Assembly (NCBI RefSeq): GCF_000024205.1
Contig: NC_013216.1
Span: forward strand, 4,340,001 to 4,404,000
From: Desulfofarcimen acetoxidans DSM 771
Lineage (GTDB): Bacteria; Bacillota; Desulfotomaculia; Desulfotomaculales; Desulfofarciminaceae
DNA: 64,000 bases
Direction: 5' to 3'
The translations under genes were made by a program, and so were the position numbers. Positions 1-64,000 of this stretch are shown here, piece by piece. The first letter of the stretch is position 1. Each line of letters starts with the position of its first letter. A model generated the notes under the pieces. It saw only the letters and a list, made by a program, of their open reading frames with translations, did not search any database and was not told the DNA's origin.

Positions 1-590
1 CGGCTGATCATGGTAACAATCTCCGCCCTGGTAACCTTATCGGAGGGTGCGAATTTATTGCCCGGTTGACCAACCATAATACCGTTTTTTACAACCCCGG
101 CCACACTGCTTCTCAATGATTCCGGTATTTCTTCTTTGTCGGAAAAGGACATCTCCGCGGCATCCCCGGATAAATGCAGGGCATTGGCACACATTACCGC
201 AATCTCAACCCTGGTAGTCGGCGCGTCCTGTTTCAAATTTGCCATTTTCTCTTTATTGATTATAGATTTATCAGCGGCCATCGCGATGTACTCTTTGCCC
301 CAGGAAACTCCTTGCGGAAAGCTGTAACCCCCTTTTTTTAAATCCAGTGCTTTGGCCTGCTCCTCCAGTCCCATACTTTTTATGATTAAGGCCAGGGCTT
401 CCAAATGGCTAACCGAATTCTGCGGTTTAAAGGTACTGTCAGGATATCCCTCAACTATCCCCACAGCTGTACACTCACTGATTGACGGTAAGGCCCAGTG
501 ACTTTTAGCATCACTGAATTCTTTGGCGAAAGCCTGTGTCGGCAGCAGTATTAGCAGACTGGCAATCAATATTAAAATTACTTTACGCAC
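1..590 (-). CDS. SLH-domain secreted protein (partial, runs off left edge)
   Basis: Read from GTG at 590 the frame is open to the window edge (about 196 residues seen). It starts with a signal peptide (MRKVILILIASLLILL then TQAFA) and continues into three S-layer homology repeats, each with the pattern of an aromatic HWA/W-G-K core, a GIV/GIM-x-G turn and a terminal T/S-R-x-E motif (for example VTRAEIVTM). SLH repeats anchor exported proteins to pyruvylated secondary wall polymer. An AAGGGGG ribosome site lies 8 nt before the GTG; an overlapping ATG in another frame stops at once. The catalytic or structural part, if any, lies beyond the edge. Confidence 0.8.
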   Translation of the reverse strand, partial: MRKVILILIASLLILLPTQAFAKEFSDAKSHWALPSISECTAVGIVEGYPDSTFKPQNSVSHLEALALIIKSMGLEEQAKALDLKKGGYSFPQGVSWGKEYIAMAADKSIINKEKMANLKQDAPTTRVEIAVMCANALHLSGDAAEMSFSDKEEIPESLRSSVAGVVKNGIMVGQPGNKFAPSDKVTRAEIVTMIS

Positions 591-631
591 AACACCATCC
601 CCCTTTTTATACTCCTACTATAGGATAACAA

Positions 632-682
632 AAAAAAAGAGCAAATCCCAGCCATTTTATGGCATTTGCTCTTTTTTTATCA
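632..682 (-). terminator. Rho-independent terminator after the spoIIQ-like gene
   Basis: A stem of GAGCAAAT paired with ATTTGCTC, with further CCA/TGG pairing inside, is flanked by A-runs and T-runs on both sides, so it can work in both directions. It lies just after the stop of the M23 gene and just before the SLH gene, separating the two transcripts. Confidence 0.8.
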
Positions 683-700
683 GGTAATTTATAGCATTTT

Positions 701-1486
701 TTAGTTAAAATCAAAAAATGGCGTTGGATTGGTGATTTTTCCAGACAGCAGCAGGCTAAAATGCAGGTGTGTGTCCTTTAAATCACCTGTGCCGCTGCCA
801 ACAGTTCCGATTAAATCTCCGGGTTTAACTGACTGCCCTTTAACAACTTTTGCCTGGGACAGACAAGAATATCTCGTAGTATAATCGGTTCCTTGCTCAA
901 TTATGATGGTTACGCCAAAGTCGTCTTCTGTTATCGCCGCAACTGTTCCTTTAGCAGCGGCTTTTACCTGGCTGCCCGGTTTGGCGGCAAAATCCAAACC
1001 GTCATGGAATCGGTAGTCTTGATATAACTCTGAGTAACCTTCTCCATAGCCCGTAATTACAGCTCCTTCCACAGGTCTGGCCAGATTAGTCAGTATTACC
1101 TGCTCATTATTGATTTTGTTTGTCGTCCCTGCCGCCGCAACGGGCTGTTTTTCTTTGCTGTCTATATTTTCTTTATTCCGGCTATTTTCCGCGGTTGTTT
1201 GCTTTTCTTCACCTATTGGTCTCTCAAGAGTGGCTTTTTTATCACTTGATTGTATGGCATTATTCTCTTGCCTGTCTTTGCTGTCGTCTTCTATGACTGC
1301 CGTTAATGGCTGTTTGTTTGATTCTTCCGATACAACTACATTTATCAATCTGTTAATCTGCCACTGGGAGATTTGTCCGCTTATAGCCGGAATCATGACC
1401 ATAGCCAGCAGGATTACTGATATTGCCGCATAGATAAACCAGCCGCTAAGAAACATTTCTTTTAAATTATTGTTAAAAGGCCACAA
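701..1486 (-). CDS. spoIIQ: SpoIIQ-like M23 family peptidase-domain protein
   Basis: 261 residues: a short cytoplasmic N-terminus, one membrane segment at about 16-36, a Lys/Glu/Gln-rich linker to about residue 130, then an M23 (LytM) domain. The zinc residues look complete: H161 and D165 in the HDGLD motif and H240/H242 in HLH. Bacillus SpoIIQ has lost the first His, while many clostridial relatives keep it, so this copy may be an active endopeptidase. It sits directly downstream of spoIID, as expected for the engulfment machinery (SpoIIQ-SpoIIIAH channel, SpoIIDMP). The family call is firm; the SpoIIQ assignment rests on membrane topology and the spoIID/murA neighbourhood. Confidence 0.75.
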   Translation of the reverse strand: MWPFNNNLKEMFLSGWFIYAAISVILLAMVMIPAISGQISQWQINRLINVVVSEESNKQPLTAVIEDDSKDRQENNAIQSSDKKATLERPIGEEKQTTAENSRNKENIDSKEKQPVAAAGTTNKINNEQVILTNLARPVEGAVITGYGEGYSELYQDYRFHDGLDFAAKPGSQVKAAAKGTVAAITEDDFGVTIIIEQGTDYTTRYSCLSQAKVVKGQSVKPGDLIGTVGSGTGDLKDTHLHFSLLLSGKITNPTPFFDFN

Positions 1487-1540
1487 TATAGCTTCACCTC
1501 TTTGGGCTTATTGTGACCCTTTTATTTCCTTTTTATACAT

Positions 1541-2494
1541 TCAATTAGTCATTTTAACCAGCTTCACTCCGGTATAGTAATGAGTTAAAATTTCTCGATA
1601 GTTTTTGCCTTGCAGCGCAAATTCTCTGGCTCCATACTGACACATTCCAACACCATGTCCGTAACCGGTTGTTGTAATACTCAATTGACCGGCAGCTATT
1701 TCCCATGAGAATTTGGTTGAGCGCAGCTCCAGTTTATCTCTGACTGTTGTGGCCGGTATTTCTTTATCACCTATTCTAAGAACTTTAGGATAACCGGCTG
1801 CTGTTTTTTCCACTACCGCTATGAGGCTTCTTTCTGTTGAAACCGGCATTGTCTGAAGTTCCACTCCCAATCTTTTTCCCGCCTCGGACAGGGGTATATG
1901 AATTGTTCTTTCTGATTTGCTCTCATCGCCCGCGCAGGGCACCGCACGCAAATAAGGAATTTTGAATTTCCAAACATCCTCGGCGTTTTCCGTCCCTCCG
2001 CCACCGCATGAAGCGTGATAGGCCGGATCAATCAAAACATTATCATAGGTAATGACTACCTTATCCGTATCTCTGACAGCGGCTTTTAATTTGTAGTAGT
2101 AACGGTAGAAATCCACAGTCCCCCAGCGTTTTTTCATTTCTTCTTCGGAAATCCAGGCCTGGCCATGACGGTGATCATCACAAACATCAGCTCCGGGATG
2201 AGCAGGGTTTTCCACTCCCGCAACTGATATGCGCTTTAAAATATAAGTTCTCGCGGCAACAGCCTGAGCCTTTAAAGCTTCTTCCGGATATTCAGCCGGC
2301 ATTTCGGCCGCTACAACACCGATTAAATAATCTTCCAGTGATATTTCATGCACCTGGTCATCTTCGTGGCTATACAGGCGCACTAATGTGCCGGCGGATT
2401 TAATCTGTACCGGTGCCATTAGTGTAACCGCCATTGGTATGCCAATTAAGAGTGCGGCTATGAGGATTATTAGTGCGCATATTTTTCTTCTCAT
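1541..2494 (-). CDS. spoIID: Stage II sporulation protein D (lytic transglycosylase)
   Basis: An N-terminal membrane anchor (MRRKICALIILIAALLIG) is followed by a SpoIID domain with the typical LEDYLIGVVAAEMPAEYPEE stretch, the AQAVAARTY helix, HASCGGGT-like Cys-Gly-rich loop and the C-terminal GYGHGVGMCQYGA motif. SpoIID cleaves peptidoglycan during forespore engulfment, with the Glu of AAEMP catalytic in the family. I place the start at ATG 2494, which has GGTGA 6 nt upstream; GTG codons at 2503 and 2509 are in frame alternatives. It lies between murA and the spoIIQ-like gene, a common order in clostridia. Confidence 0.9.
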   Translation of the reverse strand: MRRKICALIILIAALLIGIPMAVTLMAPVQIKSAGTLVRLYSHEDDQVHEISLEDYLIGVVAAEMPAEYPEEALKAQAVAARTYILKRISVAGVENPAHPGADVCDDHRHGQAWISEEEMKKRWGTVDFYRYYYKLKAAVRDTDKVVITYDNVLIDPAYHASCGGGGTENAEDVWKFKIPYLRAVPCAGDESKSERTIHIPLSEAGKRLGVELQTMPVSTERSLIAVVEKTAAGYPKVLRIGDKEIPATTVRDKLELRSTKFSWEIAAGQLSITTTGYGHGVGMCQYGAREFALQGKNYREILTHYYTGVKLVKMTN

Positions 2495-2577
2495 TATAAT
2501 CACCGCCACTGAGGCAATAATCTCCGAGGTCCTTTAATAAATATATGCAGATGATTGAAATTTATTCCAATAACAGA

Positions 2578-3840
2578 TTATTCATCTACCCTTTTTATTG
2601 CCGCACCTAAATCCAAGAGTTTTTGAATCAGCCTGTCATAGCCTCTTTCTATATGATAAATATTATCTATTTCAGTTTCACCACGGGCAGCCAGACCGGC
2701 TATTACAAGTGCCGCGCCGGCACGTAAATCCGTTGCCTTCACCTGCGCTCCGGCCAGTTCCCTCACACCCTGCACTACCGCGGTGCGACCGCCTGTTTTA
2801 ATCCTTGCACCCATTCTTTTAAGCTCGGCTACATGCATAAACCTGTTTTCAAAAACAGTTTCCGTTAATATGCTGGTGCCTTTAGCTACCGTCATCAATG
2901 CCATTATTTGTGCCTGCATATCTGTCGGGAAGCCAGGGTAAGGCATTGTTTTTATATCTACCGCCCGCAAAGAGCAGGGACAGGTTACTTTTATGCTGCC
3001 TTCATTCTCTGTTAGCTTTACTCCGGCTTCCAGTAACTTGGCTATAACCGGCTTTAAATGATCAAAAATTATATTCTCAACGGTTATCTCACTGCCGGTC
3101 ACGGCAGCCGCCGCTAAGAAAGTACCTGCCTCGATCCGGTCAGGAATTATAACATGTGTTGTTCCACTTAATTTGTTGACGCCTTCTATGCGAATTACTT
3201 TTGTACCCGCGCCTTTTATTTTAGCGCCCATGCCATTAAGAAAATTTGCCAGATCCACTATTTCCGGTTCTTCGGCACAGTTTTCCAGAACAGTCCTTCC
3301 TTTGGCCAGTGTTGCCGCCATCATTATATTCTCAGTCGCCCCTACACTGGGAAAATCCAGGTAAATCTGAGCTCCATGGAGTTCTGCTGCTGTCGCGCGA
3401 ATATACCCGTGTTCACTGGTGATTTTTGCGCCAAGCGCCTTGAGACCTTTAAGATGCAGGTCTATTGGCCTGGCACCAATAGCACAGCCACCTGGCAGCG
3501 GGATTCTCGCCTCACCGGTTCTTGCCAGCAGCGGCCCGATAATTAAAAAGGAGGCTCTCATTCTTCTTACAAAATCATAGGGCGCTTCATTGCTTGCAAT
3601 ATTTGAAACCTGAATCTGCAGCGTTTTATCCTTTCGCACAGCTTTTGCACCCAGGCTTTCAATAACTGAGCAGATAGTATACACATCCGATAAATCCGGC
3701 ACTTCATGCAGCACACTGGTTTCACCGGTTAAAAGGGCAGCAGCAATTATCGGCAGCACTGCATTTTTGGCACCGCTAATTTTAACGGTACCGCTGAGCC
3801 GCCTGCCTCCCTGTACTATAAGTTTAGGCAATTTGAACAC
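2578..3840 (-). CDS. murA: UDP-N-acetylglucosamine 1-carboxyvinyltransferase
   Basis: 420 residues, full length for MurA, which transfers enolpyruvate from PEP to UDP-GlcNAc as the first committed step of peptidoglycan synthesis. Visible hallmarks are the N-terminal SGAKNA substrate loop (K25), the [14 protein letters not shown] segment with catalytic C119 (the fosfomycin target), and [15 protein letters not shown]. Cys rather than Asp at 119 predicts fosfomycin sensitivity. It lies upstream of spoIID and downstream of the atp operon terminator, so it probably has its own promoter between 3840 and 3925. Many Firmicutes carry two MurA copies, and this one is in the position typical of the atp-linked copy. 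Confidence 0.95.
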
Positions 3841-3925
3841 TCCTGTGTCACGTATAAATGGTTTTTGCCTAGTTTTACCATCATTTTACTGTATTATACA
3901 AAACTTTTTTGTTTTTAATCCAACG

Positions 3926-3957
3926 GCAAAAAAAAAACCGGCACAAAAGTGCCGGCT
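3926..3957 (-). terminator. Strong rho-independent terminator of the atp operon
   Basis: On the minus strand a CCGGCAC stem with a four-base TTTT loop is followed by a run of about ten T residues. It lies about 100 nt past the atpC stop and before murA. Confidence 0.9.
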
Positions 3958-4051
3958 GTTAAGAGACATGGTCAAGCCCTTAACATCCACATGCAAATTA
4001 ACGTAAGCTGTAGCAAGAATACCAATGTATATCAACATGACACTGTGCAGA

Positions 4052-4453
4052 TTAGTGCAACAGTCTTAAGCGGTTGATAGCTCTTTTCAAAGCCGCTTCC
4101 GCTCTTGCCACGTCAATATCTGAAGAAGATGAGGACAGACGCTGTTCAGCTCTCGCTTTAGCGGCTTCTGCTCTGCTCTTATCAATCTGATCAGCCCGCT
4201 CCGCGGCATCTGCAAGTATTACTACCCTGCTGTTTTTAACTTCAACAAAGCCGCTGCTGATGGCAATCTTAAACTCTTTGCCATCCTGCTGAACCCTTAC
4301 GATACCGGTTTTCAGGGCGCTGACCAGCGGGGTGTGCTCGGGCAAGAAACCAAGTTCACCGGCAACCCCGGGAACTACCACAAACCCAATGTCTTCGCTG
4401 AGCACTTTGCGCTCAGGAGTAACGATATCGAGTCTTTGTGTTTTTTCCGCCAT
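4052..4453 (-). CDS. atpC: ATP synthase epsilon subunit
   Basis: About 133 residues with the N-terminal beta-sandwich (LDIVTPERKVLSEDIGFVVVPG, GELGFLPEHTPLVSAL) and a C-terminal two-helix part rich in Ala/Arg/Glu. Epsilon is in the central stalk and can inhibit ATP hydrolysis through the C-terminal helices. The start ATG at 4453 is preceded by GAGGG and follows closely on the atpD stop; a GTG at 4462 is less well spaced. Last gene of the operon. Confidence 0.93.
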   Translation of the reverse strand: MAEKTQRLDIVTPERKVLSEDIGFVVVPGVAGELGFLPEHTPLVSALKTGIVRVQQDGKEFKIAISSGFVEVKNSRVVILADAAERADQIDKSRAEAAKARAEQRLSSSSSDIDVARAEAALKRAINRLRLLH

Positions 4454-4454
4454 A

Positions 4455-5879
<1,425 letters not shown>

Positions 5880-5935
5880 TTATTCTTCCGACCTCCTTGC
5901 CGTCAGATTTAAATACCATAACTATTTCATAATTT

Positions 5936-6787
5936 TTACTCCAATGCTGCAGACCCACCGACGATTTCAGCAATTTCCTTGGTAATCGCGGCCTGACGGG
6001 CACGGTTCAAAACAAGTGTCAACCTGTCAATCATATCTGCCGCGTTAGAGGTTGCCGAATCCATAGCAGTCATACGGGCTGCCTGCTCACCGGCCTTGGA
6101 CTCCAATAATGCACTGTAAATAGTGGTTTCGACGTATTTTGGCAGCAATTCATACAATACTGACTCAGCATTTGGCTCATAGATATACTCCACCGGCTTG
6201 GCCTCTTCTTTCTCCTGAGGCGGCTCAACAGGCAACAGTTTAATCATGGTGGGACGCTGGGTCATAACACTTACAAATTCGCTGAAGAACAAATAAACCA
6301 CATCAAATTCTGCAGAAGAATACTTATCAATAACAAACCTTGCAATATCCTGGGCTTGTGAAAACTTTATATTTTCACCTAAACCAACATACTGCTGGGC
6401 AATATTATAATTACGGCGACGGAAGAAATCTCTGGACTTTCTTCCCACAGCTACTAAAACCGGATCTTTAATGCTTTTTACCTCGTTAAATGCCATTTTT
6501 ATAACATTGGCATTAAAACCGCCACATAGACCTCTATCAGCAGTTACTACTATATAGGCTATATTTTTGGGCTCACGTACTTCCAACAGGGGGTGATTTA
6601 CACCGCCGGCGGACTTAGCTACACGGCCTAATACATCCTTTATCATCCGGGAAAAAGGTCTTGATGCAACAACAGCCTCCTGGGCCCGGCGGAGCTTGGC
6701 CGCGGCAACCATTTTCATAGCCTTAGTGATTTGTTGGGTATTCTTAACACTCTTAATACGCCGCCGCAGATCCTGTGCACTAGCCAT
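5936..6787 (-). CDS. atpG: ATP synthase gamma subunit
   Basis: 283 residues; the rotating shaft of F1. The N-terminal helix ([20 protein letters not shown]) and the C-terminal helix ending in [14 protein letters not shown] are the parts that form the coiled coil inside the alpha/beta ring, and the central [11 protein letters not shown] motif is typical. Start ATG at 6787 has a GGTGG-type site. Confidence 0.95.
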
Positions 6788-6823
6788 AATTTTTCACCAC
6801 CTTACAACGACTGCCAATGACTT

Positions 6824-8338
<1,515 letters not shown>

Positions 8339-8348
8339 TCACCCCTAT

Positions 8349-8897
8349 CTAGTTAACTTGGTTTTGAATGAGGCGATCTTTCAAGGTAGCCAAGCGGGTT
8401 TTAACACTGCCGTCAATAACCCTATCTCCAATACGGACAACCACGCCACCGATAAGGGACGGGTCAACTGCATATTCCGGCTGAACCTTTTTGCCAGCAA
8501 GCTTATCCAATACTTTGGCCAGGCTTTTCTGTTCTTTTTCGTTCATTTCAATTGCCGAGGTGACATGCACTTCTACAATATTACGATGCTGGTTGGCCAA
8601 AAGAACAAACGCGGCAACTATATCACCTAAAAATGATTCCCGACGACGATCTATTAAAAAGAAAAGAGAATTCTTGGCCACAGGAGAAATATAATCTGAG
8701 AAAATATTTCCTACCAAATCCTTTTTGTCTTTGGAGGTAACCTGCGGGTGATAAATGATTCTCTTAAGTTCAGGGTTGCTTTCAATAATCTCTAAGACAC
8801 CCTTTAAATCGCTTTCTAAACTGTCAAGCATATTGCCTTCCAGGGCAAGTTCAAACATGGCATGAGCATAACGTCTGGCCACAGCACCTCTTAGCAT
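8349..8897 (-). CDS. atpH: ATP synthase delta subunit
   Basis: 182 residues of the OSCP/delta family that joins the peripheral stalk to the top of F1. The N-terminal RRYAHAMFELA and the C-terminal DPSLIGGVVVRIGDRVIDGS motifs are recognisable. The start overlaps the atpF end by 7 nt, suggesting translational coupling. Confidence 0.93.
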   Translation of the reverse strand: MLRGAVARRYAHAMFELALEGNMLDSLESDLKGVLEIIESNPELKRIIYHPQVTSKDKKDLVGNIFSDYISPVAKNSLFFLIDRRRESFLGDIVAAFVLLANQHRNIVEVHVTSAIEMNEKEQKSLAKVLDKLAGKKVQPEYAVDPSLIGGVVVRIGDRVIDGSVKTRLATLKDRLIQNQVN

Positions 8898-9388
8898 GGC
8901 AGATCGCCTGCCTCTTTAATAAATTCCTGCACCATACTGTGCTGCAGATCCTCGGTAATCTTCTGGCTAACTACCTTACCTGCCACCAGAATAGCCAGTG
9001 ATGCCACTTGCTCCCTAAGCTCAGCCACGGCTTTTTCTTTTTCACGCTGAATTTCAGCGGTAGCGTTTTCCTTAATTCTTTCGGATTCGGCTTTAGCTGC
9101 GGCAATAATTTGATCTTTCTGAGCTTCCGCAGCTTTATTGGCATCAGCAATAATCTGCTGGGCGCCTTCTTTGGACCGCTGCATTTCAGCAAGATAAGAT
9201 GCTCTCAGTTCTTCGGCCTTTTTCCTCTCATCTTCAGCTGCGTTCACGGTATTTTCAATATGTTTTTGCCGCTGTTCAATCATGTTAATGAGCGGCTTCC
9301 ATGCAACAATGCGCAGAAAAATTAAAAGTATAATGAAGTTAAATATCTGAGCAAACAATGTTGCATTAATACCTAAAGCGTCTAGCAC
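8891..9388 (-). CDS. atpF: ATP synthase b subunit
   Basis: About 165 residues: an N-terminal membrane helix (FAQIFNFIILLIFLRIVAWKPL) and a long charged coiled coil that forms the peripheral stalk. I chose GTG at 9388, which has GGAGGGG upstream at good spacing; the TTG at 9409 would place the ribosome site inside the gene. Only one b-type gene is present, so the stalk is a homodimer. Confidence 0.92.
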   Translation of the reverse strand: MLDALGINATLFAQIFNFIILLIFLRIVAWKPLINMIEQRQKHIENTVNAAEDERKKAEELRASYLAEMQRSKEGAQQIIADANKAAEAQKDQIIAAAKAESERIKENATAEIQREKEKAVAELREQVASLAILVAGKVVSQKITEDLQHSMVQEFIKEAGDLPC

Positions 9389-9436
9389 AAGTTCCCCTCC
9401 TTCCGGCAACTAAGGCAATAGATTAAGAAGGCAGCA

Positions 9437-9451
9437 GCGGGCATAACCCGC
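9437..9451 (-). other. Stem-loop between atpE and atpF
   Basis: A GCGGG/CCCGC hairpin with a five-base loop lies in the roughly 125-nt gap between atpE and atpF. There is no T-run, so it is not a normal terminator. Such hairpins can protect the upstream atpE message and help raise c-subunit output; that role is inferred here. Confidence 0.4.
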
Positions 9452-9513
9452 CGTACCGACTTAATAGAACGGACGAGTAATACCATAAAAATTTCCTACC
9501 CTCACCCCACAAA

Positions 9514-9789
<276 letters not shown>

Positions 9790-9838
9790 TTAATTATAGA
9801 TAACTGTTTTGTTACCTAACATGGACATTAAAAATAAC

Positions 9839-10579
9839 TTAGTGATGTTCCGCTACAACCTGAGAAGTATAGGCTATAGTTAACATCGTGAAAATAAATG
9901 CTTGGATAAAACCAACAAATATACTAAATGCCAGCCATATTACAGATGGAATGAAGCCGCCAAAGAAAACTACCGAAGTAGGTATCAACCCCAGCAGTAC
10001 CGCAATCAAAACCTCACCGCCATATATGTTGCCGAATAGACGGAAGGCCAGAGTAGTGGGACGGGCCACTTCTTCTATTAAGTTTAAAGGTAAGAATAAA
10101 GGAAATGGCTTGATAAAATGCTTTAAGTGACCGGGGCCCTTGTACTTAAATCCCTGATACCAAAGCAAACAAAATACAAACAATGCCATGCCGATAGTGG
10201 TGTTCTTGTCGGCAGTTGATGAACTCATGGTAGGTATCAAACCTAAAAGGTTGGAGAATAAGAGGTAAATAAATATAGTACAAAGTAATGGCATTAAAGG
10301 CGCGGCCTTTCTAGCCCCAATATTATCAAAAGCTAAGCCTTTGATAAAGTCATAAAGCAATTCCACCACTGTTTGCAGTTTACCAGGTTTGCGCATACTC
10401 ATATTACGTGTGGCCATTAACAAAAAGACTGCTACCACAATCATGGTAATCCAGGTCATCACGAGGGTTTTCGGGTTATATTGAGTGTTATAACCCATTA
10501 AGTTAATATGCGGCAAATGATGTCCTAAAGGAAAACCCCAAAAATTTAGTTGCTCTTCCACCTGTTCCAAACTCATCAT
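9839..10579 (-). CDS. atpB: ATP synthase a subunit
   Basis: 246 residues, polytopic membrane stator with the half-channels. The conserved Arg is in the ARPTTLAFRLFGN segment, followed by the family-typical GGEVLIAVLLG and C-terminal FIQAFIFTMLTIAYTS helix. The start codon overlaps the atpI stop (ATGA), indicating coupling. Confidence 0.95.
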   Translation of the reverse strand: MMSLEQVEEQLNFWGFPLGHHLPHINLMGYNTQYNPKTLVMTWITMIVVAVFLLMATRNMSMRKPGKLQTVVELLYDFIKGLAFDNIGARKAAPLMPLLCTIFIYLLFSNLLGLIPTMSSSTADKNTTIGMALFVFCLLWYQGFKYKGPGHLKHFIKPFPLFLPLNLIEEVARPTTLAFRLFGNIYGGEVLIAVLLGLIPTSVVFFGGFIPSVIWLAFSIFVGFIQAFIFTMLTIAYTSQVVAEHH

Positions 10580-11037
10580 ACATTTTCACCCCCTTTTCGT
10601 CTTAATTTGGAATTTACTTGCATGGCTTGGCTTGCCATAGCTTGCTGAAAAGATTCTTTGAAGGAACTGACAGCCAGATCGAATATAGCAACCAGCGGCG
10701 GTATGAGCAGACCTGCTCCTATCCCGTGCAAATCTATCCAAGCTATATTCCTTACCGCAAACAACACTGCACAAATTGTTGTAAAGCGCATGGCCATACC
10801 CTTAAACATATACTTTTTAGCCCTGGGGGGAGAAAACTCTCCTATCCTGCCTAAACGCCTGTGCAGTGTAAATGCATTATACAGGCCTACGGCAAGACCA
10901 ATTAACAAACCCCATAAAAAAGGTGACCCGGAGGTCAAGACAATACCTGCTACCACTAACCCGGTAATTATGAGCGTAATTTTTCTGGTACGTGAAAACT
11001 GAGTAGTCAAATCAGGTATGGGTGCCGGGGTCAGCAT
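10576..11037 (-). CDS. atpI: ATP synthase subunit I-like membrane protein
   Basis: 153 residues with four predicted membrane segments (for example ITLIITGLVVAGIVLT and PFLWGLLIGLAVGLYNAF). It lies immediately before atpB and overlaps it. AtpI-family proteins help assemble the c-ring. Assignment is by position, size and topology, because the family is poorly conserved in sequence. Confidence 0.8.
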   Translation of the reverse strand: MLTPAPIPDLTTQFSRTRKITLIITGLVVAGIVLTSGSPFLWGLLIGLAVGLYNAFTLHRRLGRIGEFSPPRAKKYMFKGMAMRFTTICAVLFAVRNIAWIDLHGIGAGLLIPPLVAIFDLAVSSFKESFQQAMASQAMQVNSKLRRKGGENV

Positions 11038-11041
11038 AAAC

Positions 11042-11269
11042 TCACTCCTTATCTTTGAAAAACCTCTCCAGGGTCTGCACTATACCCAATATGCCCAGTG
11101 CCACCCCCAGGAGCACACCTGTTACCATAATCCAGGGCTCTGTCCCGAAGTGACGATCCAAATAACGTCCCCCAAGAAAACCCAGCGTAACAGTCGCCGC
11201 AATCTCCATACTGATAGTTGATGTAAGCGCCAGGGCCTGCAAGCCTTTGCCTTTACCTTCCTTGGCCAT
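11042..11269 (-). CDS. atpZ: AtpZ/AtpI-family small protein
   Basis: 75 residues with two membrane segments. The pattern GGRYLDRHFGTEPWIMVTGV followed by GLALGI-like GVALGILGIVQ is typical of the small gene-1 protein of F-ATPase operons, proposed to handle Mg or Ca or to assist rotor assembly. The start ATG 11269 is preceded by GAGGTTGG. First gene of the operon. Confidence 0.75.
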   Translation of the reverse strand: MAKEGKGKGLQALALTSTISMEIAATVTLGFLGGRYLDRHFGTEPWIMVTGVLLGVALGILGIVQTLERFFKDKE

Positions 11270-11299
11270 GGCTACCAACCTCAAGCAAGTGTATACCAT

Positions 11300-11655
11300 A
11301 ATTTACACTCAAAAACATGCCATAAACGGACATACACCCACCTACCTTTGCTGTATCTTATATGTTCTACACAAATGAGGACATTTCCTTCTTGCAGCAA
11401 ACGACTTTTTTTGTGTATTCTTAAAAAACACCTTTCTCATTTGCTGGATTTATGTCATTTTTCTAAACTAATCAACTTTTTATTGATTAATTCTGCTTAT
11501 TGCTAAGAAAAATATTTATAATTAGGCCATATATTCTGAAAATTTGAAAGTCCTCTGCTCAACAAACCAAACGGCATGTTGCCTCAAATAAAATCTTTTC
11601 AACATCATACAAAGAAGGAGAGTTTCAAATATTCTCTCTCCTCGAAATTTTTTCT
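11300..11655. promoter_or_regulatory. Gap upstream of the atp operon and downstream of wecB
   Basis: AT-rich 356-nt gap with no credible gene. The atp promoter should lie here, reading leftward; a TATAAG-like -10 is visible near 11355-11362 on the minus strand but I cannot pair it confidently with a -35. The right part holds the wecB terminator. Confidence 0.4.
11616..11642 (-). terminator. Terminator of wecB
   Basis: On the minus strand a GGAGAG/CTCTCC stem is followed by TTCTTTG, about 15-40 nt past the wecB stop codon. The T-run is interrupted, so strength is uncertain. Confidence 0.55.
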
Positions 11656-12810
11656 TTAGGCCGGAATAAATTTTTTCGGTGGTTTATCGGTCAGACCGTA
11701 TTTAAATTTTATCGCCTGCACGATTCTTTCAGCAGCCAAACCATCACCGTAAGGGTTTACGGCATTAGCCATTTTATAATATAAATTTTGATTATCCAGT
11801 AAATTTGCGGTCATATCAACCAATTTCCCTCTGTCACAACCGATCAAACATACGGTTCCGGCATCCAAGGCTTCCGGCCGTTCCGTGGTATCTCGCAAAA
11901 CCAATACCGGTTTACCCAGAGAAGGTGCTTCTTCCTGCATACCGCCTGAATCTGTCAGCACCAGGCAGCAGCGATTCATTAAATTGACGAAGGGTTCATA
12001 ATCTAACGGTTCTATCAGGTGGATTTGCGGGTTGTTGCCCAACTCTTCCTGCACCGGCCCGCGAACGGCGGGATTCATGTGTACAGGGAAAACCACTTCC
12101 ACATCCGGATAGTTCTCTGCAATTTGTCGAATGCCGCGATAGACTTCTCTCAGGGGTTCACCCAGATTTTCTCTCCTGTGTGTGGTGACCAGAATGACTC
12201 TTTTTTGCTCATAGGCTATACCGCTTAAAATACTGTTTTGACTGAAGACATACCCGTCCTTGACAGTGGCCCGCAGCGCGTCAATAACGGTATTGCCTGT
12301 AACAAATATTTTCTCTTCCGGCACCCCCTCGCGTGTTAAATTAGCGGCAGACGCCGCGGTAGGGGCAAAATGCATGTCTGCTAAGACTCCGGTCAAATGC
12401 CTGTTCATTTCTTCCGGAAAAGGCGAGTACTTATTTCCGGTACGCAGCCCGGCCTCCACATGCCCCACTGAAATTTGCAAATAATAGGCCGCCAAGGCAC
12501 CGGCAAAAGTTGTGGTGGTATCCCCGTGCACCAGCACTAAGTCCGGCTTTTCTGTCTCCAGTATTTTTCCCAGGCCGTCCAGAGCACGCCTGGTAATGTC
12601 AAATAAGTTCTGTCCCTGCCGCATAATGTTCAGATCATGCTCGGGATAAATAGAAAACAGCTCCAGGACCTGGTCCAGCATCTGCCTGTGCTGAGCGGTG
12701 ACAATTACTTTGCTGTCGATTTGATCTGCCAATTTATTAAGTTCCTTGACTACCGGGGCCATTTTTATAGCCTCCGGCCTGGTTCCAAATATTGTAATTA
12801 TTTTCAGCAT
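11656..12810 (-). CDS. wecB: UDP-N-acetylglucosamine 2-epimerase (non-hydrolysing)
   Basis: 384 residues. It interconverts UDP-GlcNAc and UDP-ManNAc for wall polymer synthesis; ManNAc is a precursor of teichoic acid linkage units and of SLH-binding wall polymers. Hallmarks are FGTRPEAIKMAP at the N-terminus, VHGDTTTTFAGALAAYY, GHVEAGLRTGNKYSPFPEEMNR, and LTDSGGMQEEAPSLGKPVLVLRDTTERPE split over the C-terminal domain. Start ATG 12810 has AAGGGG upstream. In the same organism an SLH protein is encoded nearby, consistent with a need for such polymers. Confidence 0.93.
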   Translation of the reverse strand: MLKIITIFGTRPEAIKMAPVVKELNKLADQIDSKVIVTAQHRQMLDQVLELFSIYPEHDLNIMRQGQNLFDITRRALDGLGKILETEKPDLVLVHGDTTTTFAGALAAYYLQISVGHVEAGLRTGNKYSPFPEEMNRHLTGVLADMHFAPTAASAANLTREGVPEEKIFVTGNTVIDALRATVKDGYVFSQNSILSGIAYEQKRVILVTTHRRENLGEPLREVYRGIRQIAENYPDVEVVFPVHMNPAVRGPVQEELGNNPQIHLIEPLDYEPFVNLMNRCCLVLTDSGGMQEEAPSLGKPVLVLRDTTERPEALDAGTVCLIGCDRGKLVDMTANLLDNQNLYYKMANAVNPYGDGLAAERIVQAIKFKYGLTDKPPKKFIPA

Positions 12811-12896
12811 ATGAATCCCCTTGCAGCAAAATAATAAATCGTTCTTATTAACTTATATGTAATTCCGGCCAAGTTATAACTCCCAAAACATTGTAT

Positions 12897-12943
12897 ACTG
12901 CACTCGGTAAGAAAACAACAGTTTTCGGACCGCTAAGTGCAGT
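12897..12943 (-). other. Long imperfect hairpin in the wecB leader
   Basis: ACTGCACT and AGTGCAGT form an 8-bp inverted repeat, with further CGGT/ACCG and AAAC/GTTT pairing inside and GTATA/TATAC pairing just outside. It lies about 90 nt upstream of wecB and about 95 nt downstream of the MazG-like gene. No T-run follows in either direction. It could be a leader structure, an operator or a degraded terminator. Confidence 0.45.
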
Positions 12944-13038
12944 TTATACTTGCTTCCATGGAAAATTTATTCCCGTTGCAAGTATAACATACATATGCTT
13001 ATTTTTAAAATAAATTTTTATAATTATTAATCCCGGAT

Positions 13039-13350
13039 TTAAAGCTTTAGATAGCCTTTTTTAACCAGCTTATTGATATGGTTCTCATAGGATTTTTCCA
13101 AATCCACCCCGTATTGCTCTTCCAGTACAAACATCATGGACACCGCTGTTTGAGCCACATCCATCAACTCCCTGGTGATAAGCAGCATTATTTCCTCCTG
13201 GCTATGAACGGTATTTTCCCCGCTTAAGCCACGCAATTTGCCAATAGCCTGAGCCAGTTCCCCCGCCTCCTCCATCAGCTTCAGGGCTGTGGATTCCATG
13301 GTGGGAGATAAATTGTTTAAACGGGGCAGTGCAATGATTTTCTTCTCCAA
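13039..13350 (-). CDS. MazG-like nucleotide pyrophosphohydrolase family protein
   Basis: 103 residues, an all-alpha MazG/dUTPase-2-like fold with the metal-binding EEAGELAQAIGKL helix and a downstream ELMDVAQTAVSMM helix supplying the second acidic pair. Such proteins hydrolyse NTPs or dNTPs to the monophosphate, often as house-cleaning enzymes. The start is TTG 13350 with AAGGAG about 12 nt upstream. Substrate is unknown. It lies next to a dCMP deaminase, which fits a nucleotide-pool role. Confidence 0.75.
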   Translation of the reverse strand: MEKKIIALPRLNNLSPTMESTALKLMEEAGELAQAIGKLRGLSGENTVHSQEEIMLLITRELMDVAQTAVSMMFVLEEQYGVDLEKSYENHINKLVKKGYLKL

Positions 13351-13442
13351 AAAAAGTCACGCTCCTTAACCTCGGGAAAGCCGCCTTAAGCGACTTTCAA
13401 GCAGCCACAGCTCCATCACAAGCATAATTTCCCAGAGTAAAA

Positions 13443-13476
13443 TAAAGCCCTGTTCGGTTTTCCAAACAAGGCTTTT
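13443..13476 (-). terminator. Terminator after the dCMP deaminase gene
   Basis: AAAGCC...GGCTTT stem with inner GTT/AAC pairing, followed by ATTTTA on the minus strand and TTTTATG on the plus strand. It lies just after the deaminase stop codon. Confidence 0.7.
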
Positions 13477-13484
13477 ATGCAATT

Positions 13485-13949
13485 TTACAAATTACTGTCA
13501 GTTAACTTCAGGTAATCAGACAAGTTACAGGTGATTTTAGTCACCTTAACTCCAACCAGATTAAAAAGCTCCATACAATACGGATCGATCCGGTAATCCT
13601 GTTCGTAGTAGACATGCCTTATACCTGCCTGAATGATCAGTTTGGCACAATTTAAACAAGGGAAATGGGTTACATATATATCAGTGCCTTCCGTCGAAGC
13701 GCCGAATTTTGCACACTGTACTATGGCGTTAGCCTCGGCGTGCACGCAGCGGACGCAGTGCCCGTTATCTATGCGGCAGCCGTCGTCCAGGCAATGCACA
13801 TCTCCGGAAACCGAACCGTTGTACCCGCCGGCAATTGATCTCCTGTCTCTTACGATCAGGCATCCTACAGAAAGCCTGGAGCAGGAGGAACGCAGAGCTA
13901 TTATTTTAGCCTGGCCCATAAAGTACTCGTGCCAGGAAATTCTTTTCAT
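13485..13949 (-). CDS. dCMP deaminase / ComEB-type deaminase
   Basis: 154 residues with the zinc-binding signature HAEANAI and PCLNCAK, plus an extra Cys/His cluster (HCLDDGCRIDNGHCVRCVHAE) found in dCMP deaminases. The reaction gives dUMP for thymidylate synthesis. The N-terminus SWHEYFMGQAKIIALRSSC is typical. Start ATG 13949 with a GGGGG site. It lies just downstream of glyA, which supplies one-carbon units for thymidylate synthesis. Confidence 0.88.
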   Translation of the reverse strand: MKRISWHEYFMGQAKIIALRSSCSRLSVGCLIVRDRRSIAGGYNGSVSGDVHCLDDGCRIDNGHCVRCVHAEANAIVQCAKFGASTEGTDIYVTHFPCLNCAKLIIQAGIRHVYYEQDYRIDPYCMELFNLVGVKVTKITCNLSDYLKLTDSNL

Positions 13950-13964
13950 ATGATACCCCCTTCC

Positions 13965-15206
13965 CTAGTAGAGAGGATACCTGCCGCAGATTTGCCGCAC
14001 CAGGGCACGGGCTTTTTCCTGATAATGCTTGTCTCCAAAGTAATCCAATACACAGTGGAACACTTCCGCTACCTGCCGCATGGCTTCTTCATCAAAACCT
14101 CTTGTGGTTACGGCAGGCGTACCGATTCTGATCCCACTGGTTATTTTCGGCGGCTGAGGGTCAAAAGGCACGGCATTTTTATTTACGGTTACGCCGACTT
14201 CATCCAGCATATTTTCCGCTTGCATGCCGGTTATACCTTTATTCTGCAAGTCCACCAGCATCAAGTGGGTATCCGTACCACCGGAAACCAGTGAAAAACC
14301 GTAACCGGTCAAGGCTTCGGCCAGAGCGGCGGCATTTTTAATTATTTGCTTTTGGTATTCTTTGAAATCCGGCTTCAGTGCTTCACCGAAAGCAACCGCT
14401 TTGGCCGCAATTACATGCATCAGCGGCCCGCCCTGTATACCGGGGAAAATAGCCTTATCAATATCCGGCCCGTAGCACTCCTTGCAAAAAATCATGCCGC
14501 CCCTGGGCCCGCGCAGGGTTTTGTGTGTTGTAGTGGTAATAACATCCGCGTAAGGTACGGGACTCATGTGCAGGCCGGCCGCAATCAAACCGGCGATATG
14601 CGCCATATCCACCATTAAATAAGCTCCTATTTCGTCCGCGGCTTTTTTTAATTTCTCAAAATCTATTTCCCGCGGGTAGGCGCTGGCCCCGGCCACGATC
14701 ATTTTAGGCTTGTACTCTGAAGCAATGGCCTGTACTTTTTCATAATCTATACGGCCCGTGTCTTTTTCCACGCCGTAAGAAATAAAATTAAAATATTTGC
14801 CGGAAATATTAACTTTGCTGCCGTGTGTCAGGTGACCGCCATGAGCTAAATCCATGCCCAATATAGTGTCTCCCGGTTTCAGCAAAGCAAAATAAACGGC
14901 CATATTGGCCTGTGAACCGGAATGAGGCTGAACATTAACATACTCCGCTCCGAATAACTTTAAGGCCCTTTCACGGGCAATATTCTCTGCTACATCCACA
15001 TATTCACAGCCGCCGTAATAGCGGTGAGCCGGATAGCCCTCGGCATATTTATTCGTCATGACCGAACCCTGTGCTTCCATGACAGCCCGGCTGACAAAGT
15101 TTTCCGAAGCTATTAATTCTATTTTGTTTCTCTGTCTCTCAGTTTCCAATTCTATGGCCCGCAAGATTTCCGGGTCAGTGTCGGCTAAGCTGCGCAACAA
15201 GGTCAT
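13965..15206 (-). CDS. glyA: Serine hydroxymethyltransferase
   Basis: 413 residues, full length. PLP enzyme converting serine and tetrahydrofolate to glycine and methylene-THF. The PLP-lysine is in [14 protein letters not shown]; the N-terminal [14 protein letters not shown] and the [20 protein letters not shown] motif are also clear. Lies 27 nt downstream of rpiB in the same direction, matching the Bacillus ywlF-glyA arrangement. Confidence 0.97.
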
Positions 15207-15233
15207 CTACTCTCCCCCCAACAGGCTAAAAGC

Positions 15234-15683
15234 TTACTTATTATATTTTGCTTCTATTTGGGCAATCTTTTCTACTCTGCGGGCATGACGTCCACCGGCA
15301 AAAACAGTATTCAGCCAGATCCTGACAATTTCCGCAGCTAAACCGGCGCCAATCACCCTCTGACCCAAAGTTAAAATATTTGCGTCATTATGCTCCCGCG
15401 CACAACGCGCGGAAAAAGTGTCATGACAAAGGGCGGCACGAATGCCCGGCACTTTATTTGCCGCCAGGGAGACTCCTATGCCTGTACCGCAGCAAATTAT
15501 TCCTCTGTCATAATCCCCGGCCTTGACGGCTTCCGCCACAGCCAGAGCCAAATCCGGGTAATCAACTGACTCCTCTGAATATGTACCAAAATCTTTATAC
15601 TCAAAACCGTCAGCACGCAGGCACTCAATAATTTCTTTTTTTAACTGAAAGCCCCCGTGATCAGCGGCTATGGCAACTCGCAA
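15234..15683 (-). CDS. rpiB: Ribose-5-phosphate isomerase B
   Basis: 149 residues of the RpiB/LacAB family. N-terminal AADHGGFQLK, the active-site Cys loop GIICCGTGIGVSLAANK and the CHDTFSARCAREHNDANIL segment are all visible. Interconverts ribulose-5-P and ribose-5-P in the pentose phosphate pathway. Same cluster position as ywlF of Bacillus subtilis. Confidence 0.95.
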   Translation of the reverse strand: MRVAIAADHGGFQLKKEIIECLRADGFEYKDFGTYSEESVDYPDLALAVAEAVKAGDYDRGIICCGTGIGVSLAANKVPGIRAALCHDTFSARCAREHNDANILTLGQRVIGAGLAAEIVRIWLNTVFAGGRHARRVEKIAQIEAKYNK

Positions 15684-15783
15684 AATTAAAACCCCTCTTT
15701 CCTCGCATATTGTACTTTAATTATTTAAAATTCTCCATAAAGAGAGGATTCCCTTTTTATACTGTCAAATTTTAAACCTATGT

Positions 15784-16254
15784 TTATTCTTTCTCCAGCT
15801 GACGGCAGAACTTGTCCAGGGCCGTTTCAAGCAATTCCCATAACGAAGCGGCACATTTGCGATAGACAGCCACTGTCTGACCGAAAGGATCAACTATATC
15901 CCCTTCCTCACCTGAATAGGAACCCAGGGTAAATATTTTTCCCGCGGCAGAAGGAAAACGTGAGATGAGTATTTGGCGGTGTGAGGCAGTCATGGTTAAT
16001 ATTAAATCCGCTCCGTCAACTTCCTGCCAGTTCACCATTTTTGCCCGGTGTGAGGAAAGATCAATACGGTATTCCCACAGGGCCTCAACTGCCTGTGGAG
16101 AAGCAGGGCCACCGGGCCAGGCGGCTACCCCGGCGGAAGCTACAATAATATCCGGAACAGATTGTTTAATGCTTAAGATTTTCCTGGCCAGCGCTTCAGC
16201 CATACTGCTGCGGCAGGTGTTGCCGGTGCAGACAAATAGTATTTTCGAGGACAT
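15784..16254 (-). CDS. ywlE: YwlE-type low-molecular-weight phosphatase (likely protein-arginine phosphatase)
   Basis: 156 residues with the P-loop CTGNTCRSS starting at C9 and the catalytic-Asp region DIVDPFGQ at the C-terminus. In YwlE a Thr at the fifth P-loop position favours phosphoarginine over phosphotyrosine, and Thr is present here. The product would reverse McsB-type arginine phosphorylation. The gene lies between mntP and rpiB, the same order as in Bacillus. Substrate assignment is from this residue and synteny, not from assay. Confidence 0.82.
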   Translation of the reverse strand: MSSKILFVCTGNTCRSSMAEALARKILSIKQSVPDIIVASAGVAAWPGGPASPQAVEALWEYRIDLSSHRAKMVNWQEVDGADLILTMTASHRQILISRFPSAAGKIFTLGSYSGEEGDIVDPFGQTVAVYRKCAASLWELLETALDKFCRQLEKE

Positions 16255-16275
16255 TCTTCCACCTCCAGATAAAGG

Positions 16276-16821
16276 CTAACCCCAGAAAAGCTTTACTCCG
16301 ATACCAACCAAAACGGCCCCGCCTGCCATCTGAGCCCGTGAACCTATCCAACTGCCGATAAAGCGTCCCAAAACCAGCCCGGTAAAGGTCATTAAGCCGG
16401 CTACCAGACCAATTACGCCGGCAGCCTGAAGCAGGTTGACATTTCTGGTGCCAAGTGTAAAGCCGACGCTTAGAGCATCCATACTCACACCGGCAGACAG
16501 TAACACTACTCCCCACAGGCTGTCGATCATTGAACGGGCCGAATTATCCGCACCCTCACGCCAAACAGCCAGGATCATTCTGCCCCCCAGGTAAACCAGC
16601 AAGGCGGCCCCGGCCACAACTGCCACACGCCCCAACAGGTTGCCGAGAACCCCCCCTATATACCAGCCAATCAGAGGCATAAATATATGAAAGATAAAGA
16701 TTGTCATTGTTATAACGGCCGTCTGCCTGCGCCTGACTCCGGCCATACCGATACCTATACACATGGAAAAGGCGTCGGTGCCCAAAGCCATTGCCAGCAA
16801 GACCAGGGTAATTTCGCTCAC
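16276..16821 (-). CDS. mntP: Manganese efflux pump MntP
   Basis: 181 residues, six membrane helices in two homologous halves, with the paired acidic motifs GTDAFSMCIGIG in the first half and SMDALSVGFTLG in the second. The family exports Mn(II). No yybP-ykoY riboswitch pattern is visible in the short gap upstream. Equivalent to ywlD in the Bacillus ywl cluster. Confidence 0.9.
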   Translation of the reverse strand: MSEITLVLLAMALGTDAFSMCIGIGMAGVRRRQTAVITMTIFIFHIFMPLIGWYIGGVLGNLLGRVAVVAGAALLVYLGGRMILAVWREGADNSARSMIDSLWGVVLLSAGVSMDALSVGFTLGTRNVNLLQAAGVIGLVAGLMTFTGLVLGRFIGSWIGSRAQMAGGAVLVGIGVKLFWG

Positions 16822-16941
16822 TTTTTTCCCTCCAGTTTGCCGTTAAGGCATGTATGTAAATTATAATCCAATATAATTTTATTTTCAATAAAACGGCTGA
16901 GAACTATAACTTTTAATGGGGACTTGTACCTTCCTTTGACC

Positions 16942-17979
16942 CTATACCTTAATTGTATTACTGCCGGCGGCCAATCTCAGTCGGTTTTGAATGGCTAAGC
17001 CCAGGCCTTGCCCATGGAAACCGGCACAGATGATTATATCTACGCAGCGGTTATCCAATTCACGCATGGCTTGAAAAAGACCTGCCGCCACAGAGACAGG
17101 CCTGCTTTTGCTGCCTGCTGTAGTATAGATATAACTTTGAAATAAAAATGCGTCTTCCTCGTACAGCAAAAGTCCCACTTTTTGTCCCTGTTTTTCGTAG
17201 TGGAGCGCCATCTGGCCTATTTTCTCCAGTACAACCCGGTCATCCTCACCTTCTACCAGCAGGAAAGCGGCATGTGGAGTATAATGGGCATATTTTGCCG
17301 AGGGGATTGCCTTGTTTGTCAGTTCCAGGCTGCCTGTAAAGGGGCGAAGGTCTTCCTGGGTCAACACGCCCGGACGCAAAAGCACCGGCTTTTCGCCGGT
17401 AAAATCTATCACTGTGGACTCCAAACCCCACTCAGAAGGCCCGCCATCCAACACGGCCTCTATACGGCCGCTCAAATCCTGCAATACATGGTCCGCTGTT
17501 GTAGGACTGGGTCTGCCGGAAAGATTTGCGCTGGGCGCTACCAGAGGGACTCCGGACTGCTCGATTAAGGCCAGGGCTACCGGGTGATCCGGCATGCGCA
17601 CTCCTAAAGCCGGCCTGCCGCCGGTGACCTCCGCGGGCAGGTGGCCCTGAAAGGGCAAAACCAGAGTTAAAGGACCGGGCCAGAATTGTCCCGCCAGCGC
17701 GTGAGCCTCCTGCGGAATGTCCTTTAAGTAGGCAAAGGCGGTTTTCAAATCCGCAACATGGAGGGTCAGGGGATTATCCGCGGGGCGGGCCTTGGCTTGA
17801 AACAACCGCCGCACGGCCCGGCTGTCCAGGGCGTTTGCGCCCAAACCATATACGGTTTCGGTAGGGAATGCCACCAAACCGCCTGTTTTAATAATTTGCG
17901 CCGCTGCCTGAATTATTTGCCGCTCAGGTTTTTTTGCGTCAACCCGCCAGCATTTTGTCTGTAATTGTTTCAATTCCAT
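16942..17979 (-). CDS. ywlC: L-threonylcarbamoyladenylate synthase (Sua5/YwlC type)
   Basis: 345 residues: an N-terminal YrdC domain (about 15-205; GGLVAFPTETVYGLGANAL, SANLSGRPSPT) and a C-terminal Sua5 domain joined by the PGVLTQEDL and AKYAHYTPHA linker. It makes threonylcarbamoyl-AMP from threonine, bicarbonate and ATP for the t6A37 modification of tRNA. The two-domain length distinguishes it from the shorter TsaC. Confidence 0.93.
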   Translation of the reverse strand: MELKQLQTKCWRVDAKKPERQIIQAAAQIIKTGGLVAFPTETVYGLGANALDSRAVRRLFQAKARPADNPLTLHVADLKTAFAYLKDIPQEAHALAGQFWPGPLTLVLPFQGHLPAEVTGGRPALGVRMPDHPVALALIEQSGVPLVAPSANLSGRPSPTTADHVLQDLSGRIEAVLDGGPSEWGLESTVIDFTGEKPVLLRPGVLTQEDLRPFTGSLELTNKAIPSAKYAHYTPHAAFLLVEGEDDRVVLEKIGQMALHYEKQGQKVGLLLYEEDAFLFQSYIYTTAGSKSRPVSVAAGLFQAMRELDNRCVDIIICAGFHGQGLGLAIQNRLRLAAGSNTIKV

Positions 17980-18025
17980 ACCACCCGAAATTCAACTTTA
18001 AGTTTAGCAATGCATTTATTCAAAA

Positions 18026-18883
18026 CTAGGCCGGTTCAATTTTTTCCGTATTCGGGGCTGCCGGGGTCTTTTTGAGAAAAATACTTCTCAGCTTTCCAGA
18101 GGAATAGGCTGCGAAAAACACAGCCAGCGCGGTCAAAACTACAGCGCCGCCGGAAGGCAGGTTCCAGTAATAGGAAACAACGAGACCGGTTAAGATTTCG
18201 CTTATCCCCAAAAACATCGACAAAAAGAAAACTTGTTTGAAGCTGCGGGAAACCAGCAGCGAGGTCAGTACGGGGATAACCATTAAAGCGCCTACCAAAA
18301 GACCTCCGACAATACGAAGAGATATGGCCACGGTCAGAGCAGTCAAAATAATAAAAACAAGGTTTAGCTTGTCATAGGGCAGTCCGGATACACGGGCATA
18401 ATCCTCATCAAAGGCCATAAGAAAGAATTCTTTGAATAAGAAGAACAGTACCAGCAAAACCAGCAGGCCCAGTAATAATATGCCCCAAACATCACGCGGT
18501 CCGACAGTGAGAATGCTGCCAAAAAGATAGCCCATAAGATCAACGCCGAAACCCTGCGACAAACTGATTAAAACTACAGCCAACGCCAGACCGGCCGACA
18601 TAACCAGGGCCAGTATAGCTTCACCGGGCAGTTTCTGGTTTTCCCTCATTCTCTCAATACTCAGCGCGGCAGTCAGGGCCGTACCTACTGTGACCGCGAA
18701 GGGGTTTACACCCAGGTAAAGTCCCAGAGCCACACCTGCCAGAGATACGTGAGCCAGGGTATCCGCCATAAAAGAATAACGGCGCAGAACCAAAAACACG
18801 CCGATTGCCGGGCATATAATACCCACAATGGCACCGGCTGCCAGTGCGCGCACCATAAAATCGTATTGAAGCATTTCTAACAT
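18026..18883 (-). CDS. znuB: Metal ABC transporter permease (ZnuB/MntB family)
   Basis: 285 residues, eight or nine membrane helices, ABC-3 family. Typical motifs are the N-terminal GIICPAIGVFLVLRRYSFMADTLAHVSLAG split over two helices and the later VSGLPYDKLN coupling region. It works with the ATPase and binding protein just upstream for Zn or Mn import; the ending is near ywlC. Confidence 0.9.
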   Translation of the reverse strand: MLEMLQYDFMVRALAAGAIVGIICPAIGVFLVLRRYSFMADTLAHVSLAGVALGLYLGVNPFAVTVGTALTAALSIERMRENQKLPGEAILALVMSAGLALAVVLISLSQGFGVDLMGYLFGSILTVGPRDVWGILLLGLLVLLVLFFLFKEFFLMAFDEDYARVSGLPYDKLNLVFIILTALTVAISLRIVGGLLVGALMVIPVLTSLLVSRSFKQVFFLSMFLGISEILTGLVVSYYWNLPSGGAVVLTALAVFFAAYSSGKLRSIFLKKTPAAPNTEKIEPA

Positions 18884-18920
18884 TTACCCACCCCTGAATT
18901 CAATATGCTCTCCCTTATGT

Positions 18921-19673
18921 TTAATGATGGTGAGATACTGCCCGCACCGCCATTCCGTATAAAGAGGCTAAAGTTTCTCCCGCCGGAATGTCCAAAGGAC
19001 TGCCATGATAAATCAAACGCCGGTTGATACAGGCCAGCTTGTTTACCTGAGCCCCGATAGCGCCGGTATCATGAGACACGGTAATCAAAGTCATATTTTG
19101 ATCCTTATTTAAACTGCTGAGCATGCTGTAAAAACGTTCTTGAGCGCCTGCATCCAGACCAACCACCGGCTCATCCAATATCAAAAGCTCGGGACTGCCG
19201 GCCAGAGCTCTGGCAATAAACACTCTTTGCTGCTGCCCGCCGGAGAGTCTCCCAATTAAAGCGCTGCTGTTATCCCGCATACCTACCAGTTCCAAAGAAT
19301 ACCGCACAACTTCTTTATCCGCAGCGGTTAAACGACGGCCTACACCTACTCGCCCGAACCGACCGGCGGCAACCACCTCCTCCACAGTAGCCGGAAAACG
19401 GTGATCGAAGTGAGTGGCCTTTTGGGGTACATAACCCACTCTGGGCCAATCCCTGAATTGCCCTATATCCTGTCCAAACAGTTTGATATCGCCTCGCAGG
19501 GGCTTATATAGTCCCAAAATCAATTTTAGCAGCGTTGTCTTGCCGGAACCGTTAGGTCCAATCAGAGCCAGGTAGTCACCCTGGTATACTTCCAGATTAA
19601 TTGCTTCCAAAATTGTTTTTTCCGTAAAAGAATAGTACAGGTTTTTTATTTCCACCAGAGCGATTTGCTCCAC
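18921..19673 (-). CDS. znuC: Metal ABC transporter ATP-binding protein
   Basis: 250 residues: Walker A GPNGSGKTT, Q-loop YVPQKA, signature LSGGQQQR, Walker B LLILDEPVVGLD and H-loop VSHD. The VPQKATHFDHRFPATVEEVV segment is typical of Zn/Mn transporters. The GTG start overlaps the stop of the binding-protein gene. A His-rich C-terminal tail (HHH) ends the protein. Confidence 0.92.
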   Translation of the reverse strand: MEQIALVEIKNLYYSFTEKTILEAINLEVYQGDYLALIGPNGSGKTTLLKLILGLYKPLRGDIKLFGQDIGQFRDWPRVGYVPQKATHFDHRFPATVEEVVAAGRFGRVGVGRRLTAADKEVVRYSLELVGMRDNSSALIGRLSGGQQQRVFIARALAGSPELLILDEPVVGLDAGAQERFYSMLSSLNKDQNMTLITVSHDTGAIGAQVNKLACINRRLIYHGSPLDIPAGETLASLYGMAVRAVSHHH

Positions 19674-20596
19674 TACTGCAAGGCCTCCTTCAAAGCCGCC
19701 AGGTTGCTGTACATTAAAGAAATGTAATTTTCACCTTGAGCCTGTTGTTCTTCAGTCAAACCGGCTATCGTGTTTAGGACACCGGTTTTAACTTTTGCCT
19801 CGCGGGCCACCGTTTCTGAAAGCTGCGAACTGATTAAAGGCTCAAAAAAAATACAACGTACCTTATTTTGGCGAACAAATTCCACCACCTCTTTAAGTTG
19901 AGCGGGTGAAGGCTGGGCCTCCGGCGACAGACCCAATACGGAAACCTGCTGCATTCCATAACGCCTGCACATATACGCAAAAGCACTGTGCGAGGTTACC
20001 AGGTCTTTGCTTGTAAAGCTTTGTGCAGCCGCACTGTACTCCTTATCCAGTTTAAGCAGCTTTTCACCGTAAGCCGAGGCTCTTTCCCGGTAATACTGCC
20101 CGTTGTTCGGGTCAATTTCAGATATTGCCGCAGCAATGCTCTCTACTGTATGTCTGGCCATCAGCGGGTCCAGCCAATAATGAGGGTCGTAAGTACCTTT
20201 TGATGCACTGATGAGCTTTTGACCGGCAGACGCATCCAGCACTTTCACCTTTTTGCCGGCTAAAACAGGCAGCAGCCGCTGCTCCACCCAGGGCTCCAGT
20301 CCCGCTCCGTTATAAATGAACAGATCCGCTTGCTCTATGCTGGCCATGTCTCTGGGTGCGGGTTCCCAGTCGTGGGGTTCCGCGCCGGGCGGCATTAAAT
20401 TATAAACATTCACCCGGTCACCACCGGTTTGAGAAGCGAATTCATAAAGTGGGTAAAAGGTTGTCACAACCTTAAGCTTACCGTCCGCATTTACGTTTTT
20501 AAGCGCTTGAACGTGAGCCTGCTCGGATTTATTCCCACAGGCGGTTATTATTACCGCGGCAAGCACCAGCAGCACTCCAAAATACAATTTCTTCAC
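19673..20596 (-). CDS. znuA: Metal-binding lipoprotein of the zinc/manganese ABC transporter
   Basis: About 307 residues. Lipoprotein signal with lipobox ITAC. The candidate metal ligands are His in PGAEPHDWEP, His in YDPHYWLDP, His in VTSHSAFAY and the acidic residue in IFFEPLIS, matching cluster A-I proteins. There is no long His-rich loop of the kind in many ZnuA proteins, so Zn versus Mn cannot be decided from it. The start is GTG 20596, because AGGAGG lies 6 nt before it; an ATG at 20614 would contain the ribosome site. Confidence 0.88.
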   Translation of the reverse strand: MKKLYFGVLLVLAAVIITACGNKSEQAHVQALKNVNADGKLKVVTTFYPLYEFASQTGGDRVNVYNLMPPGAEPHDWEPAPRDMASIEQADLFIYNGAGLEPWVEQRLLPVLAGKKVKVLDASAGQKLISASKGTYDPHYWLDPLMARHTVESIAAAISEIDPNNGQYYRERASAYGEKLLKLDKEYSAAAQSFTSKDLVTSHSAFAYMCRRYGMQQVSVLGLSPEAQPSPAQLKEVVEFVRQNKVRCIFFEPLISSQLSETVAREAKVKTGVLNTIAGLTEEQQAQGENYISLMYSNLAALKEALQ

Positions 20597-20706
20597 AATG
20601 AACCTCCTATCCAACCCTGTATAATCTACAAACTATATATCTAAATAGAAACCATCTATACATCTGCTCTGATTTAATTAATAAAACCTGACACCGCGGA
20701 ATACAA

Positions 20707-21126
20707 CTACTGACAGTTTGGGCAGTAGCCAAAAATGCTAAACGTATGGCCGGACACCTTAAAGCCGGGGTTCTGTTTTAGGATATTGTGAATACATTCC
20801 GCCGGGCAGTGATGAACTTCCTTGGCTTTCCCGCATTTCAAACAAACTAAATGGTGATGATGATTATTTTCATCGTTCATTTCAAAACGACGGCAGCCAT
20901 CAAAAAAGTCCACTTCAATAATTATTCCCAGATCCTTGAATAAATTAAGAGTACGGTAAATAGTATCAAAACTGACGCTGGAAAAGGTCTGTTGAACTTT
21001 TTTTAATACCTCCTCGGCACTAAAGTGCTTATTATCTTCCAAAAAGACTCTGACCACTTCCTGGCGCTGCGGAGTGAGTTTTATACCACAAGACTTTAGC
21101 TTATCCAGCACATCCTCCATACTCAT
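20707..21126 (-). CDS. zur: Fur-family metal regulator, probably Zur
   Basis: 139 residues: winged helix (about 10-80; LTPQRQEVVRVFLEDN, FDTIYRTLNLFKDLGII) then a dimerisation domain with HHHHLVCLKCGKAKEVHHCP and a C-terminal CPNC, giving a structural Cys4 zinc site and a His-rich regulatory site. Start ATG 21126 has GGAGG upstream. It stands directly upstream of znuABC on the same strand and is divergent from a NicO-type exporter, which suggests it senses zinc; Fur, PerR or Nur cannot be excluded. Confidence 0.85.
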   Translation of the reverse strand: MSMEDVLDKLKSCGIKLTPQRQEVVRVFLEDNKHFSAEEVLKKVQQTFSSVSFDTIYRTLNLFKDLGIIIEVDFFDGCRRFEMNDENNHHHHLVCLKCGKAKEVHHCPAECIHNILKQNPGFKVSGHTFSIFGYCPNCQ

Positions 21127-21151
21127 AATTACGCCTCCCAAATAATATTTA

Positions 21152-21229
21152 TTCTTATTTAATCTTTCTTATTATTTAATTTATTGACTCAACTAATCTT
21201 GTTTCTTATCTAAGTATGCTTCTTATTTA
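21152..21229. promoter_or_regulatory. Repeated TTCTTATYTA half-sites in the zur/exporter divergent gap
   Basis: The decamer TTCTTATTTA occurs at 21152 and 21220 and TTCTTATCTA at 21203; TATCTAA recurs at 21294 and again at about 20637 in front of znuA. The gap lies between two divergent metal genes, so these are candidate operator half-sites for the Fur-family regulator. The region is very AT-rich, so chance is a real alternative. Confidence 0.4.
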
Positions 21230-21311
21230 TCAAAAAATATAGTTTTTGTCAATATGTTTTGGTTATATAAAACATATTGTTATGAATATGCTTATCTAAA
21301 GGGGTGGGGAA

Positions 21312-22004
21312 ATGAACCTGTTCTATTATTTAACAGCTTTCGGCATAGGAGCTCTGCACTCGCTGGAACCAGGCCACGGCAAAAGCCTTATGGGGGCTTA
21401 TCTGATAATGTCACGGGGCCGTGTTATCGACGCGGTCGCTCTGGGTTTAACCTCAGCGGCCACCCACACCGCGGTTATCCTGGTTATGGCGGCAACAACA
21501 CAATTTGCTTTTGCTGCCGCTCAGGTAAGCACTCATCTCAGTGATGCCGGACAAATGGAAATCTGGCTGCAGCTGCTGTCCGGCATTTTAATGACAATCA
21601 TAGGAACTAAATTATTCCCCTTTAACAGAAAACACACCTGCTGCAAGCATCATCATCCTCATGCTCATGCACCGGTCGGACAGGCAGGTCAAAAAGTAAA
21701 CCTGCTGGATTTACTCCTGGTAGGCTTCACAAACGGGCTGATTCCCTGTCCCAGCGCTTTAGCGGTTCTTCTGATGTCTCTCAGTACCGGACATCTTTTT
21801 CAAGGACTGCTGCTGGTACTGGCTTTTGGTGTTGGCGGTGCAGCAGCCTTGATTACCGTAGGCATTATTTTTGTTAAGCTTTCCGCTCTGGCCGGAAAAT
21901 CTATAAGCGCCGCAGCCTGGAGCAAATTCTCCGCCGCCAGCAGCTTGCTGATTATTGGCACAGGCATTGCAATCACCTACCAGGCCGTTCAAAAGCTGCT
22001 TTGA
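21312..22004 (+). CDS. NicO/RcnA-family divalent metal exporter
   Basis: 230 residues, six membrane helices. The first half has ALHSLEPGHGKSLMGAY and THTAVIL, the second has GFTNGLIPCPSALAVLL, all typical of the NicO family (nickel/cobalt efflux). A His/Cys-rich loop (CCKHHHPHAHAP) lies near residue 112-123 between the halves. Start ATG 21312 has GGGGTGGGG upstream. Divergent from zur, so zinc export is also possible. Confidence 0.85.
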   Translation: MNLFYYLTAFGIGALHSLEPGHGKSLMGAYLIMSRGRVIDAVALGLTSAATHTAVILVMAATTQFAFAAAQVSTHLSDAGQMEIWLQLLSGILMTIIGTKLFPFNRKHTCCKHHHPHAHAPVGQAGQKVNLLDLLLVGFTNGLIPCPSALAVLLMSLSTGHLFQGLLLVLAFGVGGAAALITVGIIFVKLSALAGKSISAAAWSKFSAASSLLIIGTGIAITYQAVQKLL

Positions 22005-22031
22005 TATTTGTTTAAGTTAATAATTAAGCTG

Positions 22032-22061
22032 TTGACAGATAAAATAAGCTTATAGTAAAAT
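22032..22061 (+). promoter_or_regulatory. Promoter of the pab operon
   Basis: A perfect -35 TTGACA (22032-22037) and a -10 TAAAAT (22056-22061) are separated by 18 nt. Transcription would start near 22069, leaving a leader of about 165 nt before pabA. Confidence 0.7.
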
Positions 22062-22091
22062 GTAATTAGATTTTTCTGAAAATTATATGCT

Positions 22092-22153
22092 TAGTTGAGC
22101 TTAGATCAGTTGAGATGAGAGAAGATGAGACGACTCGGAGAACGCGGAGTGAG
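22092..22153 (+). promoter_or_regulatory. Candidate TRAP (MtrB) binding site in the pab leader
   Basis: Eight NAG triplets lie at an exact 5-nt period: TAG 22092, GAG 22097, TAG 22102, CAG 22107, GAG 22112, GAG 22117, AAG 22122, GAG 22127. Three more GAG triplets follow at 22138, 22147 and 22151, making eleven, the number of subunits in the TRAP ring. TRAP binds (G/U)AG triplets separated by two nucleotides when tryptophan is bound and, in Bacillus, also controls pabA. The array is followed directly by a terminator and the pabA gene. Confidence 0.6.
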
Positions 22154-22187
22154 AACCAGCTTATTTGTGCTGGTTTTTTTTATTTTT
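22154..22187 (+). terminator. Intrinsic terminator (attenuator) in the pab leader
   Basis: AACCAGC pairs with GCTGGTT across an eight-base loop and is followed by TTTTTTATTTTTT. It is located 45 nt before the pabA start and directly after the NAG-triplet array, as in a transcription attenuator. Confidence 0.85.
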
Positions 22188-22232
22188 TAAGCCGTTTCTA
22201 TATCTATAAATTTGTTTAAGGAGGGTTCACGC

Positions 22233-22832
22233 ATGCTGGTATTAATAGACAATTATGATTCCTTTGTTTACAACCTTTACCAGTACCTGTGCGAATTGGG
22301 ACAGGAAGTTCTGGTTTTTCGCAATGACAAGGTCACACTGGCACAAATTGAAGCCCTTTCACCTTCTCACATAATCATTTCGCCCGGGCCTTGTTCTCCC
22401 AACGAGGCAGGTATTTCCATGGAGGTTATTTCCTATTTCGCCGGCAGAATTCCTGTGCTGGGGGTTTGTCTGGGACACCAATCCATTGGACAGGTTTTCG
22501 GCGGCAGGGTCCTGCGCTCTCCCCGCATGATGCACGGCAAAACCTCCCGGATCAGACATGACGGGCGCACTGTTTATAAAGACCTGCCCAACCCCATGAC
22601 TACCGCCCGTTACCACTCTCTTATAGTCGAAAAATCAGATCTTCCGCCGGTTCTGGAAATCACTTCGGAAACTTCGGAAGGTGAATTAATGGGGGTAAGA
22701 CACAAAGAATACACAGTGGAGGGTGTGCAATTTCACCCGGAATCAATTTTGACAACCGCCGGCAAAGAGCTGCTGGCTAATTTTTTAGAATTGAAAGGGG
22801 GTCTCTGGCGTGAAAACCCTGCCTTTGCTTAA
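22233..22832 (+). CDS. pabA: Aminodeoxychorismate/anthranilate synthase glutamine amidotransferase
   Basis: 199 residues, class I glutamine amidotransferase. N-terminal [18 protein letters not shown], oxyanion region ISPGPCSP, the catalytic Cys in [10 protein letters not shown] and the His/Glu pair in VQFHPESI are present. It supplies ammonia to PabB; in many Firmicutes the same subunit also serves TrpE, hence the frequent tryptophan control. Start ATG 22233 has AAGGAGGG 9 nt upstream. It overlaps pabB by 23 nt. Confidence 0.92.
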
Positions 22833-24297
22833 AAAAATAGATGTCGCCGCCGACGCGGTTCTCTTGTATGAGCGTTTGCAATCCGGTTCTTATAGTTTTT
22901 TTCTCGATACCGGCATGAAATCACCGGGCCTCGGTCACCATTCTTTTGTAGGCGCAGATCCCTTTTTGCTGTTCGAAACTAAAGACGATCTAATTACGAT
23001 AACCAGCAACGGACGGCGGCAAAACATTACCGGATCTCCTTTAAAGGAATTGAAAAGACTTTTAGCCGAATATCAAATGCCTCCGGTTGACACGGGACTG
23101 CCTTTCAACGGGGGTGCCGTGGGCTTCTTCAGTTACGATTTAGGCAGACAGATAGAAGTTATACCTGACCGGGCCGTGGATGACCTGGAACTGCCCGACT
23201 GCCAACTGGGCTTTTATGATGTCCTGGCAGCCGTCAATCACCTGACCGGGGAAGTATTTGTTGTTTCCACCGGGCTGCCCGAAAAAGACCCGGAACTGGC
23301 TTTCCGCCGGGCGGAAAAAAGACTGGCAGAAACGGAAAAGCTTTTGTGCGGCCCGGAATCTCAAAAGGACGCCCGGCCCGCGCCTGCCGGGATCGCGACA
23401 CCCGGCAGGATTTTTTCCTATCCCGAGCGGCAGGAAATCAGTTTGCCTCAATCCCATTTTACCCAGGAGAGTTATTGTTCCGCAGTACAAAAAGCTATTG
23501 ATTATATTGCCTCAGGCGATATTTTTCAGGTTAACCTGTCCCAGCGCTTCTCTATACGCCAGACCACTGATTCATGGAAACTGTATAAGAAATTGCGGGA
23601 GATTAATCCCGCTCCTTTTGCCGCCTTCCTGTCTTTTGCTGATGTAGAGGTAATAAGCGCTTCCCCCGAACGGTTTTTAAAAGTTACCGGCAAGCAGGTG
23701 GAAACCAGGCCTATTAAAGGGACCAGGCCCAGGGGCAAAACAAAAGCTGAGGATGCTCTTATGCGGCGTGAACTCTGGGAGAGCATCAAGGACAGGGCGG
23801 AACTGGTTATGATTGTGGATATGGAAAGAAACGATCTGGGACGGGTCTGTAAAATAGGCTCGGTAAAGGTGCCCGAGCTTTACCGGCTGGAAGAATACGC
23901 GACCGTATTTCACCTGGTTTCCACGGTAGTCGGCGAACTGCCGGAAGATAAAACCACCATAGATTTACTGGAGGCGGCTTTCCCCGGCGGCTCAATCAGC
24001 GGAGCACCTAAAATCCGCTCCATGGAAATCATTGAAGAACTGGAACCTGTGCGGCGGGGAATCTATACCGGGTCTATCGGCTATATCGGCTTTGACGGGG
24101 ATGCTGACTTGAATATTGTTATTCGCACTATTATCGCCAGGCACGGCCGTTTTTACTTCCAGGTGGGCGGTGGTATTACGGCTGACTCAAATCCTTATGC
24201 CGAGTATATTGAGACGCTGGATAAGGCGAGAGCTTTGATGAAAGCACTGGGATTAGAGGAGAAGGAGGAGTATTCTTGGAGCGTTTCGTCCAGATAA
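22810..24297 (+). CDS. pabB: Aminodeoxychorismate synthase component I
   Basis: 495 residues of the chorismate-binding family. The motif [10 protein letters not shown] has the Lys that marks PabB (TrpE has Ala in this position), and [21 protein letters not shown], and [13 protein letters not shown] follow in order. Makes 4-amino-4-deoxychorismate for folate. GTG start, overlapping pabA. Confidence 0.93.
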
Positions 24298-25178
24298 GCA
24301 GCACTCAGGATACCGGGCAACCGCCCGCCGCTCAAAAAACACCCGGTGATACAACTTATGTCTGCTGCAACGGTGAAATTATTCCGGCAGAAGCAGCTTC
24401 ACTGCCGGCAGCAGACAGGGGCTTACTTTATGGCTACGGGCTTTTTGAAACTTTCATGGTTAAAAAGGGCCGGGCGGTTTTTGTTGAGGAACACCTGCAG
24501 AGACTGAGCAGCTCCGCGCCTAAACTCGGTCTCTTATTATCGGAAGAAGACTGTCAAACCGGAATCATTAACGGTATAAACAGAGTTATAGAAAAGAACT
24601 GTTTACAGGAGGGCAGTCTGCGTTTGACGGTTACTGCGGGCTCGGAAAGCGAACGCAGGCCCGGTATACTTATAACCGTTAAAAAAGCCCCGGCATATCG
24701 CAGCGAGCATTACCAACAGGGATTTCGGGCCGGTTTTCTGAAAAACCCGAGGAACGAGCGCTCTCCCCTGGTTTATCTTAAGTCTCTCAACTATTTGGAG
24801 AACCTTTTAGGAAGACAGGAGGCTATATCCAGCAACTGGAATGAAGGATTATTTCTAAACACTCACGGATGTCTTGCCGAGGGAACTGTCAGCAATATCT
24901 TTTTGGTAACCGGGGATAAAGAGCTGGTTACTCCTCACGTCTCTTCCGGCCTGCTGCCCGGAGTTATGAGGGCTAAAGTGCTGCGGAAAGCCGCTGCCGC
25001 CGGCTATCGCTGCCGGGAAAGGGCTGTACTGCCGGAGGAGTTGTTTTCGGCCAAAGAGTGTTTTCTGACTAACTCGCTGATGGTGGTCATGCCCCTGGTG
25101 GAAGTGGACGGGAAAAGCATCGGAGACGGTAAACCGGGTCAAGCAACCGGAGAGATCAGGGCTGGGCTGGAGATTTGA
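24276..25178 (+). CDS. pabC: Aminodeoxychorismate lyase (class IV aminotransferase fold)
   Basis: 300 residues. PLP enzyme that releases pyruvate to give p-aminobenzoate. The PLP-Lys is in LVYLKSLNYLENLL, the ADRGLLYGYGLFETF and GCLAEGTVSNIFLV motifs are typical. Start is TTG 24276 with GGAGAAGGAGG upstream and it overlaps pabB by 22 nt. D-amino-acid or branched-chain aminotransferases share the fold, but the operon position settles the call. Confidence 0.88.
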   Translation: MERFVQISSTQDTGQPPAAQKTPGDTTYVCCNGEIIPAEAASLPAADRGLLYGYGLFETFMVKKGRAVFVEEHLQRLSSSAPKLGLLLSEEDCQTGIINGINRVIEKNCLQEGSLRLTVTAGSESERRPGILITVKKAPAYRSEHYQQGFRAGFLKNPRNERSPLVYLKSLNYLENLLGRQEAISSNWNEGLFLNTHGCLAEGTVSNIFLVTGDKELVTPHVSSGLLPGVMRAKVLRKAAAAGYRCRERAVLPEELFSAKECFLTNSLMVVMPLVEVDGKSIGDGKPGQATGEIRAGLEI

Positions 25179-25210
25179 AGCGGTTAATTACCAGAGATTT
25201 TCAAATCAAA

Positions 25211-25238
25211 CCCTCTCTTACTGCAGAGGTTTTATTTA
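25211..25238 (+). terminator. Terminator of the pab operon
   Basis: CCTCT pairs with AGAGG over an eight-base loop and is followed by TTTTATTT, about 30 nt after the pabC stop. Confidence 0.65.
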
Positions 25239-25326
25239 GAACTCTTAGGCTGTTCGCAGCAGCTTAAGGGTCTGTTGTATTCTCATATTCCCTCTTACCA
25301 CATTTTTCCGCTGTTTTGTCTGACTT

Positions 25327-26430
25327 TCAGTTAATATCCTCTAACTTTAGACACTGATACCTTTCGCCCAACTTATATGAGGTTATTCTCTTTGTTCCGC
25401 TGGCCGGTTGCAGCAATCCTATTTCTAACCAATCTTTAACCCATTCCTGCATAGTTCTCTTAGTTACTTCGAACCATTCAGCCATCACAGCCAGCGTTAA
25501 AGGACGATCCTCGAAGCGCAAAGCTAAGTGCAAAAGTTTAATTTCCTTTTTCGAAAGCTCCAAAAGTTTTCCTTGTGATGCCTCATGCAAACGATTTGCC
25601 GTATTAGCTATGTTTTCGTATGCTTCAGCCATTGTATTGAGAAAGAAAATAATCCAGGGCGTTAAGTCAGCATCATTGCGGCCATTATAATACTCCACCG
25701 GCAACCCCATTTGTAAGCTGCCATAATACAGTTGTATATTTTTTACATAGTATTCTTCGACCGTGAAATAACCGCTTAGATCATAACCACCTTGCATTAA
25801 GATAAATAAAGCCAGTGCCCTTGCCAACCGCCCATTTCCATCATCAAAAGGATGTATAGTTACCAGCTGGTATGTGGCAACAGCAGCCTTTACAGGTGTA
25901 GGCAATGAATGATCGGTATTAATCCAGATTACTAACTCAGCCATTAACTTTGGAACATCCTCGTATGCCGGTGGGATATAATCTATCTCACCAGTAACAT
26001 TATCCCGCACACAAAACAAATAACCCGGCGGTGTTGCCACTCTGTACTCACTCAACTTTCCTCTTCGGCCCGGGCCTCTCACCTCTATAATCCGGTGTAA
26101 ACGCTTAATAAAATCTTCACTGATTATTTTTATTTTAACTGATTTATTTAAGAAAATAAGAGCCCGCCAATAATTTCTCACCTCCTGGGCATAACGGCTT
26201 TCAGTTTCACCCGGACGTTGTTTAATAACACTTTCTACTTCTCCTATTGTTAAAGGATTTCCCTCAATTGCCGTTGAGTAGTGAGTACTTTTTAATCTTG
26301 CCCGGAATTTTATATCTTTTTCAATATGTAACGGTATTTGTTTGCCTGTTATTGAGCCACGCAGATATTCAATTTTTGATAGCAGTGAAATTATCTCCGG
26401 AGTAAAGCTAAACTTTGGTTTATATGGCAT
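25327..26430 (-). CDS. Fic-domain protein (probable AMPylase) with N-terminal inhibitory motif
   Basis: 367 residues. The Fic core has HPFDDGNGRLAR beginning at H193, the canonical active site for transfer of AMP to a hydroxyl of a target protein. An N-terminal S-x3-E-G motif (S52 to G57, STAIEG) is the class II inhibitory helix that occupies the ATP site. A C-terminal winged-helix-like part (about 290-367; LAVMAEWFEVTKRTMQEWVKDW) is common in this Fic subgroup. Start ATG 26430 has GAGGTGA upstream. No antitoxin gene is adjacent, consistent with self-inhibition. Confidence 0.88.
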   Translation of the reverse strand: MPYKPKFSFTPEIISLLSKIEYLRGSITGKQIPLHIEKDIKFRARLKSTHYSTAIEGNPLTIGEVESVIKQRPGETESRYAQEVRNYWRALIFLNKSVKIKIISEDFIKRLHRIIEVRGPGRRGKLSEYRVATPPGYLFCVRDNVTGEIDYIPPAYEDVPKLMAELVIWINTDHSLPTPVKAAVATYQLVTIHPFDDGNGRLARALALFILMQGGYDLSGYFTVEEYYVKNIQLYYGSLQMGLPVEYYNGRNDADLTPWIIFFLNTMAEAYENIANTANRLHEASQGKLLELSKKEIKLLHLALRFEDRPLTLAVMAEWFEVTKRTMQEWVKDWLEIGLLQPASGTKRITSYKLGERYQCLKLEDIN

Positions 26431-26557
26431 CGTTATCACCTCACCATAACCATACCATAATCTATTAATTTCTGCAATATATTTCTTTTATTCATTTCCG
26501 CTAATAAAACACAAAGGCAACCCCAAATGTTCCAACAATGCTTCTAAGGGTAGTTAG

Positions 26558-27670
26558 TCACATTTTATGTTTGGTTCCTTTGACATAAACACCACCGATA
26601 AGGTGTATAAAGGGGATATAACAGGCAATATACGTTAGAACAAGAGTAATCACCGCAACAGCCATAAACAAACCGAACATGCCTGCTTTACCCTGCCATA
26701 GGAAAGGCATCCCGCTTCGTAAAAGCAGAAGCTGGTCCAATACCAACGGGTGAAGCAGATAAAGGAGAAAGGATTGGGCAGACAGCCGGTTTACCGTTTT
26801 ATCCAAATCTATGGTTGCAAATACTCTGCTCTTCCCTATCCGGATGACCTTTTTCATAGCTTTGAACCGGACAGCCAGCCCATAAAAGAAAAAATAAGCT
26901 GACAGTGAGTAAAGCATAATGGATGGCTTAACAGAGGAATCACCCGTCTTTGTCCGGCTGCTGTCCACCAGCAAAAGCGACAGGCCTGCCAGCCAGATAA
27001 CAACGCAAAGTATCCCCTTGCCCCGTAAAAAGCTTTGCCATTCTTTCACTGCAGCCAGATACATGCCCAGGACAAAATAAAACAACCAGAGAGGAAACAG
27101 GCTAACATACGGTATACCTATATCCGGCAGCGTAATGATTTTTATTTGATGCAAATAGATACCGGCCTGGGACAGCAGTGTGAGAAAAAACGTTAAACCA
27201 AGGAAAGACAGGGGCTTTTTTTGCAGCAATCTTCTTAACCACGGATATAAAAGATAGAGCTGAGCAATAATTAAGAGAAAGTACAGGTGATAATACCCGG
27301 TGCCGCACAAAAGCTGCCGGCTCAGCAACAGCAGCCGGTCAGGCTGCAACAAAGCACCCCAACCGGAAACCCGAAAAAACTCCCGCCAGGCATACAGAGA
27401 ATAAAACAATGACCAAAAAACATAGGGCCACAAGATTTTACCCAGGCGCCGCCGCCAGAAACCGCTGCTGGAATAATCCCGCCCGGAACCGCTATGATAC
27501 ACAGCAAACCCTGACAGAATAATAAACAGAGGTACCGCATAGCGCACAACCTGATTTAAAACAAAGGCTGCTCTGCTGTTTACCGTGTAACCGCTCGTTA
27601 TATGAATGGCAATAACCGAAAACGCGGCGAAGACGCGCAAATAGTCTATTTCCCGCAGGCGATGTTTCAT
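26558..27670 (-). CDS. Acyltransferase 3 family membrane protein
   Basis: 370 residues with about ten membrane helices. The N-terminus IDYLRVFAAFSVIAIHI carries the conserved DxLR and catalytic-type His, as in O-acetyltransferases that modify surface polysaccharide, lipid or peptidoglycan. The start overlaps the hyuB stop by 4 nt. The target is unknown, and the operon with hyuAB may be only positional. Confidence 0.85.
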   Translation of the reverse strand: MKHRLREIDYLRVFAAFSVIAIHITSGYTVNSRAAFVLNQVVRYAVPLFIILSGFAVYHSGSGRDYSSSGFWRRRLGKILWPYVFWSLFYSLYAWREFFRVSGWGALLQPDRLLLLSRQLLCGTGYYHLYFLLIIAQLYLLYPWLRRLLQKKPLSFLGLTFFLTLLSQAGIYLHQIKIITLPDIGIPYVSLFPLWLFYFVLGMYLAAVKEWQSFLRGKGILCVVIWLAGLSLLLVDSSRTKTGDSSVKPSIMLYSLSAYFFFYGLAVRFKAMKKVIRIGKSRVFATIDLDKTVNRLSAQSFLLYLLHPLVLDQLLLLRSGMPFLWQGKAGMFGLFMAVAVITLVLTYIACYIPFIHLIGGVYVKGTKHKM

Positions 27671-29409
27671 GGACTGCTTCTCCTTAACTCATCCCTTAAA
27701 AGCTTTGTTGACTCCTCATCCACCACATAACTCTTCGAAATAACCACACCGTAATAATCACGGGCTGCTTTAAAAGAGACCAGACCGTTTAAAACATCCT
27801 GCCGAACTTTGCTCGGATCCCTTTTCAGAGGATTACCGAAACCGCCTCCCCCGGCGGTTTCCAAAACGATTGTGGTATTTGCCGCAACCTGTCCTGTAAA
27901 CTTACCGCCCAAATTGGCCCCATGCTCCGCACTGGCACTGTTTTTTATGGCGTAGCCCGCTCTGCGTCCGGCTAACCCTCCTGACAAACCCCAGGGTGCA
28001 AACACAGCTCTTTCGGTACTCACCGAGACAACAGCCTCAGCGCCCAAAACGGTAATTTCTCTGACTAAACCTGTTCCCCCACGGTATTCACCGGGCCCCC
28101 CCGAATCCGTAAGCAAACCGTATTTTTCTACTCTTAGAGGGTAGTTATTTTCAATTACCTCCACCGGGGTATTGCGCGTGTTGGTCATATGCACATGCAC
28201 CCCATCCATACCGTCCTGATTGTGCTTGGCTCCCTGCCCCCCGCCGTAAGTTTCCACATAAGAGTAATAGCACCCGTTCAGCTTATTGACTCCTCCGATA
28301 GTAAAATTACTCATACTGCCGGTACCGGCCGCAGTAACTTTTTGGGGCACGGCACCGGCCAGGGCGCCTAAAATAACATCTGCCACCCGCTGCGCAGTGT
28401 TAATATTGGCGTGTGCCACAGGTGCCGGGAAGAGTGGATTGACCAGGCTGCCGGCAGGAGTTATTACTTTTATCGGGTAACCAATACCGGCGCTTGAGGG
28501 CAGCCAGGGATCGGCTACCGCCTTGATCGTATAGTAAACACAGGCCATAATTACTCCCCTGGCGGCATTAACCGGGCCGACAGCTTGCGGATCGGTTCCA
28601 CCAAAATCAACAGTCAGGCTGTCCCCTTCCAAGATTAAAGCAACCTTTATTTTTACCGGTTGATCGGTTATACCGTCACCTTCCAGATAGTCTTCATAAC
28701 TGTATACGCCGGAAGGCAAGGCAGACAGGGCGGCCCGCATCCTGCGCTCACCATAGGCAATTATTTCGTTCATATAGTGGTTTAATAATTCCAAACCATA
28801 CCTCGCCCCCAGTTCCTTGAGCCTGATCTCTCCTACCCGGTTGGCGGTCAACTGCGCTTCTATATCGCCGTAAAACTCCTTCGAAGTGCGCACATTGTTG
28901 GCTAAAACATCCAGCAAGTCACGGTTAATCTTATTTTTTTGCATCAGTTTGACCGGAGGTATACGCAGGCCTTCCTGAAAAATTTCCCGTGCGGCGGTTG
29001 ACATGCTGCCCGGCACAGCCCCCCCGACATCAACATGGTGAGCCAGGTTGGCCACTATAGCCAAAGGCTTATCCAAATAATAAACCGGGCTGATCAAACA
29101 AATATCCGGCAGGTGTGAACCGCTGACATAAGGATCATTTATGATTATAGTGTCACCCGGCTCCATTTCCGAAAGGGGAAAGCGTTTTAATACGGCTTGT
29201 ACCACTGTGGGCATTAATCCTAAGTGCAGAGGTATATGCTCGGCCTGGGCAACCAGTTCGCCTTCCGGTGTATACACAGCGGTGGAACAGTCACGGCGAT
29301 CCTTTATGTTGGGAGACAAAGCCGTGCGAATCAGGGTTACGCCCATCTCCTCAGCGACAGACTGCAGGGAATTACGCAGCACCTCCAGTGTTATTGCATC
29401 TATCGTCAT
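27667..29409 (-). CDS. hyuB: Hydantoinase B / oxoprolinase family protein
   Basis: 580 residues, normal for HyuB. Starts with IDAITLEVLRNSLQSVAEEMG, followed by SPNIKDRRDCSTAVY, DPYVSGSHLPDICLI and HHVDVGG, all typical. Works with HyuA in ATP-dependent opening of a cyclic amide (hydantoin or 5-oxoproline type) or related carboxylase reactions. Substrate cannot be told from sequence. Confidence 0.9.
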   Translation of the reverse strand: MTIDAITLEVLRNSLQSVAEEMGVTLIRTALSPNIKDRRDCSTAVYTPEGELVAQAEHIPLHLGLMPTVVQAVLKRFPLSEMEPGDTIIINDPYVSGSHLPDICLISPVYYLDKPLAIVANLAHHVDVGGAVPGSMSTAAREIFQEGLRIPPVKLMQKNKINRDLLDVLANNVRTSKEFYGDIEAQLTANRVGEIRLKELGARYGLELLNHYMNEIIAYGERRMRAALSALPSGVYSYEDYLEGDGITDQPVKIKVALILEGDSLTVDFGGTDPQAVGPVNAARGVIMACVYYTIKAVADPWLPSSAGIGYPIKVITPAGSLVNPLFPAPVAHANINTAQRVADVILGALAGAVPQKVTAAGTGSMSNFTIGGVNKLNGCYYSYVETYGGGQGAKHNQDGMDGVHVHMTNTRNTPVEVIENNYPLRVEKYGLLTDSGGPGEYRGGTGLVREITVLGAEAVVSVSTERAVFAPWGLSGGLAGRRAGYAIKNSASAEHGANLGGKFTGQVAANTTIVLETAGGGGFGNPLKRDPSKVRQDVLNGLVSFKAARDYYGVVISKSYVVDEESTKLLRDELRRSSP

Positions 29410-29498
29410 TTCAACACCTCTTCATTGCAAGTTCAGCCAAATTTGTCTTCGACAATTAGATCTGCTCACGTAAAAATAATAATATAACAACCCCGGAT

Positions 29499-31775
29499 TT
29501 AATTGCCCAGTTCAATAATCAAGTTTCCCCACTTGTCGCACCGCCCCAAATCACCCGGCCAGATTAGAGCTGCAGCATCCGGTTGTTCAATTACTGCCGG
29601 GCCTGTGATAACGGTGTTCCTGCCCAGTACTTGACGGTTATAGACAGGCGTCAAGAGCGGCATGCCGTCAAAAATAACTTCCCTCTGCTCAACGGGCAGG
29701 GGTTCTTTAAAGTCTTCGGGCAGCATAAAGGGGGCAATCTGCGGCAGCTTACCGGTAGCCACCAAACGCAAAGCCACCAGTTGAAGAGGAGTTTCTTTCC
29801 GCTTGAAGCCATAAGTTTTCTCATGCACATAGTGAAACTCTGTCTTCAAAATATTAATATCAGGGCGGCTGATTCTGGCAGGCGCGGCTATAGTTAATTC
29901 ATATGATTGGCCGGCATAACGCAAATCTAAAAATCTTTGCAAAACACAGTCCTGTTCCGCAAAACCTTCAGCCTGCAATTCAGCCAATGCGGTCAAAGCC
30001 AACTCTTTAAAATTAGCATCAAGTTCCTCCGGTTCCAACTCCTCCAGCATAGCCAGCCGTGTTCGTACATAATCATGTCTCACATCGGCAGCCAGCATGC
30101 CAAAAGCAGAATTAACTCCCGGGCAGCGGGGCACCAAAACCTGAGACATCCCCAGCTCGCGAGCCAATTCCACGGCATGAAGCGGGCCGGCACCGCCAAA
30201 AGCTGTCAATACAAACTCCCTGGGATCATAGCCTCTCTGTACGGAAACCACCCTCATAGCCCGCAGCATACCGGCATTTACTACCTGAATTATCCCTTCA
30301 GCAGCTTTTTCCACAGTCAGCTTAAGCGGCTCTGCAATTTTTTCCGCCAGTATTTTCCTCGCCAATTCAAGGTTAAGCAGGCGGTCACCTGCCAGAGCAG
30401 CGTAAGGCCGCAATCGGCCCAGCACTAAATTAGCATCCGTAACAGTAGGCTCATCTCCTCCCAGGCCGTAACAGGCAGGCCCGGGACTTGCTCCCGCACT
30501 CCTCGGTCCAACCCGTAAAGCTCCTCCCGCGTCAATCCAGGCAATACTGCCTCCCCCGGCACCGATAGTGTGAACATCAACCATAGGCAGTCGCAGGGGA
30601 TAGCCACCGATTTCACCTTCGTTAGTATATCTAGGCACCCCATTGTGGATCAAACAAATATCCATACTCGTGCCACCCATGTCTGCCGTGATTAGATTAC
30701 GGCGCCCGGTTATTCGAGACAACCAAACCCCGGCCAATACGCCTCCTGCCGGGCCGCTGAGGACAGTTCTGACTGACTGTTCACGAGCTTGCCTGGCACT
30801 AATTACCCCCCCGTTGGACTGCATTACATAAAACCCACCCTCCAGGCCTGCTCCTGCCAATTGCTGCTCCAATGTCCCTAAATAACGATCAACCTCCGGC
30901 TGCACCAAAGCATTAATTACAGCAGTGGAGGTTCGCTCGTATTCTCTGAACTCGGGCAAAATTTCGGAGGAAAGGGTAACGTTTATTTGAGGAAACCCCG
31001 CATTAAAAAGTTCCTTAACTCTTTGTTCATGAACAGGGTTAATATAGGAATGCAGAAAACTGACAGCTACCGAATCTACTCCCTTTTCCTTGATCTGCTC
31101 AATTATCCTTTGCACTTCCTCTTCCTCTAAGGAAAGATGTACGCCGCCACACGCTAAAATTCTCTCTGTTACTTCAAAAGTCAGGTGACGGGGAATTAAC
31201 GGCTCCGGTTTGATTGCCCAAAAATCATACAGGTGGGGCCTGTTCTGCCTTCCTATATATAATAAATCCCGAAAACCCCTGGTGATCAGCAAAGCTGACC
31301 TGGCGCCAAATCCCTGCAATAAAGCATTGGTGGCCACAGTGGTTCCGTGCAGGAAAAAATTAATATCCATCTCAACAGACTCAAGAAGATTGCCTTTGCG
31401 CAAATCCTTATTGGCTGAAGCGGCGTCCTCCGTGACAGAAGCGCTTATTCCTGAAAAACGCTTGATTAAACGCCCTAGGGAACTCCCTCCGGTTAAGCAA
31501 TCTTTTTGACCGGCAACATCTTTCTGCGATACCTTACCGGTATAGCTTTTTGCATTAATTTCCCCCGAAAGTGCCTGAGAGCCGCTCTCAATGTCGAACA
31601 GTCTTTCTTCAGCCAAACTAATAATCTTTTTTATACCCTTTATAACAGCTTCAGCAGGATCGGCAGGCGTTGAAGACACCTTGGTTGCCAGAAACTCACC
31701 GTTATCCTCTCTTAAGAGACAAAGGTCAGTAAAAGTTCCGCCTGTATCAACTGACAGTTTATATTTTATTCTCAT
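29499..31775 (-). CDS. hyuA: Hydantoinase A / oxoprolinase family protein
   Basis: About 758 residues. The N-terminal DTGGTFTDLCLL and the mid-protein TADMGGTSMDICLI are the two phosphate-binding loops of the actin-like ATPase fold, with VDVHTIGAGGGSIAW between. The start is placed at ATG 31775, preceded by AAAGG; an upstream ATG at 31847 is possible but lacks a site. An insertion of roughly 70 residues after about position 75 (Ser/Lys-rich) is somewhat unusual for the family. Confidence 0.9.
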   Translation of the reverse strand: MRIKYKLSVDTGGTFTDLCLLREDNGEFLATKVSSTPADPAEAVIKGIKKIISLAEERLFDIESGSQALSGEINAKSYTGKVSQKDVAGQKDCLTGGSSLGRLIKRFSGISASVTEDAASANKDLRKGNLLESVEMDINFFLHGTTVATNALLQGFGARSALLITRGFRDLLYIGRQNRPHLYDFWAIKPEPLIPRHLTFEVTERILACGGVHLSLEEEEVQRIIEQIKEKGVDSVAVSFLHSYINPVHEQRVKELFNAGFPQINVTLSSEILPEFREYERTSTAVINALVQPEVDRYLGTLEQQLAGAGLEGGFYVMQSNGGVISARQAREQSVRTVLSGPAGGVLAGVWLSRITGRRNLITADMGGTSMDICLIHNGVPRYTNEGEIGGYPLRLPMVDVHTIGAGGGSIAWIDAGGALRVGPRSAGASPGPACYGLGGDEPTVTDANLVLGRLRPYAALAGDRLLNLELARKILAEKIAEPLKLTVEKAAEGIIQVVNAGMLRAMRVVSVQRGYDPREFVLTAFGGAGPLHAVELARELGMSQVLVPRCPGVNSAFGMLAADVRHDYVRTRLAMLEELEPEELDANFKELALTALAELQAEGFAEQDCVLQRFLDLRYAGQSYELTIAAPARISRPDINILKTEFHYVHEKTYGFKRKETPLQLVALRLVATGKLPQIAPFMLPEDFKEPLPVEQREVIFDGMPLLTPVYNRQVLGRNTVITGPAVIEQPDAAALIWPGDLGRCDKWGNLIIELGN

Positions 31776-31860
31776 ATAAATCGAACCTTTCTCCATAAAA
31801 ACTCGTAACCTGGCCTCAATTCTATAATCAGCCAGGCATGAGGTCAATATTCATTTTTTA

Positions 31861-31901
31861 GCAGCACGTTTCGGAAAGAAAAGTTTTCGGCTGTGCTGCC
31901 C
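31861..31901. repeat. Inverted repeat upstream of hyuA
   Basis: GCAGCAC and GTGCTGC are 7-bp arms around a 27-nt spacer. There is no T-run. The site lies between the DUF3298 gene and hyuA and may be an operator or a weak leader hairpin. Confidence 0.3.
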
Positions 31902-31962
31902 ATAATTGATTCTGGAAATGCTTTTATTGTGGACACAGCCGCATCTCAACAATTAATAGGAA

Positions 31963-32760
31963 CTAATACGGCATTACTGCTATAGGGATTCTAAATTCAG
32001 GAATCCCGCTGGCGTACGGAGCTATATCATATTCACCGTAATAAACTACCACATATCCTTTTAACAAATAAAATGATTGTTTTTCGGGAATGGAATTCAG
32101 GTTTTCTCTTGCATTTTTATAATATTTATCCTCATTATTTTCTATTTGACTATGAATTGCCTGCAAGACTATTTCCTCGTAATTACTTCCGTAAAAATCG
32201 CTTAAATAAAGAATCTTGCCTGTATCAACATTTATGTTAAGGGTTTTGATTACCGTAGAACCATGAACGCCGCCGGTATAACTATAGTATTTAACGCTGA
32301 TACTCAGAATATTGTTGCTGTTATAATGAACCTTATATTCTGTTTTAGCAATGCAGGGACTAATTGGTATAGCATTTTTCTCTGCTTCCCTTACATAGGC
32401 ACTAACATATACTTCTGTCTCTTTCCTAAAGGCTAAGGCATCACTATTGAATTGACTGTTTATTCTGTTTTGCAAGGTACTGTCCTTAATACAGGATATC
32501 TCCGGTATCTGCAAATCAACTTCAAATACCTCATCCTTTGACTTAATTGTTTGTGTGGTTACCTCCACTTTATCTCCCGTGCAATCGTCTCCCACAGGTT
32601 CAACCAAAGCTTCAGCCGTTGCCTCAGCTTTTGTTTCAACCTTTGTTTCAGCATCTACATCATTATCTTTACCAATCCGAATAAGCCTTTTCTGGCTTTT
32701 CACAGAACTATGGTTAACTTTTGCAAGTGTCATTACCAATGGCAAAAGAACCCTCCACAT
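31963..32760 (-). CDS. DUF3298-domain (RsiV/PdaC-like) protein
   Basis: 265 residues. A hydrophobic N-terminus is followed by a repetitive Glu/Thr/Ala linker (ETKVETKAEATAEALVEPV) and a domain with the pattern seen in DUF4163/DUF3298 proteins: KVHYNSNNILSISVKYYSYTGG then HGSTVIKTLNINVDTGKIL and the C-terminal IPEFRIPIAV. Related domains occur in RsiV, a lysozyme-sensing anti-sigma factor, and PdaC. No sigma factor gene is nearby, so function is open. Confidence 0.7.
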   Translation of the reverse strand: MWRVLLPLVMTLAKVNHSSVKSQKRLIRIGKDNDVDAETKVETKAEATAEALVEPVGDDCTGDKVEVTTQTIKSKDEVFEVDLQIPEISCIKDSTLQNRINSQFNSDALAFRKETEVYVSAYVREAEKNAIPISPCIAKTEYKVHYNSNNILSISVKYYSYTGGVHGSTVIKTLNINVDTGKILYLSDFYGSNYEEIVLQAIHSQIENNEDKYYKNARENLNSIPEKQSFYLLKGYVVVYYGEYDIAPYASGIPEFRIPIAVMPY

Positions 32761-32940
32761 TTTAACAGCCCCCCCTTTTTCAGATTATGTAAAACACTTT
32801 TCTTTATTGTATAAATTTTCACACCCTTTTGTGCACCTTTATTAAGTCAAAATACAAGGATCCTTATTGAATTTATCCGGCTAACAATTTTACTTTAATC
32901 TGAATATTATATTTACAAAATCGCTCATGAGGTGAAATAT

Positions 32941-33573
32941 ATGACAACGAAATGCCCCTCGGGCTCAATACCGCATATTATAAAAGCAGGAGATACCTAT
33001 TACAAACTGGCTCAGTATTATAATGTTTCAGCAGCACAAATAGCCGCGGCTAATCCTGGCATGGACGCCGGCAATTTAACGATTGGGGAAACCCTTTGTA
33101 TACCCGCTGAAATGCCTGCAGCCAGAGCCGCTATAAGAGGCGGTCCGTTAAGGCCCCAAATATCGGGTACCGTGGATTTTTTTGATGCGCCGGGAGGAAG
33201 CTGGGTTTGTGCGGATATTAACGGACTTCCTCCTTATAAACCGGCTGTCGACGGTCAAAGCCCGGTCGGCCCGCACGGTTTTCACATTCATACAATTGGC
33301 AACTGCCAGCCAGGCAATTCGCAAAACCCTTTTCCTTCTTCAGGAGAACACTGGAACCCGACAAAGCAGCCGCATGGCAATCATGCAGGTGATTTTCCGG
33401 TACTTTTTTCCAATCACGGGCAGGCCAGAATGTGCTTTTTTACCGATAAGTTTACCCCTGAGCAGGTAATCGGCAAATCAGTGATCATTCACTTAAACCC
33501 TGATGATTATCGTACTCAACCCGCAGGCAACTCGGGCAAAAAATTGGCCTGTGGAGTAATTGAAAGAGTCTAA
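32941..33573 (+). CDS. LysM domain fused to a Cu/Zn superoxide dismutase-like domain
   Basis: 210 residues. An N-terminal LysM (about 10-55; HIIKAGDTYYKLAQYYNV) is followed by a SodC-type domain (about 75-210) with HGFHIHTIGNC, GEHWNP, HGNHAGDFP and a later HLNPDDY, supplying the copper and zinc His/Asp set, and the two disulphide Cys (GNC, ACGV). At the place where the active-site Arg precedes LACGVI there is Lys (GNSGKKLACGVI), which should reduce superoxide attraction. LysM suggests attachment to peptidoglycan or spore coat. Start ATG 32941 has GAGGTGA. Confidence 0.85.
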   Translation: MTTKCPSGSIPHIIKAGDTYYKLAQYYNVSAAQIAAANPGMDAGNLTIGETLCIPAEMPAARAAIRGGPLRPQISGTVDFFDAPGGSWVCADINGLPPYKPAVDGQSPVGPHGFHIHTIGNCQPGNSQNPFPSSGEHWNPTKQPHGNHAGDFPVLFSNHGQARMCFFTDKFTPEQVIGKSVIIHLNPDDYRTQPAGNSGKKLACGVIERV

Positions 33574-33624
33574 AACATACTTCAAGATGATAATAAGAAA
33601 AAAGCTTAAATAAGTTTTTAAACC

Positions 33625-33672
33625 GCAAAGAGACGCCTTCTGTCATTGTAACGACACCAGGCGTCTCTTTGC
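33625..33672 (+). terminator. Long perfect hairpin after the LysM-SodC gene
   Basis: GCAAAGAGACGCC and GGCGTCTCTTTGC form a 13-bp perfect stem around a 22-nt loop. It lies about 50 nt after the stop. There is no T-run, so it may act as a mRNA end-stabiliser or a weak terminator. Confidence 0.5.
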
Positions 33673-33867
33673 ACATATTAAACAACTAACAGCCTCAAAT
33701 TCATTATGGCTAGGCATACCATCATAATTATCTGCTAAATAAAATTTATAATATAGCAAATTCAGAATTAAAAACCTTATTTTCTATGATATGATAGTTA
33801 AATAATTATTAATTAAATAATCTAAAAATTTTCCGGTTACTAAGCTATAGTGGGTGATTAATTTAAT

Positions 33868-34920
33868 ATGCTGCCTGAACAATTATTCCATGCGACAATT
33901 TTAATAGCGGATGACAACTCCACAAATATTTTATTGCTTGAGAAATTGCTGTCAATCTCTGGTTACAAGAATATAAAAACCACAACAGAATCCAGAGAAG
34001 TATTGTCTCTGTATAAAGAACTTGATCCTGATTTACTGCTTTTGGATTTAAGGATGCCTCATATGGATGGTTTCCAGGTATTAGAACAGTTAAATCTTGA
34101 AAAACAGGATGATTTCCTGCCGGTTGTAGTTATTACAGCTCAGAATGACCAGGAGCACCGGCTTAAATCCTTTAAAATGGGCGCCAAGGATTTTATCGGT
34201 AAGCCTTTTGATCATGCAGAAGTGTTGATGCGTATCAGAAATATGCTGGAAATTCGCCTGCTGCATAAAGAAGTACGGGAACACAATCGCAAACTGGAAG
34301 ATACGGTTCAAGAAAGAACTAAGGAATTGCAGGATTTGCAGGTGGAATTAATCCACCGTTTAGGGCGGGCCGCAGAATTTCGGGATAACGATACAGGCGC
34401 CCATATAACCCGCATAGGCAAATATTCCTTTGAACTGGCAAAAGCCGCCGGGTTATCGGACAAAGAATGCCGGTTAATTTTACATGCCAGCACTATGCAT
34501 GATATTGGAAAAATAGGTATTGCAGATGAAATACTTCTTAAACCGGAACGGCTCACACCTGATGAATGGGAAATAATGAAAACACATACCACTAAGGGAG
34601 CTAAAATACTGGCCGGCAGTTCCTCCGATGTACTGCAAATGGCTGAACAAATAGCTCTCAACCACCACGAGAAATGGGACGGAAGCGGATACCCCACCGG
34701 TCTAAAAGGCGATGAGATCCCCCTGGCTGGAAGAATTACCGCAATTTGTGATGTTTTTGATGCCCTGCTTTCTAAAAGACCTTATAAGAATGCCTGGTCT
34801 CTGGAAGAAGCTGTTGCTGAAATGAAAAAGGGCAGCGGAACTCATTTTGATCCCAATTTAATCGAAATATTTCTAAAGATAATACCACATATCCTGGCTA
34901 TCAGACAGAAATATTCCTAA
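33868..34920 (+). CDS. Response regulator with HD-GYP domain (RpfG type)
   Basis: 350 residues: receiver domain (1-125) with phospho-acceptor D60 in LLLLDLRMP and Lys in GKPF, a coiled-coil linker, then an HD-GYP domain with HD at 211-212 (MHDIGKIG) and HHEKWDGSGYP. HD-GYP proteins hydrolyse cyclic di-GMP, and all metal-binding motifs look intact. It lies 45 nt upstream of a sensor kinase gene that probably phosphorylates it. Confidence 0.9.
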   Translation: MLPEQLFHATILIADDNSTNILLLEKLLSISGYKNIKTTTESREVLSLYKELDPDLLLLDLRMPHMDGFQVLEQLNLEKQDDFLPVVVITAQNDQEHRLKSFKMGAKDFIGKPFDHAEVLMRIRNMLEIRLLHKEVREHNRKLEDTVQERTKELQDLQVELIHRLGRAAEFRDNDTGAHITRIGKYSFELAKAAGLSDKECRLILHASTMHDIGKIGIADEILLKPERLTPDEWEIMKTHTTKGAKILAGSSSDVLQMAEQIALNHHEKWDGSGYPTGLKGDEIPLAGRITAICDVFDALLSKRPYKNAWSLEEAVAEMKKGSGTHFDPNLIEIFLKIIPHILAIRQKYS

Positions 34921-34965
34921 AACAATTTATTACATAATGAACTAAGACGACGGTGAGGAACATAT

Positions 34966-37005
34966 ATGAAAGAAAAACCGGACAATAACCTTTTTATTTT
35001 GCAATGGATATGGAAATCCTATTTGCGCAATGCTCTGATTCCACTGCTGTTGATTGAACTGGTTTTTATAGGAATGTTCTTTTTATCAAACAACTGGTCG
35101 CAAAGAGAAATGCTGTCCTTATTAAAAAATGAAGTACGAGCACATCTGCAGGAAATAGCCCAACGCGAATGCCTGATTATATCCGAACAAATATCAGATA
35201 TATCCCCCGTCGCAGCAGCCAATGCTGACAAAATAATAAATACTGTTACCAATCAAATTTTAAATTTAGACTTGCCCTGGCAAGGATATGGTTTATTGCT
35301 GGGAAAGGACGGAACAGTTCTCGCTCTGCCTGATAGAGGTGAAAAGGACTGGGTCTTAAATGAATTAACAAATCATCATTATAATGAAGCAGCTTTAAAA
35401 GACGCCTTTGCACCCGATCAGTTTAATCTTTATAAAAGACCTGATTTAGCTGCTTTTGGCAAGCAAGTAGCCGGTAAAACTACCGGCTTTGCCAGTATTA
35501 ACCTCGGCGGAATGAAACAGGCGGTATCATGGGCCACGGTAACCGGCACCGGATGGAAGCTATTAATTATTGCTCCTGAGAACAATATCTATTCCAACGC
35601 GGATAAAATGAACGGCAGACTGCTTAAAATAGGATCTTCTATGCTGGCGGGTCTGGTCTTATTATATTGCATCTTTTTCTTCATTCTCTTCAAGAAATCG
35701 CATAAGATGAGTAATAGCATTTCCCAACCGCTGCTGGAGATAAACAATATAATCCAAAGGATTGTTGCAGGTGATTATTTTCAAAAGCAAAAAGACTTAG
35801 GGGTTCATGAGCTGCAGGAAACCGCCTCCCTGCTGGTTCATATGGGGCAGCAATTAGAAACTGCCAATGAAAACCTGCTGCATATCCAGGCTAAACTCAA
35901 AAAAAAGGAATCAGATTTGCAGGCCCTGATAAAATCCATTGATGATATAATTTTTGAAGTAGATGAAAACGGCATCTTCAAAAATGTTTGGACTAATAGT
36001 GAAAAAATATTGCTGATGCCCGTAGATCAGGTTATAGGCAATCCCATTCAAAGTATAATTGCTCCGGATAAATCTGACATCTATCTGTCTAAAATTAAAC
36101 AGGTTATCGAAAATCAGGAGCCGGATGTCTTCGAATATATGATGGATACCCTTTACGGCCGCAGGTGGTATCTGGTTCGCATCGCACCTATTGCCAGTGA
36201 ATTAAAATCTGTATCCGTTTCCATGAGAGATATCAGCGAGCGCAAGGAAATGGAAAAGTCCATAATCGCTGCCAAGGAAGAGACTGAGAAAGCAAGCATG
36301 GCTAAATCCCAATTTTTGTCCAACATGAGCCATGAATTGAGAACACCTCTTAATGCGGTACTGGGTTTCTCACAGATATTGCAAATGGACAAGTCAGCGC
36401 CTTTGGATAATTCTCAAAGCGAAAGTGTAAAAGAAATCGTCAAGGCAGGCAATCATTTGCTTATGCTTATCAACGAGATACTGGATTTGGCAAAAATAGA
36501 GTCAGGCAAGTTAAATATATTAATTGAACCTGTCAAAATATTGCCGATCATTGAGGAAACGGTTGCTTTTATAAAACCCCTGGCCAAAGAAAATGATATT
36601 GAAATTGCAATTAATCCGAGAGATTGTATGGAACAATATGTTTTGGCTGATTCAATCCGTCTTAGGCAGGTGCTTTTGAATTTATTCTCTAATGCTGTAA
36701 AATACAATTATAACAGTGGCAAGGTAAGCTTTTATTGTGAAAAAATTGATAAATTTATCCGTTTTAACATATTAGACAGCGGTTTAGGTATCCCCTCTGC
36801 GCAATTGCCGGCTATTTTTGATCCTTTTTACCGCCTGCCCATTACCGCTAATAATGTTGAGGGGACGGGTATCGGTCTCGCTGCAGCCAAGCAATTAGTT
36901 GAATTAATGGGAGGAAACATTAACGTTAAGAGCCAGGAAGGACAGGGAAGTCATTTTTGGTTTGACATACCATGCGCTGAAGCGGTTGACCGGAGGGATA
37001 TATAA
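34966..37005 (+). CDS. Membrane sensor histidine kinase (Cache-HAMP-PAS-HisKA-HATPase)
   Basis: 679 residues. Membrane helices at about 20-40 and 225-245 enclose an extracellular sensor region of the Cache type; a HAMP region and a coil follow, then a PAS domain (about 320-425; LIKSIDDIIFEVDENGIF). HisKA has H456 in FLSNMSHELRTPLNAVLGF. The ATP-binding domain has N-box LLNLFSNAVKYN, G1 DSGLGIP and G2 GTGIGLAAAKQ. Start ATG 34966 has GTGAGGA. Paired by position with the HD-GYP regulator. Confidence 0.92.
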   Translation: MKEKPDNNLFILQWIWKSYLRNALIPLLLIELVFIGMFFLSNNWSQREMLSLLKNEVRAHLQEIAQRECLIISEQISDISPVAAANADKIINTVTNQILNLDLPWQGYGLLLGKDGTVLALPDRGEKDWVLNELTNHHYNEAALKDAFAPDQFNLYKRPDLAAFGKQVAGKTTGFASINLGGMKQAVSWATVTGTGWKLLIIAPENNIYSNADKMNGRLLKIGSSMLAGLVLLYCIFFFILFKKSHKMSNSISQPLLEINNIIQRIVAGDYFQKQKDLGVHELQETASLLVHMGQQLETANENLLHIQAKLKKKESDLQALIKSIDDIIFEVDENGIFKNVWTNSEKILLMPVDQVIGNPIQSIIAPDKSDIYLSKIKQVIENQEPDVFEYMMDTLYGRRWYLVRIAPIASELKSVSVSMRDISERKEMEKSIIAAKEETEKASMAKSQFLSNMSHELRTPLNAVLGFSQILQMDKSAPLDNSQSESVKEIVKAGNHLLMLINEILDLAKIESGKLNILIEPVKILPIIEETVAFIKPLAKENDIEIAINPRDCMEQYVLADSIRLRQVLLNLFSNAVKYNYNSGKVSFYCEKIDKFIRFNILDSGLGIPSAQLPAIFDPFYRLPITANNVEGTGIGLAAAKQLVELMGGNINVKSQEGQGSHFWFDIPCAEAVDRRDI

Positions 37006-37043
37006 TAAGGGTTGGTTCTTACTTGAACCAGCCCTTATTATAT
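37001..37043 (+). terminator. Hairpin terminator of the sensor kinase gene
   Basis: AATAAGGG-T-TGGTTC pairs with GAACCA-G-CCCTTATT over a six-base loop; the stop codon TAA is inside the stem. An AT-rich tail follows (ATATTTAGTCTTT). Confidence 0.7.
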
Positions 37044-37187
37044 TTAGTCTTTCGCAAACATCCCTGCATTTTTAAAATCAAACACTTCACTTTTTATTCA
37101 CATAGTCTTCACATAAGTTTTTTATAATAAGTTTTAAACGGGATAAATTTAGCCGTTCTCATTATTCGCCGGGGGGTGGAGAACATT

Positions 37188-37868
37188 ATGAAAAACATAA
37201 AAATATTAATAGTCGATAATGACAGGAATGTCAGAGATGTTATTAAACTTCTTCTCGTAAACGAAGGGTTTACTGTTGATGAGTCCGGAGATGGCAATGA
37301 GGCACTGGATATTTTTTCTATTCATAATTATTCACTAATATCGCTGGATGTCATGCTGCCCGGATTAGACGGTTGGACGGTTTGTAAAAAAATAAGAGAA
37401 CGCTCAAACATTCCCATTATTATATTGACTGCCAGGGATGAAGAATATGCCAAGCTCCTAGGTTTCGAATTAGGGGTAGATGACTATATTACAAAACCCT
37501 TCAGCCCCAAAGAAGTTGTGGCCAGAATAAAAGCTGTTCTAAAAAGAGCAAATATAATACCACTTTCAGAAGAAAGCTTTTTAAAAACCGATAAAATAAG
37601 GATTAATCCCTCTACCAGAGAGGTATATCTGGATGATAAGGAATTAAAATTAACACCAAAGGAATACACTCTTTTATATCATTTTGTGAAATACAAGGAT
37701 CAGGTTTTCACTCGGGAAGAATTATTAACCGAAGTATGGGGCTACGACTTCTATGGGGATTTAAGGACAGTAGATACCCATATCAAACAAATAAGAGAAA
37801 AATTAGGCGAATACAAGAAATATATCAGTACCGTTTGGGGTGTCGGATATAAGTTTAAAGTTCGGTAA
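37188..37868 (+). CDS. OmpR/PhoB-family response regulator
   Basis: 226 residues: receiver domain with acidic pair, phospho-Asp in LISLDVMLPGLDGW and Lys in TKPFSPKEVVARI, then a winged-helix DNA-binding domain (LTPKEYTLLYHFV, VDTHIKQIREKLG, ISTVWGVGYKF). The start is ATG 37188 with a GGGGGTGGAG site. No kinase gene follows directly on the same strand, so its partner may be the upstream kinase or an orphan one. It overlaps the convergent mqnD end by 14 nt. Confidence 0.9.
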   Translation: MKNIKILIVDNDRNVRDVIKLLLVNEGFTVDESGDGNEALDIFSIHNYSLISLDVMLPGLDGWTVCKKIRERSNIPIIILTARDEEYAKLLGFELGVDDYITKPFSPKEVVARIKAVLKRANIIPLSEESFLKTDKIRINPSTREVYLDDKELKLTPKEYTLLYHFVKYKDQVFTREELLTEVWGYDFYGDLRTVDTHIKQIREKLGEYKKYISTVWGVGYKFKVR

Positions 37869-38703
37869 GAGAAAGCTTCGATAAGTTCACATCAGGGATT
37901 AAACCTGCTTGCGCGGCCCGGCTGAGCAAGCTGATTACAGCCCCATAGCCCTCACCTAAATTTAGAGTGAATTCATTAACATAAAGCCGGATATGCGCTT
38001 TAGCTACTTCAGGTGATAGCTCTTGGGCATGTCTCAGCACATACTCCTGAGAAGCTTCCGGGTGTGCCCAGGCATATTTAACTGATTCCCTAAGCCAGCC
38101 TGTAATAGCACTTAAATCCAGGGTTCGACGGGCAACGATTGCTCCCAGCGGGATAGGCAGGTTAGTGTCGGATTCCCACCAACTGCCCAGGTCAACTAAA
38201 AGAGTCAGCCCAAACGAAGGATAGGTAAAACGTGACTCATGGATTACCAAGCCCGCGTCAACCAAACCGTCACGGACTGCCGGCATAATTTCATGAAAAG
38301 GCAAAATTATAATTTCACCTACACCTCCCGGGACATGTTGATCCAGCCACAGGCGAAAAAGCAAATATGCTGTTGAGCGCTCAGCCGGTACTGCCACACG
38401 CCGACCGGCCAGGTCTGCCGGGTTTATTATGCCGCAGGGTTTGTTTGCCACTAATACCAGCGGCCCGCAACCTCTGCCCAGCGCACCCCCGCATGGCAAA
38501 AGCGCGTATTTTGATAATACCCACGGCAATGCGGCAAAGGATATTTTAATAATGTCCGGCCCGTTCGGACCGGCTGCCAGTTTGTTTGTCACATCAATGT
38601 CCGCAAGAGCAACGTCAAGCTCCGGCGCACCCGGCACCAGCCCGTGCACCCAGGCATGAAAGATAAAGGTGTCATTGGGACAGGGAGAAAAAACAATTTT
38701 CAC
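37855..38703 (-). CDS. mqnD: 1,4-dihydroxy-6-naphthoate synthase
   Basis: 282 residues, MqnD family of periplasmic-binding-protein fold. N-terminal FSPCPNDTFIFHAWVHG, PDIIKISFAALPWV, GRGCGPLVL and GLVIHESRFTYP are the family motifs. Converts cyclic de-hypoxanthine futalosine to dihydroxynaphthoate in the futalosine route to menaquinone. Start overlaps the mqnB stop. Confidence 0.92.
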   Translation of the reverse strand: MKIVFSPCPNDTFIFHAWVHGLVPGAPELDVALADIDVTNKLAAGPNGPDIIKISFAALPWVLSKYALLPCGGALGRGCGPLVLVANKPCGIINPADLAGRRVAVPAERSTAYLLFRLWLDQHVPGGVGEIIILPFHEIMPAVRDGLVDAGLVIHESRFTYPSFGLTLLVDLGSWWESDTNLPIPLGAIVARRTLDLSAITGWLRESVKYAWAHPEASQEYVLRHAQELSPEVAKAHIRLYVNEFTLNLGEGYGAVISLLSRAAQAGLIPDVNLSKLSLTEL

Positions 38704-39407
38704 GCTAAAACCTCCAATAATACTGAACTGGCTGCTTCTAATACTTCGAGAGCCTCTTTGATCCGCCAGGAGGCGCGATCGCGCGGTCCGACCAGGTTTG
38801 AGACAGCACGCAGTTCCAGAATAGGCAAACCTAATTCACGGGCTGCCAGGGCCACACCATAACCCTCCATAGCCTCAGCAGCAGCCTCGGGTACCCGGCC
38901 AACCAGCGCCGCCGCACTTTCAACCGTGCCGGTAACTGTTGACACAGTGAGCACAGGCCCGATCTGTAAAGGCAAATTAGCCGCCAGCAGTGTCTCTTGC
39001 AGGTCTTTCAGCAGGCTTGCCTCGACCCGGATACGTGTGCAGCCAAAGCCTAACTCATCCAAGCTGCTGAAACCCACAGAAGTCTCCACTCCCAAATCGG
39101 CAGCTATGATTTCGTTTGCTGCCACCAGTGAACCTACCTCAGCCTTGCCGGGAAAACCTCCACCGATACCCAGACAAACGACCAAATCGTATTTATCATT
39201 TGCAGCTGACAGAATCTTTACTGTCTTAACAGCGGCGGATACCGGGCCAACACCGGCCAGCATTACATCGGCTCTCCTGTCGTTTTTCAGTCCACGCAGC
39301 ACCGCTTCCCTCTCTGCCGGTACCGCTGTCATTATCAAGGCCCGTCTTATTTTATCCGCCTGATCATAATTGACAATGTTCTTTATTTGCCCATGATTAA
39401 AATTCAT
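38700..39407 (-). CDS. mqnB: Futalosine hydrolase
   Basis: 235 residues, nucleoside phosphorylase/hydrolase fold. MTAVPAEREAVLRGL, CLGIGGGFPG, TVSTVTGT and EAMEGYGVALAAREL (with the Glu-Met-Glu active site) are visible. Releases hypoxanthine from futalosine. Forms an operon with mqnD by a 4-nt overlap. Confidence 0.9.
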   Translation of the reverse strand: MNFNHGQIKNIVNYDQADKIRRALIMTAVPAEREAVLRGLKNDRRADVMLAGVGPVSAAVKTVKILSAANDKYDLVVCLGIGGGFPGKAEVGSLVAANEIIAADLGVETSVGFSSLDELGFGCTRIRVEASLLKDLQETLLAANLPLQIGPVLTVSTVTGTVESAAALVGRVPEAAAEAMEGYGVALAARELGLPILELRAVSNLVGPRDRASWRIKEALEVLEAASSVLLEVLA

Positions 39408-39420
39408 TATTCCTCCAATG

Positions 39421-40158
39421 CTAAGACCCTGAATAGCCCAATTCCTTTACAATTTCGTGATCGAGAATTCTCTTGCGCTCTCTCCAATCCGGCATATGGA
39501 CGGTCAGAAATTCATAAAAATCCTTATTATGGTTAGGATAGAGAAAGTGTATAAGCTCATGTAAAACCACATAATCTATGCAAGGCGGTGAGGCTTTATA
39601 CAAATAGTAGTTCAGATTGATTCTACCGCGTGTTCTGGAGCAGCTGCCCCACAGAGTTTTCATTTTTCTGACTTGAAGGTCAGGCTTATTGATACCATGT
39701 TTTGCAATAACCGGATATAAGCGATCTATAGTCAATAAAAAATATAATTTACTCTGTTTATGCCACCATCGCTCAAATTGTTTTTGCAGAACCTGTTTAT
39801 TCTCCAAGTTAGGCGACTGTATAAGTATGATGTCTTCCTTTTGCTCGATTTTACAACTCCTTCCTTCATTGATGATGATCCTTTTTTGCCTTCCCAATAT
39901 ACGTGTTGATATTCCACTGCGTATTATAGTTTCAAACCCATTAACCCCGGTATCTTTAAAGTAATGCAAAGATTTTTCAATCCATCCGGTTTTGCTGTCG
40001 AGGTAGTCATTTATCCATTCATCCGACACCCCCACAGGTGCGGACAGCATAATACATCCGGTAGGAAAAACCTTAAGACGGATACTTTTTACATTTTTTC
40101 GTTCAATATTTATTTCAATATCACCCGATAACCCCGTCAAGAATTTTCTCTGTTTCAT
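39421..40158 (-). CDS. YgjP-type metallopeptidase-like protein (DUF45)
   Basis: 245 residues with the zinc motif HELIHFLYPNHNKDFY (HExxH plus downstream His) and the upstream WGSCS motif of the SprT/YgjP group. These small zinc proteins are frequently found beside type I restriction genes, as here, 3 nt after hsdR. The true substrate is unknown. Confidence 0.85.
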   Translation of the reverse strand: MKQRKFLTGLSGDIEINIERKNVKSIRLKVFPTGCIMLSAPVGVSDEWINDYLDSKTGWIEKSLHYFKDTGVNGFETIIRSGISTRILGRQKRIIINEGRSCKIEQKEDIILIQSPNLENKQVLQKQFERWWHKQSKLYFLLTIDRLYPVIAKHGINKPDLQVRKMKTLWGSCSRTRGRINLNYYLYKASPPCIDYVVLHELIHFLYPNHNKDFYEFLTVHMPDWRERKRILDHEIVKELGYSGS

Positions 40159-40161
40159 AAC

Positions 40162-43100
40162 CTAATACCTGCTAATTGCTGTTTTTCTTAGTTCTTCCAG
40201 CATGAGATCGATTTTTTCAACGGATAATTTTATTTGATATTGCTCGGCAAAATCCCAAATCAGATCATCAAGAGCTTGTTCCATGTCTTTGTGCACAGCA
40301 ACATTATGACGCCAATCCACCTTTGCACGACTGCAAATGGCATTTTTGACCTCAATGGCCAGTTGCCCCATGCCCTCATCTATTTCCGGCGTTATATCAT
40401 ATATGACTTCAGCAATGATACTCTGAATTATGCCATAAAAAGCTTTCGCATCACTGTCATTATCAATACACGCAGGGTAGTGATGGCCGGTATAGCCTTT
40501 TTTAAAATCATCCGCCATTTTCTCCATTTCAAAGAAATAAACATCATCATTTCTTGAGGCTTTGTATACTTCCAGGGTTTCTTGGACCTGCGCAAAAAAC
40601 CTCTTATATAGTAAAGGGTCATCATAACGACAGGTTTCCAGCTCTTTGTCCATACGCGTACGAATGGCATCCCCTTTGGCGGCTTTGCTATCCAGCTTCT
40701 CAAGCTGCGCTTTCATCCCTTCGGTATCATGAATAGAAACAGGTTCAACAATAATCCGGCTTGGTTCGGAAAGCACAAAATTATTCAACAGGCTGCGAAT
40801 ACCGTCTTCATATTTACTAAAATCTACTTTTTCATTATAACGAAGCAAGACCGCCCCGCGAAGCTTTTGGAAATGAAGCAAATCCCGCTTGTATTGCTGA
40901 ATACGGTCATAACCAATGGCGCTATAGAAAGCATAGCTTCCCATGGCCAAATCCAGCAGGCGGGAAAATACTGAAAGCTTTTCATAAAAAACTTTTCTCA
41001 AGTCACTATCTGCCAATGCACTTTGCCAACCATCGGAACTGTTTCGATCAAAATCCTTTCCCTCAAAAACAAGCCGCAATTCACTGTGCGCCCTTTCCAG
41101 CTTGCGTTTTTGATCAACGGCACCAAGAATAGCATTTTCAATATCCGCCTGATCATATCCGTCCATACCGGATTTCTCATCCGCATACATATCCATGGCA
41201 GTATTAAGCTTGCTAAAAATACCCCAATAATCCACGATGAGCCCGAAGTCTTTGCCCGGATAAACGCGGTTAACGCGGGCAAGGGCCTGCAACAAAGCAT
41301 GCTCCCTCATGGGTTTATCCACATACAGCACAGCAGCAACCGGCGCGTCAAAGCCGGTTAGCAACATATCCTTGACAATAAGCATATCCACATCTTCACC
41401 ACCAATGAAGCTGTTTTTAGCCCATTCACCATATTCCTCATAGTTATGTCCAAAGAGAGGCTCCACCTCTTCCTTGAAAAAGGATCTTATTTTTTCTTTA
41501 TTTTCACCGGTAAGCTCATCACCTTCTTTAACATTTTCGGGCGATATCACCACCGCTGTTTTTATCCCGCCAAGTTTCTTTATCGATCTATGCAGGTCAA
41601 TAGCTGCCGGACGAGATGATGCTGCAATCATAGCCTTGAATCCCTTAGGCCCGGCATAACTTATAAAGTGCTCATGAATGTCAAAAGCCACCATGTCTAT
41701 GCGTTGACGAGTTTGAGCCAGAGGTAAAAGACGGCTCCATTTGCGCTTCATATCTTCCTGCCGCTCGTGATTCAGCGGCGCAATAATATATTTGAGATAA
41801 TCATCAATCTTCTCACTCGTCACATCTTGTGGAATAATCCTGCCCTCATAGACAAGAGGAACAATAACACCGTCTTCAACAGCCCTGGTAATAGGGTAAC
41901 TGTCAATAAGCGGTCCAAACTGCGCATAGGTATTTAATTTGTGTTTCTTAAGCAGCGGCGTGCCGGTAAAACCTATTTTTATAGCATTAGGCAGAACATC
42001 AATCATAAAGTCATGAAGTTCACTTGAGTGTGAGCGATGGCTTTCGTCCACCAGCAAAAAAATATTGTCATCTTCAATCTTGACTCTCTTTTTTGCTGCT
42101 GTATAAAATTTATGTACAAGAGTAGTAATTATAGTTTCACTTTTGTCCCTTAACAAATCAATCAGACCCTTGCCTGTACTGGCCCGGACCGGTCTGAGCT
42201 GAGTTCTGGCAAAGTTGTCCCTCAGCTGCTTATCCAGATTGACCCGATCATTGACAAGCACAAAACGAGGATTTCCGATATCCGGGTCAGCTATTATTTT
42301 TTTAACCAGCATCACCATGGTGAGAGATTTACCGCTGCCCTGGCTGTGCCAGATCACACCACCCCTTGCACCTTTGTTATCTTCCCCCTTTATACGTTTC
42401 ATGGTTGCCTGTACAGCAAAAAACTGTTGATAGCGGGCAATTTTCTTGACATTATTGTCATATAGGATAAAATAACGCATCAATTCCAGCAATCTCTCTT
42501 TGGAGAGTATGGAAACAATAGTTCTGTCCTGTGCAGTGACTTTGCCGTCAGGGCTGACATTGCTGCATTTTTCCTGCTGCCATTGATAATTTTTTTCCCG
42601 CCAGACGCTAAAATGCTCAGCAGTCGTACCACAAGTTCCATATTTTACAGTGTTTAGATTCATGGCCATAATGATTTGCGCATATTTAAACAGATGGGGA
42701 ATATAGTCGGGTTGCCAGTTGCGTGTATTTTGAGCAACTCCTTTTTCCACATCAATACCGGATTTTTTGCACTCGATCACCACCAGAGGAAGACCATTGA
42801 CAAGCAGCACTATATCCGGCCACACATATTTGCCATCCGCCCGCTCCACTGAAAATTCATCTGTCACCTGCCATAGATTGTTTTCCGGATGTTCCCAGTC
42901 AATAAACTTTAGATCAAAAGACTGACGGCCTCCATCAAATAATTCCTCCTCATAGCTGTTGCCGGAAATAAGCATATCATAGATGTTTTTGCCGGCCGAC
43001 ATCAACCCGGAAATAAGCGGCACGTCGATATCCTTAATGGCCTTGCCGATAGAACGTTCGGAAAAAGGCGTTTGCTTTCCTCTATAAACGAAAGACTGCC

Positions 43101-43266
43101 GGTGCATAAACTCTCGCAAAACATCAGGAAATAAAACATGAGAAAGCCGTCCTCGAAAAATTTCTGCCCGTGACCGGGGTACATACTGATAGCCTAACTT
43201 TTCCAATACTTTAATTGCCCTCTCCTGACTTTCAGGGCGTTCGTCAAATATGGTATGGTCGGGCAT
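40162..43266 (-). CDS. hsdR: Type I restriction enzyme R subunit
   Basis: 1034 residues, full length. N-terminal nuclease domain with D and ExK in DIVLLVNGLPLVVIECKKSG, helicase Walker A SQGSGKSL, the DEAD-box variant DESHRSH, and motif III-VI regions (GFTGTPLL, ALARVNRVYPGKDFGLIVDY). Translocates DNA and cleaves unmethylated DNA as part of HsdR2M2S1. The start abuts the hsdS stop. Its partner hsdS is interrupted by the prophage, so the enzyme may be inactive unless another S subunit exists. Confidence 0.93.
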   Translation of the reverse strand: MPDHTIFDERPESQERAIKVLEKLGYQYVPRSRAEIFRGRLSHVLFPDVLREFMHRQSFVYRGKQTPFSERSIGKAIKDIDVPLISGLMSAGKNIYDMLISGNSYEEELFDGGRQSFDLKFIDWEHPENNLWQVTDEFSVERADGKYVWPDIVLLVNGLPLVVIECKKSGIDVEKGVAQNTRNWQPDYIPHLFKYAQIIMAMNLNTVKYGTCGTTAEHFSVWREKNYQWQQEKCSNVSPDGKVTAQDRTIVSILSKERLLELMRYFILYDNNVKKIARYQQFFAVQATMKRIKGEDNKGARGGVIWHSQGSGKSLTMVMLVKKIIADPDIGNPRFVLVNDRVNLDKQLRDNFARTQLRPVRASTGKGLIDLLRDKSETIITTLVHKFYTAAKKRVKIEDDNIFLLVDESHRSHSSELHDFMIDVLPNAIKIGFTGTPLLKKHKLNTYAQFGPLIDSYPITRAVEDGVIVPLVYEGRIIPQDVTSEKIDDYLKYIIAPLNHERQEDMKRKWSRLLPLAQTRQRIDMVAFDIHEHFISYAGPKGFKAMIAASSRPAAIDLHRSIKKLGGIKTAVVISPENVKEGDELTGENKEKIRSFFKEEVEPLFGHNYEEYGEWAKNSFIGGEDVDMLIVKDMLLTGFDAPVAAVLYVDKPMREHALLQALARVNRVYPGKDFGLIVDYWGIFSKLNTAMDMYADEKSGMDGYDQADIENAILGAVDQKRKLERAHSELRLVFEGKDFDRNSSDGWQSALADSDLRKVFYEKLSVFSRLLDLAMGSYAFYSAIGYDRIQQYKRDLLHFQKLRGAVLLRYNEKVDFSKYEDGIRSLLNNFVLSEPSRIIVEPVSIHDTEGMKAQLEKLDSKAAKGDAIRTRMDKELETCRYDDPLLYKRFFAQVQETLEVYKASRNDDVYFFEMEKMADDFKKGYTGHHYPACIDNDSDAKAFYGIIQSIIAEVIYDITPEIDEGMGQLAIEVKNAICSRAKVDWRHNVAVHKDMEQALDDLIWDFAEQYQIKLSVEKIDLMLEELRKTAISRY

Positions 43267-43772
43267 TAAATCACCTTCTCCGTGTTGACTCTCACAATAC
43301 CGGTCAGCAGCTGCTGCATCAAAGCTTTTTTTTGCTTTTTGAGTTCCGCCAGATGCTTTTCGTGCAGGTCAATTTCTTTGTCTGCCGTAGATAGGATATT
43401 GGCTATAGCAGTTTGTTCCGGGAGGGGCGGGAGCGGGAATGATATCTTCTCAATACTGCTTTTACTAATCCCGTACACAGAAATCCCGTTTGCACAAAGT
43501 GCAAATTGTTTTCTTACATTTAAACTACAAAAACAATATTGCTTATACTCATCAGAGATCGAATCGTTCTTCGGATGAGCAATTATTGTATGAAGACCGG
43601 CTATGAACGGCATGTTATCTTTGTTTTTTACCACAACATATTTACATGTTCCGTCATAATCTTCGGATGCATCTGCAAACACAACATCACCATCATATAA
43701 CATATATTTGCCATTCAATTCATTTACACTCATTGTTAATTTAGGAATACATAGGTACTCCGCTTTAACGTC
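43266..43772 (-). pseudogene. hsdS: Type I restriction specificity subunit, C-terminal remnant
   Basis: Open on the minus strand from 43772 down to 43266. The residues before the internal Met continue in frame (DVKAEYLCIPKL) and resemble the interior of an HsdS target-recognition domain; the end has the HsdS motif FPLPPLPEQTAIANILS and a conserved coiled coil (DLHEKHLAELKKQKKALMQQLLTG). The first target-recognition domain and half of the second are missing, and a stop codon appears within a few bases inside the prophage end. The missing part should lie beyond the right end of the prophage. Confidence 0.85.
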
Positions 43773-43810
43773 TGTGATCTTTCACGTAAACAACAAAAAA
43801 GTTCCGCAAT
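43773..43810. other. Prophage left end (attL) with terminal transposase-binding site
   Basis: The sequence begins TGTGATCTTTCACGTAAAC and continues into AAAGTTCCGCAAT (43798-43810). This resembles Mu ends, which begin TG and carry a TTCACnnnAA-type MuA site. The 5 bp just outside are ACGTC (43768-43772), the predicted target duplication. A start at 43775 (TGATC) is the alternative; the right end would decide. Confidence 0.65.
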
Positions 43811-43909
43811 GTAATAACCCGTAAATTCCAGTAAATACGCGGGGTTAAGTGTAATCCTTGAGAGAATAAATGCAAATGAATGTAAGGCTTTGAAAGCAAT
43901 TAAAAGGGG

Positions 43910-43976
43910 TTTTTAAAGGTTTAAATATTATGCGTTTAAAAACGTTTAAACCCTGTTTAATCAACGTTTAAGGGGG
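43910..43976. repeat. TTTAAACG element A
   Basis: AT-rich block with GGTTTAAA...TTTAAACC inverted arms, two GCGTTTAAA/ACGTTTAAA units and the 18-mer GTTTAATCAACGTTTAAG (43955-43972), which recurs with one change in element B. No gene overlaps it convincingly. Confidence 0.6.
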
Positions 43977-44015
43977 TGTTTATATGTAATCAAATGACAA
44001 TGGGAATCGGTTATG

Positions 44016-44058
44016 ATTGCGGAACTTTGATTGCGGAACCTGCTGTTAGTTCCCCAAT
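44016..44058. other. Internal copies of the end repeat (candidate MuA sites)
   Basis: ATTGCGGAACTTT at 44016-44028 is an exact inverted copy of the 13 bp at 43798-43810. ATTGCGGAACC follows at 44030-44040 and a degraded inverted copy GTTCCCCAAT at 44049-44058. Mu also has three MuA sites at its left end at uneven spacing. Confidence 0.6.
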
Positions 44059-44231
44059 CGAAGAAGTCAATAATATCAAGGCTTTCAGCGATTTTGTTAA
44101 AAACACCTTTTCGGATCGATTTTTTTGTGGTATAAACTTTGCTTTCCTTTTTAAAATGCAAATTGCCCAATAGACACTGGACACTGGTAAGTCTACTGGT
44201 TTAACAATATCAAAAGAAAGGATGAATGATT

Positions 44232-44498
44232 ATGTCTGATAACATTTTGGAACAATTAAATGGACAAGAATCTTTAACTGAGATGGAATTATACTGTATA
44301 GCAAAACATACTGTTGAACTAGTTAAAGTAGTATTTCATGAAGAAGAAGATATGAGACATGTATCTTGTAAAACGTGTAAATATGCAGATGATTGTATAG
44401 AAATGTATGGCTGCTTAGGAACTTTCCACCATACTATTAATAAGTTATCTCAAATCACTGGGGTAAATATTAGTCTTTTTAAAGGGTTTAAAATTTAA
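44232..44498 (+). CDS. Small Cys-rich protein of the prophage left end
   Basis: 88 residues, not recognised. The centre has C-x2-C-x5-C-x5-C (CKTCKYADDCIEMYGC), suggesting one bound zinc or iron. Start ATG 44232 has AAAGGATGA upstream. It lies outside the repressor region, the usual place for accessory genes of Mu-like phages. The neighbouring convergent gene carries a similar C-x-Y-x-D-D/E-C motif. Confidence 0.65.
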   Translation: MSDNILEQLNGQESLTEMELYCIAKHTVELVKVVFHEEEDMRHVSCKTCKYADDCIEMYGCLGTFHHTINKLSQITGVNISLFKGFKI

Positions 44499-44697
44499 AT
44501 TTATTATCAGCTACCTTTTCTAATGGGCAGTTATGACGACATTCATCAATATAGTCACATTTAAATGTCACTGAACTATATTTGGGTGTTAAGCGGCCTG
44601 GCAAATGTAAAACATTACACCCGACGGTTATTGAATGTTTTCTTTTAAGATGCGGGCAATAGCCTTCTATTTCAATATAAGTCATAGGAGTTTTCAT
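44488..44697 (-). CDS. Small Cys-rich protein, convergent with the previous gene
   Basis: 69 residues, not recognised. Five Cys including CDYIDECRHNC near the C-terminus, and an upstream YCPHLKRKHS. Start at ATG 44697; a GTG at 44706 is in frame. It overlaps the upstream convergent gene by 11 nt at their 3' ends. Confidence 0.55.
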   Translation of the reverse strand: MKTPMTYIEIEGYCPHLKRKHSITVGCNVLHLPGRLTPKYSSVTFKCDYIDECRHNCPLEKVADNKFKF

Positions 44698-44775
44698 GAG
44701 TATCACTCTTTCTCAATTAAATTCGTAGTTAACTGTATGATAGTTAACTAATTAATATTGGTAATGATTGTTAGG

Positions 44776-45288
44776 CTAGCTGATTTGTGCTTGTCCTTTG
44801 GTTTCCTGTTGTTTTTTTTGGACGTCCTCCACCACTTCGTCTGGGAAAGAGCGATTAAACTGAACTTTGGTCCACCCTTTCAGATCTTCACCGGCATCCC
44901 AAAGGTCGTGAAGTATATTAATCATGCGATCTAATTCTGGGTCGCCGGTGTCGGCACGGTGGGCTGCTCGGCCAGCAGCAAATGCGAGGCCGTTTTCTTT
45001 CATTATGTTATTAATGGCATCCATAAAGACCCGTTCTCCCAAACGGGTCTTTATGTTTTTCAGCGATTCTTCCGGGGAAGTGAACATTTCCCCTTCCCCT
45101 GTTTTTATCCAGCTCTCAGAGGTATTATAGCGTAGGCAAAGGTGTTTAATTAATTGCTCAGACGGCTCTCTGGTATCTTTTTCGATTTGAGAAATATGCT
45201 TTTGAGATATACCCAGGCATTCTCCAAAGTCTTTTTGAGATAATCCAAGATGTTTTCTGAGTTTTTGAACCCTTACACCAACATACAA
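44776..45288 (-). CDS. Prophage repressor, XRE-type HTH
   Basis: 170 residues. N-terminal HTH (about 5-60; VQKLRKHLGLSQKDFGECLGISQKHISQIEKDTREPS split across helices) then a Glu/Lys-rich C-terminal region without a visible peptidase dyad. Read opposite to the early operon and divergent from the Ner-like gene, as the Mu c repressor is. The start is TTG 45288 with GAGGTGG 6 nt upstream; the frame stays open further but without a site. Confidence 0.8.
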   Translation of the reverse strand: MYVGVRVQKLRKHLGLSQKDFGECLGISQKHISQIEKDTREPSEQLIKHLCLRYNTSESWIKTGEGEMFTSPEESLKNIKTRLGERVFMDAINNIMKENGLAFAAGRAAHRADTGDPELDRMINILHDLWDAGEDLKGWTKVQFNRSFPDEVVEDVQKKQQETKGQAQIS

Positions 45289-45370
45289 AATATCCACCTC
45301 TGAGTAGTAAAATTTATTGACTGTAGAACTGTGAAGTATTATTATTATATCCAAGGAATTTAATTTTATA

Positions 45371-45386
45371 GACATACCCCAGTCTA
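45371..45386. promoter_or_regulatory. Repressor/Ner divergent operator region
   Basis: AGACATACCCCAGTCT has AGAC/GTCT arms in the 119-nt gap between the divergent repressor and Ner-like genes. The ATACCCC core recurs in the palindromes after muB. A likely but unproven operator. Confidence 0.35.
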
Positions 45387-45407
45387 ATCGTGAAAGGAGG
45401 ACTGGCC

Positions 45408-45629
45408 ATGGGCAACAGTAAGGGCATGACTCCCCAAGAAATCCGGGCGGCAATGCTCCTGAATGGTGTAAAGCTGAAGGACATCGCTGGTGAGGCCGGC
45501 GTGTCTGTGGGCCGTATACACCAGGTGATATACAACACCGGCAGGAACAGGGGTTACCGGATTAGACCGTTTATAGCTAAGGCAATCGGCAAGAAGGTTG
45601 AAGATATCTGGCCGGACAATGTAGCGTAA
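45408..45629 (+). CDS. Ner/Nlp-like DNA-binding protein
   Basis: 73 residues, nearly all one HTH domain: MTPQEIRAAMLLNGVKLKDI then AGEAGVSVGRIHQVIY and a C-terminal IAKAIGKKVEDIWPD. This matches the Ner family, whose Mu member represses early and repressor transcription. Start ATG 45408 with AAAGGAGG 7 nt upstream. Confidence 0.85.
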   Translation: MGNSKGMTPQEIRAAMLLNGVKLKDIAGEAGVSVGRIHQVIYNTGRNRGYRIRPFIAKAIGKKVEDIWPDNVA

Positions 45630-45705
45630 TATGGACGTAAAGACATGCTAAAACGTATGTCTATAATCATCTAGACAATTCTATCAAAGATAAAAGGGGG
45701 TGGCA

Positions 45706-45771
45706 ATGGAAAAGGTACTGAAACTTTTTGGCGGCGGTATGGAAATTAGTTTAACCGAACATAGGCAATAA
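45706..45771 (+). CDS. Possible 21-residue peptide
   Basis: Short frame from ATG 45706 to TAA 45771, preceded by an excellent AAGGGGGTGG site. The peptide starts MEKVLKLFGGG and ends with TEHRQ. Its stop overlaps the CATAGGCAAT sequence shared with element C. Could be a leader peptide or a translation-coupling unit rather than a working protein. Confidence 0.35.
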   Translation: MEKVLKLFGGGMEISLTEHRQ

Positions 45772-45778
45772 AATAAAT

Positions 45779-45842
45779 GCTTTAAACGGTTTTAAAACTA
45801 GGCATTTAAAACCGTTTAAAGCCAGTTTAATCAATGTTTAAG
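45779..45842. repeat. TTTAAACG element B (16-bp perfect inverted repeat)
   Basis: TTTAAACGGTTTTAAA (45781-45796) and TTTAAAACCGTTTAAA (45805-45820) are perfect 16-bp inverted arms around an 8-nt spacer. GTTTAATCAATGTTTAAG follows (45825-45842), a 17/18 match to element A. Lies between the Ner-like gene and the next early gene. Confidence 0.7.
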
Positions 45843-45873
45843 AGCAATTTTAAAAGGTGGTGTATGTATAGAT

Positions 45874-46413
45874 ATGGGGCGTATTAAGCTGGTGGATAAT
45901 GATGAGGCTATAACTATTTATGAACGGAAGGGCAATAAGTGTGGGTGTTATAAATGTGGTGCCAAGGATTCCGTTGAGGCTGTGGAAATGATTAAAGATT
46001 TTGCGGCTGCTCCGTACCGGCTGGTGAGTACAGTATGTAGTGTATGCGGCCATAAAGAAGATAAACATCAGCGATATTTTCACGATCAGGGGTGGGTTTT
46101 TAACGAAGGCAACGGTTTTTTTGACGGTGTGGTTCCGGGTGAAAAGAAGGATAGTGTTCAGAATGAATCTACCCGTGTTGTTGATGATTCAGTTAATGCA
46201 AAAAAATATGTCCAGAAGATAGGTCTGCTGCAAAAGTATTATGAAATGGCTTGCCATAATTTGTTATGCTACTCTAAAAATTATGCGATGAACCAACCTA
46301 AAGAAAAGTATGAGTCAGAATGGAAAGAGGCCCAAGCCGAGTGCGAACTGCTGCAAGAAATGATAAACGAACTTCCTAAAGGATATAATGAAAATTCTTG
46401 TTTACTTGAATAG
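45874..46413 (+). CDS. Early phage protein with two CxxC pairs
   Basis: 179 residues, not recognised. The N-terminal third has CGCYKCG and CSVCG, a probable zinc ribbon; the last 70 residues are helical and charged (QKIGLLQKYYEMACHNLLCY, ECELLQEMINELPKGY). Start ATG 45874, with AAGGTGGTG rather far upstream. Position after the regulators suggests an early function. Confidence 0.65.
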   Translation: MGRIKLVDNDEAITIYERKGNKCGCYKCGAKDSVEAVEMIKDFAAAPYRLVSTVCSVCGHKEDKHQRYFHDQGWVFNEGNGFFDGVVPGEKKDSVQNESTRVVDDSVNAKKYVQKIGLLQKYYEMACHNLLCYSKNYAMNQPKEKYESEWKEAQAECELLQEMINELPKGYNENSCLLE

Positions 46414-46477
46414 TTTTTGGAGGGGAATGGAACGGAATTTAAAGTAAAGTAAATGATTTAGAGGGAGAAATAGCCTG

Positions 46478-46576
46478 ATGAAATATAAGATGTTAGTTTT
46501 TCAAGGAACTGTCGGTGAATTTCGCCGGTGGTTGAAAAATATAATTCCTTGTGATATCTCTCAACAACAAGAATAG
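46478..46576 (+). CDS. Possible 32-residue protein ending in DISQQ
   Basis: Starts MKYKMLVFQGTVGEFRRW and ends IPCDISQQQE. The C-terminal motif P-x-D-I-S-Q-Q is shared with the DnaB-N-domain protein encoded 1.4 kb downstream, and the DNA around both ends is similar. A GGGAG site lies about 13 nt upstream. May be a remnant of a duplication. Confidence 0.35.
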   Translation: MKYKMLVFQGTVGEFRRWLKNIIPCDISQQQE

Positions 46577-46609
46577 ATGATCTGACAATAGAAGGTGGTG
46601 AGATAAAGT

Positions 46610-47350
46610 ATGAGTCAAGATTTATTACCGGTTCTGGCACATCGTGAGAACATGCGTATCGTGGAGGTGGACGGGCAGCCGGTGGTGACGGCCAGGGATT
46701 TAGCTAGGGCGTTGGAGTATAGTAAGGATAATGCCGTTGCAAAAATATATGACCGGAATAGGGATAGTTTTACTAATAGGGACTCCTTTGTTGTAGATAT
46801 GAGGAAGTTCGTACCCAAGATGGGTATGAACCAAGTTAACAATGAAAACAGGTTCGACGTCAATTTGACGGTGAACCCCCAGGGCGGTGATCCTCACATC
46901 CGAGTCTTCACTAAACGTGGCGCGTTAAAAATCTGCATGAAATCTAACCAACCCAAAGCCGTAGCGGTGCAGGATGCACTGATCAACCTATACGAGCAGG
47001 TAGAACGGGGTGAGTTGGTTTCAGCTGGGTACCTGCAGAATGTGGTCAGGGAACTAAAATCGGAGATTAACCGGCTGTCACGGCTGATAGCCGGTGCTGG
47101 AGGCAATCGGAATGTGCAACCGGTGCAGGTTGTCTACGTTCCCCGCCGGCACAAACCGCGCAGCTTTGACGATGCGGCACTGGCTTTTCTGCAGGAACTT
47201 TTTATCCAGAAGCCACGGGCTAAGGTGGTGGAGCTGGACAGGCATCTGCGTGAAGAAGCTGCAAAGCAGGGTTGGAAAGTAGGTAGTAAAGACAGTGTTT
47301 ACCGGGCGGTCGCAAACTGGAAGAAGGTAGCAAAGTCTTTGAGCAATTAA
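46610..47350 (+). CDS. BRO-N-domain antirepressor-like protein
   Basis: 246 residues. N-terminal BRO-N domain (about 15-120; MRIVEVDGQPVVTARDLARAL, HIRVFTKRGALKICMKS, AVAVQDALINLYEQVERGEL) and a C-terminal helical part that resembles a winged helix (DRHLREEAAKQGWKVGSKDS, VYRAVANWKKV). Phage proteins of this type often counteract repressors or bind DNA. Start ATG 46610 with AAGGTGGTGA. Confidence 0.8.
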   Translation: MSQDLLPVLAHRENMRIVEVDGQPVVTARDLARALEYSKDNAVAKIYDRNRDSFTNRDSFVVDMRKFVPKMGMNQVNNENRFDVNLTVNPQGGDPHIRVFTKRGALKICMKSNQPKAVAVQDALINLYEQVERGELVSAGYLQNVVRELKSEINRLSRLIAGAGGNRNVQPVQVVYVPRRHKPRSFDDAALAFLQELFIQKPRAKVVELDRHLREEAAKQGWKVGSKDSVYRAVANWKKVAKSLSN

Positions 47351-47351
47351 A

Positions 47352-47367
47352 AGGCCCGGCATCGGGC
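47352..47367. other. Small GC hairpin after the BRO gene
   Basis: GGCCCG-GCAT-CGGGCC is a perfect 6-bp stem flanked by AAAA on both sides. On the minus strand it is followed by TTTT and could terminate antisense transcription; on the plus strand it lacks a T-run. Confidence 0.45.
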
Positions 47368-47419
47368 CGAAAATCAGGTTGACTAAGCATAGGCAATGAA
47401 ATAGGCGTCTTGAAAGCAC

Positions 47420-47453
47420 TTTTAAACGGTTTTTAAAAAGGCGTTTAAAACCG
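47420..47453. repeat. TTTAAACG element C
   Basis: TTTAAACGGTTTT-T-AAA and TTTAAAACCG arms form a near-perfect inverted repeat very like element B. It ends just before the ribosome site of the DnaB-N-domain gene. The upstream CATAGGCAATGAAATA matches CATAGGCAATAAAATA upstream of element B. Confidence 0.65.
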
Positions 47454-47474
47454 AGTAAGGAGGTGAAAACTCAA

Positions 47475-48008
47475 ATGTCTGTAAAATTGATGCCTGTTAG
47501 TGAGATAAAAGAAAGCACTGATATAATCGAGGTTAACCAATTATTGAAGGAGGATTGGTATTTATTAGACTCCTACCAAAGTAACGGTAAACTCGTTTAT
47601 GTTGTAGCACTAGTTAAAAAAATGAAGGCTAGACTGGATGAGAGAGATCCAGACCAGCCATTTAGCAGAATGGAGTATGAACAAAACGTTCTCGGCGGTT
47701 TACTTCTTGAACCTACAACTATTGAGAAAGTCAGTACTATACTCTCGGTGGAAGATTTCTCAATAGATAAGCATCGGATTATATACAAAGCCATCAAGAA
47801 TTTGCATGATAATGATTCAAGAGTAGGTTTGTGCACAGTATATGAAATGCTTAGTCTGTTAGATCTTTTAGATCAGGCTGGCGGGACAAAATATATAAGT
47901 ATGTTACATGGTGTAGTTCCTACAGCCAATAACATTATGTACTATGCACAAGTTTTATCGGAAAACCGTCTTAAGAATGAAACTCCTCGTGATATTTCTC
48001 AACAATAA
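47475..48008 (+). CDS. Stand-alone DnaB N-terminal-domain protein
   Basis: 177 residues. A small N-terminal domain (VNQLLKEDWYLLDSYQS, YVVALVKK) is followed from about residue 65 by the DnaB N-terminal domain pattern: MEYEQNVLGGLLLEPTTIEK, EDFSIDKHRIIYKAIKNL, LLDQAGGTKYISMLHGVVPT and NNIMYYAQVLSENR. The RecA-like helicase motor is entirely absent. In DnaB this domain binds primase and the loader, so the protein could modulate or mimic the host helicase. Start ATG 47475 after AAGGAGG; GTG 47463 is too close to the site. Confidence 0.75.
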   Translation: MSVKLMPVSEIKESTDIIEVNQLLKEDWYLLDSYQSNGKLVYVVALVKKMKARLDERDPDQPFSRMEYEQNVLGGLLLEPTTIEKVSTILSVEDFSIDKHRIIYKAIKNLHDNDSRVGLCTVYEMLSLLDLLDQAGGTKYISMLHGVVPTANNIMYYAQVLSENRLKNETPRDISQQ

Positions 48009-48225
48009 TAATAGATGCTCTTATGGATTCTCCAATTATTTTATCAATTATATTAAGAAAAAGATCTTCGTGATCGTCCATAACTTGAGAGCGTGGTACT
48101 AATTCAGGATAAGATTGATATTTTTTTGTAATGCCCATAAAATGGGTACGCATAAAATCTACTACATTTAGCTTAATATCAATACTTACTTCTTTGTAAA
48201 TTTTATTAAAAAATAACTGATCCAT
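47971..48225 (-). CDS. Minus-strand small phage protein
   Basis: 84 residues, not recognised, helical. An ideal GGAGGAGGTG site lies 9 nt before ATG 48225, which makes it a real gene although the neighbours run the other way. The C-terminus (ASIIIVEKYHEEF) is read antisense to the DISQQ-coding repeat, and its end overlaps the DnaB-N gene by 38 nt. A divergent repressor-like or accessory role is possible but unsupported. Confidence 0.6.
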   Translation of the reverse strand: MDQLFFNKIYKEVSIDIKLNVVDFMRTHFMGITKKYQSYPELVPRSQVMDDHEDLFLNIIDKIIGESIRASIIIVEKYHEEFHS

Positions 48226-48323
48226 TTTTTTTCACCTCCTCCCTATTGGTTTTGGTTTGGTTGGCACCGTCAAGATTCGACGGGGAGTGAGGTAATTCCT
48301 ACCACGCGCAAGGAGGTGTGAGG

Positions 48324-48482
48324 GTGAAGCAAGGAAAAAGACCGACACGCAGACAGAAAGAGCTTATGTCAAGGGCAAAACTTAATCCAGATAATTGGTT
48401 GGTTGTTAAAAATCTGCTTGACTGCCTGCATCTTAAACATAGGACAACAGGAAAGAAACGGGTATTAAAGGCTAGCAGGTGA
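48324..48482 (+). CDS. Small basic phage protein, DUF6906-like
   Basis: 52 residues from GTG 48324, preceded by AAGGAGGTG. The sequence KQGKRPTRRQKELMSRAKLN followed by PDNWLVVKNL and a C-terminal HRTTGKKRVL matches a widespread small Firmicute phage family of unknown function. Confidence 0.7.
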   Translation: MKQGKRPTRRQKELMSRAKLNPDNWLVVKNLLDCLHLKHRTTGKKRVLKASR

Positions 48483-48537
48483 GCCTATAGCGGCGAGTGA
48501 GAGCGTTTATCCGTAATTTATTAGGCGGAGGCTGGAT

Positions 48538-49020
48538 ATGGTTAGGAGAAAGAAAGGTGGGTCAGTGCCGGGTCAGTTGTCATTGTTCGATTTTGTGGAG
48601 GAAATCCAGCAAGAACAGGAAAAAAGCACGGAAATAAATCCCGGCAGTCTTAATATATCGTTACAATTGCGGAACACACTGTCTGAAGGACTAAAGTATT
48701 CCTCCTTGAGCCGGTTTGAAGTAGCATGCAGAATGAGTGAATTGGTTGGTGTGGAGATAACAAAAAGCCAGTTGGATTCTTGGACCGCTGAGTCAAAAGA
48801 GCACCACCGTTTCCCGGCCGAATATTTGCCGGCCTTCTGTCATGTAACCGGATTTAAACAACCGCTAAAAATGATGGCAAAACTTGTGCAATGCTACCTC
48901 CTCGAATCAGAGGAAGCGTTACTGGCGGAACTGGGTAAAATCGACCAGGTAAGAAAAGACCTGTCCCGGCGGGAGAAAACTGTACGGGATTTAATAGGCC
49001 GGATGAAGGCGGACATGTAA
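48538..49020 (+). CDS. Phage protein with N-terminal sliding-clamp-binding motif
   Basis: 160 residues. Residues 13-17 are QLSLF, the canonical bacterial beta-clamp-binding pentapeptide, in the context GQLSLFDF. The rest is helical: a central region like an HTH (LSRFEVACRMSELVGVEITK, SQLDSWTAES) and a C-terminal coiled coil (KIDQVRKDLSRREKTVRDLI). Start ATG 48538 with GGCGGAGG. It directly precedes muA, suggesting a role in transposition or replication start. Confidence 0.7.
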   Translation: MVRRKKGGSVPGQLSLFDFVEEIQQEQEKSTEINPGSLNISLQLRNTLSEGLKYSSLSRFEVACRMSELVGVEITKSQLDSWTAESKEHHRFPAEYLPAFCHVTGFKQPLKMMAKLVQCYLLESEEALLAELGKIDQVRKDLSRREKTVRDLIGRMKADM

Positions 49021-49056
49021 GACATAACTCTTTTGGCTAAGGCAGAGGTGGTTATA

Positions 49057-51054
49057 TTGGCTGAACTAAAAACAATAGATAATGAAATATACCTGCCAGT
49101 TGAAGAAGTAGCTCTGTTATTGAGTATAACGGAGCGGGCAGTCAGGAAGAAAATCACCTCTGGTCAAATTCATGGCAAGGAAGAGCGTTGTAACCGGGGC
49201 GGTCGGGGCGGTGTTAAGTACATAGTACCGTTATCATCTCTGGACGACCGTGTACAGATGAAATACTGGAAAAAGCTAGAGAAAGAGCAAGAAAAAGAGC
49301 ACCCGGCGGCAGTACCGGAAAATGTATGCCAGTCCAAGACATTTGACGAGTACAGCGAGGATGACCGGCAAATCATCCAATCATGGATACAGGCAGTAAA
49401 GGACTGGCAGGCTTTTCGATCAGGCCGCAGGGGTGATTTGCGATCGGTGGATGAGTCCTTTGTGGAGGCTGCCAGGAGTCAGTACACAGGAATATTCTTA
49501 TCGGTGAATAGTCTATATCGCAAATGGAAAGCTGTCCGGGCAAAGAATTACGATGCACTGGTTGACAAGCGGGGCCGGCACCGGTTGGGACAAAACAGCA
49601 TACCGGAACTTGCCTGGGAACTCTTTAAATACTATTACTTGGATGAGAGTCAGTACGCCATAAAGCAATGCGTTGATTATGTCACCTGGTGGTGCGAAAA
49701 AGAAATGCCGGAGTTGCTTTCAGAGATTCCAAGCTACCATTCTTTTGTCCGGGCAGTCAAGACCATTCCGTTTGCAGTGCTGAAATACTTCAGGGAAGGA
49801 GATAAAGCCTTCGAGGACGATGCAGCGCCGTACATAACCAGATTGTATGATGATCTGGAAATTAACGATGTATGGGTGGCGGATAACCATACACTGGATG
49901 TTCTTGTCATTGAAGACGGTACAGAGAAACTGCACCGTATGTATGTAACGGGATTCCAAGATGTGCGTTCAAGAAAGATTGTTGGTTGGTACCTAACTGA
50001 TAAACCGAACAGTGAAGCAGTATTGTATGCGCTGCGAAAAGCCATTTTAAAGCATGGCATCCCACGTTACATTTATACAGATAATGGTCGTGAATTTCTT
50101 TGTTTTGATATAGGCGGACGTGGCCGGAGGAAGACATCTAAATCTAAGAAAGATGAACATACCCCCCCTCCCATTTTTGCCAGGTTGGGTATAGAATTCT
50201 GGAATGCTAAGGTCCGAAACGGCAGGGCAAAGATTATTGAGCGAGCTTTTAAAGAGTTTAAAGATAAATTTAGTCGACTTATGGTTGGTTTTACAGGCGG
50301 TAACCCCTTGGAGAAGCCTGAAAGGCTTAAACACCAGGTAAAGAGCCGCAAGGGCATACTATTGGACAGCAAGCTGCGGGAAAACCTAGATACCTACATC
50401 GAAGGCATGTATAACGAGACAGAGCAGAATGGGATTGGGATGTACGGCAGAGCACCAAACAAGGTATATGCAGAAGAAATGGTGACAGTAAGAAAGGCAA
50501 CATCCGAGGATTTAAACCTAATGTTGATGAGAAGCACCAGGATGCAGACGGTCAAGGAAAAGGGTGTCCACTTGGAGTTATATGGCGAGAAACTCTTCTA
50601 CTGGGATATAGACTTTCTGCTTAAATACCAGGGGCACCGGGTGTATTTACGATATGATCCGGAAGACCTGCGGCAAGTAAGGATATACAATGAAAAGGAT
50701 GAATTCCTTTGTGCCGTTCCGGTTGATAACGAAACCATCCTGAAGTACGGTGCCAGCAAAGAAGACATTCGTAAGGCATCGGCTAAAATAAAGCAATTCA
50801 AAAAGACGGTCAAAGCCTATGATGAGAATTCCGGCCTGGAAGCTTATCCGAAGATCGAGGCGATAGATCTGATGCTCTGGAAGGCAAAGCAGAACATGGA
50901 AGCCGGTGGGCAAAAGCCAAACGCCAAGGTGGTGGAAGCTGTCAAGGCTAATGAACCTGTTGTTACAGTGCAAGAAGCCCCGGCAGATCAGACTGATTCA
51001 GTGGTTGATCTGCAAAACATGACTAAGAATGCGCGTAAAAATATGGCTATGTGA
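49057..51054 (+). CDS. Mu-type transposase (MuA family)
   Basis: 665 residues. N-terminal DNA-binding HTH (YLPVEEVALLLSITERAVRK), a further DNA-binding region, and an RNase-H-like catalytic core with D276 (VADNHTLDV), D342 (YTDNGREF) and E395 (AKIIERAFKEFK). Spacing of 66 and 53 residues is very close to Mu (D269, D336, E392). Beta-barrel and C-terminal regions follow; the last part should contact MuB and ClpX. The start is TTG 49057 with GAGGTGG 5 nt upstream; TTG 49033 is an in-frame alternative. Confidence 0.93.
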   Translation: MAELKTIDNEIYLPVEEVALLLSITERAVRKKITSGQIHGKEERCNRGGRGGVKYIVPLSSLDDRVQMKYWKKLEKEQEKEHPAAVPENVCQSKTFDEYSEDDRQIIQSWIQAVKDWQAFRSGRRGDLRSVDESFVEAARSQYTGIFLSVNSLYRKWKAVRAKNYDALVDKRGRHRLGQNSIPELAWELFKYYYLDESQYAIKQCVDYVTWWCEKEMPELLSEIPSYHSFVRAVKTIPFAVLKYFREGDKAFEDDAAPYITRLYDDLEINDVWVADNHTLDVLVIEDGTEKLHRMYVTGFQDVRSRKIVGWYLTDKPNSEAVLYALRKAILKHGIPRYIYTDNGREFLCFDIGGRGRRKTSKSKKDEHTPPPIFARLGIEFWNAKVRNGRAKIIERAFKEFKDKFSRLMVGFTGGNPLEKPERLKHQVKSRKGILLDSKLRENLDTYIEGMYNETEQNGIGMYGRAPNKVYAEEMVTVRKATSEDLNLMLMRSTRMQTVKEKGVHLELYGEKLFYWDIDFLLKYQGHRVYLRYDPEDLRQVRIYNEKDEFLCAVPVDNETILKYGASKEDIRKASAKIKQFKKTVKAYDENSGLEAYPKIEAIDLMLWKAKQNMEAGGQKPNAKVVEAVKANEPVVTVQEAPADQTDSVVDLQNMTKNARKNMAM

Positions 51055-51066
51055 GGAGGTGTACCA

Positions 51067-51225
51067 GTGAAATCAAATATGGATGTTAACCGGTTACCGG
51101 TCAATCAAATTGTTGACCCGGCTGACTATCCTGAATACGTAATATCAAAAGAAGATATACGTAAAGCCATGCAAAAAATTAAACAGCTTAAGTCAGTTAA
51201 TACTGTTCAAATGGTATTTCAATAA
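51067..51225 (+). CDS. Small protein resembling the MuA C-terminal segment
   Basis: 52 residues from GTG 51067 with GAGGAGGTG upstream. Its second half, SKEDIRKAMQKIKQLK, closely matches SKEDIRKASAKIKQFK in the C-terminal part of the adjacent MuA-like transposase. It lies between muA and muB. It could be a truncated duplicate that competes for the partner of that MuA region. Confidence 0.65.
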   Translation: MKSNMDVNRLPVNQIVDPADYPEYVISKEDIRKAMQKIKQLKSVNTVQMVFQ

Positions 51226-51249
51226 GAAATTTTATAGGAGGTATTGAGG

Positions 51250-52182
51250 ATGAACGTAACATTGAAAGAACGGTTAGAGGAGCATTTGAGGAGCACCGGT
51301 AAGAGCCAGAATGCTCTGGCCAAGGAAATCGGTATCAGTTCTGCAGCGTTAAGCCAGTACCTTGCCGGTAAATATCAAGCTCAGGGCAACAGCAATATAG
51401 AGCCGAAGATTGAGGAATTTTTCAGTCTGACGGAAAAAGCGGCTGCATTTACGACAGCACCTGATTATGTTGCTACCTCAATCTCAACAGATGTATATAA
51501 TGTCATTGATTATTGTCACGTGAGCCGTTGCATGGGGACTATCATTGGAGACGCCGGTATCGGAAAGACAAAAGGGGCTGAAAAATACGCCAGCGATTAC
51601 AGCGAAGCCATCTACATAACAGCCACCAAGGCATGCAAGAGCCAGAAGAATATATACCGGATGATTGCCAGGAAATTGAGGCTAAACGAGAACCGGAATG
51701 TTTTTGATTTGTATTATGATATCCGCTCCAAGCTGGACGGGTCCAACAAAATTTTGATCATTGACGAAGCCCAGCATCTTTCTGTTGCAGCCATAGACGA
51801 TATTCGTTTCTTCAACGATAAGAGCGACGAGTCAGACCTTCCGTCCGTGGGTATTGTATTGATTGGTAACCATGAGCTACGCACAAAAATGATGGGGCGG
51901 TACGAGCAAACCCTGGCACAGTTATTTAACCGTATTCAGATACAGCGGCTAATGTTTACAACCCAAGTTCTTGTGGAGGATATAAAAAAGCTTTTCCCAG
52001 TTTATGCCGATAAGGGCATAAATACGGAAAAAGAAATCAGGTTCCTGCACGGCATCGCCACCAGTCGCTGGGGTGTTAGAGGAGCTGTTAAGGTATTCCT
52101 CAACAGCTCCAATAACGGGGACATTTCGCCTAGCGGCCTGACAACCATGGCGAAATATATGGGAATTGGATTTCCTGCATGA
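51250..52182 (+). CDS. MuB-type AAA+ target-selection ATPase
   Basis: 310 residues. N-terminal HTH (about 10-60; LAKEIGISSAALSQYLAGKY) followed by the ATPase: Walker A GDAGIGKT (100-107), Walker B ILIIDEAQHL, sensor region VGIVLIGNHEL and an arginine-rich C-terminal part. This matches MuB (312 residues), which coats target DNA and activates MuA. Start ATG 51250 with AGGAGG 8 nt upstream. Confidence 0.92.
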   Translation: MNVTLKERLEEHLRSTGKSQNALAKEIGISSAALSQYLAGKYQAQGNSNIEPKIEEFFSLTEKAAAFTTAPDYVATSISTDVYNVIDYCHVSRCMGTIIGDAGIGKTKGAEKYASDYSEAIYITATKACKSQKNIYRMIARKLRLNENRNVFDLYYDIRSKLDGSNKILIIDEAQHLSVAAIDDIRFFNDKSDESDLPSVGIVLIGNHELRTKMMGRYEQTLAQLFNRIQIQRLMFTTQVLVEDIKKLFPVYADKGINTEKEIRFLHGIATSRWGVRGAVKVFLNSSNNGDISPSGLTTMAKYMGIGFPA

Positions 52183-52197
52183 GGTTTTAAATATGTC

Positions 52198-52276
52198 TTT
52201 CGGTATACCAAAAGTATACCTGTTTACCTGAGCATACCCCATTAAAATCAATGGGGTAAAGTATACCGTGGCAGAT
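52198..52276. promoter_or_regulatory. Two palindromes between muB and gemA-like gene
   Basis: GGTATAC-CAAAA-GTATACC has 7-bp arms; TACCCCATT-AAAATC-AATGGGGTA has 9-bp arms; a third GTATACC follows. There is no T-run after either. The second core (ATACCCC) is also in the repressor/Ner gap, so these are candidate operators that could control the following middle operon. Confidence 0.5.
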
Positions 52277-52316
52277 ATAGTTACTTATTTAACCTCATGA
52301 CAATTTTAATATAACA

Positions 52317-52346
52317 CTTTTTAAATAGCTTTTAAAGGGCTATTAA
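52317..52346. repeat. TTTAAA element D (degenerate)
   Basis: CTTTTTAAATAGC-TTTTAAAGGGC and TATTAATCAA are a weaker version of elements A and B, again directly before a ribosome site. Confidence 0.35.
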
Positions 52347-52368
52347 TCAAAGAAAAGGAGGTGTTGCT

Positions 52369-52881
52369 ATGCAAAATAAAATGTCACACGGGAAAAGAAA
52401 GACCATCTATGGGATGGCCACACAGCTGGGCATATATCAAAAAGGCAATGAGAATGATGATCTGCATGCCATTGTGCACCGGGTAACAAGAAAAGGATCT
52501 ATTAGTCAGCTAACAGATGAAGAAGCCGATCTGGTTGTTGGCGAACTGGTGAAACTTAAGAGAGAGAACCGGGCGTTAAAAGCTCGAAAAAATCCTGATG
52601 AATATAAGCAGAAACACCGGTCCGGTATGATTAACCCAAATCAAGAAAAGGCTGTTTGGTTCTATATGTACCGCCTGGAGGAGTTAGATAGCACACCGTC
52701 TCAAAAAACACGGACGGAAAGATTGTGTGCCATTATTGAGAAGTACTTGCATGTATCCGCATACACCGGGGATCCTTTTCGCTTTGTTTCATTCGCGAAT
52801 GGCAGCATCCTGATTGAGGTTTTGAAAAAGATGGTGCGGCACGAAAAACTTAAAGCTGAAGAAAAGTCAACAAACGGCTAA
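52369..52881 (+). CDS. GemA-like (Mu gp16, DUF1018) regulatory protein
   Basis: 170 residues. IYGMATQLGIYQKGNENDDL, HAIVHRVTRKGSISQLTDEEADLVVGELVKLK split over two helices, and the later MINPNQEKAVWFYMYRLEEL with a C-terminal VSAYTGDPFRFVSF are typical of the family. GemA in Mu modulates host gene expression and gyrase-linked supercoiling. Start ATG 52369 with AAAGGAGGTG. Confidence 0.85.
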   Translation: MQNKMSHGKRKTIYGMATQLGIYQKGNENDDLHAIVHRVTRKGSISQLTDEEADLVVGELVKLKRENRALKARKNPDEYKQKHRSGMINPNQEKAVWFYMYRLEELDSTPSQKTRTERLCAIIEKYLHVSAYTGDPFRFVSFANGSILIEVLKKMVRHEKLKAEEKSTNG

Positions 52882-52911
52882 TGGCTGCCTGCCTCGCGAG
52901 ACAGTATCCTA

Positions 52912-53343
52912 ATGAGGGAGGTTGATATTATTACTAAACAAGAATGGCAAGAAGTCGAGGAGCAATTGCAATCGTTTTATACAACAGTTAAATTGAAATG
53001 CGATGAATATAACATTTCTCTGAGATTAGAGAGATTAAACCAATTTAAAAACGTGATATCGGTGTATGTAAATGGTGTCGTCAAAGGCACATGGTTAATG
53101 GAAGACTGCGAGGAGAGAAAACGTTTCATGCGACCGGTAAAAAAATCGCTTTATTCTCAGAAACGAAAGGAGGAAATGAAAAAGTTCTCGAAAAAAAAAT
53201 TAAAAGAATATGGGATAGATCTGGAAGCCACATATACTTGTTATTTACCTTTCTGGAAATCCTTCAAAAAAATGCGAAGCCATTTAACAAAGAATAATAA
53301 AACCATTGAACTAGTAAAGGATGATTCAAGGGTGGATGTATAA
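52912..53343 (+). CDS. Phage protein of unknown function
   Basis: 143 residues, basic, not recognised. The pattern ISLRLERLNQFKNVISVYVNG followed by GTWLMED and a basic tail (KKFSKKKLKEYGID) is seen in small proteins of other Firmicute phages. ATG 52912 has no ribosome site, while GGGAGG lies inside the frame just before ATT codons at 52927/52930, so a rare ATT start is possible. Confidence 0.6.
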   Translation: MREVDIITKQEWQEVEEQLQSFYTTVKLKCDEYNISLRLERLNQFKNVISVYVNGVVKGTWLMEDCEERKRFMRPVKKSLYSQKRKEEMKKFSKKKLKEYGIDLEATYTCYLPFWKSFKKMRSHLTKNNKTIELVKDDSRVDV

Positions 53344-53433
53344 CTACAAGATGCTGTGAGCAAGCCAGGCAGTTATCACTGGTATAAATTGCTATCCAAC
53401 ATGAGAATCTGAGCATATGGAGGTTGAATAGAA

Positions 53434-53718
53434 TTGCAGGTAAGTGAACATGCCAGAGAAAGGTATTGTCAGCGGGTTTTGGGAATACTTCCTGAAAATA
53501 TACGAGAATATATTAATAGTCGGGCAGATGCGATTGACCGGGAAATATTTGAGATGATCAAGCAGAGTTATTCCCGGAAAGACGGAAGTAAAACCTATTA
53601 TGTATCTGACTTATGTATTTTGGTAGCGACAAGAAATATCGTGGTTACAATTATCAAAAAGAATTTCATTTCTCATCACTTAAAAAAGAGGTTATTTAAC
53701 AATAAAAAGAGAGCTTAA
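53434..53718 (+). CDS. Small phage protein with H-x3-RY-x2-R motif
   Basis: 94 residues starting at TTG 53434 with GGAGG 9 nt upstream. The N-terminal VSEHARERYCQRVLG and a central TYYVSDLCILVATRNIVVTI strand region resemble short phage proteins of unknown function with a toxin-like compact fold. Basic C-terminal tail. Confidence 0.6.
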   Translation: MQVSEHARERYCQRVLGILPENIREYINSRADAIDREIFEMIKQSYSRKDGSKTYYVSDLCILVATRNIVVTIIKKNFISHHLKKRLFNNKKRA

Positions 53719-53764
53719 TATTTATGGAAGGAATTTGATTATAACCACGGAGGTGAAATTTAAA

Positions 53765-54154
53765 GTGGTGAAAGCCGGAATCAAGAGCAGGTCATACACG
53801 GATGAAGAAAAGCACTTGGTGGAGTGTTTAAAAAATAAACTAAAAGAGGCCGGTGTAACGAAGTTCCCCAGGGACTGGCACTTAAAGCAGCTCTCAACAG
53901 CTAAATGGATGCTATCCGGTGTTGATTCTCCGTCAGTTGCCGATTGGCTGGTATGCATAGATTGGGCATTTAGCGATGACTACTGGAAGGACAAGATCGA
54001 CCATTTGGCCAGAATCATGTCTTTGTGGCCCAAGTTTAAACTTCAGCAAGGTGGTGACAGCCATGCAAAACGTGGCAGAGGTCGTAGAACTGCAATCAAA
54101 AAAACAGACTATGCAAACGACAACTATGCCAATCGTGGGAACCTGCCCTTTTAG
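53765..54154 (+). CDS. Phage protein, possible replisome organiser partner
   Basis: 129 residues from GTG 53765 (GGAGGTGA upstream). Helical: SYTDEEKHLVECLKNKLKEA, FPRDWHLKQLSTAKWML and SVADWLVCIDWAFSDDYWKD; the tail is basic (KRGRGRRTAIKK). This pattern is frequent in genes that sit just before DnaC-like loaders in phages. It overlaps the next gene by 92 nt in another frame. Confidence 0.6.
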   Translation: MVKAGIKSRSYTDEEKHLVECLKNKLKEAGVTKFPRDWHLKQLSTAKWMLSGVDSPSVADWLVCIDWAFSDDYWKDKIDHLARIMSLWPKFKLQQGGDSHAKRGRGRRTAIKKTDYANDNYANRGNLPF

Positions 54155-54848
54155 TGAATGTGACGGAAGCGGTCGTATAATATATGATGAAGATGGGATC
54201 CGCTATTTCCAAAAGTGTAAGTGTCGGGAGTTAGCCGAGCGACGGCACAAGATAGAAGAACTTTTTAGTATAGCAAAAATTCCCCGCCGATTTGCTAGTA
54301 AAACCTTTGAAAATTATATACCAAGAAATGAGGAGCAGGAAAAGGCATTATATCTATCTCGCAGGTATGTCGATAAATTTGAAACACTAAAAAATGAAGG
54401 TAAAAATGGCTTATATATAGTTGGTCCCACGGGCACCGGCAAAACTCATTTAGCATATGCCATAATAAGTCAACTAATTCAAACTCATATGGTTTCGGTT
54501 GTGTCCTGCATCGTGCCGGAACTCATGGACACACTTAGACCTCAAAACAATAGAAATGAGGCTGAGGAAAGGTTTAGACTGATAAAAAATACTGAACTGG
54601 TTCTCCTGGATGACTTGGGGGCTGAAAAAGAAAGTGAGTGGGTTGTGGAAAGACTGCTGGTAATTATAAATGCCAGATACTCAAATATGGTCCCAACTAT
54701 CATTACATCAAATATACCACTTGATTTACTAAGTGTGGATAAAGACAGGAACCTGATTTTGGACTGGCAGCGTATCGTTTCCCGGATCAGAGAGATGTGT
54801 CACCTTGTTTTAGTTGATGGTGATGATTACCGAGTTTGCGTGAGGTAA
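54063..54848 (+). CDS. DnaC/DnaI-like helicase loader ATPase
   Basis: 261 residues. An N-terminal zinc-type motif (CPFSEC, KCKC) precedes an AAA+ domain with Walker A GPTGTGKTH, Walker B LVLLDDLGAEKES, sensor I ITSN and an arginine finger region in SRIREM. Loaders of this type place DnaB on DNA. Start ATG 54063 with AAGGTGG. Mu itself uses the host loader, so a phage copy is a difference. Confidence 0.85.
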   Translation: MQNVAEVVELQSKKQTMQTTTMPIVGTCPFSECDGSGRIIYDEDGIRYFQKCKCRELAERRHKIEELFSIAKIPRRFASKTFENYIPRNEEQEKALYLSRRYVDKFETLKNEGKNGLYIVGPTGTGKTHLAYAIISQLIQTHMVSVVSCIVPELMDTLRPQNNRNEAEERFRLIKNTELVLLDDLGAEKESEWVVERLLVIINARYSNMVPTIITSNIPLDLLSVDKDRNLILDWQRIVSRIREMCHLVLVDGDDYRVCVR

Positions 54849-54875
54849 TATTTTAGAAGGCGGGAGGATAGAAAA

Positions 54876-55217
54876 GTGAAAAATAAGTTGCTAAAGGAGA
54901 TTCAAAGCTATAAGGAATTGCCGGAACCATACTTGTCAATTGCAAAACATATTGGAGTGGAAAACACTTTAATACTGGCGAGTAAGTTTGGAGGTTCAAT
55001 GCTCTATCTCCCAGGTCTTACTTCCATTAACCGCCAGATTAGAAATCGCCGTATACAGGAGGAGTTCACGGGGTATAATCTCCGTTCTTTGGCGAGAAAA
55101 CACCGTATATCCATAAGACGAGCACAACAAATTGTTAAAGGCATAAGACTAAAAACAGAAAATCCCAACAATAGTAAACATGTTCAGTTATCTTTATTCG
55201 ATTTTGATGCGAAATAA
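54876..55217 (+). CDS. Mor-family late/middle transcription activator with C-terminal clamp motif
   Basis: 113 residues. The Mor domain shows LPEPYLSIAKHIGVENTLIL, the FGGSMLYLPG strand and the HTH YNLRSLARKHRISIRRAQQI. In Mu, Mor activates the C promoter. The extreme C-terminus carries QLSLF (104-108) in VQLSLFDFDAK, a canonical beta-clamp-binding motif not normally part of Mor. Start GTG 54876 with GGCGGGAGG. A terminator follows. Confidence 0.82.
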   Translation: MKNKLLKEIQSYKELPEPYLSIAKHIGVENTLILASKFGGSMLYLPGLTSINRQIRNRRIQEEFTGYNLRSLARKHRISIRRAQQIVKGIRLKTENPNNSKHVQLSLFDFDAK

Positions 55218-55264
55218 ATTTATGAAATTTTTTAATAGAAATGCATATTCATGAAATGATATAT

Positions 55265-55292
55265 TCCGGCAAAAGCCGGTTTTTGTTTTTTA
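55265..55292 (+). terminator. Terminator between the mor-like and late genes
   Basis: CCGGC-AAAA-GCCGG followed by TTTTTGTTTTTT. It closes the early/middle operon about 50 nt after the Mor-like gene. Confidence 0.9.
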
Positions 55293-55322
55293 GGCCAAAA
55301 TAAAGACGAGGAGTGATTTGAA

Positions 55323-55772
55323 GTGTGGAAACAACTAATTGCACAAGTTAATGGAGTCATGGTGGATGTGGTTAGCGGTTTGGTGGCCCTTGGTGCAGCT
55401 GCCACAACATATTATCTTAAAAAAGGGGCGGATAAACTGAAAGCTGAAACCAGCCACATACAAAACAAGGCACAGGCCCAGTTGATGTGGCAGGCTATTG
55501 ATAGGCTTGAAGATACTGCGGAAAAGGTTGTCACCAAAACGGAACAGACTGCAGCCGGCCAGTTGCGGCAGGCTGTAAAAGACGGTAAGGCTGATCGATC
55601 TAAATTGTTAGCCCTGGGTCAAAAAGCTTGCAATGAAATTCTTCAGACGCTGGAGCCCGATATTGTCCAGGTGCTTTCAGCAAATTTAGGTGATCTGCAG
55701 GCATATATATTGAGTACTGTTGAGACACAAGTTAAACAGTTGAAAGATGCAAAGGCAAATCTGGCAGGCTAA
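55323..55772 (+). CDS. LLH-type phage holin
   Basis: 149 residues from GTG 55323 (GAGGAG upstream). One N-terminal membrane segment (VVSGLVALGAAATTYYL) followed by a long helical region rich in Ala, Lys and Gln. This is the arrangement of the LLH holin family, which makes the membrane lesion for lysin release. The first late gene. Confidence 0.75.
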   Translation: MWKQLIAQVNGVMVDVVSGLVALGAAATTYYLKKGADKLKAETSHIQNKAQAQLMWQAIDRLEDTAEKVVTKTEQTAAGQLRQAVKDGKADRSKLLALGQKACNEILQTLEPDIVQVLSANLGDLQAYILSTVETQVKQLKDAKANLAG

Positions 55773-55815
55773 AATACCTCCCTACCCTACTGTTGCCCGG
55801 AAGCGAGGTGTAAAA

Positions 55816-56142
55816 GTGAATTGGTGGGTAATGCTGCCGACGGCAGCCGGCGTTGTGGTTGGTGTCATTGGATACCTAATGAATCGGTCCATCCTGGAAA
55901 TGGATGAGAAAATTGATAAAGCAAATATACGGATCGATGAAATAAGTGTCAAACTAGACCAGTCGAATGCGCATTTAGAAAAAGTGGTAAATGATCTGTG
56001 GAAGGAATTTTATGATTATAAGGACAAGGCAACTGATGAGTTTGTCAAAAAAACGGACTTTGTTCATGTGACATCCGATATTGGCAAGAAGCTGGATAGA
56101 GTCTATGATATTTTGCTGGACTTGAAAGGTAAGGTGCATTGA
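55816..56142 (+). CDS. Mu gp25-like (DUF2730) membrane-anchored coiled-coil protein
   Basis: 108 residues from GTG 55816 with GAGGTG upstream. N-terminal membrane segment (LPTAAGVVVGVIGYLM) then a coiled coil (ILEMDEKIDKANIRIDEISV and following). The topology and position match Mu gp25, a possible lysis accessory. Its stop overlaps the next start (ATGA). Confidence 0.7.
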   Translation: MNWWVMLPTAAGVVVGVIGYLMNRSILEMDEKIDKANIRIDEISVKLDQSNAHLEKVVNDLWKEFYDYKDKATDEFVKKTDFVHVTSDIGKKLDRVYDILLDLKGKVH

Positions 56143-56483
56143 TGAATAAGGATGTATTGGAAAAAAGAAAGCTTATGAGCACAATTGTCGCTAAAGACTT
56201 TGCTGATTTAAATGGGTCAGTAATGCGAACTGTTAACACGGTATTTAAATCCCGCTGGTTTAAACTGTCGGACCTGTTACTGGCTTTTCCCGAGCGGCAG
56301 GATGAAACAATAGAGACATTAAACTACCTGGAAAAGGCAGGGTATTTGGAAGCCAGGGATATTGAAAGTAAAGTCAAAATGGAGATTCAGTACTCCGAGT
56401 TCAACGAGACAGAAGTTATATTAACAGCCAAGGGTATCCGGTTGGTTAAGTATATTGAAACGGATGATGCTGTAGACGTATAA
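56142..56483 (+). CDS. Mu gp26-like winged-helix protein
   Basis: 113 residues. Helical N-terminus, then WFKLSDLLLAFPERQDETIE, TLNYLEKAGYLEARD and a final TAKGIRLVKYI, consistent with a winged helix. Position between gp25- and gp27-like genes supports the gp26 match. Role unknown; possibly DNA packaging. Confidence 0.65.
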   Translation: MNKDVLEKRKLMSTIVAKDFADLNGSVMRTVNTVFKSRWFKLSDLLLAFPERQDETIETLNYLEKAGYLEARDIESKVKMEIQYSEFNETEVILTAKGIRLVKYIETDDAVDV

Positions 56484-56495
56484 GGGGATGATGGT

Positions 56496-57080
56496 ATGGT
56501 CAGGCGCACAAGGAGTAAAATTGACGCCCTGCCGCCTGAATTGAAGGACGCTGTGGAGCAGATGATATTAAACCCCGTTCAGTTTACCTATCAGGATATA
56601 TCTGAATTTCTGAAAGATAAGGGACATGAAATATCATATGTGGCGGTGTACCGGTACGCCAGGCGGATGAATGCCAATATCCAGATGATAGTTGCTGCAC
56701 AGGAAAATTTTCAGCGGTTGACAGAGGAAATGGAGAAATACCCCGAGCTTGATTTTGTGGAGGTCATCCAGCGCATCCTGGCGCGGCAATTAGTTGACCG
56801 CCTCTCCTCTGCCCCGGATGAGCAGTGGGATGACCTGGAACTGGATAAAACCATTAAGGATGCGGTAGCGCTATCCAGAGCGGCTACTTACAAAAAGCGT
56901 ATGGATGTGCAGATGCGGGATAAGCAGGAAGCCGGTTTGCAGGAATTCAAGGCACTAATATTTGACGCCATGGCTAAAGAACGTCCGGAGCTATATCACC
57001 AGGTTAGCCAGTTCATCAATGAAAAGAAGCGCCAGGGTCTGGTTGATTCCGGGGAGGAGCAGACATGCATTGGTACGTGA
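56496..57080 (+). CDS. Mu gp27-like protein (DUF3486), probable small terminase
   Basis: 194 residues. N-terminal HTH pattern RSKIDALPPELKDAVEQMIL, FTYQDISEFLKDKGHEIS, YVAVYRYARRM, then a helical region. DUF3486 proteins precede the large terminase in Mu-like phages and probably recognise the packaging end. The end overlaps the NusG-like gene by 16 nt. Confidence 0.8.
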   Translation: MVRRTRSKIDALPPELKDAVEQMILNPVQFTYQDISEFLKDKGHEISYVAVYRYARRMNANIQMIVAAQENFQRLTEEMEKYPELDFVEVIQRILARQLVDRLSSAPDEQWDDLELDKTIKDAVALSRAATYKKRMDVQMRDKQEAGLQEFKALIFDAMAKERPELYHQVSQFINEKKRQGLVDSGEEQTCIGT

Positions 57081-57559
57081 TCCACTGTTTGACCGGACAC
57101 GAGGAAGACGTAAGGAGCCGGGTAAAAGAAAAGGATATTGCCAGGGCTGTGGTGCCCAGGCGTCTTATGGTAGAGCGACGGCAAGGAGGGTGGCAGTATG
57201 TGGAGCGGGTGGTGTTCCCCGGGTATGTATTTGTGCAAGCACATATGACACCGGCAGCATATTACGCTATGAGAAATCTACCAGGGGTAATCCGAGTATT
57301 GGGAACCAGCCGTCCGGTACCGCTCATGGGAAATGAAGTCACCTTGTTTTTAAAGCTCTGCCGTGACGGGGACCCGCTTGGTTTGTCGGAAGTGTTTGTA
57401 AAGGGCGGCAGTGTAAAGGTAATTTCCGGACCATTAATGGGCCTAGAGGGACATATTGTCAAACTGGATGCAAGACGATTCCGGGCTAAGGTAAATATCA
57501 GCTTGATGGGTGAACCAAGAATTGTTGAACTTGCCGTTAGTGTGATTAAAAAAACCTGA
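57065..57559 (+). CDS. NusG paralogue (LoaP/RfaH-like antiterminator)
   Basis: 164 residues. NGN domain (1-100; HWYVIHCLTGHEEDVRSRV, VFPGYVFVQAHMT, PGVIRVLG) and a C-terminal KOW domain (VKVISGPLMGLEGHIVKLD). Shorter and more divergent than housekeeping NusG, similar in outline to LoaP proteins that promote processive antitermination of long operons. Encoded inside the late operon, just upstream of a structured leader and the lysis/packaging/head genes. Its role in late gene read-through is inferred. Confidence 0.85.
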   Translation: MHWYVIHCLTGHEEDVRSRVKEKDIARAVVPRRLMVERRQGGWQYVERVVFPGYVFVQAHMTPAAYYAMRNLPGVIRVLGTSRPVPLMGNEVTLFLKLCRDGDPLGLSEVFVKGGSVKVISGPLMGLEGHIVKLDARRFRAKVNISLMGEPRIVELAVSVIKKT

Positions 57560-57607
57560 TAATCTGACATGTTTGATTCGTCGCATGCCAGGTAAATGGT
57601 TTTTATA

Positions 57608-57683
57608 GTATTGGGGAAACCGGATGAAAAATCCGGGTGGCGAAGCCTGCCCTAAAAAGAGTACAAATCTTTTATTTCAATAC
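57608..57683 (+). ncRNA. Structured RNA leader element of unknown class
   Basis: GTATTG (57608-57613) pairs with CAATAC (57678-57683) and encloses three hairpins: CCGGAT-gaaaa-ATCCGG (57620-57636), GGC-gaa-GCC (57639-57647) with possible GGG/CCC closure, and AAAAGA-gtacaaa-TCTTTT (57655-57673). The closed multi-branch shape indicates a folded RNA in the 5' leader of the amidase/terminase genes. The GGGGAAACC...GAAGCC text recalls the core of cyclic-di-GMP-I riboswitches but key bases differ. Confidence 0.55.
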
Positions 57684-57726
57684 CGTTTAAAACCCGTTTA
57701 AAACCGTTTAAAAGCGTTTAAAAAAT
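57684..57726. repeat. TTTAAACG element E (four units at 10-11 bp)
   Basis: CGTTTAAAA occurs at 57684, 57695, 57705 and 57715, that is every 10 or 11 bp, placing all units on one face of the helix. It lies directly after the structured RNA and before the amidase leader. Confidence 0.65.
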
Positions 57727-57743
57727 TGAGGTAATATAATTAT

Positions 57744-57821
57744 GTGATCACTGTAAAAATGGCCGCAAAATGCAGCAAGAAGGTTGTTGGTTATGTAGTA
57801 GGACCCATGTTCATCCGGTAG
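57744..57821 (+). CDS. Possible 25-residue leader peptide
   Basis: GTG 57744 to TAG 57821 after a GAGGTAA site. The peptide begins with ITVKMAAKCSKK and ends with GPMFIR. The stop codon overlaps the 3' arm of the weak terminator-like hairpin that follows, an arrangement that could link translation to termination. Confidence 0.3.
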   Translation: MITVKMAAKCSKKVVGYVVGPMFIR

Positions 57822-57833
57822 GGTGTTTTTTTG
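57803..57833 (+). terminator. Weak terminator-like hairpin before the amidase gene
   Basis: ACCC (57803-57806) and GGGT (57821-57824) flank a 14-nt loop and are followed by GTTTTTTTG. The stem is short. If real it would stop transcription ahead of the lysis and head genes unless antiterminated. Confidence 0.4.
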
Positions 57834-57869
57834 TTTTGAATAGTAAACTAATTAGGAGGAATGTTAGGA

Positions 57870-58439
57870 TTGAGAAAAAATGTTGTTTTGGACCCCGGGC
57901 ATGGCGGCCAGGACCCAGGTGCCATCGGAGTAAATGGTCTTCAGGAGAAAAAAGTTAACTGGGATGTCGCTAATATTGTCAAAGAACAGCTTGCCGGGTA
58001 TGACTGCGTGGTTCACATCATGCAGCCCAGCTGCACAAACCCCAACAGCACATCAAGCGATGAGCTGCGGCTGCCGGTGAAGTATGCCAATAACATTAAG
58101 GCAGACTTCTATTTGTCGGTACACGAAAATGCCGGCGGCGGTACCGGGTTTGAATCCCATGTGTACACGCATCCCAGCGAACTGGCTCTCAAGTATCAGG
58201 ATGCTATCCATAATGAAGTAGCTGCGTATATGGCAAAGTTCGGATTTCGTGACCGTGGAAAAAGACGCTCCAATTTCTATGTTTTGAGGGAAACAAATAT
58301 GCCGGCAGTGCTGCTTGAGAATTTGTTTATTGACTCCGCCGCTAATGCTGCTGCACTGCAAAACCCGGAATTTTTGCATGGGCTGGGAAATGCCATTGCC
58401 TATGGTATCGTTTTAGCGTTAGGGTTAAAAAAAATATAG
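57870..58439 (+). CDS. N-acetylmuramoyl-L-alanine amidase (phage endolysin)
   Basis: 189 residues, Amidase_3 fold. Zinc and catalytic motifs: DPGHGG, a Glu in LQEKKVN, SVHEN, and VLLENLF with the catalytic Glu. No wall-binding domain is present. Cuts the amide between MurNAc and the stem peptide at lysis. The start is TTG 57870 with AGGAGG 10 nt upstream; ATG 57861 is too close to that site. Confidence 0.88.
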   Translation: MRKNVVLDPGHGGQDPGAIGVNGLQEKKVNWDVANIVKEQLAGYDCVVHIMQPSCTNPNSTSSDELRLPVKYANNIKADFYLSVHENAGGGTGFESHVYTHPSELALKYQDAIHNEVAAYMAKFGFRDRGKRRSNFYVLRETNMPAVLLENLFIDSAANAAALQNPEFLHGLGNAIAYGIVLALGLKKI

Positions 58440-58481
58440 CTGCCGTTTCAAAAATCTATTGATAGGTGGTATTTATATGTG

Positions 58482-60266
58482 ATGAAAAAAGGCCGCAAGG
58501 CTGATATCGTTTCACTGCTGTATGAGGCCATGGAGGAAAATGAAAAACGTAGGCACGGCCATGAGAAGCAGCAAAACGATGAAGCCAGAATGCTTTTTGA
58601 AGAGTATGTAAAACGAGATTCAAGCCCGGCAAGATTGGAACTATGGAAATCTTATCAGGCTGAGGCTCCGCTTATTGGTTCGGACGGGCTGAGGAAAAAG
58701 CTCGGGGCCATGGATCTAGAGTATTTTGGCAGGGCTTATCTTCATCATTATTTCACTCGGGAAACTCCTGAATTTCACCGGGAGTTAGACCGGATTTGGC
58801 AACAAGGCGTGCTTAAAGGGATACTGCAGCTGACAGAGAAAACGGTGGCCAAGATCCGGCGGTTGCCAGGCTGCCGCCGGGCGGTGGCCGCACCCAGGGG
58901 CCACGCCAAGAGTACCAACCTGACCTTTAAGGATACCTTGCACGCCATAGTCTATGAATATAAGCCCTATATACTGATACTGTCAGATTCATCCGATCAG
59001 GCGCAGGGATTCTTGTCAGATATCCGGGGGGAATTGGAAGAGAACCTGGCCATCAGGGAAGATTTCGGAGACCTTCAAGGGAAGAAAGCCTGGCGTGAAG
59101 ATGTACTGATGACCTCCACGGATGTGAAGATTGAGGCCATCGGCAGCGGTAAGAAAATCCGGGGCCGACGCCATAAAAACTGGCGGCCTGGGCTGATTGT
59201 ATTGGATGATATTGAAAACGATGATAATGTCCGGACGCCGGAACAAAGAAAGAAGCTGGAAAATTGGTTCTTTAAAGCAGTGAGTAAGGCTGGTGACGAC
59301 TACACTGATATTGTGTACATCGGCACCATTTTGCATTACGACTCCCTTCTTTCCAAGGTGCTTAAGAATCCGGCCTATAAGTCAGTAAAATACCGGGCGA
59401 TCATCTCCTGGTCCGAACGCAAAGACCTGTGGGAAAAATGGGAAGACATTTATATTGATCTGGACAATGAAAATCGGGAGCAAGATGCCAGGGCATTTTT
59501 TGAGGCCACTAAAGATGAAATGCTAAAAGGTACCCGGGTTTTATGGGAAGATAAGCTTTCCTATTATGCTCTTATGGTGATGCGGGTTTCTGAGGGTGAA
59601 GCCAGCTTTAACTCTGAGGAACAAAACGAGCCTATTAATCCAGAAGACTGCCTGTTCAACGAAGAGTGGTTCGAATATTATAACGAGGCTGCCATTGATT
59701 TCAGGGAAAAACGTTTCCGTTTCTTTGGCTTTGTTGACCCCTCTTTGGGGGGCAAGGGCAAGAAGAAGAAAAGCGACTTTTCCACAATCATTACTTTGGT
59801 CAAGGATGGCCAGACCGGTTATATGTATGTGCTTGATGCCGATATCGAAAGACGCCACCCGGACAGGATCATCGAAGACATTATGGAAAAGGAACGCTGG
59901 CTGAAGCTGACATTTGGCCGGGGATATTTCCAATTCGGCTGTGAGACAAACCAGTTTCAATGGTTTTTAAAAGAAGAATTGGCCAGGCGCAGCGCTGAAG
60001 CCGGTATTTACCTCCCCATCGAGGAGGTAAATCAAACCAGCGATAAATATGGACGAATCCAGACTTTGCAGCCTGATATAAAAAACAGGTACATTAAATT
60101 TAACATCCGGCATAAGCGTCTTTTGGAGCAACTCAGGCAATTTCCCATGGCGGCCCATGATGATGGGCCGGATGCCCTGGAAGCATGCCGAACTCTGGCC
60201 AGATCTAAACAACAGGTTGACCAGGGCTTGCTGAATGTATTTAAAAAACTTCGGATATATGGGTGA
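58482..60266 (+). CDS. Large terminase subunit (Mu gp28 type)
   Basis: 594 residues. ATPase with Walker A-like PRGHAKST and Walker B LIVLDDIEND, a C-terminal RNase-H-like nuclease with Asp in FGFVDPSLGG and Asp in DGPDALEAC. Packages DNA into proheads. AGGTGG precedes adjacent GTG (58479) and ATG (58482) codons. Lies directly before the portal gene. Confidence 0.9.
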   Translation: MKKGRKADIVSLLYEAMEENEKRRHGHEKQQNDEARMLFEEYVKRDSSPARLELWKSYQAEAPLIGSDGLRKKLGAMDLEYFGRAYLHHYFTRETPEFHRELDRIWQQGVLKGILQLTEKTVAKIRRLPGCRRAVAAPRGHAKSTNLTFKDTLHAIVYEYKPYILILSDSSDQAQGFLSDIRGELEENLAIREDFGDLQGKKAWREDVLMTSTDVKIEAIGSGKKIRGRRHKNWRPGLIVLDDIENDDNVRTPEQRKKLENWFFKAVSKAGDDYTDIVYIGTILHYDSLLSKVLKNPAYKSVKYRAIISWSERKDLWEKWEDIYIDLDNENREQDARAFFEATKDEMLKGTRVLWEDKLSYYALMVMRVSEGEASFNSEEQNEPINPEDCLFNEEWFEYYNEAAIDFREKRFRFFGFVDPSLGGKGKKKKSDFSTIITLVKDGQTGYMYVLDADIERRHPDRIIEDIMEKERWLKLTFGRGYFQFGCETNQFQWFLKEELARRSAEAGIYLPIEEVNQTSDKYGRIQTLQPDIKNRYIKFNIRHKRLLEQLRQFPMAAHDDGPDALEACRTLARSKQQVDQGLLNVFKKLRIYG

Positions 60267-60271
60267 GTTGA

Positions 60272-61798
60272 ATGAAAAAGGCTACATGGCTTAAAAGAGC
60301 TGTCGGTGAGATTTCAAAGCTTCGGAACGTTTTTAGTATGTTTACTTCATATTGGGCATTACGGGTTGGTTCATATTTTTCGGCCTACAAGCTTGATTCC
60401 AGCCGGGTTGATTATGCCAAGGCCCGGGCGCTGTATGAAAATACGGATGACAAGTATAAGCTGGGTGCCGGGTTCGCCAGGAATATAATCAATACCACGG
60501 TGGGCTTTATGGGCGTGCCCAGGTTTCAATCTGTGGACGACACGGCCCAGGATGTATTGGACAACTTTTTTAGCAATAACACTTCACGGATGTTGCATGT
60601 GCACCGTAACACTTTGCGGGATGGTGACTGGTTTGTCTGGCTCACCAGGGAGGAAAACCAGGAACAAACCCTCTATCCGGAACAGAAGGTCAGGCTGGTT
60701 TTTAATATGCTACCACCGGAACAGGTGGTACAGGTCATCAGGGACCCGCTGAATAATAATCTGGTTAGAGAATACGTCATTCAGGCGGCCCATGATTGGC
60801 TTGATGATCAGGATAACGCCAAAAGATCGCTGGTGTCACAAAGAATTTCAGCTACCAAAAGAATAATCCAAATAACCGGTGATATTCCACAGGACCAGGC
60901 AGCCTATATGGAAGAAGATAATCCATGGGGATTTATACCTATCGTCCACTTTAAGAACGAAGGCGACGATACCAGAGAATTTGGCCAGAGCGACCTTGAG
61001 CCAATTGAGCCGTTTTTTAAAGCTTACCATGATGTTTTGCTGCACGCGCTGCAGGGCAGCAAAATGCATAGTACGCCGCGCTTAAAATTTAAGCTTAAGG
61101 ATATTGCCGGTTTTTTACGCAACAATTTCGGTGTTACAGATCCCTATGCTTTTGCCAGCCAGGGAGGCACCATAAGCTTGGATGGTCATGAATTCTTTTT
61201 ATTCAGTGAGGATGAAGACGCCGAATTTATTGAGGTTAAAAGTGCCATTGGAGATGCCACGCAGCTTTTACAATTCCTGTTTTACTGCATTGTTGATGCG
61301 TCGGAAACACCGGAATTTGCTTTTGGTGTGCATACTCCCAGTTCACTGAGTTCTGTTAAGGAACAAATGCCTATTCTGGTCAGGAAGATTGCCCGTAAAC
61401 GTGAGCAGTTTACCGAGAGTTGGCAGCGGTTGGCCCGTATGGTGCTGGCCATGACGGCCATGGCCGGAAATAAAAAAGCCGGCAGTTATGCCACTGTGCT
61501 GGAGTGGGATGAGGTTAATCCCAGGGATGAAAAAGAAGTGGCCGAAGTTCTGGATAAAGTGACCACAGCCCTGAAGACCGCTATGGAAGCAGAAATCATC
61601 AGCGAAGAAGCCGCTGTGGAATTTTTAAAACAGTATATCAACACCATGAATAATTACATTAACGATGATCCGGAAATACCTGGAGAACGTGAGAAGCTTA
61701 TGAGAACCAAACTGCAAAAGATGCGGTTGGAGGACTCCCAGTTCCTGGACGAACAAAAGGCTAAGATTGATAAGGAATTGGCCGGGGGTAATCAATAA
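60272..61798 (+). CDS. Phage portal protein
   Basis: 508 residues. Size, acid/base-mixed helical body and position between the terminase and MuF-like genes indicate a portal; the segments ARNIINTTVGFMGVPRF, HRNTLRDGDWFVWLT and the C-terminal EELTQFTESW-type helical region agree with SPP1 gp6/Mu gp29-like portals. Ends with a 1-nt overlap with the next start. Confidence 0.82.
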   Translation: MKKATWLKRAVGEISKLRNVFSMFTSYWALRVGSYFSAYKLDSSRVDYAKARALYENTDDKYKLGAGFARNIINTTVGFMGVPRFQSVDDTAQDVLDNFFSNNTSRMLHVHRNTLRDGDWFVWLTREENQEQTLYPEQKVRLVFNMLPPEQVVQVIRDPLNNNLVREYVIQAAHDWLDDQDNAKRSLVSQRISATKRIIQITGDIPQDQAAYMEEDNPWGFIPIVHFKNEGDDTREFGQSDLEPIEPFFKAYHDVLLHALQGSKMHSTPRLKFKLKDIAGFLRNNFGVTDPYAFASQGGTISLDGHEFFLFSEDEDAEFIEVKSAIGDATQLLQFLFYCIVDASETPEFAFGVHTPSSLSSVKEQMPILVRKIARKREQFTESWQRLARMVLAMTAMAGNKKAGSYATVLEWDEVNPRDEKEVAEVLDKVTTALKTAMEAEIISEEAAVEFLKQYINTMNNYINDDPEIPGEREKLMRTKLQKMRLEDSQFLDEQKAKIDKELAGGNQ

Positions 61799-63669
61799 TG
61801 GCTGATGAAATAACCCAAACTAAGGATGCCGCCGGCGCATATGTCAGGTTCGCCCTGGAGGCCAGGAAAAAGTTTATTGCTATTCGGGAGCGCCAGGACC
61901 CACAGATACGCAGCCTATATATAAGGCTGGCAGATAGAGTGGCAGCCAGTGTTTCGGATAGGCTTACTCCTTTAAAGCAAGTACACTTAAAGCAAGTAGA
62001 GCAAGCTCTGCGGGAGGAAGCTGATAAGTTCCGTGACGGGTTAAGTGGTATATTAAAGCAGGATATAAAAGACGCAGTTGAAGCTGGCTCCGGTATGTCC
62101 TCCGGACTTACTTTTAAGCTTTTGGAAGATGCCGGGATAAAAATTGATGATAATATTAGGGCGTCTTTTTTTCATGTCAACAAACGGGCTGTTGAGGCTA
62201 TGTGGCATCACAATGTAAAAGGATTGAAGCTATCTGACCGCATATGGCAGAAAGGTGAAAAAGCCAGAGAGGATATCCAAGCCATACTTGAGGAGGCTGT
62301 AGCCACCGGCCAGAGTGCTGTTGATACGGCCAAACTGCTGAAAAAGTACGTGCGTAAGGGTGCCCGCACTCTTGCCATTGATTACCCACAAATGATGGCC
62401 AGGATGGAAGGCAGAATTCCTAATGATATGTGCTATGAGGCATTGCGATTGGCCAGGACAGAAACCAGCAAAGCATATTGGAATGGCACTATCGAATCAG
62501 CCCGGGCTTCGCCAAGCTACCAAGGAATGAAATGGATTTTAAGCCGCTCTCATTCTTTGAATGATATCTGTAATGCCTACGCCGACCATGATGAGGGCCT
62601 GGGCCGGGGGGTGTACGCCCCAGGAAATGAACCCAGCTATCCGCACCCAAACTGTATTTGCACTATCGTGGCTGTGCATGAGCAACCGGAGGAGTTTGTT
62701 GCCAGGCTTAAACGGTGGCGGAATAATCCTAGCATTGATCCAAAATTGGAAAAGTGGTATAGTGAAACTTATAAAGTTGAATTAAAGTTGAATAACTCTC
62801 AACAGGAAAATTGGCATGATAAGGTTAAGAATAGAATTGTACAAGGGGTAAAAAGCGATCTGGATGTTATTGACGTTGGCAGCATGATTAGCTCAGAGAT
62901 TGAGGTAAGATTGGCTGAATATCGAAAGATTGATAAAGATTTACGTGATAAGGTGCTTAATCTTGAAGCAAAGCTAAAACGTGCAATGCGTGCCAAAGAG
63001 AAATGGTCACATATTGAGAACGAATTAATAGCTGCCGAAGAAGCATATTATAAGCAAAAAGAAAAGATGAAATTAAGAAATCTGGTAACCGAAGTATTAG
63101 GTGAGGTTAGGCCACTTGGCAATACAGGCAATCAGATGTGGGCAAAAGGAAGTAATAAGATGGCCAGAGAGGCTATAGCTGAAATAAGTAGGCATTTACC
63201 CTCTGATTGGCATAAAATGTCCAATGCTACAGAGTTATTGGCTAAAAAGGTTAGGCGCGGTTATCATAGAAGGGCCATTGGAAAACCAGGTGACAGTTGG
63301 TATAAGCCGACTGAGATAGCGTTGAGAGGTAATAGTGTAGCTGAAATGGAGCAGGTTGCTCTACATGAGATGGGACATAGGATGGAGACTGTTGTGCAGA
63401 GCATTCTTACTATGGAGCAACAGTTTTATGAGCGGCGCACAGCCGGATATTTATTGGAAAAATTGAAAGACCTAACAGCTTTAAATTATGGGCCTGACGA
63501 GGTTGCCAGAAGAGATAAATTTACTAACCCCTATATGGGCAAGGACTATAAGGGTAAAGCTTACGAGATATTATCAATGGGCCTTGAAGGTGTTTTTTTT
63601 GAAGCAAATAATCTTTGGTCGGACAAGGAGTATGTCAACTTTATCTTGGGGGTGATGGCAGCAATATGA
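61798..63669 (+). CDS. MuF/SPP1-gp7-type minor head protein with C-terminal HEMGH metallopeptidase-like domain
   Basis: 623 residues. The first 310 or so form a minor head protein domain: LARTETSKAYWNGTIESARA, the DICNAYADHDEGLGRGVYAP stretch and PHPNCICTIVAV. Residues about 320-430 are a charged coiled linker. From about 430 to the end lies a separate domain with HEMGH at 523-527 and a candidate third ligand, E590, in EILSMGLEG, the layout of a gluzincin-type zinc peptidase. Such C-terminal extensions on head proteins are known carriers of effectors. The gene is coupled to a small acidic downstream gene. Confidence 0.82.
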   Translation: MADEITQTKDAAGAYVRFALEARKKFIAIRERQDPQIRSLYIRLADRVAASVSDRLTPLKQVHLKQVEQALREEADKFRDGLSGILKQDIKDAVEAGSGMSSGLTFKLLEDAGIKIDDNIRASFFHVNKRAVEAMWHHNVKGLKLSDRIWQKGEKAREDIQAILEEAVATGQSAVDTAKLLKKYVRKGARTLAIDYPQMMARMEGRIPNDMCYEALRLARTETSKAYWNGTIESARASPSYQGMKWILSRSHSLNDICNAYADHDEGLGRGVYAPGNEPSYPHPNCICTIVAVHEQPEEFVARLKRWRNNPSIDPKLEKWYSETYKVELKLNNSQQENWHDKVKNRIVQGVKSDLDVIDVGSMISSEIEVRLAEYRKIDKDLRDKVLNLEAKLKRAMRAKEKWSHIENELIAAEEAYYKQKEKMKLRNLVTEVLGEVRPLGNTGNQMWAKGSNKMAREAIAEISRHLPSDWHKMSNATELLAKKVRRGYHRRAIGKPGDSWYKPTEIALRGNSVAEMEQVALHEMGHRMETVVQSILTMEQQFYERRTAGYLLEKLKDLTALNYGPDEVARRDKFTNPYMGKDYKGKAYEILSMGLEGVFFEANNLWSDKEYVNFILGVMAAI

Positions 63670-63980
63670 TATTTACTATTACCGGCATACCTAAAAATGT
63701 GCCTGATGCAGGCAGGGTGAGTATTGTATGGAATAATGGTGAAATAACTGGTGATGAATTTGCTGTTGTGCTATTACGCATAGGAGCATCCATAAGAGAG
63801 AAATACCACATTCCAGTGGATGCAACTCCCACCGGTCCATCTTATTACCGGGATTTATTGAAAAATCCAATAGCACTTAAGTTATTGGCCTATGAATTAT
63901 TTAATGATTTAGAGTTTTCTGGTGATGAAATACTTTTTGAGGACGATGATGAGGATTTGCCGGAAGGAACTATTTATTAA
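63666..63980 (+). CDS. Small acidic protein coupled to the head-protease gene (candidate immunity protein)
   Basis: 104 residues. Start ATG 63666 overlaps the stop of the head protein gene (ATGA). Strongly acidic near the C-terminus (GDEILFEDDDEDLPEG), with a predicted beta-rich N-terminus. Not recognised. Its size, acidity and coupling suit an inhibitor of the preceding peptidase-like domain, which is inference. Confidence 0.65.
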   Translation: MIFTITGIPKNVPDAGRVSIVWNNGEITGDEFAVVLLRIGASIREKYHIPVDATPTGPSYYRDLLKNPIALKLLAYELFNDLEFSGDEILFEDDDEDLPEGTIY

Positions 63981-64000
63981 TTTTAAATAATAACAATCGT

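Follow-up and report, generated by a model that had tools for sequence, protein, structure and literature searches.

A putative TRAP-dependent attenuator with a conserved hairpin core ahead of the pab operon of Desulfofarcimen acetoxidans and its relatives

What might a run of TRAP-like triplets be doing ahead of a p-aminobenzoate operon in Desulfofarcimen acetoxidans DSM 771? TRAP is the textbook tryptophan attenuator, and to our knowledge it is known almost only from Bacillus. The locus in question lies in a stretch of 64,000 nucleotides (positions 4,340,001-4,404,000 of a genome assembled as a single contig of 4.55 Mb), which we call the window and in whose own numbering all unprefixed positions are given. 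A first-pass annotation of the window, made from the letters alone, had proposed a TRAP-controlled leader that attenuates transcription of the whole pab operon. Here we argue that the leader is probably a tryptophan-dependent transcription attenuator of pabABC, in which TRAP and a small conserved core with a hairpin, P1, would both act on the terminator.

The arrangement is headed by a sigma-70-type promoter, TTGACA-18 nt-TAAAAT (22032-22061, + strand), which matches the consensus at 11 of 12 positions. Between the triplet array and the first gene stands an intrinsic terminator, as in a trp-type attenuator (22154-22190, + strand; called as 22151-22178 plus the U run), composed of the arm AACCAGC (22154-22160), a loop (22161-22168), the strand GCUGGUU (22169-22175) and a U run. 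The arrangement read by the first-pass annotation, with the array flanked by a good promoter and an intrinsic terminator and standing ahead of pabA, is thereby confirmed. Three genes follow on the same strand: pabA, the glutamine amidotransferase component (22233-22832; ATG at 22233 with AAGGAGGG), pabB, aminodeoxychorismate synthase component I (22810-24297), and a pabC-like gene for an aminodeoxychorismate lyase or class IV aminotransferase (24276-25178). PabB scores above the cut-off of the NCBIfam pabB equivalog TIGR00553 (352.9, cut-off 328.4) and PabA passes the trpG_papA subfamily cut-off. The pabC-like product scores below the equivalog cut-offs and is named from position and similarity.

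The array itself (22092-22129, + strand) consists of eight NAG triplets in an exact 5-nt period: TAG at 22092, GAG at 22097, TAG at 22102, CAG at 22107, GAG at 22112, GAG at 22117, AAG at 22122 and GAG at 22127. Three further GAGs stand 3' of it at 22138, 22147 and 22151, which gives the eleven triplets counted by the first-pass annotation. A chance origin of the array can be dismissed: in 200 dinucleotide-Markov randomised 64-kb sequences no register run was longer than five triplets and no chain score exceeded 5.7, against eight in register and a score of 7.65 here, the highest of the window on either strand (runner-up 3.6). Together with the GAG 8 nt beyond it, the array has the features expected of a TRAP leader: at least nine NAG triplets, mostly GAG or UAG, 2-3 nt apart and above chance. 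However, the eleven triplets are probably not all TRAP contacts. Most relatives read GGGG at the position of the 22147 GAG, and the 22151 GAG belongs to the 3' strand of the conserved hairpin P1 and is GCG in other lineages, so that neither is likely to be bound and nine triplets are left. Judged from this comparison, the putative TRAP site is likely to comprise the eight in-register triplets and the GAG at 22138-22140 (+ strand), which opens the P1 loop and whose counterpart in other leaders is an NAG only where an array is present.

The proposal hinged on the presence of mtrB, the TRAP gene, and one copy was found in the genome (C1:826694, E 1.2e-41). Its product passes the MtrB equivalog cut-off (146.3 against 117 bits) and can be aligned along its length with solved TRAP rings, including the tryptophan- and RNA-binding segments. 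The residues that contact tryptophan and RNA in B. subtilis TRAP (T25, T30, K37, K56, R58 and their neighbours) are all conserved here. Among 60 sampled relatives of the order mtrB was detected in 58; in the draft assembly G005 the arrays are kept and mtrB was not found, for which an assembly gap would be the simplest explanation. With mtrB in the genome and the array conserved in relatives (see below), TRAP control of the pab leader appears well supported on comparative grounds. In the neighbourhood of mtrB (L001:1483-1710) we noted the end of a dnaE-like gene on one side and a small open reading frame followed by an accD-like gene on the other. No anti-TRAP gene was found above threshold in this genome, and among the 60 relatives only L287 (G042:C1:1839768-1839935) exceeded the curated cut-off; the weaker matches, most of them inside long open reading frames, may represent zinc domains of DnaJ.

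The trp operon lies elsewhere and has a trpE and a trpG of its own, and the genome holds separate trpG and pabA genes. A second TRAP array with a terminator stands ahead of trpE (L032:664-800; G000:C1 about 917226-917362), and when folded by hand this trp leader forms a classical antiterminator made of array triplets. Strict triplet-pattern sampling of the genome matched the pab leader alone; such patterns miss the trp leader because of its triplet spacing. Nearly all trp operons of relatives carry a TRAP array and a terminator as well. In trp leaders of the Desulfofundulus group (L065-L068, upstream of trpE) a GGGGUGUGGACU-like sequence lies 3' of the array and resembles the core of the pab leaders; possibly it stems from a leader duplication.

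How far does the pab leader extend beyond this genome? A covariance model with the terminator as its sole structure, for which E-values are rough, was scanned over 113 genomes of the class and returned 40 full-length copies at E < 1e-14, the next matches being chance terminator matches at 3e-5. The motif recovered 39 of these 40, and the remaining copy (G018) was already present as L077; the class copies stand before pabA-pabB or pabB. Further copies of the core came from several families among 398 sampled genomes of the phylum; where the DNA downstream was at least as long as a gene, these too precede pabA or pabB. Altogether the core was found in 72 leaders, one of them at a contig end where the downstream DNA was not readable; pabA or pabB lies downstream in all of the other 71, including one leader (L191) that is without a terminator and has only a pabB fragment downstream. 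The first gene is pabB and not pabA in many relatives, and the leader is unchanged there. Arrays ahead of pab operons recur throughout Desulfotomaculales and beyond, and reach a shuffle p <= 0.05 in 59 of the 72 core-bearing leaders; the conservation of the triplets in close relatives, on which the first-pass annotation had staked its reading, is thus observed. Four pabA-pabB operons of the order (L041, L045, L046 and L054) have neither array nor core upstream, so that in them this control was lost or replaced. We also noted a weak core-like match (GACGCAGAAATAAGGTGAGGACCAGCC) with a GAG array at L198:467-530, which is not upstream of pabA or pabB according to tblastn.

The core lies between array and terminator and can be written as GAC(U/G)CG-N10-13-UG(A/C)GNACC. 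In the aligned pab loci the sequence that follows the array reads (N)AG-ACGACUCG-(G/U)AG-N-GGGGUGAGNACC and runs into the terminator. The core of the window measures 24 nt (22130-22153), and its 4-bp hairpin P1 abuts the terminator. All of its parts are on the + strand: a conserved 8-nt spacer between two TRAP triplets (ACGACUCG, 22130-22137) with the 5' P1 strand CUCG (22134-22137), the 3' end of the P1 loop with the conserved sequence GGRR (22146-22149; GGAG here, GGGG or GGGA elsewhere), and the 3' P1 strand UGAG (22150-22153), which becomes UGCG where the 5' strand is CGCG. Most leaders have GACUCG...UGAG, while GACGCG...UGCG is found in Desulfotomaculum copahuensis and two other families, and this change from U-A to G-C seems to have arisen at least twice, in one species of Desulfotomaculales and in other families. 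In the first 68 leaders, a count that takes in related species, the pair is U-A in 53, G-C in 15 and never broken; among 35 distinct rows there are 25 U-A, 10 G-C and again no broken pairs. The search pattern permitted the mixed U/G-A/C cases and none occurred. The pair counts of P1 exceed those of all 500 shuffles and all slid controls, and RNAalifold, unprompted, found both P1 and the terminator. Strong conservation extends outside the paired bases, to a G-A before P1 and to the GGRR of the loop.

Several other structures were considered for this region and set aside. GGGGUGAGNACC superficially resembles the T-box sequence AGGGUGGNACC, but the pab leader is without stem I or specifier, its UGAG sits in the covarying hairpin, and it gave no meaningful match to a T-box or any other cis-regulatory family in Rfam. 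A hairpin ACUC/GGGU seen in single folds pairs in 86% of cells, without covariation, and is broken in most CGC lineages. A GGU-GAGR-ACC hairpin as antiterminator is disrupted both here and in every GGGAUGCG leader, a local GAG-ACGA-CUC hairpin fails where the upstream triplet is UAG or CAG, and a TTNTTT pause motif in the terminator loop is absent from short-loop leaders. Pairing of the loop YGG with the CCR of the terminator arm is found in 93%, which is not clearly beyond shuffles, and it is poorest in this window, with a C-A mismatch; a helix-extension test gave p = 0.02 with a statistic that ignores relatedness. Possibly the GGRR loop end contacts the CCR of the arm.

Ten leaders carry core and terminator without a triplet array. 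Five of these come from one family, in which mtrB was detected in no genome searched, including the complete single-contig genome G409, and the other five belong to a family in which mtrB is retained. In all ten the first triplet of the P1 loop is AAA, AAU or AAC, while array-bearing leaders have GAG, UAG or CAG at the loop start, in place or shifted by one base. The NAG at the loop start thus goes with the array and is part of the TRAP site, and P1 itself is independent of TRAP. In the array-less leaders the core starts a short way 3' of the promoter, preceded by an AACUGAA-like stretch with which many array-bearing leaders open as well. That these leaders retain core and terminator but have no TRAP sites means that the core must respond to a factor besides or instead of TRAP.

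How, then, could TRAP and the core act on the pab operon? In B. subtilis the TRAP site of pabA (trpG) comprises nine triplets and overlaps the ribosome-binding site, so that TRAP acts on translation of one gene. Target gene family and regulator are both common to the two systems, and the D. acetoxidans site likewise precedes a pab gene and likely has about nine triplets. Here, however, the array stands about 75-90 nt upstream of the pabA ribosome-binding site (about 90 nt from the array end), with a strong operon terminator between them, pabB comes first in many relatives behind the same leader, and trpG and pabA are separate genes. This placement fits transcription attenuation and not the Bacillus mode, and repression of pabA translation by TRAP is most improbable. 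Transcription attenuation in its classical trp-type form, in which TRAP blocks an antiterminator that overlaps the terminator and has array triplets as its 5' strand, has the trp leader of the same genome as a precedent, and the predicted nascent fold of the window does pair AGAUGAG at 22123-22129, which contains array triplets, with CUUAUUU at 22160-22166, which spans the top of the arm and the terminator loop. This pairing reaches only one base of the terminator arm, though, the arm 22154-22160 being otherwise mostly unpaired, and short-loop leaders such as L136 and L138 are unable to form it. Nor does the 5' end of the leader pair with the arm any better than permuted sequences do (p = 0.86). 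When the triplets were blocked, upstream pairing of the arm fell from 0.77 to 0.54 in trp leaders (n=36) and from 0.49 to 0.43 in pab leaders (n=39), a comparison made on predicted folds with terminators called automatically, a step that did not pick up the trp leader of this genome. Predicted folds of full leaders favour the terminator in nearly all cases, with no strong competitor in this window. The part of the original proposal that concerns attenuation of the whole operon is hence consistent with the placement of array and terminator, while a conventional antiterminator overlapping 22154-22160, for which it had suggested a search by folding, was not found in the pab leader. We regard the classical form as unlikely. 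The small loss of arm pairing in pab leaders, compared with trp leaders, suggests instead that the decision element is probably the core.

This raises the question whether the core alone might be the primary regulator, a TRAP-independent small riboswitch or protein-binding hairpin (perhaps under autogenous control by a Pab protein), to which the array was added as a further layer, placed between promoter and core, in most lineages. The array-less leaders described above, half of them in a family without detectable mtrB, their position close behind the promoter after a shared opening stretch, the conservation outside the paired bases and the strict link to pab all speak for such a core. On the other hand, an aptamer of this size would be very small, predicted folds and pairing tests brought out no clear alternative fold to switch the terminator, and the core might do no more than contribute passively to an efficient terminator. 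We give this reading close to an even chance. A role for a ribosome might be read from the same bases: a leader open reading frame would start at a conserved RUG at the 3' end of the P1 loop (53 GUG and 19 AUG, 72 of 72 leaders) behind the SD-like GGAG at 22137-22140, and a ribosome there would block the terminator while TRAP competes for the GAG. Such a tetramer precedes the RUG in 52 of 72 leaders, and most leaders begin the frame with V/M-R-T-S; but variants with UAG or CAG and leaders without TRAP sites have lost the tetramer, the frame varies from 4 to over 30 codons without a conserved stop, the start codon is buried in the covarying P1, and the conserved codons fall in the terminator arm. 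A leader of this type is very unlikely here.

Our preferred reading combines TRAP and core. Tryptophan-charged TRAP would wrap the eight in-register triplets and the GAG at 22138 on the nascent RNA, whereupon transcription would stop at the terminator (22154-22190), so that abundant tryptophan would lower pab expression. The gap between triplets holds the 5' strand of P1 and the P1 loop opens with a triplet, an arrangement that points to competition: TRAP would not stay bound on a properly folded P1, nor would P1 fold properly under bound TRAP. Without TRAP, P1 would oppose termination, perhaps through a contact of the GGRR loop end with the CCR of the terminator arm. We infer TRAP binding, the tryptophan dependence and the direction of P1 action from the arrangement of these elements, and P1 may act in the opposite direction and help termination. 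As B. subtilis TRAP can terminate transcription without the attenuator hairpin (PMC3913778), TRAP bound upstream of the terminator may be sufficient.

With the model of the B. subtilis trp leader (PMC3913778) the pab leader shares the promoter, a (G/U)AG array with 2-3 nt spacing, an intrinsic terminator, a short leader, MtrB in the genome and tryptophan as the presumed signal. It differs in that it controls pab and not trp genes, in that pab leaders are without a conserved antiterminator of array triplets, and in the 4-bp hairpin core, which also exists without TRAP. In the literature searched, largely that outside subscription journals, we found no description of TRAP or of such a leader in these bacteria. 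Attenuation of a whole pab operon in an anaerobe order together with a pab-specific core absent from Rfam would thus seem to be a new combination, although the TRAP part may have precedent. It is possible, at somewhat less than even odds, that the core is an undescribed pab-specific regulatory RNA of several lineages of the phylum, a switch of ~50 nt made up of hairpin and terminator, which senses a ligand or a protein of the p-aminobenzoate/folate branch and has repeatedly been combined with a TRAP site. If the core does sense the pab branch, one attenuator would integrate tryptophan with a second signal. Across an anaerobe order TRAP would act on the branch of chorismate metabolism that leads to folate, even where trp and pab have no amidotransferase in common. 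As the pab-linked hairpin survives the loss of TRAP, these leaders would offer a natural set, with and without TRAP, for the action of an RNA-binding ring and a small RNA on one terminator, and the core is a short and easily tested candidate for a new regulatory RNA.

A further structured RNA was noted elsewhere in the window. A RAGATH-28 RNA (RF03052, 58.5 bits) lies at 57567-57646 (+ strand), directly 3' of a NusG/RfaH-type open reading frame (57065-57559), and precedes amidase-like and terminase-like open reading frames in an apparent prophage block.
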